DNA from: Apostichopus japonicus
Lineage: Eukaryota > Echinodermata > Holothuroidea > Aspidochirotida > Stichopodidae
NCBI RefSeq assembly: GCF_037975245.1
Contig: NC_092563.1
Coordinates: forward strand, 22,970,960 to 23,034,959
DNA length: 64,000 bases
Direction of reading: 5' to 3'
The notes under the pieces are model-generated. The model was not told the DNA's origin and did not search any database. It worked only from the letters and a program-made list of their open reading frames with translations. Below, piece after piece: positions 1 to 64,000 of the stretch (positions are counted from its first letter, which is position 1; every line of letters starts with the position of its first letter). The translations under genes and the position numbers were made by a program.

Positions 1-599
1 GCTGTCAAATCGTTATGTAGCTTTTCCTTATCAACGCCTGTCCCAGTCTTCGATGCCTAAATACATACAGTGGATGCATATCGTTATCAATAATCTTTAC
101 ATTATATTTGGAAGATTTGTCCTAATTGTTTTTTTGTTGTTTTGGTTTGCAAATACCAAAGTGTAATGAAGCATATCACTTCTGGCTAGAATTAACCAAG
201 ACCTGGGAGCTGGTACCTAACTTTTTTATTCCCATTTACCACTGCAAGCGGATCTGCTTCAACCTTTGGAACCTGGCAGGAATGACAATTTGTACATCGA
301 GAATGTTGCCTTATTTTAGTTTTCAAACACCTAATCAATATTCTTTAATTGTTTATTATCGTTCAAAGAGTTGTCGCTGGGTTTTTTCATATGTCAGAAT
401 ATAACCGGCAATCATTTCAACAAAACATTACTGACATTAATTTAAGGGCCAATAGAAGGTGACGTTTGAATATAACCTCAACTATATCTACGATTGTAAA
501 TGGTACAGACATGTTGTGACGTCACCGATTCAATCTAGGTGGACCCCTTATCCATGGATAAGGCATCTGAATGGATTTTCATCCTGACATAAACAAAGG

Positions 600-2080
600 C
601 TACTTCTAGTTCTTAAAATAATAAACTAAACCTGCTCAATCCGTCTAATAATTCAATACATAACAATACAATCAATCTGGCGGGCCATAAATACTTATTT
701 CTCTCTAGATCCCATACTCTTGTTACTAAGCAATGACGTCACCCCTCATGACAGTTCTAACGACCAAATGTACACGCTGTAGCCTATTCATAACGCTAGG
801 TCACTGAGCAACATTACGTACAGAGAAATTACCTAAAATGTCACATTTACGGCATCCTGATACATATAATATACTATTATTAACAACATCAAGATATAAA
901 TCACTTTTGTACTGATATGACTCGTGTAAATTATGACATTGTACCACTAATCAAACTTCAACGATAAACAATTGTTATGCGAATATACGTAGGCCCATGA
1001 TAACACAGACATATCCTACATGCAAACCTGACGGTCTCATTTATAACGAATATTAACTCTCATGTATCGATGGCAAATCTAGACCATCCGTCATAATGAA
1101 ACACTTTTAATAACGACAACTATTTAATCAACAACCTAATAATACTTTCATATTCACATGAAAGGGATTTAAGCATAATCTTCCATGTGAGACGGAGAGA
1201 GGAAAAACAGTTTAGTTCTGTAGTTGTTATAACGTTAAGGCACATGTTAATCAACCGCTGGGGCTCCGCCCACCATACGCGCTATTGAACGCCAAAACAA
1301 ACAACAAAATTTTGGATAGGGCACCGCTAATCATACCCAAAACATTTTGTAATAGAAAACATCGACATGAATTGACGGCTTCCATGTATCCAATGAAAAA
1401 CTTTTCACCGTTTTTCACAAACCACTGTAAAATTACGTCTCAGCACAGGCGTCCTGGCTGTCGGAACTCAACCTCTAAAATACAACCACTTTTAACAGTG
1501 TAAGAAAACAAACCAACCAGTGACCGAAACTACAGAAAAATAGGCAGGTAGAAGAGGTGCATGCCAAACGATTCTGATAACTAAATGGACTCAGAAAGCA
1601 TATACTGTGCTTGGTCATGCGATATATTAACCACGCTCGTAGAATTCATAGGAATTGAACTAAAGAGCCAAATACAACAGTTAAAAGTAATTCTTTCTTT
1701 GCTTGTTTCCCTTTTTATTTACGACTTTGTGTGAATGCAGTTTAAATGAGGTGAGGGTGAACGGCCCCACCTTTCATTCTTAAACCGGGACCCCTGAAAC
1801 CCTAGCTACGCCACTGTTAGCCACGCACTTTAATCTCCATTGAGTGCAACGAGAAGTGGTGACGACATCTGCTTTGAAACAAGCAGCCCGAGACATTGTA
1901 ATCAAATTGATAACCCATGCATATGTACGTAATATCCTCAAAACGATCCTTATTACAACTCGAATAGTTTTTCTTATAAATCATTACATGAAGTAGTGAG
2001 GCCTCTAGAAAGCTAACATACTTATCTTTTTAAACGTATTTACAGACAGATATGAATCAAGACAAATTGTTTGTCATTGC
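600..2080. other. Non-coding stretch specific to left duplicate
   Basis: This segment interrupts the alignment with the right-hand copy, where only about 600 unrelated bases occupy the same place. I see no convincing coding exon. The only recognisable piece is a transposon terminus near 1765-1816. Short open frames such as 1285-1503 show no conserved features and no family resemblance. Confidence 0.5.
1765..1816 (-). mobile_element. Solo hAT-like terminus
   Basis: Read on the minus strand from 1816, the sequence begins CAGTGGCGTAGC and passes into a G-rich stretch. This closely resembles the ends of the complete hAT-like element at 60999-61386 (CAGTGGCGTAGG). I could not find the partner end or a matching 8-bp duplication, so this is probably a broken element. 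Confidence 0.4.
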
Positions 2081-2084
2081 CATT

Positions 2085-5000
2085 GAATTATCTTCTCATG
2101 ACATAGAACTTTGGAATTAAGATACTCAAGTGAGTAAACACTCTCTCAGTTTCACAATCGGTCTTTTCCAAAATTCTATAAATAGAACTAGATTGTTGTT
2201 GAGTTTTAGAAATTTTCTGCACCTCTTGAACTTGAGTAGTTTCTTGTATATTAAGTTGAACACGAAATACAAATAATTAGGAATAGCCAAGAGTGCTTGA
2301 CCCGTGTAAAGATGGTACTGAGATGAGCAATAGATATGTGCTTAGTGACTGTAAACTTGATCGTAACTCCTCTTCACAGAAGTGAAACACCTTCAAATGA
2401 ATGAACTTTGTGGTGTACGTATTGGGCAATGTTTTATAAGACAAACGGCACAAAACGTTATCATATAATGGCCACAATTTTCTGAAAAGGTTGCTCGAAA
2501 ATAGAAGTGATCAGTATAGGTGCAAAATGTGATCACAATATATTTATTTGTTCTTTCATAGATGTAAATTACTTAACTGTAAACTGCGACGGTAAATTCC
2601 TTACAGCCTATAGCAACCATTGAAAAAGATCACATGATCATTTTTAAAGTTAGAAGTTAAACCGACTGTTGCAGATTTCCTTGAGGTAAGGAAGCAACTA
2701 TCTGGTAATGTATATACTCAATTTTACAATGTTTCCTATTCCAGGATTAGGCGTGAATAAAATGAAACTCTGTGACATTATGTTGTGACCATGGCTAAAA
2801 ATAAGTATACGGTGGAGACAGTCGCTGTGTCCATTTGTAATTACCATGAAACTGTGAGGTGTTGTAAATACGTACTTTGCAATTGAGGGGGCAATGGCAG
2901 TGTCGGGGGTGGGTGGGGAAGGTGGTGTACGAATGATCTGAAACTTATGACAATGTTGAAACTTTAAGTTCTTCTGCTACAGCTTTCTCAAAGTTACTCC
3001 ATTTCCTTGTAAAATGCACACCTCTCGCAAAGTAAAATTGTGCTTTCTGCAGAAAATTGGTAGATATCAGGCTTTGAACACTGATAGGGAATGAGTCTAT
3101 GATGTATTTGCTGATTTATTGAATAAATTTCCTTGACATTTCCTTAAGTGTGCCCTGTTTTGCTTTGTCACAAACAATTGTGTATATTAAGCTCTTTTTT
3201 ATCTCCAGTGTGTCACGGCCTACGCTAGGAGCACTGATTCTCAAACACAAGAAAGAGTCTTTCATCAAAACAGATACAAATTTGATAAGAATATCATTTA
3301 TTTTCATACCGTTGTATACATAAAAGTGTGAAAATATTTCTCCTTTAATTATAAAAACAGAATTTTCAGCTTCCCATTAGACTAAATACAGTTAGCGCTA
3401 TATACACTACGTAATCAATAATCAATATTTTCTTAGAGACCTTTAGTTTCAAAACCGTTACAACCGATATCACCAGATATGCCGTCACTGTGATAAGTGG
3501 GCAAGCTTAGAACATCACAAGATAAAAGTGGATATTATTAGGTTTATCCAGCTTTTACTGTAACTGTTTCCAGCTTACCACATTAACATTTTAACACTGA
3601 TGATTTTGCTATTTTCTCTTCTCTTATCGTTGTTACAACAAAGATATGTCCTCTGAGGTTTTCTCTTATGAGCCAAGCTTTCCTCTCTTCAACACATGAA
3701 AAGCTCTGCAGGTGAAAAAGTTTGGAGGAAGTCCCATAAGATTTGAAATGAGAACATCATAGTTGCAATATTATGAAGGAAAAAGAATATTTCAATATTT
3801 TGTGTACATGGGCCATCAGAGAAACACATCAAGAAAGAACATCCTTGTGTTCTAAGTCTAACAAGTGAAAAGAAAATATTTAAAAAAAATAAATTGGACA
3901 CTGTAATTAACAAATTAATTCTAAGATAAATAACATACACTACCGACTATTTTCATATCAAATGTTTATTTGATTTAACAAATCTATTATCATGTGGAGA
4001 CATGGTTTGATTTGTCTTAAATGCAGTTCAGTGTTAAGGTTGCTAGTTAGATGAAAAGGATCAATCCTCTCTACTTCTTGAATTATAGAAAGCAAGCACC
4101 AACAGAACACTTACAAAACACTAACAGCAAGCTGCATAGGAGATGAAACTGTGAAAGAAGAAATTGATGACTAAGAGTGGAGTACCAATAGTGAGATGAA
4201 CTGGTCTCGTGCTCTTCTAACAAAGATATCTTTTACATTATTGTTCTGTAGGTTGACCCCTATTTATTTCCATTACATTTAGTACTTACCTGTTCCCCTT
4301 CATACCCAAAATGTCCGGGGTTTTTTTTTCAAATGTGTACAATATAAAAATTAAACTAATAATCATATTGAATTAAGCAATCAACAGAATCATGTTCAAA
4401 ACATTGCTTGCCTATTAAATACTTGAAAAAAAGTCTAGAAATGTCAATTTTACGTAATGACTTTTACAGAGAACGGTTAACATTAAGAGATTAATGTTAC
4501 ACAGATTATTATCGAAAGGCTTAGATAGTTGCTTTAATAGATATATGCTAGTTGTTATTTATTTGATTCTTATCACAAAGAACTTTATTGACCAGAAAGT
4601 AACCAATCAAACATTCGCAGACGTCTGTACACTTGAAACAAAATTTTCACTTCATTACAATCATGGCAAAGATAACTTGTAAATGAAGAAGAAATGATAG
4701 GAAATTGCTATGTGGCTATGATGAATGAAAACATCTTCTTAAACTGGTTTTTGGAGACCAAAACTATCCTTTGACAGCAAGTCCTTCACAGGACATGTGT
4801 TTACATGGATATCTATTTAGAGAATCAACCTGTCTATGAAGATGTTCCAATTATAACAAAATTTCTTAACAGAACATGCAACATTTTTTGGAAATAAAGC
4901 TGTTATTCCAGAGTAAAAAACTACTCAATCAGTAACCTATTAAATTGTGTTATGTTATTACAACAATCACACGGCTCTGTTGTTAACTAATAGAAGAAAC

Positions 5001-6060
5001 TTTGAGTTTATATTCTTTTTAAATAAATTTGATGTAATAGTATAGTGTAGAAAGCATGCAAGAAATGTTTTGATATCTCTACATGTATGCTAGTCAAAAG
5101 ATAAAGTATTACGCTCTTTATACTATTCACACTATTTCACACAGTTTAGCTACCGAAATGGTTTGTACATGACTAGCCCACATTTTATCTCTACAGAGTA
5201 GGAGTTCCACTATCTAACCTGCTGAAATGTATTACCGTACCAAACAATCTGTTACAGGGGATCAATGTCCTAAGAAAAACCAAATAGGCTCACCAAAAAT
5301 AGCAATATACTATGGTTTATATATATTCAACATTATAATAGATATTTTACTTAGCGATTATTATTCCTCAGACTTTTTAGTAACTTTATCCATTAATCGT
5401 CTAGCAGGGAATAATTATCCACTACGGCATAGCGAAATGCCACAAAGAATGGGCAACTAGCTATATAAGATGTAACCAGTCACACAGGAATCATTGTATT
5501 TCATATAATATCCAATTCGGAGTCTGCAAAACTGCCTCACCAAATTTTGACAGCAAATGAATCCCTGTATTGGGAACCAGCTTCACTTTTGTCCTGCATT
5601 TCAAATGACTTGTCATTTCTTGTTATTAACTGTTTTTAATTTCATCGATAAATTGATTGATGTATGTTTTCAAAAAGCCACTAACACTTATAAATCGTTT
5701 TGTTGTTTACCACAAACAAAAACTGTTATCTTCTTCAATGCATGAACTGAAACCGATATCCTTTATGTGACCAAATTGACAAGAAAAGCCAAAATAAGAA
5801 ACAGGGCCAATTTTTGAGATAATATATACACAACACCAAAGAAAACAGAACTTTATATTTTCTCTTGTTTTTTTTATTTCAACTACTCTACAGCTAAAAG
5901 TTCTCTTTGTGTAAAATTAATCTGTCTATACCACCTACAAATAATAATATCAACAAAATGGAGACATTACCACAAGAGGAAGCGTGTATGGGTTGGGCGG
6001 GGCTGGACAAGCATCTCAACAATAATCCGTAAATGGGCCAAGGTTATTGCAATGTCATCG
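2085..6060. other. Non-coding part of left duplicate
   Basis: This stretch parallels about 14400-19240. Short frames that occur in both copies (for example 3116-3307 and 16087-16281, minus) differ by indels and stops and look like chance frames in duplicated DNA. Relative to IST1 it lies downstream of the terminal exon copy, so the proximal part equals the IST1 3' UTR and flank. Confidence 0.5.
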
Positions 6061-6090
6061 ATTTGTCACGTCTACGCTGGCTTGAGCCTT

Positions 6091-7173
6091 TTACTTTTTC
6101 TTCGTGAGATCTTCAAATCTTTTGCTGAGTTCGTCAAAGTCCAGATCATCTCCGCCATCGTTGTGATTGGCTGACGGGGAGCCTCTGAAGGCACTGATGG
6201 GAGTTCGGGTATCGTGTCGGCTGGTCCAGCTGCTGGAAGGGGTTGGCATTACCCCTCTAGGCGCAGGATGTGGTTTACCTGGGTCCATCGGTTGAGCCTG
6301 TGGTGGAGGATCTGTGTTCACGAATGCAAAAGAAAATAAATTCAATATTTAATATGAATAATAGATCAAATTCCTGGTTTGTAATAAAAGAAAATGTGAT
6401 GAGTTTCCAAATGACAGAAATATTCAAATGAACTATGGCAGTTTAAACATTTTTGAAACCTTAAAAAGGGAATCCTTTTTGTTACACTTTAGGCAGCGCC
6501 TCATGGTTCTAAAAAAAAATCAATTTACTGATTTCATTTTACCTTCAATGTTCTAAATAATTGTCATTTTTTAATATTGAAACTCAGTAAGGGAAAGGCT
6601 CCAATACTTACAGGGAGGATCGTTTGCTGCAAGGGAATACCTCGGAGGATCCTTTGAAGAGAAGAAATTCAAAATAACAGGTGTGATCGAGAGATATACA
6701 TCAAACTCATGAGATTTCCATAAACCATTTTAATTGTTTAGTCACAATGACAGAGGCTTCAGTAATGAAAGTAATGAAACCGTGCTTGAACAAAAGACCA
6801 CATAGCAAGATTCCATCTTAGGAAATATCTTTCAATCTTGGGATTCACACCTTACACCAGTTCAAAGGCAACATATAAATGTTGTTACCTACTACCATGA
6901 ATATCTGTCATAGTAATCTCCATATTTGTCTTATATGTTGATTTTATCTTGTCCAAAAAAAGCGTATCTAACACGACGGTACATACAAAGCAAACAATTC
7001 TATAAAAATATTTTGCGAGGAAGTTTTCTGAATTTACTTTCAGACTAAAAACGTTTTCAAGGAGACGACTTAAACCTATTAATAAGTTAATCAAGATGTA
7101 CTGGGGAAAACCGACAGGCACATTGGAGGGAAACCCAACTGCTCCTGGGGGGGGGGGGGGCAGAGGCAGCAGG
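6091..7173 (-). pseudogene. Decayed duplicate of the last three IST1 exons
   Basis: Three blocks match IST1 exons 8-10: 7101-7173, 6612-6651 and 6091-6311. The first is broken. A G-run of 14 at 7147-7160 replaces 7 bases of the normal exon, adding 7 nt and shifting the frame, and a 7-nt deletion at the other end removes the GT donor. The 40-nt block keeps its AG acceptor, GTAAGT donor and phase. The last block keeps its 221-nt length only because a +1 and a -1 indel cancel: the proline-rich stretch is scrambled, but the final DDLDFDELSKRFEDL motif and stop are in frame, with K to T just before the last lysines. No copies of exons 1-7 lie beside it. Most likely a relic of segmental duplication, but the last two exons could still be spliced as an alternative terminus. 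Confidence 0.85.
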
Positions 7174-7273
7174 CTGCAAAAGCAAAAAGAAATGAAATGT
7201 CAAAATTTTTGCAAGGGGTGGAATTGAAGACGGGTAACGAACGTTTGCATGCAATTGGGAAACATTTAAAAAA

Positions 7274-7492
7274 GTGTTCCTTCCTTTCCCTCAAATCATA
7301 AAACCATTTCTTCCTATTCATCACACCATAAAACCATTACTTCCTTTTCCTCAAACAATAAAACCATTCCTTCCTTTTCCTCAATTCATAAAACCATTCC
7401 TTCCTTTCCCTCAATTCATTAAACCATTCCTTCTATTTCCTAAAATCATAAAAACCATTCTTTCCTTTCCCTCAAATCATCAGATAAAACCT
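7274..7492. repeat. 30-bp minisatellite, short allele in left duplicate
   Basis: About seven degenerate units of roughly 30 bp built on ataaaaccattccttcctt followed by ttcctcaa. The orthologous array in the right duplicate has about 17 units. Long open frames across it are by-products of the repeat. Confidence 0.9.
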
Positions 7493-8044
7493 TCTATCAA
7501 TGCTTTGGCATGTCTTGAAAGTGACGAGTTTAGTGTGTAAGTCAATGGAACAATTAATTGTAGTGCGAGACCTATAGACCCTATAGACCCTATAGTCACG
7601 TTCAAGACGTACTAGTTACGCAACTATTTGCGGCCATTCCCCCATACTGCCATACTTATCCAGCTTTGGTTGTGTACGCACGAACATAACACCATACTTA
7701 CCCTTAGCAAATGAAGCAAAGCTATGTTTATCACTGAGTCTGAACGTTAGACATTTGGTAAATGCAGCCAGCCAATCAATCGTTGCAAACTGTTGCTGAT
7801 GAAGTTGGAAGGGCACTTTTAAGGGCAAGGGAACGACTTCAACACGATATACCACCAAGCAGTGGTACTAGCAGTAGTAGTAGTACCACAGGCATGGTAC
7901 CATGTAAACATTGCCCCCAGACCAACCACTTCTCCGTACGAGGTTAATTTTAAAACGGCTTGCCATTCGACCGATCCTTCAATTCCACTTTAAGCTAAAA
8001 TGTATTTTACTTAAGAAGAATTGAATTTTACTTAAGTAAATTGC

Positions 8045-8285
8045 AATTGTATCTAAAGAGAAAGATCCCTAAGTCATATACATGTGTTGTATGTATTTCA
8101 GATCCTCCTGCAAGCAGGAATTCGCAAAGAAGCCATCATTGGCTTACCAAAGCCGCAAGCAGACCGAAGTCAGTCTCTTAGATCCATATTTAACGTCCAT
8201 GATTATGAATTGTCTGTTGTCAACAACTCTGTAACTAGACGACATACATTAATCTTGGAGTGACTCGAAATCGTTACCTTATGAT
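8045..8285 (-). repeat. SINE-bearing local duplicate, copy 1
   Basis: Matches 9205-9445 over its whole length, including flanking sequence (gtatctaaagagaa...gatccc) that is absent from the full SINE at 56490-56701. The central part (gatcctcctgcaagcagg, then agccgcaagc) is the SINE tail region in reverse orientation. The tRNA-like head is missing. The shared flanks show this pair arose by local duplication, not by two insertions. Confidence 0.75.
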
Positions 8286-8287
8286 TG

Positions 8288-8412
8288 TTTAGAGTTTAGA
8301 GTAGTAGCACCTCCTAATTAGAGTAGTAGCATCCCCTTTTTAGGGTACGTAGTAGCACCTCCTGTTTTGGGTAGTAGCACCTCCTGTTTAGAGTAATAGC
8401 GCCACCTGTTGT
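8288..8412. repeat. Short tandem repeat with gtagtagcacctcct units
   Basis: Four to five imperfect units of about 25 bp carrying agtagtagcacctcctgttt. It lies directly beside the SINE-bearing duplicate. No function evident. Confidence 0.8.
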
Positions 8413-9204
8413 CCTTTTGGCGTTCAATACCTTTTGCGTTTCGTGACTTATTTCTCACTGCGTTGGTTTTAGGCTTCGGAATTCCCCGATTGAGTACTCG
8501 TATGACACGTCACATAAATAACGTATTATGCTCCACCAGTGTTTGTCGTAGGAATTATAGTTCTGTACATAGATTGAACGCAGACGACGAATGTCAGGGA
8601 AGTGGGGTTAATCTACTCCAGACTATTATTCTGGTCTTTCTGTTCTCTCATACCCGCTGAAGACGTCTACATTATATGATATCCATTCCACAGGCCTGTC
8701 AGATAATCGGAATTGTGCTATCAGACACAGGTAGGAATTAAGTGCATTAGCGGTATGCCATTATCCGTTGTTAGTGCAAGCTGCAAAGGGTGTATTTAAC
8801 GAAGGATAATGTTTCTTCAATTACCGATACGTATATAACAGCTTGATTGCATTATAGGTCTACAGTATTTCACACAATTCTGATCCGTAGCTTAAATTTC
8901 AATCACTGATGTTTTAAAAATCCAGTTGGTTGCAAGTGGAGGGTCGTTGATGAACCCTGGTTCTCACTTCCATAAGATCTGTTTTGGCATTCACGTCGAT
9001 TGGCATTGTCATCAATGTATGTGGCAATCGATATGAGCTGGTTCTCTCAAATGAACTCTAGCAAAGCATGGACATGCACTATTGGAAATATTAAAAGTAT
9101 GATGTAGCCATTATCAGTTTAGCTGGGAAATGGAAAAACTTTAAATAAGAAATGCTTAGTTGTTTATGTTATTTATCAAACACAGCTAAGTTGCTAGGTT
9201 ATAA

Positions 9205-9460
9205 AGAACAGTATCTAAAGAGAATGATCCCCAAGTCATATATGTATTGTATGTATTTTAGATCCTCCTGCAAGCAGGAATTCGCGAAGAAGCCATCATT
9301 GGCTTATCAAAGCCGCAAGCTGACCGAAGTCAGTCTCTTAGATTCATATTTAACGTCCATGATTATGAATTGTCAACAACTCTGTAACTATACGACATAC
9401 ATTAATCTTGGAGTGACTCGAACTCGTTACCTTATGATTGAAAGGCACCGGCGTTGATTG
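9205..9460 (-). repeat. SINE-bearing local duplicate, copy 2
   Basis: Partner of 8045-8285. It extends further towards the SINE head: on the minus strand a B-box-like GAGTTCGAGTCAC is readable near 9415-9428, but the copy stops at ggcgtt before the A box. It is therefore 5' truncated. Confidence 0.75.
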
Positions 9461-9864
9461 AAAGGCACATATTCTATGATGCTGTTTACTATACCTAAGT
9501 CAACAGGTTTATACACTTGCACACACCAAAAGTACTAAAGTTATACCTTCACTTAACAGAACATATCTTTATCGAGATTTGTATGATCTATAAAGTCGCG
9601 AAAAATCCTCATTGCTTTCATCTAAATCGGATATGACACGCCAAAGAAGTCACATTTCCGATCCACTTACAGGATTGAAATGTTCCGATATGTTTTGACT
9701 TTTTTACAGACCCCCAAATAATATTCTGTAGACACAGGTTTTGTAAGGGATGCGTAACTCAGCGTTTTAAGAGAACAACGGAAGATGTCCCGGGTGTCAG
9801 TTGCATGAATTTACGGAATATTTCTGCTGATAATCCACCCACTAATCCAGTCTTAAAACAATAG

Positions 9865-9865
<1 letters not shown>

Positions 9866-9925
<60 letters not shown>
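9866..9925. repeat. (AT)n microsatellite
   Basis: About 60 bp of uninterrupted alternating A and T. Confidence 0.98.
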
Positions 9926-9930
<5 letters not shown>

Positions 9931-10920
9931 CTGTATTGTACAGTAGGTTGTACAGTACTGTAGGCTACTATATACTATACTGTTCTATAAAAAAGTAATT
10001 ATTAACCTAATCAGTCCATGACAATACTAACTTGTTATGGTTGTACAGAAGTCGGGCGCGCAGATACCCTATTTGGTGTAATAGGGCAAAGCGTTTTTCT
10101 CTTGCCTCCATTTTATGAGTGATAGAATTAAGGTTAAACTAACGCTTGAATCGATGGATTACTTTCCATAACACAATGAAGTATGTACCTTCTGTAACAT
10201 TTCGAAATTTTGACGAGGGAGGGGGGCAAACAAAGTTTGGTCAACGTCTGTGCTGACGAGGAGTTTCCGTCTCCGTTTTCGGAGGGTTTTCGGTAAGGTT
10301 TCTTAAATACAAAATGGTGAATTATTTTCCATCAAATTACCTACATTTGTGCACAACTTGCCGATGATCTTTGCGACTTTACGTGCGTGTGTGAAAATAC
10401 GTAAGCAATTAGAAGCAAGTTTGGTGGCAGTGGATTTGAAGAGCCCCGTACCCTTAGTGGCTAAGGCCCTGTATAGATGAAACGATGTCAAACATTTACA
10501 AACACATAATATTATAGCGGGTTGGTACACACAGATATCTCATGTCTCATATATCTAAAAGACGACAATCAAGTTCCATACGATACACGGAACTTTAACT
10601 AAAAGTGGCACTACCTTAATCAGTTATTCCGTTCACCTGAATGTTGTCATGTGCTTTATATAAATTATGTGAAAACTTGAGCAGAATAAAAAGAAGTAGT
10701 ATATCATGATAAACTTTTCCTTTTGCAAAGTTTACCGTCCCCTCTTCTTTCGCTATAATTTCTGTTTGTGTTTGTGTGTGTACGTGCTCTTTGTACGTAA
10801 TTGACTACAAACCTCTGGAACCTTCCTTTTTCTTCATCCATTTATTCGTTGATCTATATATTAATCCATCACTCCATTCATTTATTCTTCTATTCATGCT
10901 CTCATTTCTTTCTTACGTCA

Positions 10921-10943
10921 TTCTCTCTCTCTATCTGTCGTAG
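10921..10943 (+). promoter_or_regulatory. Probable 3' splice acceptor before the TRIM start codon
   Basis: A strong pyrimidine tract (ttctctctctctatctgtcg) ends in TAG 12 nt before the start codon at 10956. This is what a 3' splice site closing a 5'-UTR intron looks like, so the gene probably has at least one upstream non-coding exon. The donor was not identified. Confidence 0.55.
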
Positions 10944-10955
10944 ATCGCTCCAACA

Positions 10956-12845
10956 ATGGCAGACAGTTCAGACAGTGAAGATGACCAAGCACCTGGCTTA
11001 ACACCACTCGATTGCTCAGTATGCTGTCTCAAGCATACCGATCCCAAGGTGTTGCCTTGTGGACATAGCTTTTGCAAATCATGCATTGAAAAGCTAATTC
11101 AAGCAACTCCAGCCTCTTGTCCCGTCTGTCGTGCACAAATAATGGCACCTTCCTCGGACTCGCTACCCACCAACTTCACCCTTAAAGCCCTCATTGTGGA
11201 GGAAGAGAAAGATTATTCAGACATAAATAACAAGTCCAGACGACTGTTTGGTGATTGTTCTGCACACATGAAAACTTGCGACCAGTTCTGTAGGACGTGT
11301 GAACGACAGATATGCGAAGACTGCGTAAAAGACCAACACGCAGAGTCTGAGGAGCACGACATTGCACCGGTAGGAGCAATAGTCACACAGCAAAGAGAGG
11401 TCCTTGATGCCACCATGGCGGAGCTTCTTACAGTTACCGAACAACTAGCAGAAATTACCAACTTCACGTCTACAGTCGAAAAGAATTGCGAAGATCAGTT
11501 TCAAGATTTAATGAACGAAATAACTGACGCTGTGAACACGATTACACGAGAGACGAACGAAGAAGAGACAACTCTGAAACAAGCTGTACAACAAGAACGA
11601 AAGGGTGTCCGTCAATCGATCGCTCCAATGAAAAGCCTGCATTCCGAGATCGCTTTGCTGACAAATTACACCACAGATATCTGCATGTCCTTTCAGAAGG
11701 ACCTTCAGGAGGCTAATGTTTCCAAATTGAATGGGTTCAAAACTGTTACACAAAAGAAAGAGAACATTTTCAAAAATCTTGCTCATCTTCAGGCCCTGAA
11801 GAACGCCTTTACTGCTCGTGATCTACAGTTTCGATCCCAGTCGAAGTCATGTGTTGGTAAGCTGATTAGCTCTGGGTCGACTTTTTCAACGTACATGAAA
11901 ACATTTAAATTACCTGATGATGGGGACTCATGTGGAATTATATGGCCACATACACATTGGTTGATATCTGTTTCTTGCCATGTATCTAGTAATCACAATT
12001 TCGTTCAGTTATACAACTTTAACTTCTTACAAGATAATTGGGCAGTTGAAAAAGGTATTGACGAAGAATGGTTGACGATTACACCAAATTTATGTTCTGA
12101 TCGGCGTAACATGCTATCGTTAGCTTCTGGACAGATTCACAAGTTTACTCTTCCAACCTCAGACAAGGCGAAAGATGGCATTACATTGGTTGCTACTGCT
12201 TACAACCTTCCGGAAATCATCGGTATATCGTGGGATGAACAACGTAAAGGGTGTTACGCCTTGTTAGGAGATGGAAAGACGATACTCCATCTGGAGATCG
12301 AGAATAGCAAAGCTCCGAGGGAAGTAATGCAACTAACAGAGAGAGTGACCTTGAAAAGCTATACCCATATTCTACACGTACGTATGGACGGAAGCATGGC
12401 TGTATGTGACCACGGTAACCGGGTCATTCAGTTTTACCCTTCTCTGAATGGCGTAGGTCTTAGTAAGAAGGTAAAGGAACCTACTAACTACGCAGAAACA
12501 GCCGTACCATGGAGTGTTTGCACGAGGAACGAAGACACGCTATGGTACGTCCTGTGGGTGTACTGTTCTTGCAGCGAAAAGCTCGCCAAGGTGTTCGTCT
12601 ACGATGCTTCGTTCGAGTTAGTGGGGGAATTGTTGAAAGTTCAGATTAAAAATCAAGTGTCCCCGAAGGTGCCAGGTTTTAATTTTTCGTTGAGCCAGGC
12701 TCAACAGCAAGAAAAACGAAAGGTAAGGCCACATACACCACCAAGTCCTACAGATCCATCAACGACGGAAGCATCATTTTGTTTTCAAGGGGAATATATC
12801 GCTGTAAAGTTAGAAAACAAAATATACGTTTATCATATCGGATGA
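10956..12845 (+). CDS. TRIM-type RING/B-box coiled-coil protein, probable E3 ubiquitin ligase
   Basis: An intact 629-residue one-exon frame. Residues 20-58 form a C3HC4 RING finger (C20, C23, C35, H37, C40, C43, C55, C58). Residues 101-134 form a B-box type 2 (C101, H104, C112, C115, C120, C123, H128, H134). A charged, Gln/Glu-rich stretch at about 138-290 is the expected coiled coil. The remaining 330 residues look like beta-rich repeats (patterns such as VFVYDASFELVGELL and the final KIYVYHIG) but I recognise neither SPRY nor NHL. By family knowledge the RING recruits an E2 and the protein would act as a dimeric cytosolic ubiquitin ligase; the target is unknown. The start sits just after a likely splice acceptor, and the Ser/Asp-rich N-terminus before the RING is normal. 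It lies in unique DNA between the two duplicated IST1 tails and runs opposite to IST1. Many invertebrate deuterostomes have expanded sets of such genes, so a one-to-one name is not justified. Confidence 0.9.
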   Translation: MADSSDSEDDQAPGLTPLDCSVCCLKHTDPKVLPCGHSFCKSCIEKLIQATPASCPVCRAQIMAPSSDSLPTNFTLKALIVEEEKDYSDINNKSRRLFGDCSAHMKTCDQFCRTCERQICEDCVKDQHAESEEHDIAPVGAIVTQQREVLDATMAELLTVTEQLAEITNFTSTVEKNCEDQFQDLMNEITDAVNTITRETNEEETTLKQAVQQERKGVRQSIAPMKSLHSEIALLTNYTTDICMSFQKDLQEANVSKLNGFKTVTQKKENIFKNLAHLQALKNAFTARDLQFRSQSKSCVGKLISSGSTFSTYMKTFKLPDDGDSCGIIWPHTHWLISVSCHVSSNHNFVQLYNFNFLQDNWAVEKGIDEEWLTITPNLCSDRRNMLSLASGQIHKFTLPTSDKAKDGITLVATAYNLPEIIGISWDEQRKGCYALLGDGKTILHLEIENSKAPREVMQLTERVTLKSYTHILHVRMDGSMAVCDHGNRVIQFYPSLNGVGLSKKVKEPTNYAETAVPWSVCTRNEDTLWYVLWVYCSCSEKLAKVFVYDASFELVGELLKVQIKNQVSPKVPGFNFSLSQAQQQEKRKVRPHTPPSPTDPSTTEASFCFQGEYIAVKLENKIYVYHIG

Positions 12846-13202
12846 GTTTAAACTCGTATAGATCAGGTTATTGTTACGTCCTCATACTTTCTGCTATAGG
12901 CCTATTGTAATAGGTCTTACTGTTTTCTTCTTATTTTAATAGTTCTTAATGTGGAATAAGGATATTTCGCAGATAGGCAAGGGGTGAAGGCATTCATAAT
13001 ATTTCCAGCTGTATTTAGGAGGTTATTTTCAACGACATATTTGTATTGACAAAGAAGCATGAACATAACGATATTTTTAGCATTCATTTCAAGTTCAGGG
13101 TTGTGTCTTTCCCAGAACATTAGACTCATCATGATATCTTAATTTTCTACAGCTCGTTTCATTCTTCGTGAAACGATTTTCGAATGATACCTTTATTTCC
13201 TT
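12846..13202. other. TRIM 3' flank up to the right duplicate
   Basis: Non-coding. I see no clear AATAAA close to the stop codon and no repeat; the right copy of the segmental duplication begins at 13203 as judged from the window edge. Confidence 0.4.
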
Positions 13203-13799
13203 GCTGTCAAATCGTTATGTAGCTTTTCCCTATCAACGCCTGTCCCAGAGTTCGATTCCTAAATAAATACAGTGGATACATATCGTTATTAATAACCTTT
13301 ACATTGAGAGAAAGGAAAACAATTAAGCTGCGATGTAGTATATGGGAAGATTTGTCCTAATTGTTTTGTTTTTAGGGGGGGGGGGTGCAAATATCAAAGT
13401 GTTATGAAGCATATATCACTTCTTACTAGAATTAATCAAGATCCGAGAGCTGGTACCTAACTCTTGTACTCCCATTTACCACTGCAAGCGGATCTTCTTC
13501 AACCTCTGGAACCTGGAAGGAATGACAATTTGTACATCGAGAATGTTGCCTTATTTTAGTTTTCAAACGCCTAATCAATATTCTTTAATTGTTCTTTATC
13601 ATTCAAAGAGTTGTCGCTGTTTTTTCATATTTCATATTTCAAAATATAACCGGCAATCATTTCACCTAGCATTACTGACATGAATTAAAGCCTAAGACAA
13701 GGTGATGTTTGAAAATAGCCTCTACTCTCTACAATTGTAAATGGTACGAACATGTAATTGTGATGTCACCGATTCGATGTAGGTGTACCCCTTACCCTA

Positions 13800-16700
13800 T
13801 AGAGGTACCAAATGTACAGACGCCTCTAAGCAAATCGACGGAGATAGTTTTTAAAACAAATCTAAGAACATTTTGCTATTCCAAAGACTTTAAACCAAAT
13901 AAAACTTGTATTATTGTGTCGATTCACTCTTTCTGCCGAAAGATCAATATTCACAGATAAAAAGTAAGTAGCCTGAAGTCTTCACTTCACTAATTTAACT
14001 TCGCTTGGCTTCTGTTACGCTCCGCCGTAAGTCACTATAACATAATAATATTTGTTTAGTGACACTACATTTATGTATAGGTAAATGGTCTGAAATATAG
14101 TAACACTGCATTGGATAGGAACTTGGTTCTTTAGAAACAGCGATTGGACAAGGTGAATCCATGACGTAACAACCAAACTAGCTCGTACTTTTTAACCCCC
14201 AACCTCCACGTGGGCTGATGTGGTAACGGATTGGGCATTTGATATCACTCGTTTGGGGTTTTACAATATAGGTGTACATAAACATGATGTTGAATTAACC
14301 CGATGCGAGTTTCCTGAAACTATGCAGACACACTGTTAAAGAAAAACATAAATTAAAGGTGAAATATTGATTTAATATAACTGTAAAACGCCGTTTAAAC
14401 ATAACTCATTGTAATGACATGGAATTTTGGTATTAAGATACTTCAGTGAGTAAACACTCTTTCTGTTTCACAATCGGACTTTTCCAAAACTCTATAAATA
14501 GATTCGACTGCTTCTCTTAATTTATTTTAATTAACCCGATGAGAGTTTCCTGAAGTCTGAAAACCGTTGCTACGTATAACAATTTTTAAATTAATTTTTA
14601 GGAAGTTTTTTATGCATGGGTGTGATCATAGCAGTATCAAACATTAGCCATAGCTTTTATCGTGAGGCGAAGTGTTTATTAGTTTAAACTTTAAGCAACA
14701 TGATATAATGTAAGTTGCAGCATGGTGCATGCAAGTCCATACTTATGACATGCTGCAGACATTTCATCAAACAAAAATATAGTTGTAAATTGCAAGAAAT
14801 GTGTGTGATGAAGTATGTGATATGGTAAAAACACACATGGAATTCTCTCGCATGTAAATTGAAAATAGAAATGACAAAAAAAACACAAAGGTCTATCACA
14901 CCAAGCTAAACTATGCAGACACATTGTTAAAGAAAAACGTAAATAAAAGGTGAAATATTGATTTAATATTACTGTAAAACGCCGTTTATACATAACTCAT
15001 TGTAATGACATGGAATTTTGGTATTAAGATACTTCAGTGAGTAAACACTCTTTCTGTTTCACAATCGGTCTTTTCCAAAACTCTATAAATAGATTGGACT
15101 GCTTCTCTTAATTTCTTAATGCACAACATTCTTAATGCACTTCTCTTAATTTCTTAATGTATTCGCATATATATTAACCAACACATGGACATCCGGAACG
15201 TATTGTATCGTTCAAGGAATATTCCAGTCTCGGATGTTTATTGTGTACGAAGAAGTTTAGAAATTTGCTGCAACTTCTGAACTAACTTACTTCACGGAAA
15301 TGAAACACCATCATATGAATTAACTTTCGTTGTAGAAACTGTGGTGTTCATATCGGGCAATGTTTAAACGACAAACGGCACAAAACGTTATCATATTATG
15401 CTTACAATTTTCTGTATAGGCTGCTTGGAAATAGAATTGATCAGTATAGGTACAAAATGTGATCACAATATATTTAATTGTTCTTTCATAGACTTGTTAA
15501 TTAGTTAACTGTAAACTGTGACGGTAATTTTTTTAGAGCCTATAGCAACCATTGAAAACGATCACATTATAATTTTTAAAGTTAGATATCAAACCGACTG
15601 TTGCAGATTTTCTTGAGGAAAGGAACCAACTATCTGGTAGTGTTTATACTCCACTTAACAATGTCTCCTAATCCAGGATTAGGCGTGAATAAAATGAAAC
15701 TGTGCCATTATGTTGTGACTATGGCTAAAAATAAGTATACGGTGGAGACAGTCCCTGTGTCTATTTGTAATTACCATGAAACTGTGAGGTGTTGTTACTA
15801 CGTTTTCAATTGAGGGGCCAAGGGCAGTGTCGGGGTGGGAAGGGAAGGTGGTGTACGAATGATCTGAAACTTATGACAATGTTGAAACTTTAAGTTCTTC
15901 TGCTACAGCTTTCTCAAAGTTACTCCATTTCCTTGTAAAATGTACACCTCTCGCAAAGTAAAATTTATTTATTTATTTATTATTTATTATACAAAATTTC
16001 TGTGCTTTCTGTGCTTTCTGCAGAAAATTGGTAGATATCAGGCTTTGAACACTGGTTGGGAATGAGTCTATGATGTATTTGCTGATTTATTGAATACATT
16101 TCCTTGACATTTCCTTAAGTGTGCCCTGTTTTGCATTGTAACAAACAATTGTGTATATTAAGCTCTTTTCTTTGAATTTGATTTCCAGTGTGTCACGGCC
16201 TACGCTAAGAGCACAAATTTTCAAACACAAGAAAGAGTCTTTCATCAAAAAAATGAGATGCAAATTTGATAAGAATATCATTTATTTTCATACCGTTGTA
16301 TACATAAAAGTGTGAAAATATTTCTCCTTTAATTATAAAAACAGAATTTTCAGCTTCCCGTTAGACTAAATACAGTTAGCGCTATATACACTACGTAATC
16401 AATAATCAATATTTTCTTAGAGACCTTTAGTTTCAAAACCGTTACAACCGATATCACCAGATATGCCGTCACTGTGATAAGTCGGCAAGCTTAGAACATC
16501 ACGAGATAAAAGTGGATATTTTTAGGTTTATCCAGCTTTTACTGTAACTGTTTCCAGCTTACCACATAAACATTTTAACACTGATGATTTTGCTATTTTC
16601 TCTTCTCTTATCGTTGTTACAACAAAGATATGTCCTCTGAGGTTTTCTCTTATGAGCCAAGCTTTCCTCTCTTCAACACATGAAAAGCTCTGCAGGTGAA

Positions 16701-19050
16701 AAAGTTTGGAGGAAGTCCCATAAGATTTGAAATGAGAACATCATAGTTGCAATATTATGAAGGAAAAAGAATATTTCAATATTTTGTGTACATGGGCCAT
16801 TAGAGAAACACATCAAGAAAGAACATCCTTGTGTTCTAAGTCTAACAAGTGAAAAGAAAATATTTTAAAAATAAATTGGACACTGACATTAATAAATTAA
16901 TTCTAAGATAAATAACATACACTACCGACTATATTCATATCAAATGTTTATTTGATTTAACAAATCTATTATCATGTGGAGACATGGTTTGATTTGTCTT
17001 ACATGCAGTTCAGTGTTAAGGTTGCTAGTTAGATGAAAAGAATCAATCATTTCTACTTCTTGAATTATAGAAAGCAAGCACTAACAGAACACTTACATAA
17101 CATTAACAGAGGGCTGCATAGGAGATTTTAAACTGTGAAAGAAGAAATTGATGACGAAGAGTGGAGTCCCAACATGAGATGAACTGGTCTCGTGCTCTTC
17201 TAACAAGGATATCTGTTTACATTATTATTCTGGTCGACCCCTATTTATTTCCATTACATTTAGTACTTTCCTGTTCCCCTTCATAACCAAAATGTCCCAG
17301 GTGTTTTTCCAAATGTGTACAATATAAAAATTAAACTAATAATCATAGATCATGTGTCGCTTTTTCAGCAATATTCAAGTACAATTGAATTAAGCAATCA
17401 ACAGAATCATGTTCAAAACATTGCTTGCGTATTACAAACTTGACAAAAGTCTAGAAATTTCAATTTTACGTAATGACTTTTACAGAGAACGGTTAACATT
17501 AAGAGATTGTTACACAGATTATTGTAGAAAGGCTTTAGATAGTTGCTTTAATAGATGCTAGTTGTTATTTATTTGTTTCTTATCACAAAGAACGTAATTG
17601 ACCAGAATGTAACACAAGTCAAACTAAAGTAACCAATCAAACATTCTCAGTCTGTACACTTGAAAGAAAAATTTTCACTTCATTACAATCATGGAAAAGA
17701 AAATTTTCCTCAAATTAAAAGCAAAACAATTACACTTCTTTAGCCTAGAATGCAACCTGTATTCAACTAAGTAAATCTATATATGAGTACACAAACCCAA
17801 ATCGCGGTTTTACACAAAACCCATAGTACATAAACCAACATTACAGTGTAAAAGCCGATAGTGAGTGTATGATGATAATAGTGAAGGTTAGAATTCCAAA
17901 ACATCCATCATAAAGCTTGCAAATGAAGAAGAAATGATAGGAAAATGGCTATGTGGCTATGATGAATGGAAACATCTTCTTAAACTGGTTTTTGGAGACC
18001 AAAACTATCCTTTGACAGCCAGTCATTCACAGGACATGTGTTTACATGGATATCTATACAGATAATCAACCTGTCTATGAAGATGTCTCCAATTATAACA
18101 AAATTTCTTTACAGAATATGCAACGTTTCTTTGTGTTATGTTATTACAACAATCACACAGCACTGTTGTTAACTAATGAAAGAAACTTTGAGGTTATGTT
18201 CTTGTTAAATAAATTTGATGTAATAGTATGGTGTAGAAAGCATGCAAGAAATGCTATAATATCTCTACATGTATGCTAGTCAAAAGATAAGTATTACACT
18301 CTTACTATTCACACTATTTCACACAATGTAGCTAGCAAGATCACTTGTAAATGTGATGCCCACATTTATCGCTGCAGAGAAGGAGTTCCATCATCTAACC
18401 TGCTGAAAATGTATTACCAAACAATCTGTTACAGGTGATCAATGTCCTAAGAAAAACCAACTAAGCTCACCAAATATAGCAATATACCATGTGTTATATA
18501 TGTTCAACATTTCAGTAGATAATTTACTTATTGAGTATAATTCCTCAGACTTTTTGGTTACTTTATCCGTTAATTGTCTAGCAGGGAATAATTATCCACT
18601 ACGGCATAGCAAAATGCCACAAAGAATGGGCAACTAGCTATATAAGCCCAAAGATGTAACCAGTCACACAGGAATCATTGTATTTCATATCATATCCAAT
18701 TCGGAGTTTGCACAACTGCCTCACCAAATTTTGACAGCAAATGAATCCCTGTATTGGGAACCAGCTTCACTTTCTCCTGCAATTCAAATGACTTGTCATT
18801 TCCTGTTATTAAATATTTTTAATTTCATTGATAAACTGATTGATGTATCCATCCAACAAGCCACTGAAACTTACAAATCGTTTTGTTGTTTACCACAAAA
18901 AAACTGTTATCTTCTTCAATGCATGAACTGAAACCAACATCCTTTATGTGACCAAATTGACAAGAAAAGCCAAAATAAGAAACAGGGCCAATTTTTGAGA
19001 TAATATATACACAACACCAAAGAAAACAGAACTTTTTACTTTTCTCTTGC
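13800..19050. other. Non-coding part of right duplicate
   Basis: Downstream of IST1 in the direction of transcription. No exon is recognisable. Apart from the direct repeats at 14317-15113 and a ttta-rich patch near 15965 I see only diverged duplicate sequence. Confidence 0.5.
14317..15113. repeat. Two 207-bp direct repeats 590 bp apart
   Basis: 14317-14523 and 14907-15113 share aaactatgcagacaca, then gtaaaacgccgttta, then the stretch ending gactgcttctcttaattt, with few mismatches. The left segmental copy has a single equivalent near 2090-2190, so this repeat arose after the large duplication or was lost there. Confidence 0.85.
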
Positions 19051-19052
19051 TT

Positions 19053-19058
19053 TTTATT
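19053..19058 (-). promoter_or_regulatory. Candidate IST1 polyadenylation signal
   Basis: AATAAA on the minus strand about 215 nt past the IST1 stop codon. The same hexamer is kept in the left duplicate at about 5873-5878. It is the first good signal downstream of the stop; the true site is not proven. Confidence 0.45.
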
Positions 19059-19272
19059 TCAACTACTCTACAGCTAAAAGTTCTCTTTGTGTAAAGTTAA
19101 TCTGTCTATACCACTTACAAAAAATAATATCAACAAAATGGAGACGTTACCACAAAAGAGAGAGCGTGAATGGGTTGGGGCGGGGCTGGACAAGCATCTC
19201 AACAATAATCCGTAAATGAGCCAAGGTATTGCAATGTCATCGATTTGTCACGTCTACGCTGGCCTAAACCTT

Positions 19273-19493
19273 TTACTTTTTCTTCTTGAGATCTTCAAAT
19301 CTTTTGCTGAGTTCGTCAAAGTCCAGATCATCTCCGCCATCGTTGTGATTGGCTGACGGGGGAGCCTCTGAAGGCACTGATGGGAGTTCGGGTATCGTGT
19401 CGGCTGGTCCAGCTGCTGGAGGGGTTGGCATTACCCCTCTAGGCACAGGATGTGGTTTACCTGGGTCCATGGGTTGAGCTTGTGGTGGAGGAT
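19273..19493 (-). CDS. IST1: IST1 terminal exon with MIT-interacting motif
   Basis: 221 nt with the stop. Pro-rich sequence, TIPELPSVPSEAP (compare LPELPSVPDTLP in the human protein), then the MIM helix DDLDFDELSKRFEDLKKKK at the very end. Confidence 0.95.
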
Positions 19494-22400
19494 CTGTGTT
19501 CAGGAATACACAAGAAAATTAATTCAATATTTAATATGAATAATAGATCAAATTCCTGGTTTGTAATAAAAGAAAATGTGATGAGTTTCCAAATGACAGA
19601 AATATTCAAATGAACTATGGCAGTTTAAAAACTTTTGAAACCTTAAAAAGGGAATCCTTTTTGTCACATTTACGTTTATACAGCACCTCATGGTTCTAAA
19701 AAAAAAAAATCAATTTACTGATTTCATTTTACCTTCAAAGTTCTAAATAGTTGTCATTTTTTAATATTGAAACTCAGTAAGGGAAAGGCTCCAATACTTA
19801 CAGGCAGGATCGTTTGCTGCAAGGGAATACCTCGGAGGATCCTTTGAAGAGAAGAAATTCAAAATAACAGCTGCGATCGAGAGATATACATCAAACTCAT
19901 GAGATTTCCATAAACCATTTAATTGTTTAGTCACTATGACAGTGGCTTTAATATGAAAGTAATGAAACCATGCTTGAACAAAAGACCACATAGCAAGATG
20001 TCCATTTTTGTCTGATATGTTGATTTAATCTTGTCCGAAAAAAGCGTATCAAACATGATGGTACATACAAAGCAAGCAATTCAATAAAAATATTTTGCGA
20101 GGAAGTTTCCTGAATTTACTTTCAGACTAAAAAACGTTTTCAAGGAGACGACTAAAACCTATTAATAAGTTAATCAAGATGTAAGTGTACCTGGGGATAA
20201 CCAACAGGCACATTGGAGGGAAACCCAACTGCTCCTGGGGGTGCAGAGGCAGCAGGCTGCAAAAGCAAAAAGAAATGAAATGTCAAATTTTTTGCAAGGG
20301 GTGGAATTAAAGAAAAGTAACGAACGTTTGCATGCAATTGGGAAACATTAAAAAAAGTGTTCCTTCCTTTTCATCACACCATAAAACCATTACTTCCTAT
20401 TCATCACACCATAAAACCATTACTTCCTATTCATCACACCATAAAACCATTCCTTCCTTTTCCTCAAACAATAAAACCATTCCTTCCTATTCCTCAATTC
20501 ATAAAACCATTCCTTCCTTTTCCTCAATTCATAAAACCATTCCTTACTATTCATCACATCATAAAACCATTCCTTCCTTTTCCTCAATTCATAAAACCAT
20601 TCCTTACTATTCATCACATCATAAAACCATTCCTTTCTTTTCCTCAAACCATAATACTATTCCTTCCTTTTCCTCAAACCGAAAAACTTTCCTTCTTTTT
20701 CCTCAAATCATAAAACCATTCCTTACTTTTCCTCAAACCATAATACCATTTCTTTCTTTCCTCAAACCATAATACCATTCCTTCCTTTTCCTCAAACAAA
20801 AAGCCTTCCTTCCTTTTCCTCAAATCATAAAACCATTCCTTCCTTTTCCACAAAACATGAGACCACTCTGCCCTGCTCTAAATGTACCTCTCATATTCAG
20901 CCAGTTAGTGACTTTAATACTTGCAATCGGAAATATAGCAAGGAAAACACCACATTTTTTTTAAAACAAACAACGAAGTTAATAAGTATGCAACCTTCAA
21001 TACAGACAATAACCAAAAAGTTTCAGACAGGCTTAAACGGAATTAGCAACATAAATATAAGTAAGTCATGAACAGAAGACTGACTGGGAAATTATAAAAG
21101 AATTTTGAAAAGATAAAGGGAATGAATTCTTAACTAAAAAGGGACCTATTTAACCAGTATTTTCGTCACTGGTCTGAATAACATTTTGCTAAAGCTTTCA
21201 AGAAATGGATATAGAATGATTTCGAAAGATCAGGAAGTAGGCACACAGAGAGGTTATGATGTTAGCACTCTTGGTGTCTTTAGATTGAACTAGAAACTAC
21301 AATTAACTTGATCAAATGCCAACATATCTTGGTAGCAGTAACGCATACAAATTTGAAAAATAAAAAATTCCTTCAAAAAGCATACCATCCTCTACATCCA
21401 ACAATCGCCCATACAACTTTCTTTGTGTCCCTATTTTCGTTTTGAAAAATGTTTCCTAACATTGTACTTAACATTTTACTTTTTATCCAACATGTGATTA
21501 CTCTTTCTTTTCTTTCAGCTTTATCAATTCATTTCCAAACCATGTGTTCTTATCTTTGTTTACACTGTAAGGTTTAAATTTAAAAACAAAATATATAAAA
21601 TATGGGCAAAATGAGCAGAAAGAGCAAAATAACAGAGATACTGTAAACGTCTAGGGTTACCACATAAACTCTTTGCATAGAGTATTGTGTCACATGCTAT
21701 GAAGCAGTATAGTGTCTGTTTCAACTCTGTATTAAAGCACAGGAACTATATTCATTCTGTGAACATGGAATACCAAGCTGATACACAAATATTGATTGAT
21801 AATAACAATCGACATATATGATATTTTATGGCAATTGGCAACGATATAATTTATTACATGAACATGAAAACGAAAAATCTTTCTCATTAAAATCAATCGT
21901 AGAAAAGTCTCTATACTCTTCACATAAATGGCATCAAACTCCTTCAAGTCAGTTTTTCAATTTGGGTGAGTGACTGGCTTGACTTCCTTTTCAATTCCTA
22001 ATCACCAAGGTTAACAGACTTAAAAATGTCAAATAATTTACTACCATGAACTCTGGGGTAGTGGGCAGGGATGGGGGGGGACTAAGTCAACCATGTATGA
22101 TGATATGGTAACTTGGTGCATTCCATAACTTTGTGTACTGTGGCATACTTGTTTAGCTTCATTGATAAACACTGTTCCTGCCATGTTTGAAAGCCATATG
22201 ATAACCACGTTTTTCAAATAATTTAAATACACAGCCTCAACAAAATATGTTAAACATTAAGAGAAGGAAACATCAGGGTTCTTATTCTCAGATTCTTTAA
22301 CTTATGTAGTAAAAAGGGAATTTTTCCTTGTTTTGACTGAAGACCTTTACAAGAATAATCTCAACAGTGTTATCACATGCACAGACTGTGTAACTGGGAA

Positions 22401-25400
22401 TCATAAGATGTTGTTTGTCTTTCTTCATGGCCAGCTATCATACATTACTATTTATTGCAAAACGTTGCCAGGTGTCTGATTATTTACAACAGACAAAAGA
22501 GCCATCTTTCCAAATAGAAATAAGACCACATTGTAAGAAATTGCACAAAACATTACAAATGTTTCCCCTCACATTGGCAAATGTAATTATTGGAAAATTC
22601 ATGACTTTAGGAACAAAGAATGTCAAAAGAAGGCAAAGATGATTCCAGCTATAAAGAGTGTTTTATGTATGCTGTGTGCACTTCTACGTTTCTCAAGATA
22701 TGTGTTCATGTACAAACTGCGATTTGGAATGGCTAGTTAACAAGGTTTTTTTCATTAACTAGGCATCCAAAAATGATGAGTTATGGCGTTCCAGCTAAGC
22801 TGTGAAGTAGTGACAATTAGCCTTCAGTGTAATGACACTATATTTTATAGATAAATATAGATACATCAGAAATTTGTCAGAAAGTGAGAATACTTATTTA
22901 GGGAATGATCCATTAACCCATAAACAGAATGCAAGCAATGTTATAACATGATAGCTGAATGTACATGCAATTCATTTGTGTTAAAATGAACCACCACCAA
23001 TGTTTTTTGGTACTGTGAGTTATTTCAAATGTGGCATAAAATATGTGGAGTATGTTCACTCTGTTACAATGGAAAGCCAGTTATATGAAAGCTACAGTGA
23101 AAATTTGCTACAATGACAAGATTCTCATTCAAAGCAGTCCAACATGTTTGCTGAATATTCATGCAATTCCTGTATGTTACAAATAAACCAGCAACAATGT
23201 TCCCTTGAACTCTCTAGATTTCTTCTCAATCATGAAGTTTACAATTTATATCATTGAAACTAAGTGTGCTTTTCGTTACCCATAAAAGCTTTAATTTTAA
23301 TAGTTGGGTTTACCACTTTAATACCATTCCTAATTCTCCCTTCCCCCTTTCTTGTTTCTCCTCTCCCTTTCCCATATCCCTTTCCAATCCCCCCCCCCCC
23401 TACACTTTGCACCCAGTTCCCTTTCTCCCAAAGACTTAAACTGCCATTGTTCATCATCGAATAGATAAATAAGGTTTCAAGATTTTGTGTGTCTAGCTTT
23501 TTCAACTAGAAAACTGTGACAACCACCTGAGTGGATAACGGCGGTGTCATTTGAAGCAATGAGGCTACCGTTTGCCCATCTGAAATGACTTTCTAAATTG
23601 AAAAGATTCCAATTTCAGTTAAAATGTTGAATTGGAAGCTACTCGACGTGTAAGTTGTAATCCATAAGCCCTGCGGGTTTCTCCCACATTTGTGGTCGCT
23701 TAAGCGTCATGAAAATAACTGCTGATTAATATTATTATTATTTACTATTTGAAAACCAACAACCAGATACTGTGCAAGGCACTTTATGGTATGAGTTAAG
23801 AAATTTAAACAGCAGGGTTTCATACAAGAGTCTCAACACTTCTGCAACTATTACTGTACTTGACTACCATTTCAGCCCACGACAAAAAATCATCCTTAAC
23901 AATGAAAAGTTATGATGTGAAGTAAAAGTTTCATAATGCCAGATTTATAAAGTATAACTTTGAACAGAGTTTCCTTCTTGGTATATTTTTCAGAATTTGA
24001 AAATGGAAAAAATGTTTCAACAATTAAAGTGGGATAAACTGTGCATTTAGTTAAGATTGTGTGAACAGCACAACAGTTTTGTGCAAGAGAAAAGTTCGAT
24101 TAAATTGGATAAAAATTACCGCAGTAAATGGTAAAGATATTAGTCAAAATAAATGACATAACAAGTAAAAGGAGAGAAAGTTTGAATAATTCCTTTTGCA
24201 CAGGAGTTTCTATACACTGACTTTAATACTGGGTTAATATGATATTACAAGAAGCATTTAAATACACCAGGTATATACGGTATATACAGTATATATGCCA
24301 CATGTACTTTCACCGGTTAAAAGAAGATATGATTTTTATAATGGAAAATTGTCAATTGTATTGGAAGCGCTGATAGTATGTTCACCACAGAGAATGGAGA
24401 GATGATGCAGAATCACAACAATGAAGAGAGTGACTGTTTTCTAAGTCTAAGTTGACCTCTAGAGATCTAACTCACGCTCATATTGGTGAATCCCACCGGA
24501 GGTTTACTGGGCAACGGAGGAGCGCCATTCATGGCTGGAGCAGGAGGAGGTATCTATAATATACGTACGTTACATAGAGATCACAAGAATGTACAAAAAT
24601 CGAAACACCAGTAAAAAATGGCTGACAGAAGCCAAGCTACTGAATAACAAGACTGCAAGGACAGGTCAGCCAGACCAAACTGAAGATATTTATTCAAGGG
24701 AAGTCAAACAAGATAGACACGTTGGTAAAGATCTCTGATTTGTGCAGAGAAGGTAAGATACGGAATGTTTCCTAACGCAGCTTGCTATGAATCATTTGGT
24801 ATTCTAGCATTGGCTGGACTTAATCCAAGCTGCAAAGCCGGTTCCATCGAGCTTGCAGTAACCTCTGTATTCGACCTATCAACTAACTTTTTAGTTTATT
24901 AGCAAATAAATTCATCTGGAAAGTGTATTATCGTCTGCGATAAAGTTCTGCTACGCTAATAATTTACAGAATAAACTCAGACATGATGTTGTGGTGTTAT
25001 ATGAGGACTGAATCTTAAATGAGTGAGTGATTCATTGCTCCGTAATGATTCCTACCAACTGTGTGACCTAAAATTACACTAGCATTGCAGCTAGAATTGT
25101 TAAAAATTAGAAACATACAAGGTGCTAGTCACAAGGTCTATGGAATCCCAATGCACAAAGACATATAAATTTCTTGTTTTCAGTTGTCAGGATGGGGTTA
25201 CTTCAAAGAAATGATTAAATGAGACCAGCTGTCAAACTTTCATATCAAATATCAACATCATTATGTTAATCTTACAATCAGGCTTTTTCTTGTTAATTAT
25301 GGTCACACAAAAAATCACAAAACTTTCAACAAGTGATGGAACCAAGAACTTGTTCAAGAATCGAGCTCTTATTCCAAAGAACTTTCAAGGTTATGCTCTT

Positions 25401-28400
25401 CACTCCCACCTTGTAGCCCCATGAAGTACCTACAGTACTGTGATCGCTTAACGATCGTACAATTTCGAAGAAACGATATTCTGCGATTTTTTACGATTTT
25501 ATTCGACGTTATTCGAATTTATGCGATTTTGCGCGATTTAAAAAATCGTTGAAAAATTCGGACGTAAAGATTTGTACGAAATTCGCACAATTATTCGCGG
25601 TTTTTGCGGTCAGTTTTACAACGTACAAAATCGCACAAAATCGTTGAATAGGCCTTTTAGAATTACAACAGTCGTTTTTTGATATTACGTGTGTTCGAAG
25701 TATACAATACAACTTTTATCTATGGTTCAAATCACTTAGTTACGAGACTCAAATGTCATACATTCAATATGCACAGTGTACAGTACCGCTCACGTATAAC
25801 TGGACATGTGTATGCGCACATGATCGTGTAAAGACGTATAAACAAGTATAATCGCGAATAAACTCGTTGACAAACAAATTGCCGCGTAGACATTCGTATA
25901 ATCCATGTACGAGTTTCTACGCAGGAAATGCTATTGTGCTCAATGAATAGGATTAAAGTCGCCGAAAATTTTGAAAACCTAGAAGAAAAAATAAAGTGTT
26001 ACTAAGCGTTTCTTGTGTCAATTTTTTATATAATTTACCGTTGGCTCCAACTGAATGAAAAGAGAAAAAATTCCACCCAACAACTGAAAAGAAAAACAAA
26101 ATCCACCCAACAACTTTGAGTTTGAAGAAGGGCCGGTTAAAAACAAAACATGTTTCTCGTCCGCGCAATGGGCCTCCTTTTACCTGATTCCCGAGTTTCT
26201 ATTCGGATTACAAGAAATCTCAACTATCCTTAAAAATTATTTTGTAAGGGTTGCCACATATTCCAAACTAATATTAGCGCTTGAAAAGAAGAAAAATGGC
26301 CGCCCGTTTTTTTTCAGATCTCAGTACGAGAAACATGTATTTTATTTGGATAATAGAACAACTTTTGTTAATGTGGTTAAGTTAATATTTTCCTACCCTA
26401 GCTGTATGTCGATTTTATAAAACCTTCATGAAAACAGACTTTTTTGAAAATGGATTTTGAAGCTGTCAAAAATTTAACAAATGCTTACCGTTAAATACTG
26501 GCGTCAAAAAGTACATTTCGTATATATTCCAATAAAGATCCACAAAGGATAACAATGCTAGGTAGAGCTTACTAAAGAGAAATAGAAACTGCATGTACAT
26601 GGTCATTTTAAGTATCCAAGTACTATACAAAGAGACTGAGTTCACCGAATCACCCCTTTTCCCTACCACCCGAGGAAAAACAAAAATTTGTATGTGTCGC
26701 AATAAGTTTTAACCGCACAGCATAGTACCATTAATAATTTGCATGTTACACCAAAAGTTACACTCGACGTCTAGATGGCGGGGAAAATGTTACATCTTGT
26801 TCAATGTATTGAGTCGTTCCCACGGTGCAATGAACTTGGGCAAGTTGCCAAGTTCGAATGTCGATGACCTACTTATGTTCCGTGACCAATGTCAATGGGT
26901 GTGTAAAATCTCAGGTTTTCCACGTGTTATATATATATAAAAAGAAGTTTTCGTAAGCGTACTAAGCGGAGCGAATTTCGGGCGGCATGTTGATTGTGAG
27001 GAAGCACTTATGCATCAATATTTGTGAAAAATATCGTACGGTTTTTCTTCAGAAAATATTTTTGACTAGAAATTGAAAACTCAATGTATTAAGAAGTACT
27101 ACTGGGTCTAAACCTTATCATTGCATTTTGGGGGAAGCCAGATCTTCAAGTGCAAAATATTGTTTTTTTTTCATTTAAGGTTATCGTAGTTTTCTTGCGA
27201 GGTGTATACGGCGTAACTTTCGAAGTAGGCTTTCTGATCATATAGCCTACCCTGTATGTCATTCTGCGTAATCTTGTTATCGAATGAGTTACGGTATTGT
27301 CTTAGTAGAGAAACATTCAGACTGTCTCCGAATATGTTCGTCATTTGGGGGGGGGGGGGAGAAGGGGGGTGGCACAACAATTCTGGTGTGGGTGGGGGCC
27401 CGTTCCCCGTGTCATCCCGTTTTACAGTGCCGTAATTTAATAACGTCGAACGTGGTCTCATTTCGTGAACAAGAAGTTTTTAACTATTTTGGTAATTAAT
27501 AGCCCAAAGACTCCCAGGGTCCCTATAAACACCTGTTAGCTCATCCTGCTGCAGTGATTGGACAATAAGTACACGCGTTCCTCATTTTTCCCCAGGTAGG
27601 CCTACCTCCGTAGGCATTCTGGGAAAACAAACATTCTAGACGTCAGTAATATATAAGCTAGTCATAGCAAGATCCATGCAAGGAAGACACGTGCTGTGCT
27701 GTGTACAGGGCTAGCGCTGTTCACTATATTACCGGCGTAGTAGGTAGTTTTAGTCGCAAGGTCTTTTTAATTTTGGGGACGGGTAAAGGGAGGTGATGGT
27801 CACCCTGTTGAGGCGACTGGTAGTTATCGGTAAATATCGGTAACGTATGAGAAAATATCGGTCTGAAGATGGGAATAAGGATAGTGGAATTCCAAGCCCA
27901 AGCTTGATCAAGCCCCTCATGAGAGGTGGGGTTAGGACAGCTAAGCCCGGGTAAACGTTGATCAATGTAAATAAACTATTGCCTTGGGGTGTAAAAGATA
28001 AGATGGATTTTACCAGTTGTGGTTTCCGCCGCTTGCTAATTTCTGTATTGACATAAACTGTGTCTATTTCCATATTGGTTGTGCATGTGTACAATGGACT
28101 GATGCAGCGAGAATGAAGGAATTACGTAAGGCATTGCTGAGTAGTACACAGTGTATAGCTGCCCGTGTATATCCGCATGCATACAGTATAAAGTTTGAGT
28201 TGCTTTCTTGAAGACGTCCAGATAACCGGAAAGGCCATTATTATTATTATTATTATTATCGATATTTTCGCAAAAGTAGACAGAGTAGAGCATGTGGTCG
28301 GAAGATGAAGTATTCGCATTGCTTGGCATTTGGTGCGACGAAAAAAATATGTCGAAAACGCTCCAGTGTACTGAGACATCTTTATGTATGGGAGAGAAAA

Positions 28401-31400
28401 GCCTACACACCATGCAATACTAGCAAAATACACTGCAGTGGAATTTCTTGTTGGCAACTTGCCAAGAAAAGTTTTAACATCTATGTCTAGTCCAATTGTA
28501 CAGTATAAAAACAGGTGCGCACATCGAGCCCAGCTCAACCATTTTGTGTTAGGGGTCAAATATTTCTTTTCGGTAAAGACTTAGTGTGCGAACAATTTTT
28601 TTCCAGAGTTGTTGGAACATTGTACGCACACAAAGTCGGCATATCTGCTAGATATAATTGATATGATTACATTTAGGTTTTCCATTTTATTTTTTTTTAT
28701 TTTTGGAAACTATGAAAGATTGTTTTAACGTAACCCCCGCGAAAAGTCGTACCACTCAAAATATTGCTTTTCAGGTACGAACAATGATTTCCCTGCCCAG
28801 TGCATTGACTTTTTCAAAGGTGATAAACGTTGGCCGTATCGGGAAAGCCCCGGTAGAAAATAGCGTGTGTGTGCGCTGCTTGGATGATATATGCACCCGC
28901 GAAAATCTCACTGCATATATCTGTCGATCGCTCGTATTCTCTATTGTAATAACCTGGTTCGGACGATTTCCAAGGTTTTCCAAGCGTGCCGCTATGCCCG
29001 GAGTTAACTCGTTGAAACGCGGGTTCAAATTGCAGGGCTTATCTGCGGTTACGGTTTTAGCTCCACCTATGCTTGCTTGAAACAAGACCGTGTTCGTGGG
29101 AACGGGGTATTTGTGCATGAGTCATGAGTGACCTTTTTCAGTCGGTTATTGTGATCAACACAACGGACAGCCCTTCCGTATCAACTCGAGAACTGCTTTC
29201 TGCAGTAGAGGTTGTTGCGGGAGGGAGGGTGGGGGGGGGGGCAGTGGGGGAAGGGGTGTCAAGTCCGTAGTCCGTAGAAGCTACTTATGCATCATACAAA
29301 TGACGTCATATTTACCATATTTTACACCAACGAGACCGAAAATAAAAAATATTATACAAATTATCTATGATTGGGATACATACAGGCTGAGGTCTGTTGT
29401 AAACTTTTTTTAATGCATCCATAACTGAATTCTAAGGAACTGATCAACCAGGCCTCGCGCCCATAACTCCTTATGGTTTAGACTAAAAAAATGCAATGTT
29501 TCAACTAAACAAAAGGCTGCGTCTTTCTGTAACAAAGCAACTGTCAATCACTCCCATAAACATTGCATGTCGGCCGTCCGTCCAGGGTATTTTATTTTGT
29601 GCACCTGTTGCTAGCCAGCTACATCTGATACAAGGCAAAGGAATTCCGCCTTTTGGTGTAATATGCAAATGATGTCTGGTGCAGTACTGTACTGTCTGGC
29701 GACACACATGTAAACAATCTGTGTAGAGCTAGCTGTTATTAAATAACTTTTGTGTCAATGCACTGTGAGCCTATATGGAACATTTCAAGACGTTTCTTTT
29801 TTTTCTGAGGTGGTCGGGAAGGGGGATTGTTTGGGTGTTCTAAATCTTTTGTATCCTCCTAAATATAAAAGATGGTATTTTCAACATCTAAAACTTTAAT
29901 GTACATGTAGTTTCTAATTTTCGTCAGTAAGGCTTACTGAGTGAGAATAAAAATTGTCTAAAATTGCCAGTTTTACCAACATCGTTGTTCTTACGCACTT
30001 CCGTTTATCCTATGTCACGGATCTTTATTGGAATATATACGACATGTGTTTTTCAACATCATCTGCATTTTACGGTAAGCATTTTAATAATCATTGTGCT
30101 TCAAAATCCATTTGAAACACGATTTTTTGTGCTTGAAATACAAATCCAACAAAGGGCTAGGCTATTGGCGAAATTAAACTGTCAAATGTTTGAACCTAAG
30201 CACTGTAGCGACAGGTGTTATAGACAAGCAAAATACATGTTGATCTCGTTCAAAACTTAACAGAAAAAAGGACGACAAAAACCTAAACAAAAAAGCGGAT
30301 GCAGACGAGGAACACGTTTTTCCACCTAGCACTGCATCAAACGCCCTTTATAAGTTTATCATTTCTTCAAAATCTTCCCAAAAGTTTAAAAATGAATTTA
30401 AGCTGAATTTTTCCTTCATGGAACACAACCTTTATGTTAGAAAAGGGGGATAAAGACCATTGAATAGTTTCCTTATTAAAACATTATATGGGAAAACACC
30501 ATCGTCCTCTTTCCTTCTAGATGTATATCATTAACAGTTATCACAGCATCATGAGCTAAGTACGATGTAGGAAATGGCTGTTTCAAACATCTCACTAATT
30601 CTTTCGGCCACTTTAATCTCCATTCATCGAGCACAAAAAAAAAAATAGCATTTCCTTTTATCAACGAGTTAATGCTCTGTTGTACTTGTTTAAAAACGCT
30701 TTTATACGATCCTTATACGGGAGCGGTAGTGTAAATGTTTGCATGCTGACTGGATGAATTGACTGTTTTTAACTTCGATTTTTCTTTTTACCGGTAAATT
30801 ACTTCCGTGCCCGTTTTTGAAGTGAATTGATTCACACATGAAAATACATTTTAAAAGAAGCATCGGTGGGAAAAACAAATTCCGTGTTTTTCGCTTTTCA
30901 AGATTTCATGAATTCCGCATTTTACCGCGATATTCCGCAAACACGGAAAACCACTGGCCCTCGACCAGTGAGGGCCTATGCTTTTTTTTTCATTGATTCT
31001 TTTTCGACATCTTTATTGGAACGGCTCCGAAAATTCTAATCTTTCACCTCGCCCGTTCAGAGTTAATTCTCTGCTTCATTAAGCACACATTCCTGTGGTC
31101 AAATGTACGATTTTACATGCGTTAGAATTGTGCGAAATTTTGTTGAAAAGTTCGTGTACGAACTTGTGCGAAATTGTGCGATATTACGCGATATTATTCG
31201 AAATTCTACGATCGTTGAAAATTTTTGTACGATAGTTAAGCGATCACAGTACTGTACTTACCAAAACCTCCCATCTCCTACGCTAACCTCCCATGTCCAC
31301 GCTAAGCAATAATAGGTAAAAACATCAGACTACACTTACGTATGGCTGTGGAGCCTGGGGTGCCTGTGGAGGTGGATAGGCCATAGATGGATCATGCATC

Positions 31401-34400
31401 ACAGGACCAGAGAATGCGTTACCAGGACCAGAGAATGCGTTACCAGGACCAGGGGGGCCTCCATACCCTCCGGCTCCTCCTCCTCCATAACCACCTGGAG
31501 CAGACCCTCCTCCTGGTGGTCCTCCCGGTTTGTTGTTTTTATCCGGTGTTTCAGATGGGATGGGAGCGTCATCGTCCAACTGGACGAGAAGATCCTCAAT
31601 TTGTTCTCCCTGGGAAGATTAAAGGTGTTATATTTCTACATCAACTGACAGAGGCAATGAATGGAAGATGTTGATCTATATTTTTAAGAATGTTGGACTT
31701 ACTGATAGTACATAAAACCCTACGGGGACTCAGTTTTCGGATGTTGTTCCACAAAAAGGAATAGAGAAACAAGCAATGAAAGTATAAAATGGCACCTGAC
31801 AAACAAAGAAACACCCTCAGCAATATCAGCATTATATGACAATACCACCTTCCCAGTTTGCCATTATGGTTGAGAGTTTATTGAGCCTTTGGACAAATCT
31901 GATTACAGTTGCAGTCCATTCGACAATACTGGCCTCATCCATGAAAATTTTGTCTGGTACCCTCAAGGTTGTTACCATGGATACCAGCAGTCGATCATAT
32001 AGGAATCTCTCACTCTTGAAAATTAACAGACAATAAACATCTGTTGACAAAATGAATGCAAAAATCCTAACACTGTATTTGAAGTTTGGGTTCAAGTGTC
32101 CCTGCTTCAGTTGGAGATTTAATTTTGATGCAAACATAACAGGGACGGTTTTCATTTGAATGTCCAGACTTATTAGAGGCATCCAAATTGGGATGGAACA
32201 AAACTTCACCAAAAACTGGAGAAATTTCAATGAAGCTACATAATTTTAATATATAAGGTCAATAATTAACAGAAAACTGACCGGGAATTCTGGATAATGG
32301 TAAAGAGCAAAGAAATTAATGGCGGAAACAGGAATTTGAATATGTGACGTATGGTTTACAAGCCCAGCAGTTGATGGCAAATCTCTGTATAGCCATATTT
32401 TTAGCTGGGGATGCCAATTAAAGGCCACAGTACCTTGCATATAATGTAATCAGCGATCACTCCACAGTTTCATTCGACACAACCCAGAGATCACTCCTGC
32501 TAGTTCGAATCTCGTTGTAGCCAAAAAATGTCTTTGTTCTATTCCATTTAGATTTGAAAATAAATCTGTTTAGTTAACCAAAGAACAAATTAAACCTACA
32601 TTGAGCACTGCTGTGTCTGGTTCATAGGGGATGTTGTGACTCTTTGCAATCTCAATCAAGTATCTCTCGACTAAGATCTTTGGTGGAGCATCGACTTTCA
32701 GCTTATGCACCAACTGTATTGAAGGGAGAAAATCATAAATTTATATTATGTATAAAAACAAAAATATTAGGGGAAATTTCATTCTTTGGATCTTACGTGC
32801 GCCTACTATCCACTACACTGTTCAACAGATCCTTGTATTATGTAGGCAAATTAACCCAACTAAGGAGAGCATTCAACACCCTGTTTCCACAGCACCCCCC
32901 CCCCACCCTCCCCACCACACTACCACTGACCATAGTGCAATAGCTACACAGTAGTAAGATGCAAATCTTCTAAAATTTGGGATCATTTAAATGTTACTGT
33001 CTATGATTTGAAGCTCTTCTGGTTTCCTGTGCAATGGCACAACTAGTTATATCCCAAAACATGTGTTGTTTGCAGCAGTTTAATGGCTATTTGCCCACTT
33101 TGCATAGCACTTTGCAATGTGATACCCAATAAAAATGTTATAACTTAACATCAACTACCTCAGACAAAGTTAGTGTTAAACAAACATGTTGAATGTGCAC
33201 ACAAATACAACTTGTGCCCATGTATACAATTCAAGAATTTAACTTAATGGTAAACAGCGATGCAATTTTTCTCAAAAACCTCATTGCTAAGCAAAGTTTT
33301 GGTTATAACACAAACTCACCTTACATCTTAACATGCAGGTGGCTATATCAAACCATACTAATGTGATAAATTAACAATTAACAGATAAAGATGTCGTTGG
33401 TTACCAATACTCATTTATAATAATAATGAGCAAAAGAGACTTATTATGTATTGAACAAACAGTGTAAAATAAGTCAAACAAAAATTCATATTTACATTCA
33501 TGTCCCATAGTCTATTTTCTAAGTGACTCATGCACTACATCAGAGGTCTACCCATCCACAAAAAGGAAGGGTGAAACTTGACTTACCCTGTCGTTTACAG
33601 TTCCCATCTCGTTTATGAGGGCCAACCTGCCAAATTCTTTGCCATATTTAAGAAATAACTGATCTGAGACCTAATGCAGATGAAAGAGAAGACCAAAAAA
33701 AAATGTATTACATAGTGTGAAGCTTCTTTGACTTACTAACATAATATATACATAAAAAAGGGTTTGTTTAAACCACAACTTAAAGTAAGCAAATCTATCC
33801 TACAACTAAGTTGCTACACTTTGATAAAAAAAGTCTTTAAATGTCTACAGACACCTTTGAACAACATTGTCTTCATCACTCTAATCGGCATGAGAGATCT
33901 AGAAAATAGCTGAAACTGCCATCAAAATCCATCAAAGACTGACCATTTTACAAGTACTTTTCTTATTTCTAGTTTTATTTATGAATAAACATTAGCAAGT
34001 TATGTACATTGACGACATTAAGGGAGTGCTTGCCTAATGTTCTTTTATGTTATCTCTTTGATTTCACAATCTTTTTTTCAATGACACTGACTACAGGTTT
34101 GCGGACCTAAGGCAATGTTTTGAAATATTTTATTGTCTTCTTTTAAAAGAGGAACATCATATTATGCAAACGATATATGTGGGCTTGTAATTATGGGTTA
34201 ACTTATTAAGTGCTGAAAAAGGGAACTCCACGTCATAGTTTTCACATAATTAACGAATATCCTGGATTTATCAAACCTTCATGTGTGTATGTCATGGAAA
34301 CAAAAAGAACCTTTCAAAAATTTCAACAGATTATGTATGAGATTATCAAACACAGCAAATAAACTAAATGTGGGGCAAATTGGCTAGGTGTCCTGTTTTG

Positions 34401-37107
34401 AAGGATATGTCCTACTGTAATGTACACAAATCTGAGGGCCTTAAAGATCTGCTTTATTGGCTCCAATTATAGCACGCTATAGCTAGGAAAGTTTTGTGAT
34501 TACATTACACCTGCCATGGTCGTAAATCGACCACAGACTCAACAATTTGCCTGCATTGCTTCTTGAAACTATTAGGCTCTTCATGTAAACAATGAGTGGA
34601 AATATGTTCATGTCTACAGTGTAGTTAATCATACAGCATTCACACAAAGACCCTCATACAAGAAAAAATATGTGGCAGGTGTTGCAGACTAATTGGTAAA
34701 AAGAGGTCATTTTACGACCAAGCAGGTCGATTACGTAATCTCAAGAAACTTTTCCATGATAGCGTGCTATAGTTGGGGTCTATACAGCAGACCTTTAGGT
34801 GCCCTTAAACTTACAAAATGTCTTTAGAAAGTGATAGTCATCAGATTTATCTAACATAATTGAAGGTTGAAGACTGTTTTGTATTAGGGTGGTATTAACT
34901 GGAGGTTAAATTAACATTTCCACCCCAGAGACTATTTTCTGCTTTTTACATAGAACACCTGAGACTTGAAGTAGTACTACTGTAGTTTCTATTTCACATT
35001 AGGACAAACATATATCAGTCAACTTCAAAGGGATTATTCTGTGTGTGTTTTTATCCCTTCTGTTACTGTACGTTATTTGTCATTTAGCCTCTGAAGAAGA
35101 TCCTGCTAGGATCGAAATGTCAGGCCAACTTACTTTCACACATTCTCTTAGGATAAGCAGTTTGCTAACAGTTTTATTTTATTTTGAACTTCAAAGGTAG
35201 TATAGAATAGAAATGGAAAGGCCTTTATCAAAACATTGGATAATTTTCCTCTATAATTTGAAGGATATTGCCACAGGTAGTGAGACTTCATGAGAATCTA
35301 ATTCACAACATAAAGAGTAAGATTTGCCACCAAAACAAAAGAAATCATATGGGGAACAGCTGAAGAATTGCTCATCCTTAGATGATATCTCGGCCTAGAG
35401 GGAACAAGACCTGTCGTGTTCAATTGAGGGCTGGTCTCAGAGAACTTCTTATCACATTTGTCCTTGCAGGAGAAAGTCTACTGCAATGTAGTCCATGTGG
35501 ACAATTTACTGTATTTTCTACGATTTTTTTGTTCCTAACTGAAATATGGCCAAATCTTATCCAGTCGAAGGTTGATAGTGTATAGCAAAATAATTTAAGT
35601 CCACTAATGGCAGGTCTTCTTAGAATTGGAGATGGCTCACAGTTCACATTTCAAGTAAGCAAACGAACAGTCAGAACTCAGAGTGTACAGTACTTGTTTA
35701 GGACAGACTGGTTTAATAAAGCAGTGAAGTAATTACAATAGTCGTGGAGAAAACTAGCAGTTTCATTCTTTTTTGTTTTCTTTATTTTTCACCTTAAACA
35801 TATTTTCATCATAACAGATTTTGTTAACATCGTAAAAGTCATTAACAAATGTAATCATCATTGCTCAAGATTACGCAAACACTTACTACTTTGAGTTCTG
35901 GGACTTCTGTTGTCATTCTTGGTGTTACCCAGATGATGCTGGTGATTGCCTCCTGCAGACCTTCGTCGACGTGTTTCATTGATTCAATCATCCCAAACCT
36001 TGCCAGTAACATGTCACAGTAAAGTTCCACCATCTCCATGGCTTCCACCAAGTAATCTTCCCTGATGATGTGTTCTACCTACAAAACAAATAAAATAAAA
36101 AAATTCCAAACACAGCGAACAAGCCATTTTGAGAATTCTGAACTGTTGTTTGTGTTAAAATATTGAAAAGATTTTTTAAGCAGTTTGAACATTTGAAATA
36201 CCATTTACCCTACTTCTCTCTGATAACTAAATGCAACATGACATACTTAGGTCTCTTAGGTAGCCTTCCTTTTCTCTGTTAGGCTCATTACATCATATTG
36301 AACTGAAATAATTATTTTATGGCATTTCTGTGCGACAAAATCAGTAGAAATATTTGATTTAAAATGTGATAAAGACTGGTGTGAAGTGCACTAAGGGTTA
36401 CATTGCTTCAATAATGAAAGACAACCCACTGGTTATTTTGTATATAAAGGGAAATTTTTGGTCTGGGCTATAAACTTACCCTTATTCTTGCCCTGTCATC
36501 TTTGGCAGCTGCGATGTAGTCTGCTATTTCTTTTCTGGCTTTCTGAGCTAGTTCAGCTGAAGGTATAAAGAATTACATGCAAACAATTACTAGACTGCAG
36601 ACAACCGTTAAGTTAACAAAAACGACGCACAGGAAACTTAAATGCACCAGGCCTTGGGAAAGCATAAAGAGGTAACAGTACTACAGCAGAACTACATACA
36701 CAGGCCATAGACGATTTTGGGCTAGTACGAATGATTCTTAGGAAGCTTTGTTGATCCTCCATCCCTCAGATGAGTAAGTAAGATTTTCCAAAACAACAAA
36801 GCTTGTTGTCCAACAAGTTAAATACAATAATGGAAGTGTTGACAGACTGTTTTACTGTACACAGAAGTCAGAGAATAGTGAATTTTGGTTGTCCAAGACA
36901 ACCGGCAACCTCCCTTTCTCCCCGTTCCTTTTCCTTCCTCTCCCCATTCAAACAAACTCTGATCTTTATTGACATCCCTAAAATGGTTCCAGTAGGAGAT
37001 ACTGAAAAGTCACACTTACTCTTTTTCTTTTCCATCAACTTTAATCTGTTGATGGCAAGTCGGAGATGTGTCCTCAACTTTTGGGAACGATACCCTCCAG
37101 AAAACAT
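19273..37107 (-). CDS. IST1: IST1, ESCRT-III-associated protein, ten coding exons
   Basis: Exons in transcript order: 37107-37020, 36556-36480, 36078-35887, 33670-33587, 32713-32600, 31609-31340, 24553-24476, 20256-20191, 19841-19802, 19493-19273. All have AG/GT borders, and they join to 1230 nt, giving 409 residues; the human protein is about 364. Residues 1-185 are the conserved IST1 helical core (NRLKLMEKKKTELAQKARKE, then VEHIIREDYLVEAME, then GTVNDR and APPKILVERYLIEIA). A Gly/Pro-rich linker follows, and the end DDLDFDELSKRFEDL is the MIT-interacting motif that in this family binds VPS4 and other MIT-domain proteins. Known role: ESCRT-III-like modulator in cytokinetic abscission and endosomal tubule scission. 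Intron 6 is 6.8 kb and carries a putative transposon. Additional small linker exons could have been missed; the core and tail are secure. Confidence 0.93.
19802..19841 (-). CDS. IST1: IST1 coding exon 9
   Basis: 40-nt exon (DPPRYSLAANDPA, ending in phase 1) with a TTCAAAG acceptor and GTAAGT donor. It is kept at the same length in the left duplicate (6612-6651). Confidence 0.82.
20191..20256 (-). CDS. IST1: IST1 coding exon 8
   Basis: 66 nt, 22 codons (PAASAPPGAVGFPSNVPVGY and PQ), between TTTGCAG and GTACAC. The homologous block in the left duplicate is frameshifted and lacks the donor. Confidence 0.82.
20350..20860. repeat. 30-bp minisatellite, long allele in IST1 intron 7
   Basis: About 17 units of roughly 30 bp with two alternating spacer types (cctcaattcataaaac and catcacaccataaaac). 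Because the period is divisible by three, it stays open in several frames and yields repetitive pseudo-proteins on both strands; none is likely real. Confidence 0.95.
20861..24475 (-). other. IST1 intron 7
   Basis: AT-rich intron. I see a pyrimidine/C-rich patch at 23335-23440 and no exon, SINE or inverted repeat that I can support. Confidence 0.5.
24476..24553 (-). CDS. IST1: IST1 coding exon 7
   Basis: 78 nt between TTATAG and GTGAGT, 26 Pro-rich codons (IPPPAPAMNGAPPLPSKPP and on). It is recognised by splice sites, phase 0 and proline bias rather than close conservation. Confidence 0.75.
25433..31254. mobile_element. Putative 5.8-kb DNA transposon in IST1 intron 6
   Basis: The left end at 25433 and the reverse complement of the right end at 31254 both read CAGTACTGTGATCGCTTAAC and continue to GTACAA with one mismatch, a terminal inverted repeat of about 31 bp flanked by TA on each side. 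Inside both ends, about 170 bp is packed with variants of TTCGCACAATT and GCGAT, as in subterminal transposase-binding arrays. No recognisable transposase is seen; the longest interior frames overlap antisense at 28703-29118. It could be one decayed element or two solo ends with unrelated DNA between. TA flanks suggest, but do not prove, a TA-target superfamily. Confidence 0.6.
29219..29256 (+). other. G-quadruplex-capable tract
   Basis: GGGAGGGAGGGTGGG runs on into a G11 block, then GTGGGGGAAGGGG. It satisfies a four-run G-quadruplex pattern on the + strand, which is the template strand for IST1. Confidence 0.7.
31340..31609 (-). CDS. IST1: IST1 coding exon 6, Gly/Pro-rich linker
   Basis: 270 nt, phase 0. 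An acidic start (GEQIEDLLVQLDDD) leads into Gly/Pro/Tyr-rich low-complexity sequence. A 21-bp tandem duplication (31404-31424 and 31425-31445) encodes two GNAFSGP units, likely length-variable. Confidence 0.88.
32600..32713 (-). CDS. IST1: IST1 coding exon 5
   Basis: 114 nt, 38 codons: LVHKLKVDAPPKILVERYL and on to NIPYEPDTAVLN. This closes the structured IST1 core. The donor is GTAGGT. Confidence 0.93.
33587..33670 (-). CDS. IST1: IST1 coding exon 4
   Basis: 84 nt, 28 codons: VSDQLFLKYGKEFGRL and on to MGTVNDR, flanked by CATTAG and GTAAGT. Confidence 0.94.
34441..34798. mobile_element. TTAA-type MITE, copy 1, in IST1 intron 3
   Basis: Ends AGATCTGCTTTATTGG (left) and AGGTCTGCTGTATAG (right, reverse complement), both followed by a TATAGCACGCTAT motif, make inverted repeats of about 40 bp. 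Flanks are TTAA on the left and TTAG on the right, fitting a TTAA duplication with one substitution. About 350 bp, no coding capacity. A second copy lies at 39352-39692. Confidence 0.75.
35088..35128 (+). other. Small stem-loop with hammerhead-like spacing
   Basis: CTGAAGAAGATCC, loop TGCTA, GGATCGAAATGTCAGG. The GATCC/GGATC stem sits between CTGA-AGA and GAAA as in hammerhead ribozyme cores, but CTGAAGA replaces the required CTGATGA, so activity is unlikely. Probably a transposon remnant. Confidence 0.25.
35887..36078 (-). CDS. IST1: IST1 coding exon 3
   Basis: 192 nt, phase 0 at both ends. It encodes VEHIIREDYLVEAMEMVELY and on to TTEVPELKV, the best conserved helices of the IST1 core. Confidence 0.95.
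36480..36556 (-). CDS. IST1: IST1 coding exon 2
   Basis: 77 nt between ACCTTCAG and GTAAGT. Joined to exon 1 it reads TELAQKARKEIADYIAAAKD and on to RARIR, nearly the human sequence. Confidence 0.93.
37020..37107 (-). CDS. IST1: IST1 coding exon 1
   Basis: 88 nt from the start codon to a GTAAGT donor. It encodes MFSGGYRSQKLRTHLRLAIN and on to EKKK, aligning with the family N-terminus. Upstream, CATTACAG ends at 37139, so 37108-37138 is 5' UTR in the same exon and a non-coding exon lies further up. Confidence 0.93.
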
Positions 37108-37336
37108 GTTGATATCAGTTCTTCTCTTACTGTTGAACCTGTAATGGTTAAAGATACAGTATGTGAGTTTATAGGATGATATACAGTAACTAAGCAAATA
37201 AACATTCTTTTTAAAGATCAAATGTAATGAAAATATCTTTGATTTTGGTCTGTGGATACTTTTACCCTCCATCTACTTGATTTCAGCATCTTTTTTAATA
37301 ATGACATAATTTATCAAAATACCTCAGAATACAAAC

Positions 37337-37763
37337 TTCACTGTGTAAAGTTTAGCTGTTTCCTTTGTTCCGAACAAATGCTGCAGTTTAACTTACAAAC
37401 ACAGAAACTATCAGTGCAGTTTAAATCACAATATTACAAAAATTTAGGGAGCATGCAAGTATGTTCAAACGTTCGACATGTTACGGAAAAAAAAGTGATA
37501 TGAGATAAATGGTTACAATTTAACTCGAACAAAGTCCCTGAGGAATACACATATGTTGTTGCCTCTGAAAATCTACCCAACATTATTAATTATGAATGTT
37601 AATTTATAATTATGCACCTTCAAATATAGAGAACTATCATCAAGCAATGTTCAAGGTTGCATGTGTGACTTATGTTTGCTATCTATTTTTGTTTTCAAAA
37701 GGCCAAATTGCATCCAAGAGTGAGGCAGTCTGTGTACCTCATCTTTTTTCATTTCAACTGGTA
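37337..37763. repeat. Diverged repeat upstream of IST1 exon 1, paralogous to 45315-46573
   Basis: Shares ttcgacatg, atctacccaacatta, ttgcatgtgtgacttatg and tttgctat with 45315-46573 in the same order and orientation. It lacks the 778-bp insertion found there and so serves as the empty site. Confidence 0.8.
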
Positions 37764-38802
37764 TGGTGGTGTTGTAACTTCCCATGTCCACTCACTCTGT
37801 GTACTGTGTTCTACATATGTAGCTGCTCGGATAGACAATGTCCCTGCCAAGTTCATAAACTGTCATATCGTACCCACTCAAGAACGCAACTTTAATTAAG
37901 TACTATATTTAGCCAACACAAAAACAGTTTAAATTGAAACAAGAACTTTTTGTACTCTGAAGCTCTTTCATGAATTACTGAGCGCCCTTTCACCAGAATC
38001 ATCCGTTAATCTTTGATGCATGTCCACGGTAGGGACATTTTTGCCGTAAAAAACACAATATTATGTAAATTAAAGCAAGTGCTTCGTGTTTGAAATATTT
38101 CTGCACATCACATAAGTTACTTCTTATGCTGTGTTTGACTGTGGTGCATTGTTCTTTGCATTGTCTCTAATGCCATATATATAACTTCGTTTACAAGTGC
38201 AAAAGTTTCTTAGATTCATGCAAGAAATTTGTAAGCACAAAACAGGTGTCAGTGGGGGTATGTTCAGTTTAAATTGTGTCCACTTGTACAATACAGCACC
38301 TGACTAAGGAAATTTGTTTTACCGCACAGCAAAGAAAGTTGGCAATTTTGAAGTTTAGCCCACAAAGTTTGGTAGCAATAGGGTGCCCCGCACACCAGGC
38401 TCATAAAATTTTGCAAGCCCTGCATAGCCATAGGCAGTACAGCTACTATCTTATTACTAGGCCTAAGCTAGCCTAGGCCTGTGTTTCAAAGTTCAATTTC
38501 AACCAGACTCTGACTGCTTAGCCCTGCCTAAGCACGGAAATCTCACACCCACAGTGAGTTAGCACTAGAATCAGGTACTAGCCTAGATAAGTAACTTCCT
38601 TACTGTACTTATTAAGAATGAGAAATTGCTTTTACTTGTTAGACCGATAGTATGTGTTTGTATACTGTAGCCCTATATGCTACGATAGTCATAATCATTG
38701 ATTGAGTTAGCTAGTACTACTGTAGTATAGTGTAGGCTTACGTTAGCCTGACAGTGATAGTGATACTAACTTTCATTATGATAAATTATAGCCTAGACTC
38801 AC

Positions 38803-38960
38803 CCAGTCTCAAATTAGTTTATTCTTGATTTGAGTCTCGACGATGAGACTTCGTGTGCCTTTAGAAAAATGGCAATGTTCTTGTTTCTTGAGATATCAAT
38901 ATCAGGACCGGGATACGTGTATGGTGTGAACTTCAGGGGCGAAAGTGGTGAAATGAGTAT
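38803..38960 (-). promoter_or_regulatory. IST1: Candidate IST1 non-coding first exon and promoter
   Basis: A clean donor (GACTGG then GTGAGTC) on the minus strand ends at 38803 and could splice to the acceptor at 37139 upstream of the IST1 start codon. The upstream end is unknown. A palindromic TGACGTCA lies about 260 bp further upstream. Confidence 0.35.
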
Positions 38961-39065
38961 ACTGTAGCTCTGCAGTAGGCCTAATGTTATTGATATCGAT
39001 AGACTTTGATTACTGATTCACAGTCACACTGTACAGGACAACTTGTAAGGTCGAAAAATAACACA

Positions 39066-39073
39066 TGACGTCA
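39066..39073. promoter_or_regulatory. CRE-type palindrome TGACGTCA
   Basis: A perfect full cAMP-response-element palindrome in the presumed IST1 promoter region. One occurrence of an 8-mer has limited weight. Confidence 0.3.
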
Positions 39074-39351
39074 TCAATGCTTAGTAATATAGAATGCCAT
39101 TGTGGACAGAATGTGCATGGGTGAGCCGGCTAACCGCTCAAATTGGTGTCAATTGGACTATGATACAGCAATAATATTCAAGAATAAAACGTTAAAAACC
39201 ATTTGTAGTTTTTTTTTTTAACCATACGGCTGAAACAACTTCACACATATATACACGCACTAAAGCGGGGTTTTCACAAGCATGACCCGAGTCACAAGTG
39301 TTCCAAATTTCTAAAACGTTTAGAACCTTTCCACGTACAAAGAGTACATCC

Positions 39352-39692
39352 CACATCTGCTTTATTGGCTCCATTTATAAGTTTGTGATTACGTAATCGA
39401 CCTGCCACGGTCGTAAATCCACCTCAAGCTCTAAGGTTAGCCTGCATAGCTTCTTAGCATCATTTACCATTAACCAACTTTGTGTAACACTGTGTTGAAA
39501 ATGTTCATGTCTACAGTGTAGTTAACCATACAGTGATCACACAAAGACCGTCATACATGAAAAAATATGTGGCAGGTGTTGCAGACTAATTGGTAAAAAG
39601 AGGTCATTTTGCGACCAAGGCTAGTCGATTACGTAATTTCAAGAAACTTTTCCATGATAGCGTGCTACAGTTGGGGTCTATACAGCAGACCT
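39352..39692. mobile_element. TTAA-type MITE, copy 2
   Basis: Same family and orientation as 34445-34794: shared ctttattggctcca, then tgtggcaggtgttgcagac, then gcgtgctacagttggggtct. The right end AGGTCTGC abuts TTAA at 39693-39696; the left end is mutated (cccacatctgc). Confidence 0.7.
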
Positions 39693-39851
39693 TTAAGCTT
39701 GTTTAATTTGTAAGGAACTTGTAAACTTTCTTTTCAAGACGTTCTTTCGGTAAAAAACATACACTAAGACGGGCAAATTCTAAAATTATATATTGAAATA
39801 TTTCAAGAACGTAGGATGCGAATAAAGTTTTTCCAAACAGCAAATTACTAT

Positions 39852-39898
39852 ATTCTACCAGGGAGTTGTTATGTTCCATAACAACTCCCTGATTCTAC
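39852..39898. mobile_element. 33-bp palindrome flanked by a 7-bp direct repeat
   Basis: Bases 39859-39891 form a perfect hairpin: CAGGGAGTTGTTATG, loop TTC, then its exact complement. ATTCTAC lies immediately on both sides (39852-39858 and 39892-39898). A shorter relative with its own 7-bp direct repeat is at 56034-56075. See the first finding. Confidence 0.75.
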
Positions 39899-40594
39899 TA
39901 GGCGCTAGCTACGTTACTCGCTATTAGTTGTGTGGGTATATAACATGACGACCATGACAGGCGTTTAGGGGCGGGTGGGACACCCATGGATGCGCGGCAC
40001 ATCATGTCTATTGTCAGTTATATTTACAGGAATGTTAGTTATTATTTTCACCAAAACGGGTGGCGATCAAGTGAAATGATATGTACTACTATACTGCTTT
40101 GACCTATGGCACTAACCCCCGTAGTGCAAAATAAAATAGCACACCTGTTAATGATGAAACACAATCCCCCTGATAACAAGTACACTAGTCCATATAACGG
40201 CCAACGGCGCCTGAGGTCATTAAGTTCACTTTTTTATATCCCTCCTTGAGCCAAGCCATGTATATCTCATCTCATGTTGTCATATAGTATATACACTGTT
40301 GGATATGGAATTTACTACTGGATTGCACACCATAAAGATTGTTCTTGCAGCTCTTTCAATGACAAGTTCTTGTGTGAACAGTTACAATAGGTATCATGGA
40401 AAACGCGTTTTCGCAACAAAAATATTGTATACTAGATGGAAGATAGGAGGATACTGAATGAACATTTTATATCTCGCAAAAGTTATGGAGAGAAATGATC
40501 ATAACTTGGCGACAGACATCGAGTTTTGGTGAAAACAGAGTGAATTTGTCCATTCATATTAGGGTTTTTTTTTTTTTGCGAATATTGTTTATTT

Positions 40595-41160
40595 TGGTCG
40601 AGTTCTGGTTACCATAAATTCCAGGAGCTGAAAGTATGAGATCGGAGCTGATAATACGATTGTAGCAGTAAAAGAATAAACATAGGTTATAGTTAAATTT
40701 ATATTGGTAAAGTAAACTGCAATCCTGAAGCCATATATGATATTAATTGCACATTTGCTTCATGTACGCTGGTCAAAGAGCGTGGTCGATTATACTTAAA
40801 TATTGATTTAATGATATTATACGATACACCAGTTACTGCTAAATCACTTAAGCAGACCTTGATTAAAGTCAGCTAGGATTCAATATATATACATCTACAA
40901 TTTGGCGACTAGCTCAATATTCCTAGACCTGCAAGATTCCATCAGAGCAGTGAACTTTTTGCTTTCAGTTGGTTATTTAATTATTGTTTGACAACAAAAA
41001 AATCTTACATGCTTGTTGTCTTAGTCAATGTGGGATATCAAAGGAACATTCAACAGACGTAGCAAGTTCCATGAAAGCAAAAGTTTCGTTAGTTCATCAA
41101 CCGTTTAGTCTTTTCGCTTGTGCATACACTGACCATACGTGGATCGCTGATAATACAGAG
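40595..41160 (+). repeat. Orphan SLC35G leader module A
   Basis: Starts ggtcgagttctggtta and ends tttcgcttgtgcatacactg, matching the 5' flank of the SLC35G gene at 47825 almost throughout. Where aagaATGGAT should follow, there is no frame. It is a leader whose gene has been lost. Confidence 0.75.
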
Positions 41161-41164
41161 ACTC

Positions 41165-41560
41165 GGATCTGAGGTAATAAGATTGCAACAGTAAAAGAAA
41201 TAAAATTTTGTTTTATATTGGTAAACTGTAAAGTGAAGCTGTATATGATATGATTGCACGTTTGCTTCATGTATACGCTGGTCAAATTGCATGGTCGTAT
41301 ATAGTTATATAATGATTTTATGATATTATGCAATACACAAATTACTGCTAAGCTCTTAAGCAGAACTTGGTTAAAGTTTACTCGCATTCAACATATGTAC
41401 AATCATCTCAACTTTGGCGATCATATATAGCTTCATATTCCTAGACCTGCAAACACCATTGGACTTTTTCGTTACAAGGTTTTCATACAACTATCGAATG
41501 ACATTCTTACATGCTTGTTGTCTTAGTCTATGTGGAATATCAACGATTACAATAAACATT
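41165..41560 (+). repeat. Orphan SLC35G leader module B
   Basis: A second tandem copy of the same leader sequence (taataagattgcaacagtaa, then ctaagctcttaagcaga, then acatgcttgttgtcttagtc), truncated before the end of the leader. Confidence 0.7.
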
Positions 41561-41683
41561 TATAAACAGTAAATGCTGCTGCAAGAACTGAGTTTACAAA
41601 AATGGCTAATAAGATCAACAGTGATCAGAATTACCCATTGCATACTGTACTAAAAAAGTCGTCAGCACAAATCGAACAGAAAC

Positions 41684-42245
41684 CTCAGATATCCCCACAT
41701 TTTGCCAAAATAAAGAACACAAGTTTACAGAAACTCGTTCATATACCGCGCTGCTTTATTCAATCCGAGCACTAACTTTGTTGTTGTAGCCTGTCTGTTA
41801 TATCGTTTTATGTATTAGGCCCTAACTTTTGTATGTGTAGAATATTTTATACGATATCCTATCATATACCTTTTTTCTTTTCCTTTTATATTAGTTATTC
41901 TTCCTGTGAACGTATTTTATGACTCCTCTTTATAAATTATATATGATACTGGAATAAATACTGAAATCTCAGAAATCCCCACATTTTGCCAAAATAAAGA
42001 ACACAAGTTTACAGAAACTCTTTGATATACCGCGCTGCTTTATTCAATCCGAGCACTAACTTTGTTTGTTGTTGTCTGTTTGTTATATCGTTTTATGTAT
42101 TAACTTTTGTATGTTTAGAGGTATTTTATATGATACCTTTTAACATCTACCATTTTTTTTCTTTTCCTTTTATATTAGTTATTCTTCCTGTTAGCGTATT
42201 TTATGACTCCTCTTTATAAATTATATATGTATACTGGAATAAATA
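41684..42245. repeat. Tandem pair of about 280 bp ending in AATAAATA
   Basis: 41684-41960 and 41966-42245 share ccccacattttgccaaaata, ataccgcgctgctttattca and ctcctttataaattatatat, and each ends in ctggaataaata. The A-rich, AATAAA-bearing ends resemble 3' tails of non-LTR retrotransposons, but no reverse transcriptase is present. Confidence 0.65.
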
Positions 42246-42401
42246 AATATATGAAGGAAGGAACAAAAGAACGTTCGAACAGACGTGTACAGCACATAAC
42301 ACGAAAGCAACATTTTCATTCAACCTTTTTTCAACAGTTCATCTATATCGTATATTCCTTTCGCTTACACGTACACTGATATCAACTGATCATATATACG
42401 A

Positions 42402-43469
42402 ATGGATAATTTAGCTTTAGAATTGGAGGCTCCTACACCAAATGTGAAAGATGGAACGAACACAGAGAATCCCAGCCGACCCGCCGAAGATGATGTTGAC
42501 ATTGGCCGTGAGAAGAAGTTCCTTGGTCACGAAGACATTCCTGCTGAAGACAAAAGACTTACAATCTGGTTAAAAAGGTTGATCCCATCTCGAGGGATGC
42601 TGGTGGCCGTCTTCTTTACCTGTGTCAATGTGTCTATTGAACTGTCGACACCACAAGTCCATCCACATCTAGTGCTAGCATTGTATCCAAATGTCATCAT
42701 GGCTCTTTCATTGATTTGCATAATTGTCACGAGAGCCAAGGTAGTGTACAATATAAAACAGTACCTTTTTCTCGTAGTCTCTGGTGGAGCTTATGCCACT
42801 GGTGCAACGTTTGTTACATTATCCATCAGCAGAATACCGGTTGGGGACGCAGTCGCCATTTTGAATTGCATGCCAATTTTTGGTGGCATTTTTGGTTGGA
42901 TTCTGTTGAGGCAGTCGTTACGGTTACTCGATCTTGTCTTTACAATATTATGCATTGCAGGAGTCGTTTTGATTGCACGGCCCTCTTTCATATTTCCAGC
43001 ATCTGTTCAAAATGACGAAGTAGATGCAATTGGTGTCTTATTGGCCATAGGAGCGGCTTGCTTCATTGGATTTTCCATCACTGCCGGTAGAAAGCTCCAA
43101 GAAATGAGAATAAATGCACTGTGTATATTATTTGTCAATGCTTTCTTCATATTTTTTATCAATGCTATAATATGCACGGTAATGGATGTATGGAGCGCGC
43201 CCAGTCCTTCATATTATTGGGGTTTATCTTTAGCACCTGGGTTGTTCTCATTTCTTGCTCAGATGTGTGTGTTGTTCGCTGTTAAAATGGAACGTGCTGT
43301 CATGGTTACAATCATTTTGACTTTAGGAATAGTTTTCACTTTTATCATGCAAATATTTATTATAAAGATAATTCCTCATTGGTATTCAGCGATAGGATCT
43401 TTCTGTATTTTACTGTCGTGTATTGGAATGTCTGTCCGGAAAGTAAACGAGGAAGAAGTAGAAAGTTAA
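42402..43469 (+). CDS. SLC35G-like multispanning transporter, tandem copy 1
   Basis: An intact 355-residue one-exon frame; human SLC35G1 is about 365. A hydrophilic acidic N-terminus of about 60 residues is followed by about ten hydrophobic segments in two EamA/DMT halves. Family marks: GDAVAILNCMPIFGGIFGW, then LDLVFTILCIAGVVLIARP and the end IPHWYSAIGSFCILLSCIGM, which align with matching blocks of SLC35G1. The start agrees with MDN/MDH starts of the other copies. TM1 is shorter by four residues (MLVAVFFTCVNVSIEL against MLVALLAAILVSVLDVSLKL in copy 2). The substrate is unknown: the drug/metabolite transporter superfamily carries nucleotide sugars and other solutes, and SLC35G1 has been linked to calcium-store regulation and citrate transport. 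About 90 percent alike to copy 2 in the core. Expression cannot be judged. Confidence 0.88.
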   Translation: MDNLALELEAPTPNVKDGTNTENPSRPAEDDVDIGREKKFLGHEDIPAEDKRLTIWLKRLIPSRGMLVAVFFTCVNVSIELSTPQVHPHLVLALYPNVIMALSLICIIVTRAKVVYNIKQYLFLVVSGGAYATGATFVTLSISRIPVGDAVAILNCMPIFGGIFGWILLRQSLRLLDLVFTILCIAGVVLIARPSFIFPASVQNDEVDAIGVLLAIGAACFIGFSITAGRKLQEMRINALCILFVNAFFIFFINAIICTVMDVWSAPSPSYYWGLSLAPGLFSFLAQMCVLFAVKMERAVMVTIILTLGIVFTFIMQIFIIKIIPHWYSAIGSFCILLSCIGMSVRKVNEEEVES

Positions 43470-45314
43470 TCTAGAATAGTGCAGTTCTCCGGGAAACCAA
43501 ATGCAGATAAAAACAGAGGCAGTTTTTCTTAGAAAACAAAGGCAGTAGAAAATTGGAACACTTCTTTCTATTTTGAAGACAAAGTCTTGTGCACAATATT
43601 TCAGTGCCCGTCGTATTCGGTTTGGGCGGAGTAACCTCAATACTTTTAGATTACGTTTTATTCGTTGTATACTTTGAAGGTATAGGCTCTTCTTCTTGAA
43701 TTTATTAGTTGATAGCCCATTCAATCCTTTTTGTAACAAAAGAGGTCTTGGATCGTTTATTCGTGCAGTGGCACATTGTTTCTTCGTCGTTCTTCTTGGA
43801 GTCAGAATTACGCTTTTTGAAGCGTTTGTTAACTGACTTCGAAAGAGGATATTTCCTTTGGTTTCAATAGATTTATTAAGCATCCTCTTTACTACTTTAA
43901 ATTTACATATATCATGTTACATTTTCCAATGTTAGCACTAAATTAGTTCTCCTATCAGTTTCAATATTTGATAGAAGTTTAAATGCTAATTTTCAAGAAA
44001 GGTAATCCAAACTTGTTTTTTTTTTATCATTATTATTATTATTATAACGAGTTGCATACTTCATTCATGTTATATACCTTAATTCTTATTTAAGATTTAA
44101 GTCGTATTCATTGTTTCTTGCTTCTGAGCAGACTACATTGCTTGGCTAAGAAAATACTTCTAACGTTAATTTCATTATGTAAACCCTTGGATACCATATC
44201 ATATTCGCACATAATTTTATACTGTTACCTGTACTTTATATCTATATGTATGAAACGAAACATGTCAATAAAACATGTAAAACATTCTCAGCAACCTCAT
44301 AAAAAGGTCTCAAATTCTCTATTGAACTATTAATTGAGTTTATAACATACGGGACATATACTCCTCAACTCTAAGTATGATATTTTTGCTGTTTATTTAT
44401 CACGGGGTGCGATTAGATGTAAAGTTCTTACCGTCTTAGCTACTCAATGAACGCCCCAATAAATCTCATGAGCTCAAGTAATAAATAGTGTACAACACAA
44501 GTCAATTACCTTAATAAAGGTATGTCTCTGGTAAATCTGTACTATTGTTTATATTTGATTTTGAACGAAGAATTAAATCCTATACTTGCACTTGCGGGAA
44601 CAGCTCCCTGCGAGGGACGGGGGACATGACCCTTCTACGTTCCATTTCAGTAAAGTACGAGAAGTATCATTGCAAATGACGATGCGATGTAATGCAATAC
44701 TTTAGAATGCCCAATACAATTATCACGATCTGATGACTGTTCAATGCAATTTCTACCGTAAGAAAGTAAACGACAATGTCTCTAATTTAAAAAGAAATTA
44801 ATTATTCCTGAAAGCAGATTTCAAGCTTCCAAACGTAATTTGAGGCTTAGACTTATTTCTATGTGATAGTATTCAAATTGCAAAAGAAACGTTAACTTGA
44901 AAAGAAAGTCCGACACTTTAGGGATTTTAGACACTAACTTTTGTTAATAATGGTAATACTTTGCACGAAACATTAAAGCGATATATGGATGCTTAAGATA
45001 TAGCTGGTACCTAAACTGAAAAAGTGTTAAATGTATATCATCCGCAACGGTACTATATCGAATTTGGTGTCGCATGCATGGACTAATCTTAGTCTGAACA
45101 CCATTCCCCTTTTTTAAGCAGGTTTTTTCTTACGAAGCGATATCGATAATGTATAGGTTAAAAAGGATGCATGTGAGCATTAAAGAATGAATGTCAGCAG
45201 AAAATGGCTGTATGTCACAAGATACAAGAAAATGGTACGTGTTGTTTGTACCCTTTCCTATTTTATAGATATCCAGCATGCCAAATGTCTGAAAACATGT
45301 TTTATGTCCCTTCC
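43470..45314. other. Spacer after SLC35G copy 1
   Basis: Non-coding. There is a short (TTA)n tract near 44028-44045 and a caataaa at about 44267 that could serve polyadenylation. Minus-strand frames over 43410-43883 show no family features. Confidence 0.4.
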
Positions 45315-46573
45315 TTCACTTTGTAAATTTTAGCTGTTTTCTTTGAAGCTAAAACTTTTGTTTCAAACAAATGCTGCAATTTATCTAACAAACACAGCAG
45401 TTACACTGTCTATCAGAATGAGTTCAGTGGAAAACACAATATTAAGAAACATTCTAGGCCATGCAAGGTTACCATTCAATCGTTCGACATGCTACGGCAC
45501 AAAAGGTGATATGATATTGTAATCAAGGGCGGCGGAAGCACTTCCAATCTGGGGGGGGGGGGCACCAACGTTGAAGGGCACTTAGCAGAAATTCGATTGG
45601 ACTGATGCAGCCTGATATTTAGTACCCTTTATAACTCTTATTGTATTATCTTATTTGCGTATACACATCACTCCATCAACGCCACCACCCCCCCTCTCAA
45701 GGAAACAATGCATATTAGCACTGCAATATCTAATGTGCAAATTGGGAAACAAGGAAAAAGACAAAATGAGGTGAAATCATTATAAAGTCCAAGTCCCTGC
45801 ACACGCGATCGATACATGCATGAAAGCAAATGAAATATGTCAAAATACCGAAAGAAAAATAATTTTCTATGTGTTTTTCAATGGTTAAAGTGATATTATT
45901 ATGATCATTATTATTGTAACGACTTTCCCAATAATTGTAACCAATTTGGAAGGGTTATAACACGGCAAATGATTGTATGTTATTGGCATGCGATGTAATA
46001 ACCAACGCATGCCTATATGATATGCACGTTGCCATGTTGAACGCGCGCGTAGCGCGCGAAAAATTTTGGTAATATTTTTCGGGCAAGTCGTTACAGCCTC
46101 CCCAATTCAAATTGGGCTCCTACGCCTGTGGTAGTAACATTTAAAAATTCCTGAAATATTTCATTCGACGTGGGTTTCGCTTTGTTAACTCTTTTTTTAT
46201 TTAGAAATTTTTTGGTAGAAAAAGGGCACATTTTTAACCTGAGGAAAAGTGGGGGGGCACGTGCCCCCTGTGCCCCCCCCCCCCCGGTTCCGCCGCCCTT
46301 GATTGTAATGGTAAAAGAACATAAATAAAACAAACTCCCATATCACTATATATTTGTTGTTTTCTCTGGAAATCTACCCAACATTATCACTTATGAATGT
46401 TTAATTTTACTGTATAATTATTCTCCTTTAAATATATAGAACCATCATGAAGTAATGTTCACGGTTGCATGTGTGACTTATGTTTGCTATATATTTTTGT
46501 TTTGAAAAGCCAACTTGCGTCCAATCGTGAAGCAATCTGTGTATCTAGCCATTTTTATTTCAACTGGTGGTGT
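45315..46573. repeat. Paralogue of 37337-37763, split by a hAT-like insertion
   Basis: The two halves (45315-45523 and 46302-46573) together match the repeat at 37337-37763. Between them sits a 778-bp element with target-site duplication. Confidence 0.8.
45524..46301. mobile_element. Non-autonomous hAT-like element, 778 bp
   Basis: Inverted ends CAAGGGCGGCGGAA (14 bp perfect) run into G or C tracts. The direct repeat ATTGTAAT flanks both sides (45516-45523 and 46302-46309). An 8-bp duplication and a 5' end fitting YARNG are hallmarks of the hAT superfamily. No transposase frame. Its interior at about 46020-46135 is related, in reverse, to the left part of the element at 59697-60141 (gcgcgcg motif, then gactTGCCCGAAAAA). 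Confidence 0.9.
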
Positions 46574-47290
46574 CAGGCTGTAGAATTAATATTGGGAACA
46601 TTCTGTTCATATTTCAAGCGTACAGAACGGGAAAATTGAAGAGCAGGTAGTCTTTGCAGGCAAATACATTTAATTAATGTGACACAATATTTATGTAATA
46701 ACAAGAAACGAATGATAATACATTCATAAGAATTAACGTGCCAATTGCTTGTAAACAAACGGAACTTTTGGTTACATTTGGGAACCCAGTTATTATACAT
46801 AGATTGGCAGTAACACAAAGTTACCATTTATCCTCATAAAGATTTGTAATGCATTGTAATCATCTCACTGTAGATCACAACTTGTAGTAGAATAGCTGAA
46901 CGACTGATATACTAAGTCTATGAATAATATTATTATGACCTAACATATTTTCCATCTTTCGTCACTTTTGTACAATCCCGCGACTAGCACATACGGGTTT
47001 ATACAAATGTGCTATGTTTTCTAATGTCCTGGCGCATATGAGTTATCTAAATCATTACAGAGCGTCTTAGTTTAAACGGATTTTTTTCTTATTCTTACCA
47101 AAACCTCAGTTGATACAGAAGTATTACTTGAACAAATGGAAGAAATTTGAATACGTACTCTACATATCATAATAATTTTGTGATTACCTTCATCCTTTTA
47201 GTATACGTACCGTGGGTACAGTTGAACTAGATTCATGCTACCACCCCCCTCCCCTCCCCCTCCAACCCCACCCACATCCTTCACTCGTTA
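46574..47290. other. Spacer before the leader of SLC35G copy 2
   Basis: No coding exon or mobile element recognised. A C-rich tract lies at 47243-47277. Confidence 0.4.
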
Positions 47291-47296
47291 CTTATT

Positions 47297-47824
47297 GGTC
47301 GAGTTCTGGTTATACCATAACCAGTAGCTGAAATAAACAACCTCGTATCTAACAAAGTTATAAGATTGCAGCAGTAAAAGAATACAAATAGTGTTCTATA
47401 TTGGAAAAGCAAAAGGCTATGAAATGATTGCTAATTTTGTTCACGTACGCTGATGAAAGTGCGTGATAGTTATATAGTTATATATTGATTTTACGGCTTA
47501 TACGATCTACCCGTTACTGTTAACTCTCTTAAGCATAACAAGATAAAAGTCAACTCTCATTTATCATATCTACATTCCAGATTTGCGTATAGCTTTGTAT
47601 TCCCAGACCCGCATGATTTAATCAGATCAGTGGACTTTTTCGTTATAATTTTGTCATGTAACTATAGTCAGACAACAAAAAGTCAGAAATGCTTGTCGTC
47701 TCAGTCCATGTGGAATATCAACAGACGTATTTAGCAAGTTTCACGAAAGCAAAATTTCCATCAGTTCCGATAAACCGTTTTGTCTTTTCGCTTGTGTATA
47801 CACTGACATTAAGTGATCGTAAGA
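47297..47824 (+). promoter_or_regulatory. Conserved leader/5' flank of SLC35G copy 2 (module C)
   Basis: Homologous to orphan modules A and B upstream of copy 1. The last part, tcttttcgcttgtgtatac then actgacattaagtgatcg, is also recognisable just before copies 1 and 3. Retention across copies suggests the 5' UTR or promoter was duplicated with the genes; no specific element can be named. Confidence 0.5.
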
Positions 47825-48904
47825 ATGGATCATCTAGCCGTAGAAATGGGGGCTCATACACCAAGTGTGAAGGATGGCACTAACACAGAGGGTCGCAGCC
47901 GACCCACCGAAGATGATATTGACATTGGTCATGAGAAGGAGCTCCCTGATCACGAAGACATTCCTGCTGAAAACAATTGTCTTTCATCATTGTCGCAAAA
48001 GTTGATCCCAACTCGAGGGATGCTGGTGGCTCTTCTAGCGGCCATCTTGGTTTCCGTCCTCGATGTTTCTCTTAAACTGTCGACATCGCAAGTCAATCCA
48101 CATCTAGTGTTAGCATTGTATCCAAATGTCATCATGGCTCTTTCAATGATTTGCATAATTGTCACGAGAGCTAGGATACTGTACAATATAAAACAGTACC
48201 TTTTTCTCGTAGTCTCTGGTGGAGCTTATGCCACTGGTGCAACATTTGTTACATTATCCATCAGTAGATTACCGGTTGGAGACGCAGTCGCCATTTTGAA
48301 TTGCATGCCAATTTTTGGTGGCATTTTTGGTTGGATTCTATTGAAGCAGTCGTTACGGTTACTCGATCTACTGTTTATTATATTGTGCATTGCAGGAGTC
48401 GTTTTGATTGCACGGCCGTCATTCATATTCCCAGCATCTGTTCAAAATGACGGAATAGATGCAATCGGAGTATTGTTTGCCATAGGAGCGGCTTGCTTCA
48501 TTGGATTTTCCATCACTGCCGGTAGAAAGCTCCAAGAAACGGGAATAAATTCACTATGTATACTTTTTGTCAATGCTTTCTTCATGTTTTTTATCAATGC
48601 TATAATATGCACGGTAATGGATAAATGGAGTGCGCCCAGTTCTTCATATTATTGGGGTTTATCTTTAGCACCTGGGTTTTTCTCATTTTTTGCTCAGATG
48701 TGTTTGTTGTTGGCTGTTAAAATGGAACGTGCTGTCATGGTTACGACCATTTTGACTTTAGAAATACTTTTTACGTTTGTCATGCAGATATTAATCATTA
48801 ACATCATACCCCATTGGTATTCAGCGATAGGATCTTTCTGTATTCTTCTGTCGTGTATCGGAATATCTACACGGAAAGTAAACGAGGAAGGAGTTGCCAG
48901 TTAA
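47825..48904 (+). CDS. SLC35G-like multispanning transporter, tandem copy 2
   Basis: 359 residues from the ATG at 47825, chosen because MDHLAVEMGAHTPSVKDGTN lines up with the start of copy 1; the in-frame codon upstream at 47813 is GTG. An acidic N-terminus (EDDIDIGHEKELPDHEDIPA), then about ten transmembrane segments in two EamA halves. The core GDAVAILNCMPIFGGIFGW and tail IIPHWYSAIGSFCILLSCIG are shared with copies 1 and 3. TM1 is full length. It probably acts in an internal or plasma membrane as a small-solute transporter; the substrate cannot be inferred. One exon, same strand as the other copies, about 4.4 kb after copy 1. Confidence 0.9.
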   Translation: MDHLAVEMGAHTPSVKDGTNTEGRSRPTEDDIDIGHEKELPDHEDIPAENNCLSSLSQKLIPTRGMLVALLAAILVSVLDVSLKLSTSQVNPHLVLALYPNVIMALSMICIIVTRARILYNIKQYLFLVVSGGAYATGATFVTLSISRLPVGDAVAILNCMPIFGGIFGWILLKQSLRLLDLLFIILCIAGVVLIARPSFIFPASVQNDGIDAIGVLFAIGAACFIGFSITAGRKLQETGINSLCILFVNAFFMFFINAIICTVMDKWSAPSSSYYWGLSLAPGFFSFFAQMCLLLAVKMERAVMVTTILTLEILFTFVMQILIINIIPHWYSAIGSFCILLSCIGISTRKVNEEGVAS

Positions 48905-49046
48905 TTGTTAAAGCATTTAAACCTTATCAACATCTTTAAGGAATTTAGGGTAGTAATTTAGGGTACCAAAGGTTTTGAAACCGTATCATAAAGGAAATCA
49001 TCTCCGCCAGGGACCTCCTGCCCTTTTCACGTTATACACCTTGTCC
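48905..49046. other. 3' flank of SLC35G copy 2
   Basis: Short non-coding stretch leading to the hAT-like insertion. Confidence 0.4.
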
Positions 49047-49054
49047 CATTAGAC

Positions 49055-49601
49055 CCGTGGTTTTCAACCTTGGGCTCGCGGGCCCATTTGGGCCCGCGAA
49101 GCCGATTTTGTGGGCTCGCGAGCATTGCCCCAGTAATGATTAAAAATTGTGGCATTTTTGGGGGCTGGTGGCGAAGGCACATGATGATGTTTCTTAGGAA
49201 GCCTCTTCGATGAAACCTTGTACAACGGGTAAAATTTACTCAACCCTAACCCTATAAGACTAGTATAAGAGAATTCGGTGACTCCCACCAACCACTGCAC
49301 ACTACGTATTTACCAAGGTTATGATGTGTGGAAGCCTTGCTTTGTACCATTGCCTTGTACCATTGAGGGTTGCAAGAAATCTTTGAGATAGGCTCTAATT
49401 GGGAAGTACCTGTCATCTGATCACGGAGGAACATACACAGCTCTGATTGAGTCCCCGGGTCACTTGTGTCAAGAATACACTAATAAACGCTGTGAAATTG
49501 ATTTTATGATGTTGATAACTTTGCAGGGTAGGGTATGGGCTCGCGAGGACGGCTCGGAAGACGAATTGGGCTCGTGATCGAAAAAAGGTTGAAAACCAAG
49601 G
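49055..49601. mobile_element. Non-autonomous hAT-like element, 547 bp
   Basis: Ends CCGTGGTTTTCAACCTT (left) and CCTTGGTTTTCAACCTT (right, reverse complement) lie within the direct repeat CATTAGAC (49047-49054 and 49602-49609). GTGGTTYTCAACC is a well-known hAT terminal motif (Charlie-like families). Inside, gggctcgcg motifs recur near both ends. No transposase. Confidence 0.92.
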
Positions 49602-50273
49602 CATTAGACAGTTAAATGTCACAGGGAGACGAAGGCTTATAAGTGGCAGTAGTATAAAAGCATGTGCATTATTTGAGTTTCTAGGGGCTGACTGTTGATA
49701 TTTTAAATATGGGAATGTTATCTTAAAGTGCTTTCTGTATACTGTTAACCATGTCATATTAAGGATGAGGCTAAAGGTAAAAGTTCTAAGAAATAACAGA
49801 TATGCTTTGAAGACGACTGTAACTGGCAGGAACAGTCCACTGTGACAACTGGGGATTCCCGTGTATATAGTATGCAAAGTATATCGCCATATATTATATA
49901 ACGCCAATATATAGGTATAACGTTAATTGGCCTGTGTGACAGTATAGGTGACAGGAATATACAAAGTATATTGCTTTTCCTTCGTACTATTATAATTACG
50001 TTTACACATAAGTATCGTGTAGAGAAAATATAACTCCAACGTTGGCCAAAAAAAATGAACACTTATACGGTTGGTGAATGGGTGCCGAAGAGGACTTTTA
50101 GTAGACCCACCACAGTAACCCAATTGACGGAAGTTTGCTATCAGCTGGCCGAAAGAGATTGTCAATCACAACAACGCACTATTCTAGTTTACGTACGAAA
50201 TCGGTGCGAATCTCCACAACGTGGGCGTTTATTTTAAATCTTTGCGGCCTGATAGATCATCCATCTAAAAGAA

Positions 50274-50836
50274 AAGTCCAGGTCAAAATTTCTTTTAGAT
50301 ATGTTAAACAGGAACATAATCTAAGCATTCTATAGTGAAATTTGCGTTCAATTCCTATTATATGTACCGTTTTGGAGATATCGACAGTTGAAGTTATCTG
50401 ATATTCTACCAAAAATGAACTTGAAGCAAACAGGTGTGATATCATAGTTGCATACTGACAAATAATGTTTTGTTTTTACTTCATTCTTCAGTCTATTGAT
50501 TTGACCTTGGATTGGATAGGGTGACTAGTTTGCCTAACTGCAGGATGTGAAGTTTATAAAATACCAATACCTATCGTACATTCACATTATGGATGCATCC
50601 ATTTGCCGAGTATAAAATTAGACGTACATATTAAGGGAAAACAAAACATTATTTATCACTGTGCAACAATGACGTCACACTTGTTTGCTCCAAGTTCACC
50701 TTTGGCACGAAAGGAGGCAACTTCAGCTGTCAATATATCTCATAAACGGTACATAGGAATTGAATGCAAATTTCACCAGAATGCTTAGATTATGTTCCTC
50801 TTTAACCTATCAAAATAAATTTTGACCTGGACTATT
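50274..50836. mobile_element. Foldback element with about 200-bp inverted arms
   Basis: 50274-50477 and 50636-50836 are inverted copies, with AGTCCAGGTCAAAATTT at the outer ends and acaaaacattattt at the inner ends, separated by about 160 bp. Identity is high with small indels. No clear target-site duplication at the outer ends. It could be a foldback MITE or an inverted duplication. Confidence 0.8.
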
Positions 50837-50839
50837 AGG

Positions 50840-52078
50840 AAAAGTACGGTATCTTTTAACGCGTTTCTCGGTTTACCAGATATTTAATGGGAACTTCTTC
50901 AGTTTTTCATTCGTTTATACCATTTCCTACAAGGTCGTGATAAACATATATATTTCATTAACATTGGTGATTTGTAAACTTTGCTGAAATTTATCTAAAA
51001 AATTATAGCCGTACGTGAACCAGCAATATAATCTTAAATACAATCTTGTATCTTAACGATATAACATTTACGAATAAATAATAATACGTGGTTTAGACTT
51101 AATTAAAGACCTACTTTATAGTCTCAATGCCTCAGTATGCATCGATCATTTGACGTCTAACCATTCTGTTTCTTTGTGTAGGACCCCCTCCCCCCCCCCC
51201 CCTCGACCCTCTCTATACTGAGAACCGGCTTCAAATAGCACAGGGCAGGGCCACACTGACCCACTCCGTTTTCAAAATAATGGATCGGGCTCTGGCTATG
51301 TCCCTCCCTCATAACTCGTTTAGAACAAGAGAGATCTATGGGAGATATTGCCAGAGAATTTACGAGAAATGTCCTTTTTTTTGGCAAGTTTATTTGGGGG
51401 GCATGGAAATCATTAAGAGGGATCAAGAAATATCGTGATCGAATGGACGGTGCCCTGCGATTTATGTGTCATTGGTGCTAGTTGAATGATCAAGATGGTA
51501 CGGAATAGCTAAGATATAGGGTTTTGTACAGCTATACCGTATTGGAATAATACATGTAGGCTAACACGTTATTAGTATATAACTAACATATGCTACTGAT
51601 AGAACTAACATGTGTAAGACACACCTTTCAGCCACTGCAATAATTTAGTCTAGTCTAAAGGGTATCTTCAATATAAAAATTAACTGTAACTAGACTAAAA
51701 TTAAGTATAAAATGTTAACCACCGACGAGAGCTTTTCAAAATCAGTTCTGTGCCATAAATAATGTTATGACAATTGTCATCCTATAAACAAAGATACAGT
51801 AGATACAACTGGATTAAGCCGTGCCCCCCCCCCCCTCAATACCTGTTCTCAGTTGAAGAGTATACCTGCATGGTTCCGTTAACATGACGGTGCCAAAATA
51901 CATCAACATATATGGCAAGGTCATACGTTGTGATCATAGTGTAACCAGCGCCGTGATCTATTTCTAACAAGAGCAACGATTGGCTGTTGAAGAATTGTTG
52001 TCGGAAATGTGGGTAAATTGTTGTCGAATGCGGCTGAATTGTTGTATATATGGTGACATATATTCCTGCACTCTCATC
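50840..52078. other. Spacer between foldback and minisatellite
   Basis: No gene seen. Poly-C tracts at about 51188-51202 and 51823-51835, the latter just before a tgggta-rich patch. Otherwise AT-rich. Confidence 0.45.
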
Positions 52079-52406
52079 GGTCGAATATATGTCAGCATTA
52101 AATCGAATATATGTCAGCATTAAATCGAATATACTTCAGCATTAAATCGAATATATGTCAGCATTAAATCGAATATATGTCAGCATTAAATCGAATATAC
52201 TTCAGCATTAAATCGAATATATGTCAGCATTAAATCGAATATATTTCAGCATTAAATCGAATATATGCCAGCATAAAACCGATGTTATGCCCTCATTAAA
52301 TCAATTTTATATCATAGAACACAGCCCCCTCGTTGGCTCGTAATTAATGTCTGCATTAAATGGAATTTATGTCAGCATTAAATCGAATATATGTCAACAT
52401 AAATTC
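52079..52406. repeat. 22-bp minisatellite with higher-order pattern
   Basis: Ten units of atcgaatatatgtcagcatt plus aa in a row, then decay, then about two and a half more units at 52348-52406. The variants run in an A-A-B order twice (B has atacttc in place of atatgtc), hinting at a 66-bp higher-order unit. Confidence 0.95.
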
Positions 52407-53250
52407 CCGAATTTGGTCCACTGTGGGCAACCATAAAAGTTTGCCGCTGAAGACGTATATCAAAACAGGACGAGAACGGAAACAAAGCACAAAACAAACG
52501 TATGTGAAAACCTTGACGGGTTGTACTTGACTCTCCTGTATTCTGTTCTTCTCTCGACATATAAATTCATCGCACAGTTGGATGCACTTATCCAGCTATT
52601 CCTTGCACGGAAATCCTACTAGTTCATTCATAAACAAAATAGTCTAACCTTCAAATGGCAGTCTTTTTTTTTTAGTTGTTACGATAAGATGGCATTCTAT
52701 CTCATAATCATGCCACCATGTATGCTGGAAAAGCCTCATGCTTGACAGCGACGAGTATTCACTATACACAGCGACATGTGTGTACACAGGTCAAAGTGCA
52801 TGGGTTTATGTCTATATTTATAGTGTCTTTATGGAATCCACATTATGAGCTAGAATACTCCTTAATATCGTACTCATCATGCAGCATATACCCTCACAAT
52901 TTGAAGTATGGCATGGTGTTCATATATATACAACCAGTGATCAGATGAGTGACCTCTTCTGTACATGTGCGGAATTCTACCAAAGCATTCCACTAAATCA
53001 TATTATCACATGCACTGGATCACATCAGCTCATCTGAAATGAAATGTAACTTCAACAGGCAACATAATTCTTCAGGTTAAATTTCGTACAATTGCAAACT
53101 TAATAAAGCGTATGTAGATACTGATGTAGTCTGCTGCATTAGCATGGGATTGTTATCTTGAAGACTCTCGGCTTAATAGGCAATTCATCAGCTTAGAAAA
53201 TCGTGTATATTTTGACTTGTGTATACGGCCACCTATACTGATCTTTAAGA
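52407..53250. other. 5' flank of SLC35G copy 3
   Basis: No exon recognised. The last 100 bp (gttatcttgaagactctcgg, then cttgtgtatacggcc) is a diverged leader of the SLC35G type; part of it recurs before the pseudogene near 57515-57560. Confidence 0.45.
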
Positions 53251-54330
53251 ATGGATAATCCAACTGTGGAATTGGAGGACCATACCACATCCACGAAATG
53301 TGCAAGGGCCGTGTGTGATCCCGACCGACCAAACGCAGATGATATCGATAGTGGTCATGGCGGGGAACTCCCTGGTCATGAAGACAGCTCCACGAAAAAC
53401 AAAAGACTTTCGACCATGTTGAGGAAATTCACCCCATCTCGAGGGATGATGGTGGCATTTCTTTCGGCTGTCTTGTTTTCGTGTGTGGATGTTTCCATCG
53501 AGATTTCGACCCATGAAGTTCATCCAAACATTGTTTTAACTTTGTATCCAAACGTCATCATGCTTTTCTCATTGATTGGTATAATTTTCGTCAAAGTGGA
53601 AGTACTATACGACGAGAAACAGTACCTTTTTCTCTTCGTTTCTGCTGGATTTTACGCCGCTGGAATAACCTGTCTTGCCTTGGCCATCAGTAAAATACCC
53701 GTTGGGGACGCAGTCGCCATTTTGAATTGTATGCCAATTTTCGGTGGTATTTTTGGTTGGATTCTATTGAAGCAGTCGCTACGGTTACTTGATCTTTTAT
53801 TTACTATATTATGCATTGCAGGAGTTGTATTAATTGCAAGGCCTTCATTCATTTTTCCAGCATCGAGTCAAAACGACGAATTCGATTCATATGGTTTATT
53901 GTTTGCGATAGGAGCAGCTTGTTTCATTGGATTTGCCATCACTGCCGGTAGAAAGCTTCAAGAAATGGGAATACATGTTCTGTGTATATTATTTGCCAAT
54001 GCTTTGTTAACTTTTCTGCTCAATGCCATAATATGCTCTATATTGGGTGTATGGAGTGCACCTAGTCCATCATATTATTGGGCTATATCTTTGGCACCTG
54101 GAGTGTTCGATTTTTTTGCTCAGATATGTGTGTTTTTGGCAGTCAAAATGGAAAGAGCTGTCATGGTTACAATCATTTTGACTTCAGAAATAGTTTTTAC
54201 ATTTATCATGCAGATATTCATCATTAAGATAATACCCCATTGGTATTCAGCGATAGGATCTTTCTGTATTCTTCTGTCGTGTATCGGAATGTCTATACGG
54301 AAAGAAGGCGAGGAAGTAGTTGCAGGCTAA
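53251..54330 (+). CDS. SLC35G-like multispanning transporter, tandem copy 3
   Basis: An intact 359-residue one-exon frame beginning MDNPTVELEDHTTSTKCARA. The same layout as copies 1 and 2: acidic cytosolic N-terminus, then two EamA halves. It is the most diverged copy in the first 140 residues (FSCVDVSIEISTHEVHPNIV, FVKVEVLYDEKQ) but nearly identical in the GDAVAILNCMPIFGGIFGW block and the last 40 residues. A run of about 58 identical bases with copy 2 (54231-54289) points to recent exchange. A transporter of the DMT superfamily; substrate unknown. Divergence limited to the first half may mean altered specificity. Confidence 0.9.
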   Translation: MDNPTVELEDHTTSTKCARAVCDPDRPNADDIDSGHGGELPGHEDSSTKNKRLSTMLRKFTPSRGMMVAFLSAVLFSCVDVSIEISTHEVHPNIVLTLYPNVIMLFSLIGIIFVKVEVLYDEKQYLFLFVSAGFYAAGITCLALAISKIPVGDAVAILNCMPIFGGIFGWILLKQSLRLLDLLFTILCIAGVVLIARPSFIFPASSQNDEFDSYGLLFAIGAACFIGFAITAGRKLQEMGIHVLCILFANALLTFLLNAIICSILGVWSAPSPSYYWAISLAPGVFDFFAQICVFLAVKMERAVMVTIILTSEIVFTFIMQIFIIKIIPHWYSAIGSFCILLSCIGMSIRKEGEEVVAG

Positions 54331-56030
54331 CCGTTAATACAGTAACATATACTATCTATCCCAAATGTTCACCTGTTCTTTTTTGCATATTTTTTTAAAA
54401 TATATTTCTTGGCTTCTTTTTCAACACAGAAGAAACAAATGTGAGAAATAGGTTCACGTTTTACCCAAAGGAGTGTTAAATTTTAAGAGCATTTGGAACC
54501 ATTAATGACAACTTCTAGCATATTTGGCTGAAATGTACCTGAACATTTACGTTGAAGGAAAGGGTTACATGTTAAAGGTCTTGAGCAATGAACACAAATG
54601 TCAAGACGGCAGTATAATTGAAGTAAACACGTCCACAATGTTGCGGCATATTCTACCATGCATGTGTAGGATCGATGTAAGTGGTGGGTGGTGGCGGGGT
54701 CGAAGAGGCGTGCTGGAGTGGGTTGTGGAGGGGTGAGAAAATGCTGAATGATCATTTGTATATTACTTTGGACTATTCATATTTGATTGACGTTTTTTGC
54801 ATTTCGTGTAGAGTAAAGCATAACGCGAATGTAGGTGTAACCGTAGCCTAATTAATGCTATGTAGTAAGGGAGAGGAGAGTTAATAACTTGGCTGAGACT
54901 GACCACAGAAACTATAGTGCTATCACATAATTGACGGAGTTTTGCTTTGGACCGAAAATTTTGAAAGAAGTGGCTTATCCACAGCATAACCTCCCCTAAT
55001 CATCCATGTTTTGTTACTTTTAGCTTGAAGAAGCAATTTATTCACTGATTGACACAGACAGGTGTACAAACTTCTCAATGGAGGCGTTAGGCCAAAGATA
55101 TATCGAAACTCAACAAGCCAATTGTCTCTTTAAGACCAAAGAATCTCACTAACGCTTCTTATTGGGATTTACATAAGCTTATATTGAGTCTAAATGATCC
55201 ACTTTAATCACTGTCGTTTTCAAAAGATTTCTAAGTAGGCTAGCTGCACCGAAAACAACTCACAGTCTCGGAATGTCACACTTCACAACTCCGAGACGCT
55301 TCGGAAGAATCGCCAACGTGTACGGTACGTGTAGAGAAACTTCCCTGGAAACAGCAACCGGAATCGAATGCTGTACCTCCGTTTTGCCCGTAACAGATCT
55401 TTTGCACATAGGAATATAATGTTTTGCACGTATAATAATAATGTGGGTATAGGTCTAATCACGTATGTATAGAGCCTCTTACGTGCATGACGACTGATGT
55501 TCAACGATATCATCACCGAATATGAAAGATATTTTGAACTCACCTGAAAGACAATTTTGTTGAAAATAAAAATGTATATTTTATCTCAGAACGTTCTCTC
55601 AGAACGTAAATATGTTTGCATTGTATATATACGATACTTATAGCAAAATGGCATATTGGAACGTTATAACTTCTCTATATACAGGTTCACCAGCAACCAG
55701 TGTAACCAATATATAGTCATTTTAATATATGAATTGTAATGATTTCTTCACATTCTGACGGCTGATTTCTTACCTCGCTTTACATTGGCAGTCTTTATCA
55801 CTAGATGTACAGTTTTCCGTGTGAGTTCTTACAACATTACACTGCAGAACATGCAATAATAGGTCACAGAAGCAGGCAGGCAGCAACAAAACAAACATAA
55901 ATAAGAAGGGGTTCGTTTCTTTCTTTATAGATATCGGCCATTTGGATAAGATCATGTGTAATATCTACTCTTTCCAATTCAGATACACCTACAAACGTTA
56001 GATCGCTCACCAAACATTTGCAGAGATCAC
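54331..56030. other. Spacer after SLC35G copy 3
   Basis: No coding exon or mobile element that I can support. Paired ctcagaacgt repeats near 55588-55606 only. Confidence 0.45.
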
Positions 56031-56033
56031 TGT

Positions 56034-56075
56034 GTTGGATCAGGGAGTTGTTCCATAACAACACCCTGGTTGGAT
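56034..56075. mobile_element. 28-bp palindrome flanked by a 7-bp direct repeat
   Basis: 56041-56068 is a shortened version of the hairpin at 39859-39891, missing ATGTT at the hinge and with one T to A change in the right arm. GTTGGAT lies directly on both sides (56034-56040 and 56069-56075). A different flank sequence from the first copy shows an independent insertion. Confidence 0.75.
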
Positions 56076-56448
56076 ATATTATTCCCTTCGCATGGGGACT
56101 GCATGGTGAGAGCTCACCTATAATATACTATACTGTTGTGAGGCACACGGTTACACGGTCTCGATCTAAGGTGACTAGGGTTAAACAGTGGATCAAGTAT
56201 TTTCGTGTTTTTTTTTCTGCAACGAAAATGAAAAGAAATGGGCCGTATAAACATTCGTTCTACGGTTAATTGTCGTCGTTTCTACACCCCCAAAGTGTTC
56301 CAGTTTCGAAGAAGTATTCTTCAACGTCATCACAATTTTAATGAGTTGGTTTATATATTCCTCCTTCAATGTTTTGTTGTTATTGATATTGTTAGTGTTA
56401 TCGCAAACATTTTATACATGTGGCATGTAGGTTACTCTCATATTTGAA

Positions 56449-56492
56449 TGTGTGTATGTATGTAGGCCTATGTATGTATGTATGTATGTATG
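56449..56492. repeat. (GTAT)n microsatellite at the SINE 3' end
   Basis: Imperfect tgta/tatg repeats directly abut the tail of the minus-strand SINE. On the minus strand this is its simple-repeat tail. Confidence 0.85.
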
Positions 56493-56701
56493 TATATTAG
56501 ATCCTCCTGCAAGCAGGAACTCGCGAAGAAGCCTCATTGGCTTATCAAAGCCGCAAGCTGACCGAAGTCAGTCTCTTACATTATGAATTGTTAATTGTCA
56601 ACAACTCTGTAACTGGACGACAAACATTAATCTGGGAGTGACTCGAACCGGGGACCTTATGATTGAAAGGCACTGGCGTTAACCAATGAGCTAAAACTCC
56701 T
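56490..56701 (-). mobile_element. tRNA-derived SINE, full length
   Basis: On the minus strand it begins AGGAGTTTTAGCTCATTGG (A box TAGCTCATTGG) and has B box GGTTCGAGTCACTCC about 30 nt later, the two internal RNA polymerase III promoter boxes of a tRNA head. The body carries CTGACTTCGGTCAG and GCTTGCGGC hairpin-like motifs and CTGCTTGCAGGAGGATC before the tail. Truncated relatives are at 8085-8285 and 9245-9460. Confidence 0.88.
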
Positions 56702-57394
56702 AATTTTTCCTAATATTTGAATAGATTTGTAAACAAAAACCCTCGTAACTTTTTTTTTCCCCCTGAACCGACCCCATGCCCTCTTTGTACCATGCGTGTA
56801 CCATGCGTGTACCATGTACTTCCGATTTTCACGACATCTAGTACATTTTAAAGTAATCCAATGCCTGAGTATTTCCCGCAGAGAATTCCACCCCCTGTTT
56901 TCATACAACTTAACTGGTGAAAACAAACCCTTATCTCTTATCCCTTATCTCTTAAACATAGCCGTATTCATGGATGGCTACGTTATATTCACTGACGTAC
57001 GGTGTACACTAAGGTAGTAAATACCAGTATAAGTCATAAAAAAAGAAGAAGCTGTTTTATGATATGAAGTTCCAAAACAAACATGACAGTGCGAATTGTA
57101 TTGCATATATATCAAAGCTGCCGGTTATATGCACAGGTTAAAGTACTTAACATTATAGTTTTATATGCCTATAGGCTATTTGATCTCTGATAAATGCATG
57201 GAAGGCCAATACCGCCGCTGTCTTTTAAGCTCTTGGTGGTGGTTGCAGTGTAGTTTTGCATATAAGTTAATTTATACAATTTGCTTCACAAATACGTATA
57301 CCTGAGAGAGATAAACTTATAGCTATCATGTCCATTATGGTTAGATATCTACCACAAGAAAAAAAAACACACATAGGCCTACCAGATGACACCC

Positions 57395-57745
57395 AACCGA
57401 GTTGACTTAGATCAAAGTTACATGAAAGTTACAGCATGAACAGTTAAAATCGGCAAACTTGATCCAGCGCACACATAGGGGATTAAAGACTTTTGTAAAT
57501 TGGGAACGTCGTGATATTGTGAAGATTCTCGGCTTAAAAGCCAGTCTAGCAGATCATCAACATTTTTATGTCTTTGTGCGTTATGTACATATGCATATGC
57601 AAGACAAAAGTGACAATCCAGATAACGCAGCCAACTGAGAAACTCACACCGAACCGAGTCACGGACAACAGAGATCAAAGTTACAGGAAAGTAACAGCAT
57701 GAACAGCTTAATTGCAATTTAACCAGTGCACTCACAGGGGAAAGA
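57395..57745. repeat. Tandem duplication 5' of the SLC35G pseudogene
   Basis: 57395-57490 and 57655-57745 share agatcaaagttacaggaaag-like sequence, then acagcatgaacag and a caggggaaaga end. The stretch between includes a SLC35G leader remnant (gaagattctcggcttaa). Confidence 0.65.
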
Positions 57746-57764
57746 TTTCTGTCTGGGAAACAGT

Positions 57765-58107
57765 ACCTTTTCTAATGTCATCATGTTTTCTGCATTGATC
57801 TGTATCGTCGCCACAAGAGTTAAAGTACTATATGACAAACAAAAATATCCTTTCCTCGTTGTTTGTGCTGCAGCCTTTACGCCGCTGGTATAAACTGTCT
57901 TGTATTGGCATATAGCATATATATATCAAACACCCGTTGAAGACGCGGTCGCCATTTTGAATTGTATGCCAACTTTCGGTGTTTTTTTTTTGGTTGGATT
58001 CTATTGAAGCAGTCGCTATTAGGTTACTCGATATTATCTTTGGCATATTGTGCATTGCAGGTGTTTCATTAATCGCACAGCCTTCCTTCATATTTCAAGA
58101 CGTATTG
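57765..58107 (+). pseudogene. Truncated SLC35G-like pseudogene
   Basis: Matches the middle of the SLC35G copies: tctaatgtcatcatg (NVIM), aaagtactatatgacaaac (KVLYDK), gacgcggtcgccattttga (DAVAIL), gttggattctattgaagc (GWILLK) and cacagccttccttcatattt (PSFIF). Frameshifts, a stop after the GVFF region and a repeat-like tatatata insertion break it. The N-terminal exon part and the whole second half are missing. It most resembles copy 3 (ttttacgccgctgg is shared). Confidence 0.88.
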
Positions 58108-58202
58108 CGTAATCAATGGCGACTCACTGTGCAATGTGGTGAGTCCTTATGAGCCAATTTTTAAGCGAGCGAATTCAGTAAAACAGGAAGCGGTTAACTT
58201 AA

Positions 58203-58568
58203 AGGCATTGAAGACTCGCCCCAAACCGCGTGCCGCCATCTGAAAAAAAGTTAACTTTCTGTTGTTTGCAAGTAACGTTTTGTTCGTGTTGCTACAAAAT
58301 GCAGACAGTTATGAAACGTGACACCTAAATTGTTATCTTTAGCTGGACCTGATATGTCCATCGCTGTATCGTTTGTATAATGTGCTGTGGGTATTGACCG
58401 CAGCTGTATGTACTGACTGTACACTAGTGTCTAATTACCGACGGTAGCAAGCTGTGTGTGTATTTTCTGGGATCGATGGTGGTGTTTAACACTTCTGTTA
58501 CACCTCATTCGAAACTAGGTCAAATTACCGGCATTAGACGTTCCTTTTTGCGCGAGTCTTCACACCCT
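58203..58568. mobile_element. TTAA-flanked MITE, 366 bp
   Basis: Ends AGGCATTGAAGACTCGC (left) and AGGGTGTGAAGACTCGC (right, reverse complement) are bounded by TTAA at 58199-58202 and 58569-58572. TTAA targets are used by piggyBac and Kolobok elements. No coding capacity. It begins about 95 bp past the pseudogene break. Confidence 0.85.
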
Positions 58569-58857
58569 TTAAACATCGAATATTAGAGAGTTTTGAGGAG
58601 TAGTATATTATGCACCGTTCGTACCCTTCTTTTGGTGGGTAAATGTGGTGGGTAAATGTGGTGGTTGAACTGAAATATAATAGCGCCCCCATTTGGGCAG
58701 TCGTAGATAACATGTACATAATACATAGTGTAAAAGTATATATTGGCATTTAAACATAGTTTAAAAGTATAAATTTATATATTTATAAAAGTATATATAG
58801 GTATTTATAAAAGTATATCTAGGCCTAGGTATTTATACATTTATATAAGTACATATA

Positions 58858-59595
58858 CAGGTGCGTATCCAGGGGGGGCGTTGGGGGCGCGCGCCCCCCG
58901 GGTAAGGAAAAGAGGAGAGAAAAAAAGAGAAGAAAAAAGGGAAAAGGAGGGGGAAAAAAGAAAAGGAGGAAAGGAAGGAAGGGAAAAGAAAAAGAAAAAA
59001 GAGAGAAAAAGGAAAAAAAGGAGGGAGTAGAAGATAGCCAAGACCTCGGGAAGAGAAGAGGAACAGTCATAGTTAAAGCGCTGATCCCTATAATATACAC
59101 AGGGTAGCCAGTGACAGATCAAGGATTACGGAGGGGGTGTGCGCCTCACCCTACCCCTTACACCGACAACTCCATTTTTGACGTTTCCATTTTTCCTCTC
59201 TCACTAATGTATCTATATAAATACTATATATGGTCTATCATAACGCGCGTGTGTGTATGGACGCCTTAAACAATTGTACAATTGTGCTATATGGAACCAA
59301 CTGTGGCTGGTCTTGAACTCAACCGAGTCGTCGGGGTACATGACGCATTTTGGGAAGGGGGCGACCGCCCCCCCCCCCCGAGCAAAGTTTCTTTATGACA
59401 TCTCTAGTAATTTCAAAATAGACAATGCTTAGATGCAACTTACAAGGCCTGGGAAGTGTCATTTCCAGCGATATGGGAGGCATTTTCGGCCAAAATTTTC
59501 CTTGTACGCTTCGCGCCAACCCATGGTGGCGCTTCGCTTAGATAGTTTGCCTACAGGCTTCGCCCCTCCCTTGGCAATTACTCGCTACACGCCTG
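58858..59595. mobile_element. Rearranged hAT-like fragments
   Basis: CAGGTGCGTATCCAGGGGGG at 58858 and CAGGCGTGTAGCGAG (reverse complement, ending 59595) look like a terminal pair, and CAGTGACAGATCAAGG at 59109 looks like another left end. The flanking 8-mers do not match, so this is a composite or broken element. It contains the polypurine tract and C-rich blocks. Confidence 0.5.
58904..59027 (+). repeat. 124-bp uninterrupted polypurine tract
   Basis: Only A and G on the + strand, in mixed order, with no pyrimidine over 124 bases. Such tracts can adopt triplex (H-DNA) structures. Overlapping minus-strand frames rich in Phe/Ser are artefacts of composition. Confidence 0.95.
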
Positions 59596-59696
59596 TTCGA
59601 ATTTGTAAAGCAAAGAGCAGATAAAACATCATATCAGTGAGCATTGAAATGCATGTTCCACGATGAACAGCCTCAAAAACTGTCTATGTGTGTAGT

Positions 59697-60141
59697 TAAA
59701 GGCGTAGGAGCCCAATTGGATTTGGGGGCTGTAATGACTTGCCCGAAAAAAAAGCCAAAATTTTTCGCTCGCGAAGCGCGCGTTCAACATATCAACGCCA
59801 ATATCATATAAGCAAGCATCGGTCATTACAGTGCATAGCATCGTGTACCTTACGGTCCGTGAAAGTTGCACAGTATACCGATGCTATGTAAACAACCAAA
59901 TGTCTTATGTAGATGGAGAAAAATCATACAGATCCATTTATGTCAAAACTCTTTTACAGTAGTAATGTCGGCCAAGCTTAGAACTTTATTTTAATTACCA
60001 AGGAGATCCATTTTTAAGCTATTCGTTGCTATTTATTTTTCTTTCAGTAGGTGCCTGAAAAAGATGGGGAAAAATTTGGTTGTGGGTTAGGGGTTGGGGG
60101 GGGGGCTGCAGCCACCGCGTCCTACGGGACCTACGCCTATG
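59697..60141. mobile_element. Non-autonomous hAT-like element, 445 bp
   Basis: Ends TAAAGGCGTAGG (left) and CATAGGCGTAGG (right, reverse complement) are bounded by TGTGTAGT at 59689-59696 and 60142-60149. The subterminal GAGCCCAATTGGATTTGGGG resembles the interior of the 45524-46301 element. Confidence 0.82.
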
Positions 60142-60149
60142 TGTGTAGT

Positions 60150-60990
60150 GTTCGGTTTCGATATACCTGATATCGGAAATATCTGCTATTTTTCATTTCC
60201 TTCAACCAAGTTTTATAATAGCCATTATAAGAGGTTGCAATATTTCTACATCAATAAATTAACTGTGTCTGAATTTTCCAAAATTTCCTCACCAACATTC
60301 TTCAACATACTTTCATCTACTCGTGCAACTTTGACCTGTCTGTTAGGGATTCAAGGAGGTTTTTCTATATTGCTTGTCCATAGATTGAATTTTGTGCAAC
60401 ATTATGGGTATGTTTTCAAGTGATTTTATTCACGAGAAATGTGAATTTTCAAATTCTCACCAAATAATGGGCTTAAAACCTTGAAAAGTGGGGCTTTCGG
60501 ATATTGTGGGCCGTGACGTAGAATCACCTACAAAAGCAATCATCCATAGGACATGCAATGAGGTCGAACATGATGTGTGACTCAGTGCGACGTTTACGAC
60601 AGGGGTTAATTAACTAAATTAACTTCTGACTACGGACTCATGATCACTATGTATCATGCGAAATGTTTGCAAATGTTATTTGCCCTGAAGTAGCTTAATA
60701 AATATAGAGCTGGACAAATACGATAACTAATCACAATGAGGCTGAATCACATCGGCACGATAAACAACGTTGAAAGTACCAGTCGCTATTCTTCTGTGCC
60801 AAAATGATCTATCGGGAACATACTCGGGCAACTCTAATACATTGACATGTGCCCCCCCCCCCACCCAAGGAAATAAATGTCCTCCCCCAGGACCCCAAAT
60901 GAAATTTGCCATAATTAACTTAGGTCTACCTCTAAAGTCGTGCTGATTTGAAGCGCCAGTAGACAATACCCACAATACGCGCATGATGCT
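60150..60990. other. Spacer between hAT-like elements
   Basis: No exon recognised. The only notable composition is a short C-run at 60852-60861. Confidence 0.4.
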
Positions 60991-60998
60991 TTACCAAC

Positions 60999-61386
60999 CA
61001 GTGGCGTAGGAAGGTACTTTTGAGTGGGGGGGGGGGCTGAAGACTGATGGCCGGCCTGGGGGAGGGGTCTAATGGGAGGGGCTGTCCCCTCCCCTTTGGA
61101 ATTTTTTGCATTTCCAGGTAGCCTCAGATGCAATTTGGTGCAATATAGCACACTTAAACACCCACTCCATTTTGTAAACTTAATTTTGTATTTTCACCAG
61201 GCCTTAGATGCAATTTGGTGTTCCAAATGAGATTTTTTTTTCTCATTTGGAAATGAAAAAGGGGTTTTCTGACTTGCGAAGCGGGGGGGGGCAGAATGAT
61301 ACTTCCGCCCCTCCACATTTTTCACTGGGGGCTGGCGCCCCCCCCCCCCAGCCCCCCCCCAGCCCCCCCCCGGTTCTACGCCCTTG
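60999..61386. mobile_element. Non-autonomous hAT-like element, 388 bp
   Basis: Ends CAGTGGCGTAGGAAGG (left) and CAAGGGCGTAGAACCGGGGG (right, reverse complement) lie within TTACCAAC at 60991-60998 and 61387-61394. Internally there are two tgcaatttggtg motifs and long G and C runs near each end. No coding capacity. Confidence 0.92.
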
Positions 61387-61394
61387 TTACCAAC

Positions 61395-61665
61395 ACATGC
61401 ATGATGCAGTAGACAATCGCAGTACACACTTGCGTCAGCTTAGAAAGACCAGAAACATAATAATTTATATTTATTTCCAACGTTGTCTTTCTGGATGTAG
61501 TTCTTTTGGCGTTCCATACTTACTCTTGACAAAAATGCGGCATGGTGCGTAGCAGTTTATACAATACAGTGTGACAATACGTGCATGATGCAATAGACAA
61601 TCGCATTACTATATAGGCTACAATATATACACACTACCGTCAGCTTAGAAAGACCAGAAACAGCC
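61395..61665. repeat. Imperfect tandem duplication upstream of EIF2S2
   Basis: acatgcatgatgcagtagac...gtcagcttagaaagaccag (61395-61456) recurs at 61579-61662. A third partial trace (gcgcatgatgc) is left of the neighbouring hAT-like element. Confidence 0.75.
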
Positions 61666-61814
61666 AAATGACAAATTTGAATCTTAACTATTGTTGATGT
61701 CTGTTGATTTTTGCCGTTCATAGATTTCAAAATACCCAAGTAGTTGTCAATAAAGCTTTGAAGCGAGGAAAATTTTCACACTATAGTTCTGAATCGTTGG
61801 AATTACTCTCCAAG

Positions 61815-61832
61815 ATGTCAGAAGATGACGGG
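61815..61832 (+). CDS. EIF2S2: EIF2S2 exon 1, 18-nt coding part
   Basis: ATGTCAGAAGATGACGGG followed by GTGAGT. Six codons, phase 0. The 5' UTR probably lies in about 61740-61814. Confidence 0.85.
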
Positions 61833-63161
61833 GTGAGTTAACCTTCTCGAAGCCTTATGTTACTTGTTAGTCGTAATCTTAGTACGAGGATACACTATAC
61901 TGTGGCTGCCCAAGGCCTAGCGTTAAATCAATTTAAGCATAGGCCATGACATATGCAACGTAAGTAACGAGGCCTCTCCCTAATCTCATGCAGCCACTTC
62001 TAGGCCTAGCAGCATCAAGTCTTTGAATTTTGTCTTTTATTAAACACTAATATAAGACTCCCTGTATAAAACTGCTAAGCCTACAGTGACAGTATTGTAT
62101 GTTGGAAAGGCTAACATAAAAGACTGACTCTGTAGACCTACATATTTTCCCTTGTTGTGCTTGTAAGTTGTACCTTTTCTTAGGCAACCTTAGCCTTTGT
62201 TAAGCCTAAATCATCACCTGTACTGTATATGAGAAAGAAGAATGCTAGGCTTTGGACAAATATTGAGATTTAGTGTACATTGAGGGCTTGGAGATTTTAT
62301 CTTACTTGTATAGGAAATACAGCCTAGGACTGATAACTCTTTATCTTTTTCTTTCAAGATATTTGACCCAACCATGAAAAAGAAGAAGAAAAAGAAGCAA
62401 ACTCCTTTGGAGTTTGATGCCAACCAAGATGAAGACGGTGCTCCTGCAGAGTCAGAACAAAAAGAAGACAAGACAGAGACGACTGAGGAAACTAAGGATG
62501 AGATGAAGGATGAGACTAACACTAAAGCCGATTTAGGTGAGCTAACATCGCTGGCATTTAACCATTTGTCTGAGACAACAGCATCTGGTCTTAAATAACT
62601 AAGTTTCCCTTCATGGGAAAAATAATTTTTTAAACTTCAAAGCTTCAACCATGAGCCTGAAATAATTGCATACTGGTGCATTATTGCTTTCAATTACAAC
62701 TTATCAATTTAAGTGTTTCTTCTAGTTGCATGCTTCAGTTCTAGAGTTCCCATGAATTTTCTAATAAATAAATGTGATACAAGATTCTGGATTTACACGA
62801 CTCATACAGGGAGATTGTATTGACAACATTTAGTGAAGTCATAAGAGCTGCTCTCAAATTAACATTTTTGTTGATCAATAATACTTGTTGTTGAACTGTA
62901 TCCCTGAGTTTGAGTAATTGCAATCTTTCTTTCAGAAATAATTGGGAGGTTCTCTGAAAATTGGTGTAACAGGTTCATTCAAAACATTAAGGAACATTTC
63001 ATGAACACATCTTTCCCTGACAATCCTTTTGAAACAAACCTTTAATGGTAGCTACTTCTCCGTATATAGATGATGATCTCGACAACTTCTCAAAGTTGAA
63101 AAAGAAGAAGAAAAAGAAGAAGGCCCGTTTTGACATGGATGGTCTGATGGAGGCATTACCT
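61815..63161 (+). CDS. EIF2S2: eIF2 subunit beta, N-terminal exons (partial at window edge)
   Basis: Three exons, 61815-61832, 62359-62536 and 63070-63161, join in frame to 96 codons: MSEDDG, IFDPTMKKKKKKKQTPLEFD, an acidic Glu/Thr/Lys stretch, then DDDLDNFSKLKKKKKKKK and ARFDMDGLMEALP. IFDPTM followed by a polylysine block is characteristic of the eIF2-beta N-terminus, where K-boxes bind eIF5 and the eIF2B epsilon subunit. Two of the three K-boxes are present; the third, the eIF2-gamma-binding part and the zinc ribbon lie beyond 64000. The protein is part of the eIF2-GTP-initiator tRNA complex in cytosolic translation initiation. Confidence 0.93.
62359..62536 (+). CDS. EIF2S2: EIF2S2 exon 2 with first K-box
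   Basis: 178 nt between TTTCAAG and GTGAGC. It encodes IFDPTM, seven lysines, then an acidic linker to ADL; ends in phase 1. Confidence 0.93.
63070..63161 (+). CDS. EIF2S2: EIF2S2 exon 3 with second K-box
   Basis: 92 nt between ATATAG and GTAAGC. It encodes DDDLDNFSKL, eight lysines and ARFDMDGLMEALP; ends in phase 0. Confidence 0.92.
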
Positions 63162-64000
63162 GTAAGCAACACTTATTTTGGTCTATATATACAGTAAGCA
63201 ACATGTAATAAATGGGCCTACTGAAGATGAAGTAGGGCTGTAGTGGCAATTATGCACAACTAAAGGGTATCATCACAGTATACTGTACTGAGATTTGTGG
63301 TCAGAGTTTGTGTTACTACAATCTCAGCATGCTACATCTCTTTTGCTTCAAGGTTTTGACCTTGTCGTAATTCCACATTGTCTACCTAGGTGTTTTCTGA
63401 AGATTTCATATTTTCATGCCAAGTTTGAGCATACAAGATATTCTCTGATTTTACTGCAGAAGTTTGCTTGTAGACTGTAGTGTCATTAATCCAATATATA
63501 CTTCCACCCCCTCCTCCCTCATGTTGTGTAATGCCATATAGTACAGAGAGATACGTTTACATATTCAGTAGTTGTAGTGTAGCTGAGATTGAGAAGACAA
63601 GGAGAAAGTTGCATTGTACTCCATTGACAAACCTGTATTTCTGTTACTTACCGGTCTTATCTGTACATAAACACCGGGGAATGTACCTTGCATCAAAAAC
63701 TTAGTAATATTTTTAGAACAGTGTGTTTATTGACTCACTTAGACTGTGTTAGTACACTTTCCTCTTCCTTCGGAAGCTGCCATTCTGAGGGCAGACAACC
63801 TGTCACAAGAGCAGGGTAACTCCCTCTATCTCTCCTGTCATACTCAAATCTAGTTTGGTCTAGCACTCTTTTCTGCCCTGTGATGGTTTTGTAATATGGT
63901 TTTGATTTTGTTCACTTCATTTAAAGTCCTGTCTTCAGTTGGAAATTACAGGTCACAGTTCAAGTTGAATCAGTAAATATCGCATTACTCTGTGACAGTT
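63162..64000 (+). other. EIF2S2 intron 3, incomplete
   Basis: No further exon with correct phase was found up to the window end. A candidate block at about 63774-63812 has an in-frame stop. Confidence 0.5.

Follow-up and report, generated by a model that had tools for sequence, protein, structure and literature searches.

Short palindromic hairpins in the genome of Apostichopus japonicus as very probable natural excision footprints of a P-superfamily DNA transposon

Two flanked hairpins within the window

The stretch of DNA analysed herein (64,000 nt, hereafter the window) contains two short palindromes, each positioned exactly between two copies of a 7 bp direct repeat. The first, at 39859–39891, is a 33 bp hairpin with 15 bp arms around a 3 nt loop; it is preceded by ATTCTAC at 39852–39858 and followed by a second copy of this 7-mer at 39892–39898. 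When set against the parent ends described below, it reads as an excision scar comprising 15 bases of one transposon end and 18 bases of the other. The second, at 56041–56068, is a 28 bp relative with a single substitution, located in its right arm, and resides between copies of GTTGGAT at 56034–56040 and 56069–56075. Its form is that predicted for a scar in which a full end is joined at the TT of the other end's positions 11–12. The duplications were read directly from the window sequence, and none of these features is assigned to a strand. Both arrangements, including their positions, agree with the original prediction for this locus.

Within the window, the 12-base arm alone is not enriched (6 matches with up to two mismatches, compared to 5.1 expected), and the evidence for the signal is the palindrome, the duplication and the genome-wide count rather than arm frequency. 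A search of the window against Rfam returned 0 matches; an NCBIfam search likewise gave 0. With regard to neighbouring features, a row of three similar open frames of approximately 360 aa each is found on the forward strand (42390–43469, 47813–48904 and 53242–54330), and these apparently represent a tandem-duplicated gene for a putative membrane transporter.

Genome-wide census and target-site duplications

The genome containing the window (671.6 Mb) was searched with two hairpin patterns. The first, consisting of the 12 bp arms CAGGGAGTTGTT and AACAACTCCCTG with 0–20 bases between them, and thereby admitting scars of up to 44 bp, matches at 728 places, with 0 matches for the backward control. 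The second, with 9 bp arms and 0–30 bases between them (scars of up to 48 bp), matches at 1,981 places, with 1 for the control, although this larger figure overstates the number of independent events because some scars are copies borne by repeats.

Target-site duplications were assessed in 50 listed examples of the 728, all of which were fetched; removal of three with duplicate flanks left 47 sites. Duplications of 7 bp are exact in 28 of these, and carry one mismatch in 12, two in 4, three in 2 and four in 1. Pairing left and right flanks across different sites, as a control, produces 0.14 % exact and 1.9 % with no more than one mismatch. Other lengths fail in the same sample, with 8 bp duplications exact in 1 site and 6 bp duplications in 0. 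No 7-mer recurs amongst the 28 exact duplications, and the original proposal of separate insertion events with 7 bp duplications is upheld. In these, positions 2 and 6 are occupied by T and A, respectively, in 88 % (both strands counted), and the target of the 7 bp insertions is palindromic, like that of P-superfamily elements. The genome search and table of flanking 7-mers suggested alongside the original prediction thus show the duplication retained, with at most one mismatch, at 40 of 47 sites. The two outcomes named there as adverse, namely that most copies would lack 7 bp repeats or that all would lie inside one larger repeat, do not describe this main sample, in which the 50 hairpins of the 12 bp arm class also separate into 45 flank clusters.

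On both counts the 25–27 bp class is weaker. Fifty listed examples of the 1,981 include 26 scars of this class, of which 21 lie in 20 fetched loci. These loci form 11 flank clusters, and 10 of them, or half, are copies of one scar-bearing repeat; the 7 bp duplication is exact in only 9 of the 21 scars, and has no more than one mismatch in 12. One 25 bp scar, with the duplication ATCTCAG, is located within an interspersed repeat. When its flanks were joined around one ATCTCAG 7-mer, the scar was absent at 40 of 40 scored places, these being the best 40 of 1,282 candidates; scar-free copies of the scar-bearing repeat exist, and this selection says nothing of their share.

Two forms of secondary variation were observed amongst the scars. 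A single scar-carrying repeat family includes eight loci that differ in their right 7-mers: in L145, L151, L154 and L155 the right 7-mer is the reverse complement of the left, and the inner palindrome is more perfect, when compared to L146, L150, L153 and L157. This change resembles a quasi-palindrome (hairpin-templated) correction. Separately, L144 (G000 C1:3254298-3254356) is a tandem pair of scars sharing one 7-mer between them, and L130, from the second family described below, is a tandem pair sharing one 8 bp unit; both appear as if an element had inserted beside an older scar, at the same target.

An origin of each hairpin by replication slippage, or as a chance inverted repeat, is next to impossible in light of these data. 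Hairpin-templated change may occur secondarily, as the four altered right 7-mers illustrate, but a fixed arm sequence at 728 places with a control of 0, exact 7 bp duplications at 28 of 47 sites and the existence of empty sites refute slippage or chance as the general origin. Of the earlier suggestion that the hairpins are made by replication or repair, the repair option comes close, in that the scars are best read as end joins.

The parent element

A search for ends with interiors unlike those of the common hairpins (CAGGGAGTTGTTATGGAAWK) identified 71 places, amongst which inverted pairs are separated by 4.5 to 13 kb. Four such pairs, retrieved either in full or at their two termini, are elements with 33 bp inverted ends, CAGGGAGTTGTTATGGAATGGAGTTSTGTCTTC; two of the four show a single mismatch. 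The longer element anticipated from the window, sharing its ends with the hairpins, exists in the form of P-superfamily transposons of these sizes. Each of the four elements read at both ends is flanked by an exact 7 bp duplication (GTTTAAC, GGTAATG, GTCTGAC and CTGAAAC), and in all four the inverted ends start with CA, features which accord with the 7 or 8 bp duplications of the P superfamily.

The elements on C3 and C17 harbour an open transposase exon of 628 aa, of which two full-length, open copies occur among the matches listed, with 99–100 % identity. This exon matches the TNP-like RNase H model of Pfam (PF21787, 1.8e-29), Tnp_P_element (PF12017, 2.1e-5) and the solved P transposase structure 6p5a (1.4e-9). 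By its predicted P-type RNase H domain, the parent can be classed as a P-superfamily DNA transposon, with a transposase whose activity is predicted. For the GTP-binding domain model PF21788, no hit was listed in the C3 or C17 element; a six-frame reading of L163 displays exon pieces that look P-like by eye. An N-terminal THAP domain is typical of P and THAP9. The 628 aa exon has no THAP hit, and a RAG1_imp_bd module is found there instead.

Surviving 33-base ends are present at 20 places (up to three mismatches), three of which (L065, L110 and L112) are deletion products. Both L065 and L110 retain one long and one short end within intact 7 bp duplications, an asymmetry that would be anticipated if gap repair had stopped part-way and end joining had followed.

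Eight P transposase places were also searched for ends of the scar family, and no parent was found; one chance-like match with 3 mismatches occurs at L054. Ends with 8 bp duplications were recognised in four of the eight, and L047, L050, L051 and L054 were not delimited; the absence of a parent is explained by the delimitable examples belonging to other P families. A cluster of P transposase matches lies at G000 C16:5188063-6079690, with 14 matches listed within 0.9 Mb, all on the same strand.

Similarly, among 20 fetched of the 23 places with G at position 19, no parent was found. By eye, 17 of these are loci in which an end is followed by other DNA, and the remaining three are a variant of the hairpin, a copy of the scar-bearing repeat and L065. 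In the 17 (all of L055–L074 other than L055, L057 and L065) the first 18 end bases pass directly into other DNA; another end or scar is located near those of L058 and L059, and L061 and L062 possess common flanks. The same arrangement is seen in L109, L111, L113–L115, L117, L120 and L121. These 18-base remnants, retrieved with a pattern that itself required 18 bases, are probably joins made after the other tail and its flank were lost.

Anatomy of the scars

Comparison of the hairpins with the 33 bp parent end reveals how they are composed. Amongst the 50 listed from the 728, 43 are exactly a prefix of the end followed by an inverted prefix; of the 7 that are not exact joins, all except one are accommodated by a single mismatch. 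None of these 49 fitted joins needs more than 18 bases of either end, and so 49 of 50, with one mismatch allowed, have the composition of an excision footprint, with no more than the length of a 3′ tail from each end between the duplications. Under exact matching, 18 bases are needed by only 2 of the 50 scars and by the window copy at 39859–39891; the tail length is thus 17 or 18, with the shorter value sufficient to account for most of these products.

The looser sample (50 listed of 1,981) displays a similar limit. The longer end measures 18 bases in 24 scars, 19 in one and 17 or fewer in 25, with the single 19-base case explained by a C-to-T change of the 28 bp form. The gap in this pattern admits ends of up to 39 bases, and the real parent end runs to 33. 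Letters are left over in 15 of the 50 joins. In the remaining 35, the overlap is 2 bases in 17, 1 base in 11 and 0 in 7, compared to a random blunt-join null of 19, 22 and 59 %, respectively; at least 5 of the 17 joins with two-base overlaps are repeat-borne copies, which inflates that group. Annealing of the tip of an 18-base tail to a T or TT of the other predicts products of 25, 26, 28, 29 and 31 bp, and 23 of the 50 scars are the predicted 25, 26, 28 and 29 bp products, with 5 of the ten 25 bp examples being repeat-borne.

These compositions bear on whether the hairpin is itself a mobile unit, an ultra-short MITE mobilised in trans by a P-type transposase. The 28 bp form has 1,059 matches within 3 mismatches (both strands added) and the hairpin sites have separate duplications, both as such a unit would produce; despite this, the reading is highly improbable. 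Hairpin interiors vary, from 21 to 34 bp, and are largely joins predicted from the 33 bp end, with forms of 25, 26, 28, 29, 30, 33 and 34 bp each found with their own duplications. Furthermore, P-type cleavage at a distance of 17 bases from each terminus would be expected to consume a 28 bp unit, and asymmetric products exist (such as L065 and L110). Rather than the constant interior of a MITE, the interiors are varied end joins, and the body-less transposed unit envisaged in the original prediction is hence not upheld.

A second alternative is that the scars are internal-deletion products of gap repair, in which synthesis-dependent copying (SDSA) stopped early, as opposed to direct end joining. 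L065, L110 and L112 retain at least 57 bases of one end, as gap repair would leave, and these three were encountered by other means than the looser pattern, which is capped at 39 bases per end and 48 overall and would therefore overlook longer products. Template copying nevertheless provides no reason for the longer end to be limited to 18 bases in 49 of the 50 scars of the looser sample, and this explanation for the scars is accordingly considered very improbable.

Other P families in the same genome

A second P family, with ends CAGAGCCGTAT, has left 212 scars genome-wide (control 0). Its full-length elements, L052 and L053, are flanked by 8 bp duplications. In a sample of 22 scars from 20 loci (18 loci holding the first 20 listed scars, and two chosen for their form), an exact 8 bp duplication is present in 15 and an exact 7 bp duplication in 0. 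The sequenced end alone fully explains 34 of 50 listed scars, with a longer end of 18 bases in 14 and none beyond this; upon addition of a guessed end variant, itself built from the scars, the longer end is 18 in 21 of 50. For a third P family (L048, with ends CATAGAGCTTA), the scar count is 0, demonstrating that scarring is not universal.

A RAG1-type module and a PHD-finger partner gene

The parent transposase (L105:2876-4759:+; G000 C3:19629175-19631058) carries by profile match an N-terminal zinc module of RAG1 type. Scanned alone, the N-terminal part of the 628 aa exon scores 23.6 bits against RAG1_imp_bd (PF12560; cut-off 23.3), whilst the full exon scores 18.3 bits, below this cut-off. 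Two relatives from the same genome (L164:254-2134:+ and L165:181-2088:-), 36–37 % identical, match PF12560 at 2.5e-9 and 5.3e-10, and PF21787 at 2.9e-27 and 2e-26. The module would appear to occupy the place held by THAP in P and THAP9. It is possible that it instead represents convergent use of a zf-AD-like finger, for which the score is 16.8 bits and below cut-off.

The second gene of the parent runs in the opposite, convergent direction, and starts with a PHD finger (L106:4268-4681:- and L108:4375-4788:-). The L106 finger matches the ING1-like structure 1wes at 6e-5, and both L106 and L108 are below cut-off for the Pfam PHD models. For an open exon of 365 aa located further along, none of the Pfam matches is convincing, and the exons scanned yielded no kelch domain. 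Passages of PMC7204232 describe the genes of RAG-like transposons as convergent, and a PHD as present in most invertebrate RAG2L; an element resembling the RAG1 N-terminus is reported from Aplysia in part of PMC8355894. A literature search covering few subscription journals brought up no recognisable earlier description of a P transposase with a RAG1-type module.

Origin and significance of the scars

Taken together, each hairpin is read, with a probability of about 95 %, as the footprint that a P-superfamily DNA transposon left upon its excision. The finding is real, and is explained as a set of natural P-superfamily footprints that are unusual in number and in duplication length. In the mechanism proposed, a whole element with 33 bp inverted ends inserts and generates a 7 bp duplication, as observed in the parents. 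Judging from the scars, the transposase would then cut at the 3′ ends of the element and approximately 17–18 bases inside it on the other strand, such that each chromosome end would keep a 3′ tail with 17–18 bases of the element. As both tails would carry the same sequence, they could not pair fully; end joining would instead proceed via 0–2 bases of microhomology or a short filler, a pathway suggested by the junctions seen, with polymerase theta as the likely agent. The expected product would be a pair of duplications enclosing at most 18 bases of one end and then, in inverted orientation, at most 18 bases of the other.

Excision scars have usually been studied in laboratory flies. The present example is a wild genome in which one and the same break, its ends being known, is represented by hundreds to almost 2,000 products. 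From these, the geometry of the cut, the use of microhomology and the filler are measurable with no need of an experiment, and two families, with 7 and 8 bp duplications, can be compared side by side. Relative to the 20 surviving ends, scars are in excess by approximately 30-fold (728 × 45/50 clusters) to a hundredfold (1,981), suggesting that this cut-and-paste family has mostly been lost by excision. For annotators, there is a warning that scar hairpins resemble mini-MITEs and are not. Finally, a P-type transposase that carries a RAG1-type module is relevant to the origin of the RAG1 N-terminal region.

A broader scenario can be offered as a tentative and rather doubtful one. In this, the scars would have been cut by a P transposase bearing a RAG1-type module and accompanied by a convergent PHD gene, in the layout of RAG1/RAG2; this P lineage and the RAG lineage may have exchanged the N-terminal region of RAG1 and perhaps also the PHD gene; the scars, with up to 1,981 places, would form a natural record, perhaps the largest, of inherited joinings of one defined break; and the family would have been removed by end joining and not by gap copying.

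Comparison with known systems

The closest counterpart to these scars is found with the Drosophila P element. Passages of PMC7776569 state that one of the strands is cut by P transposase at a point 17 bases within the element, which generates 17 nt 3′ tails. Parts of PMC2895639 describe junctions in which portions of the two tails, connected through microhomology or filler, are enclosed by the duplications. As with the scars presented here, these hold up to 17 bases of each inverted end. They are, however, laboratory junctions at one locus (68 in the spn-A set), with 8 bp duplications and 17 nt tails, whereas the scars herein are natural, occur at up to 1,981 places and have 7 bp duplications (8 bp in family 2) and tails of up to 18 bases. 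According to the same passages, flies initially favour copying back (SDSA), and Drosophila P additionally yields products of long microhomology in which the ends are removed. In the literature searched, which covered few subscription journals, no previous account of P scars collected across a genome was recognised.

Galileo, a P-superfamily element of Drosophila, is similar to the parent family in its 7 bp duplications and palindromic target (GTANTAC), and differs in having long inverted ends, compared to 33 bp here; no scar archive for Galileo was found in the passages of PMC4168063 from which this description is drawn. MITEs are likewise short and numerous, with inverted ends and duplications, but the hairpins possess no body and, as far as their sequences indicate, probably no mobility of their own, the interior being a repair junction.

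With respect to RAG1/RAG2-like transposons, as characterised in portions of PMC7204232 and PMC8355894, the parent shares what appear to be a RAG1-type N-terminal zinc module and a convergent PHD-finger gene. It cannot itself be classed as a RAG-like transposon, given its P-type core, 7 bp duplications and the lack of kelch in the exons scanned. Alongside these shared features, the parent is set apart from RAG-like transposons by a P-type catalytic part, by different ends, and by duplications of 7 rather than 5 bp.
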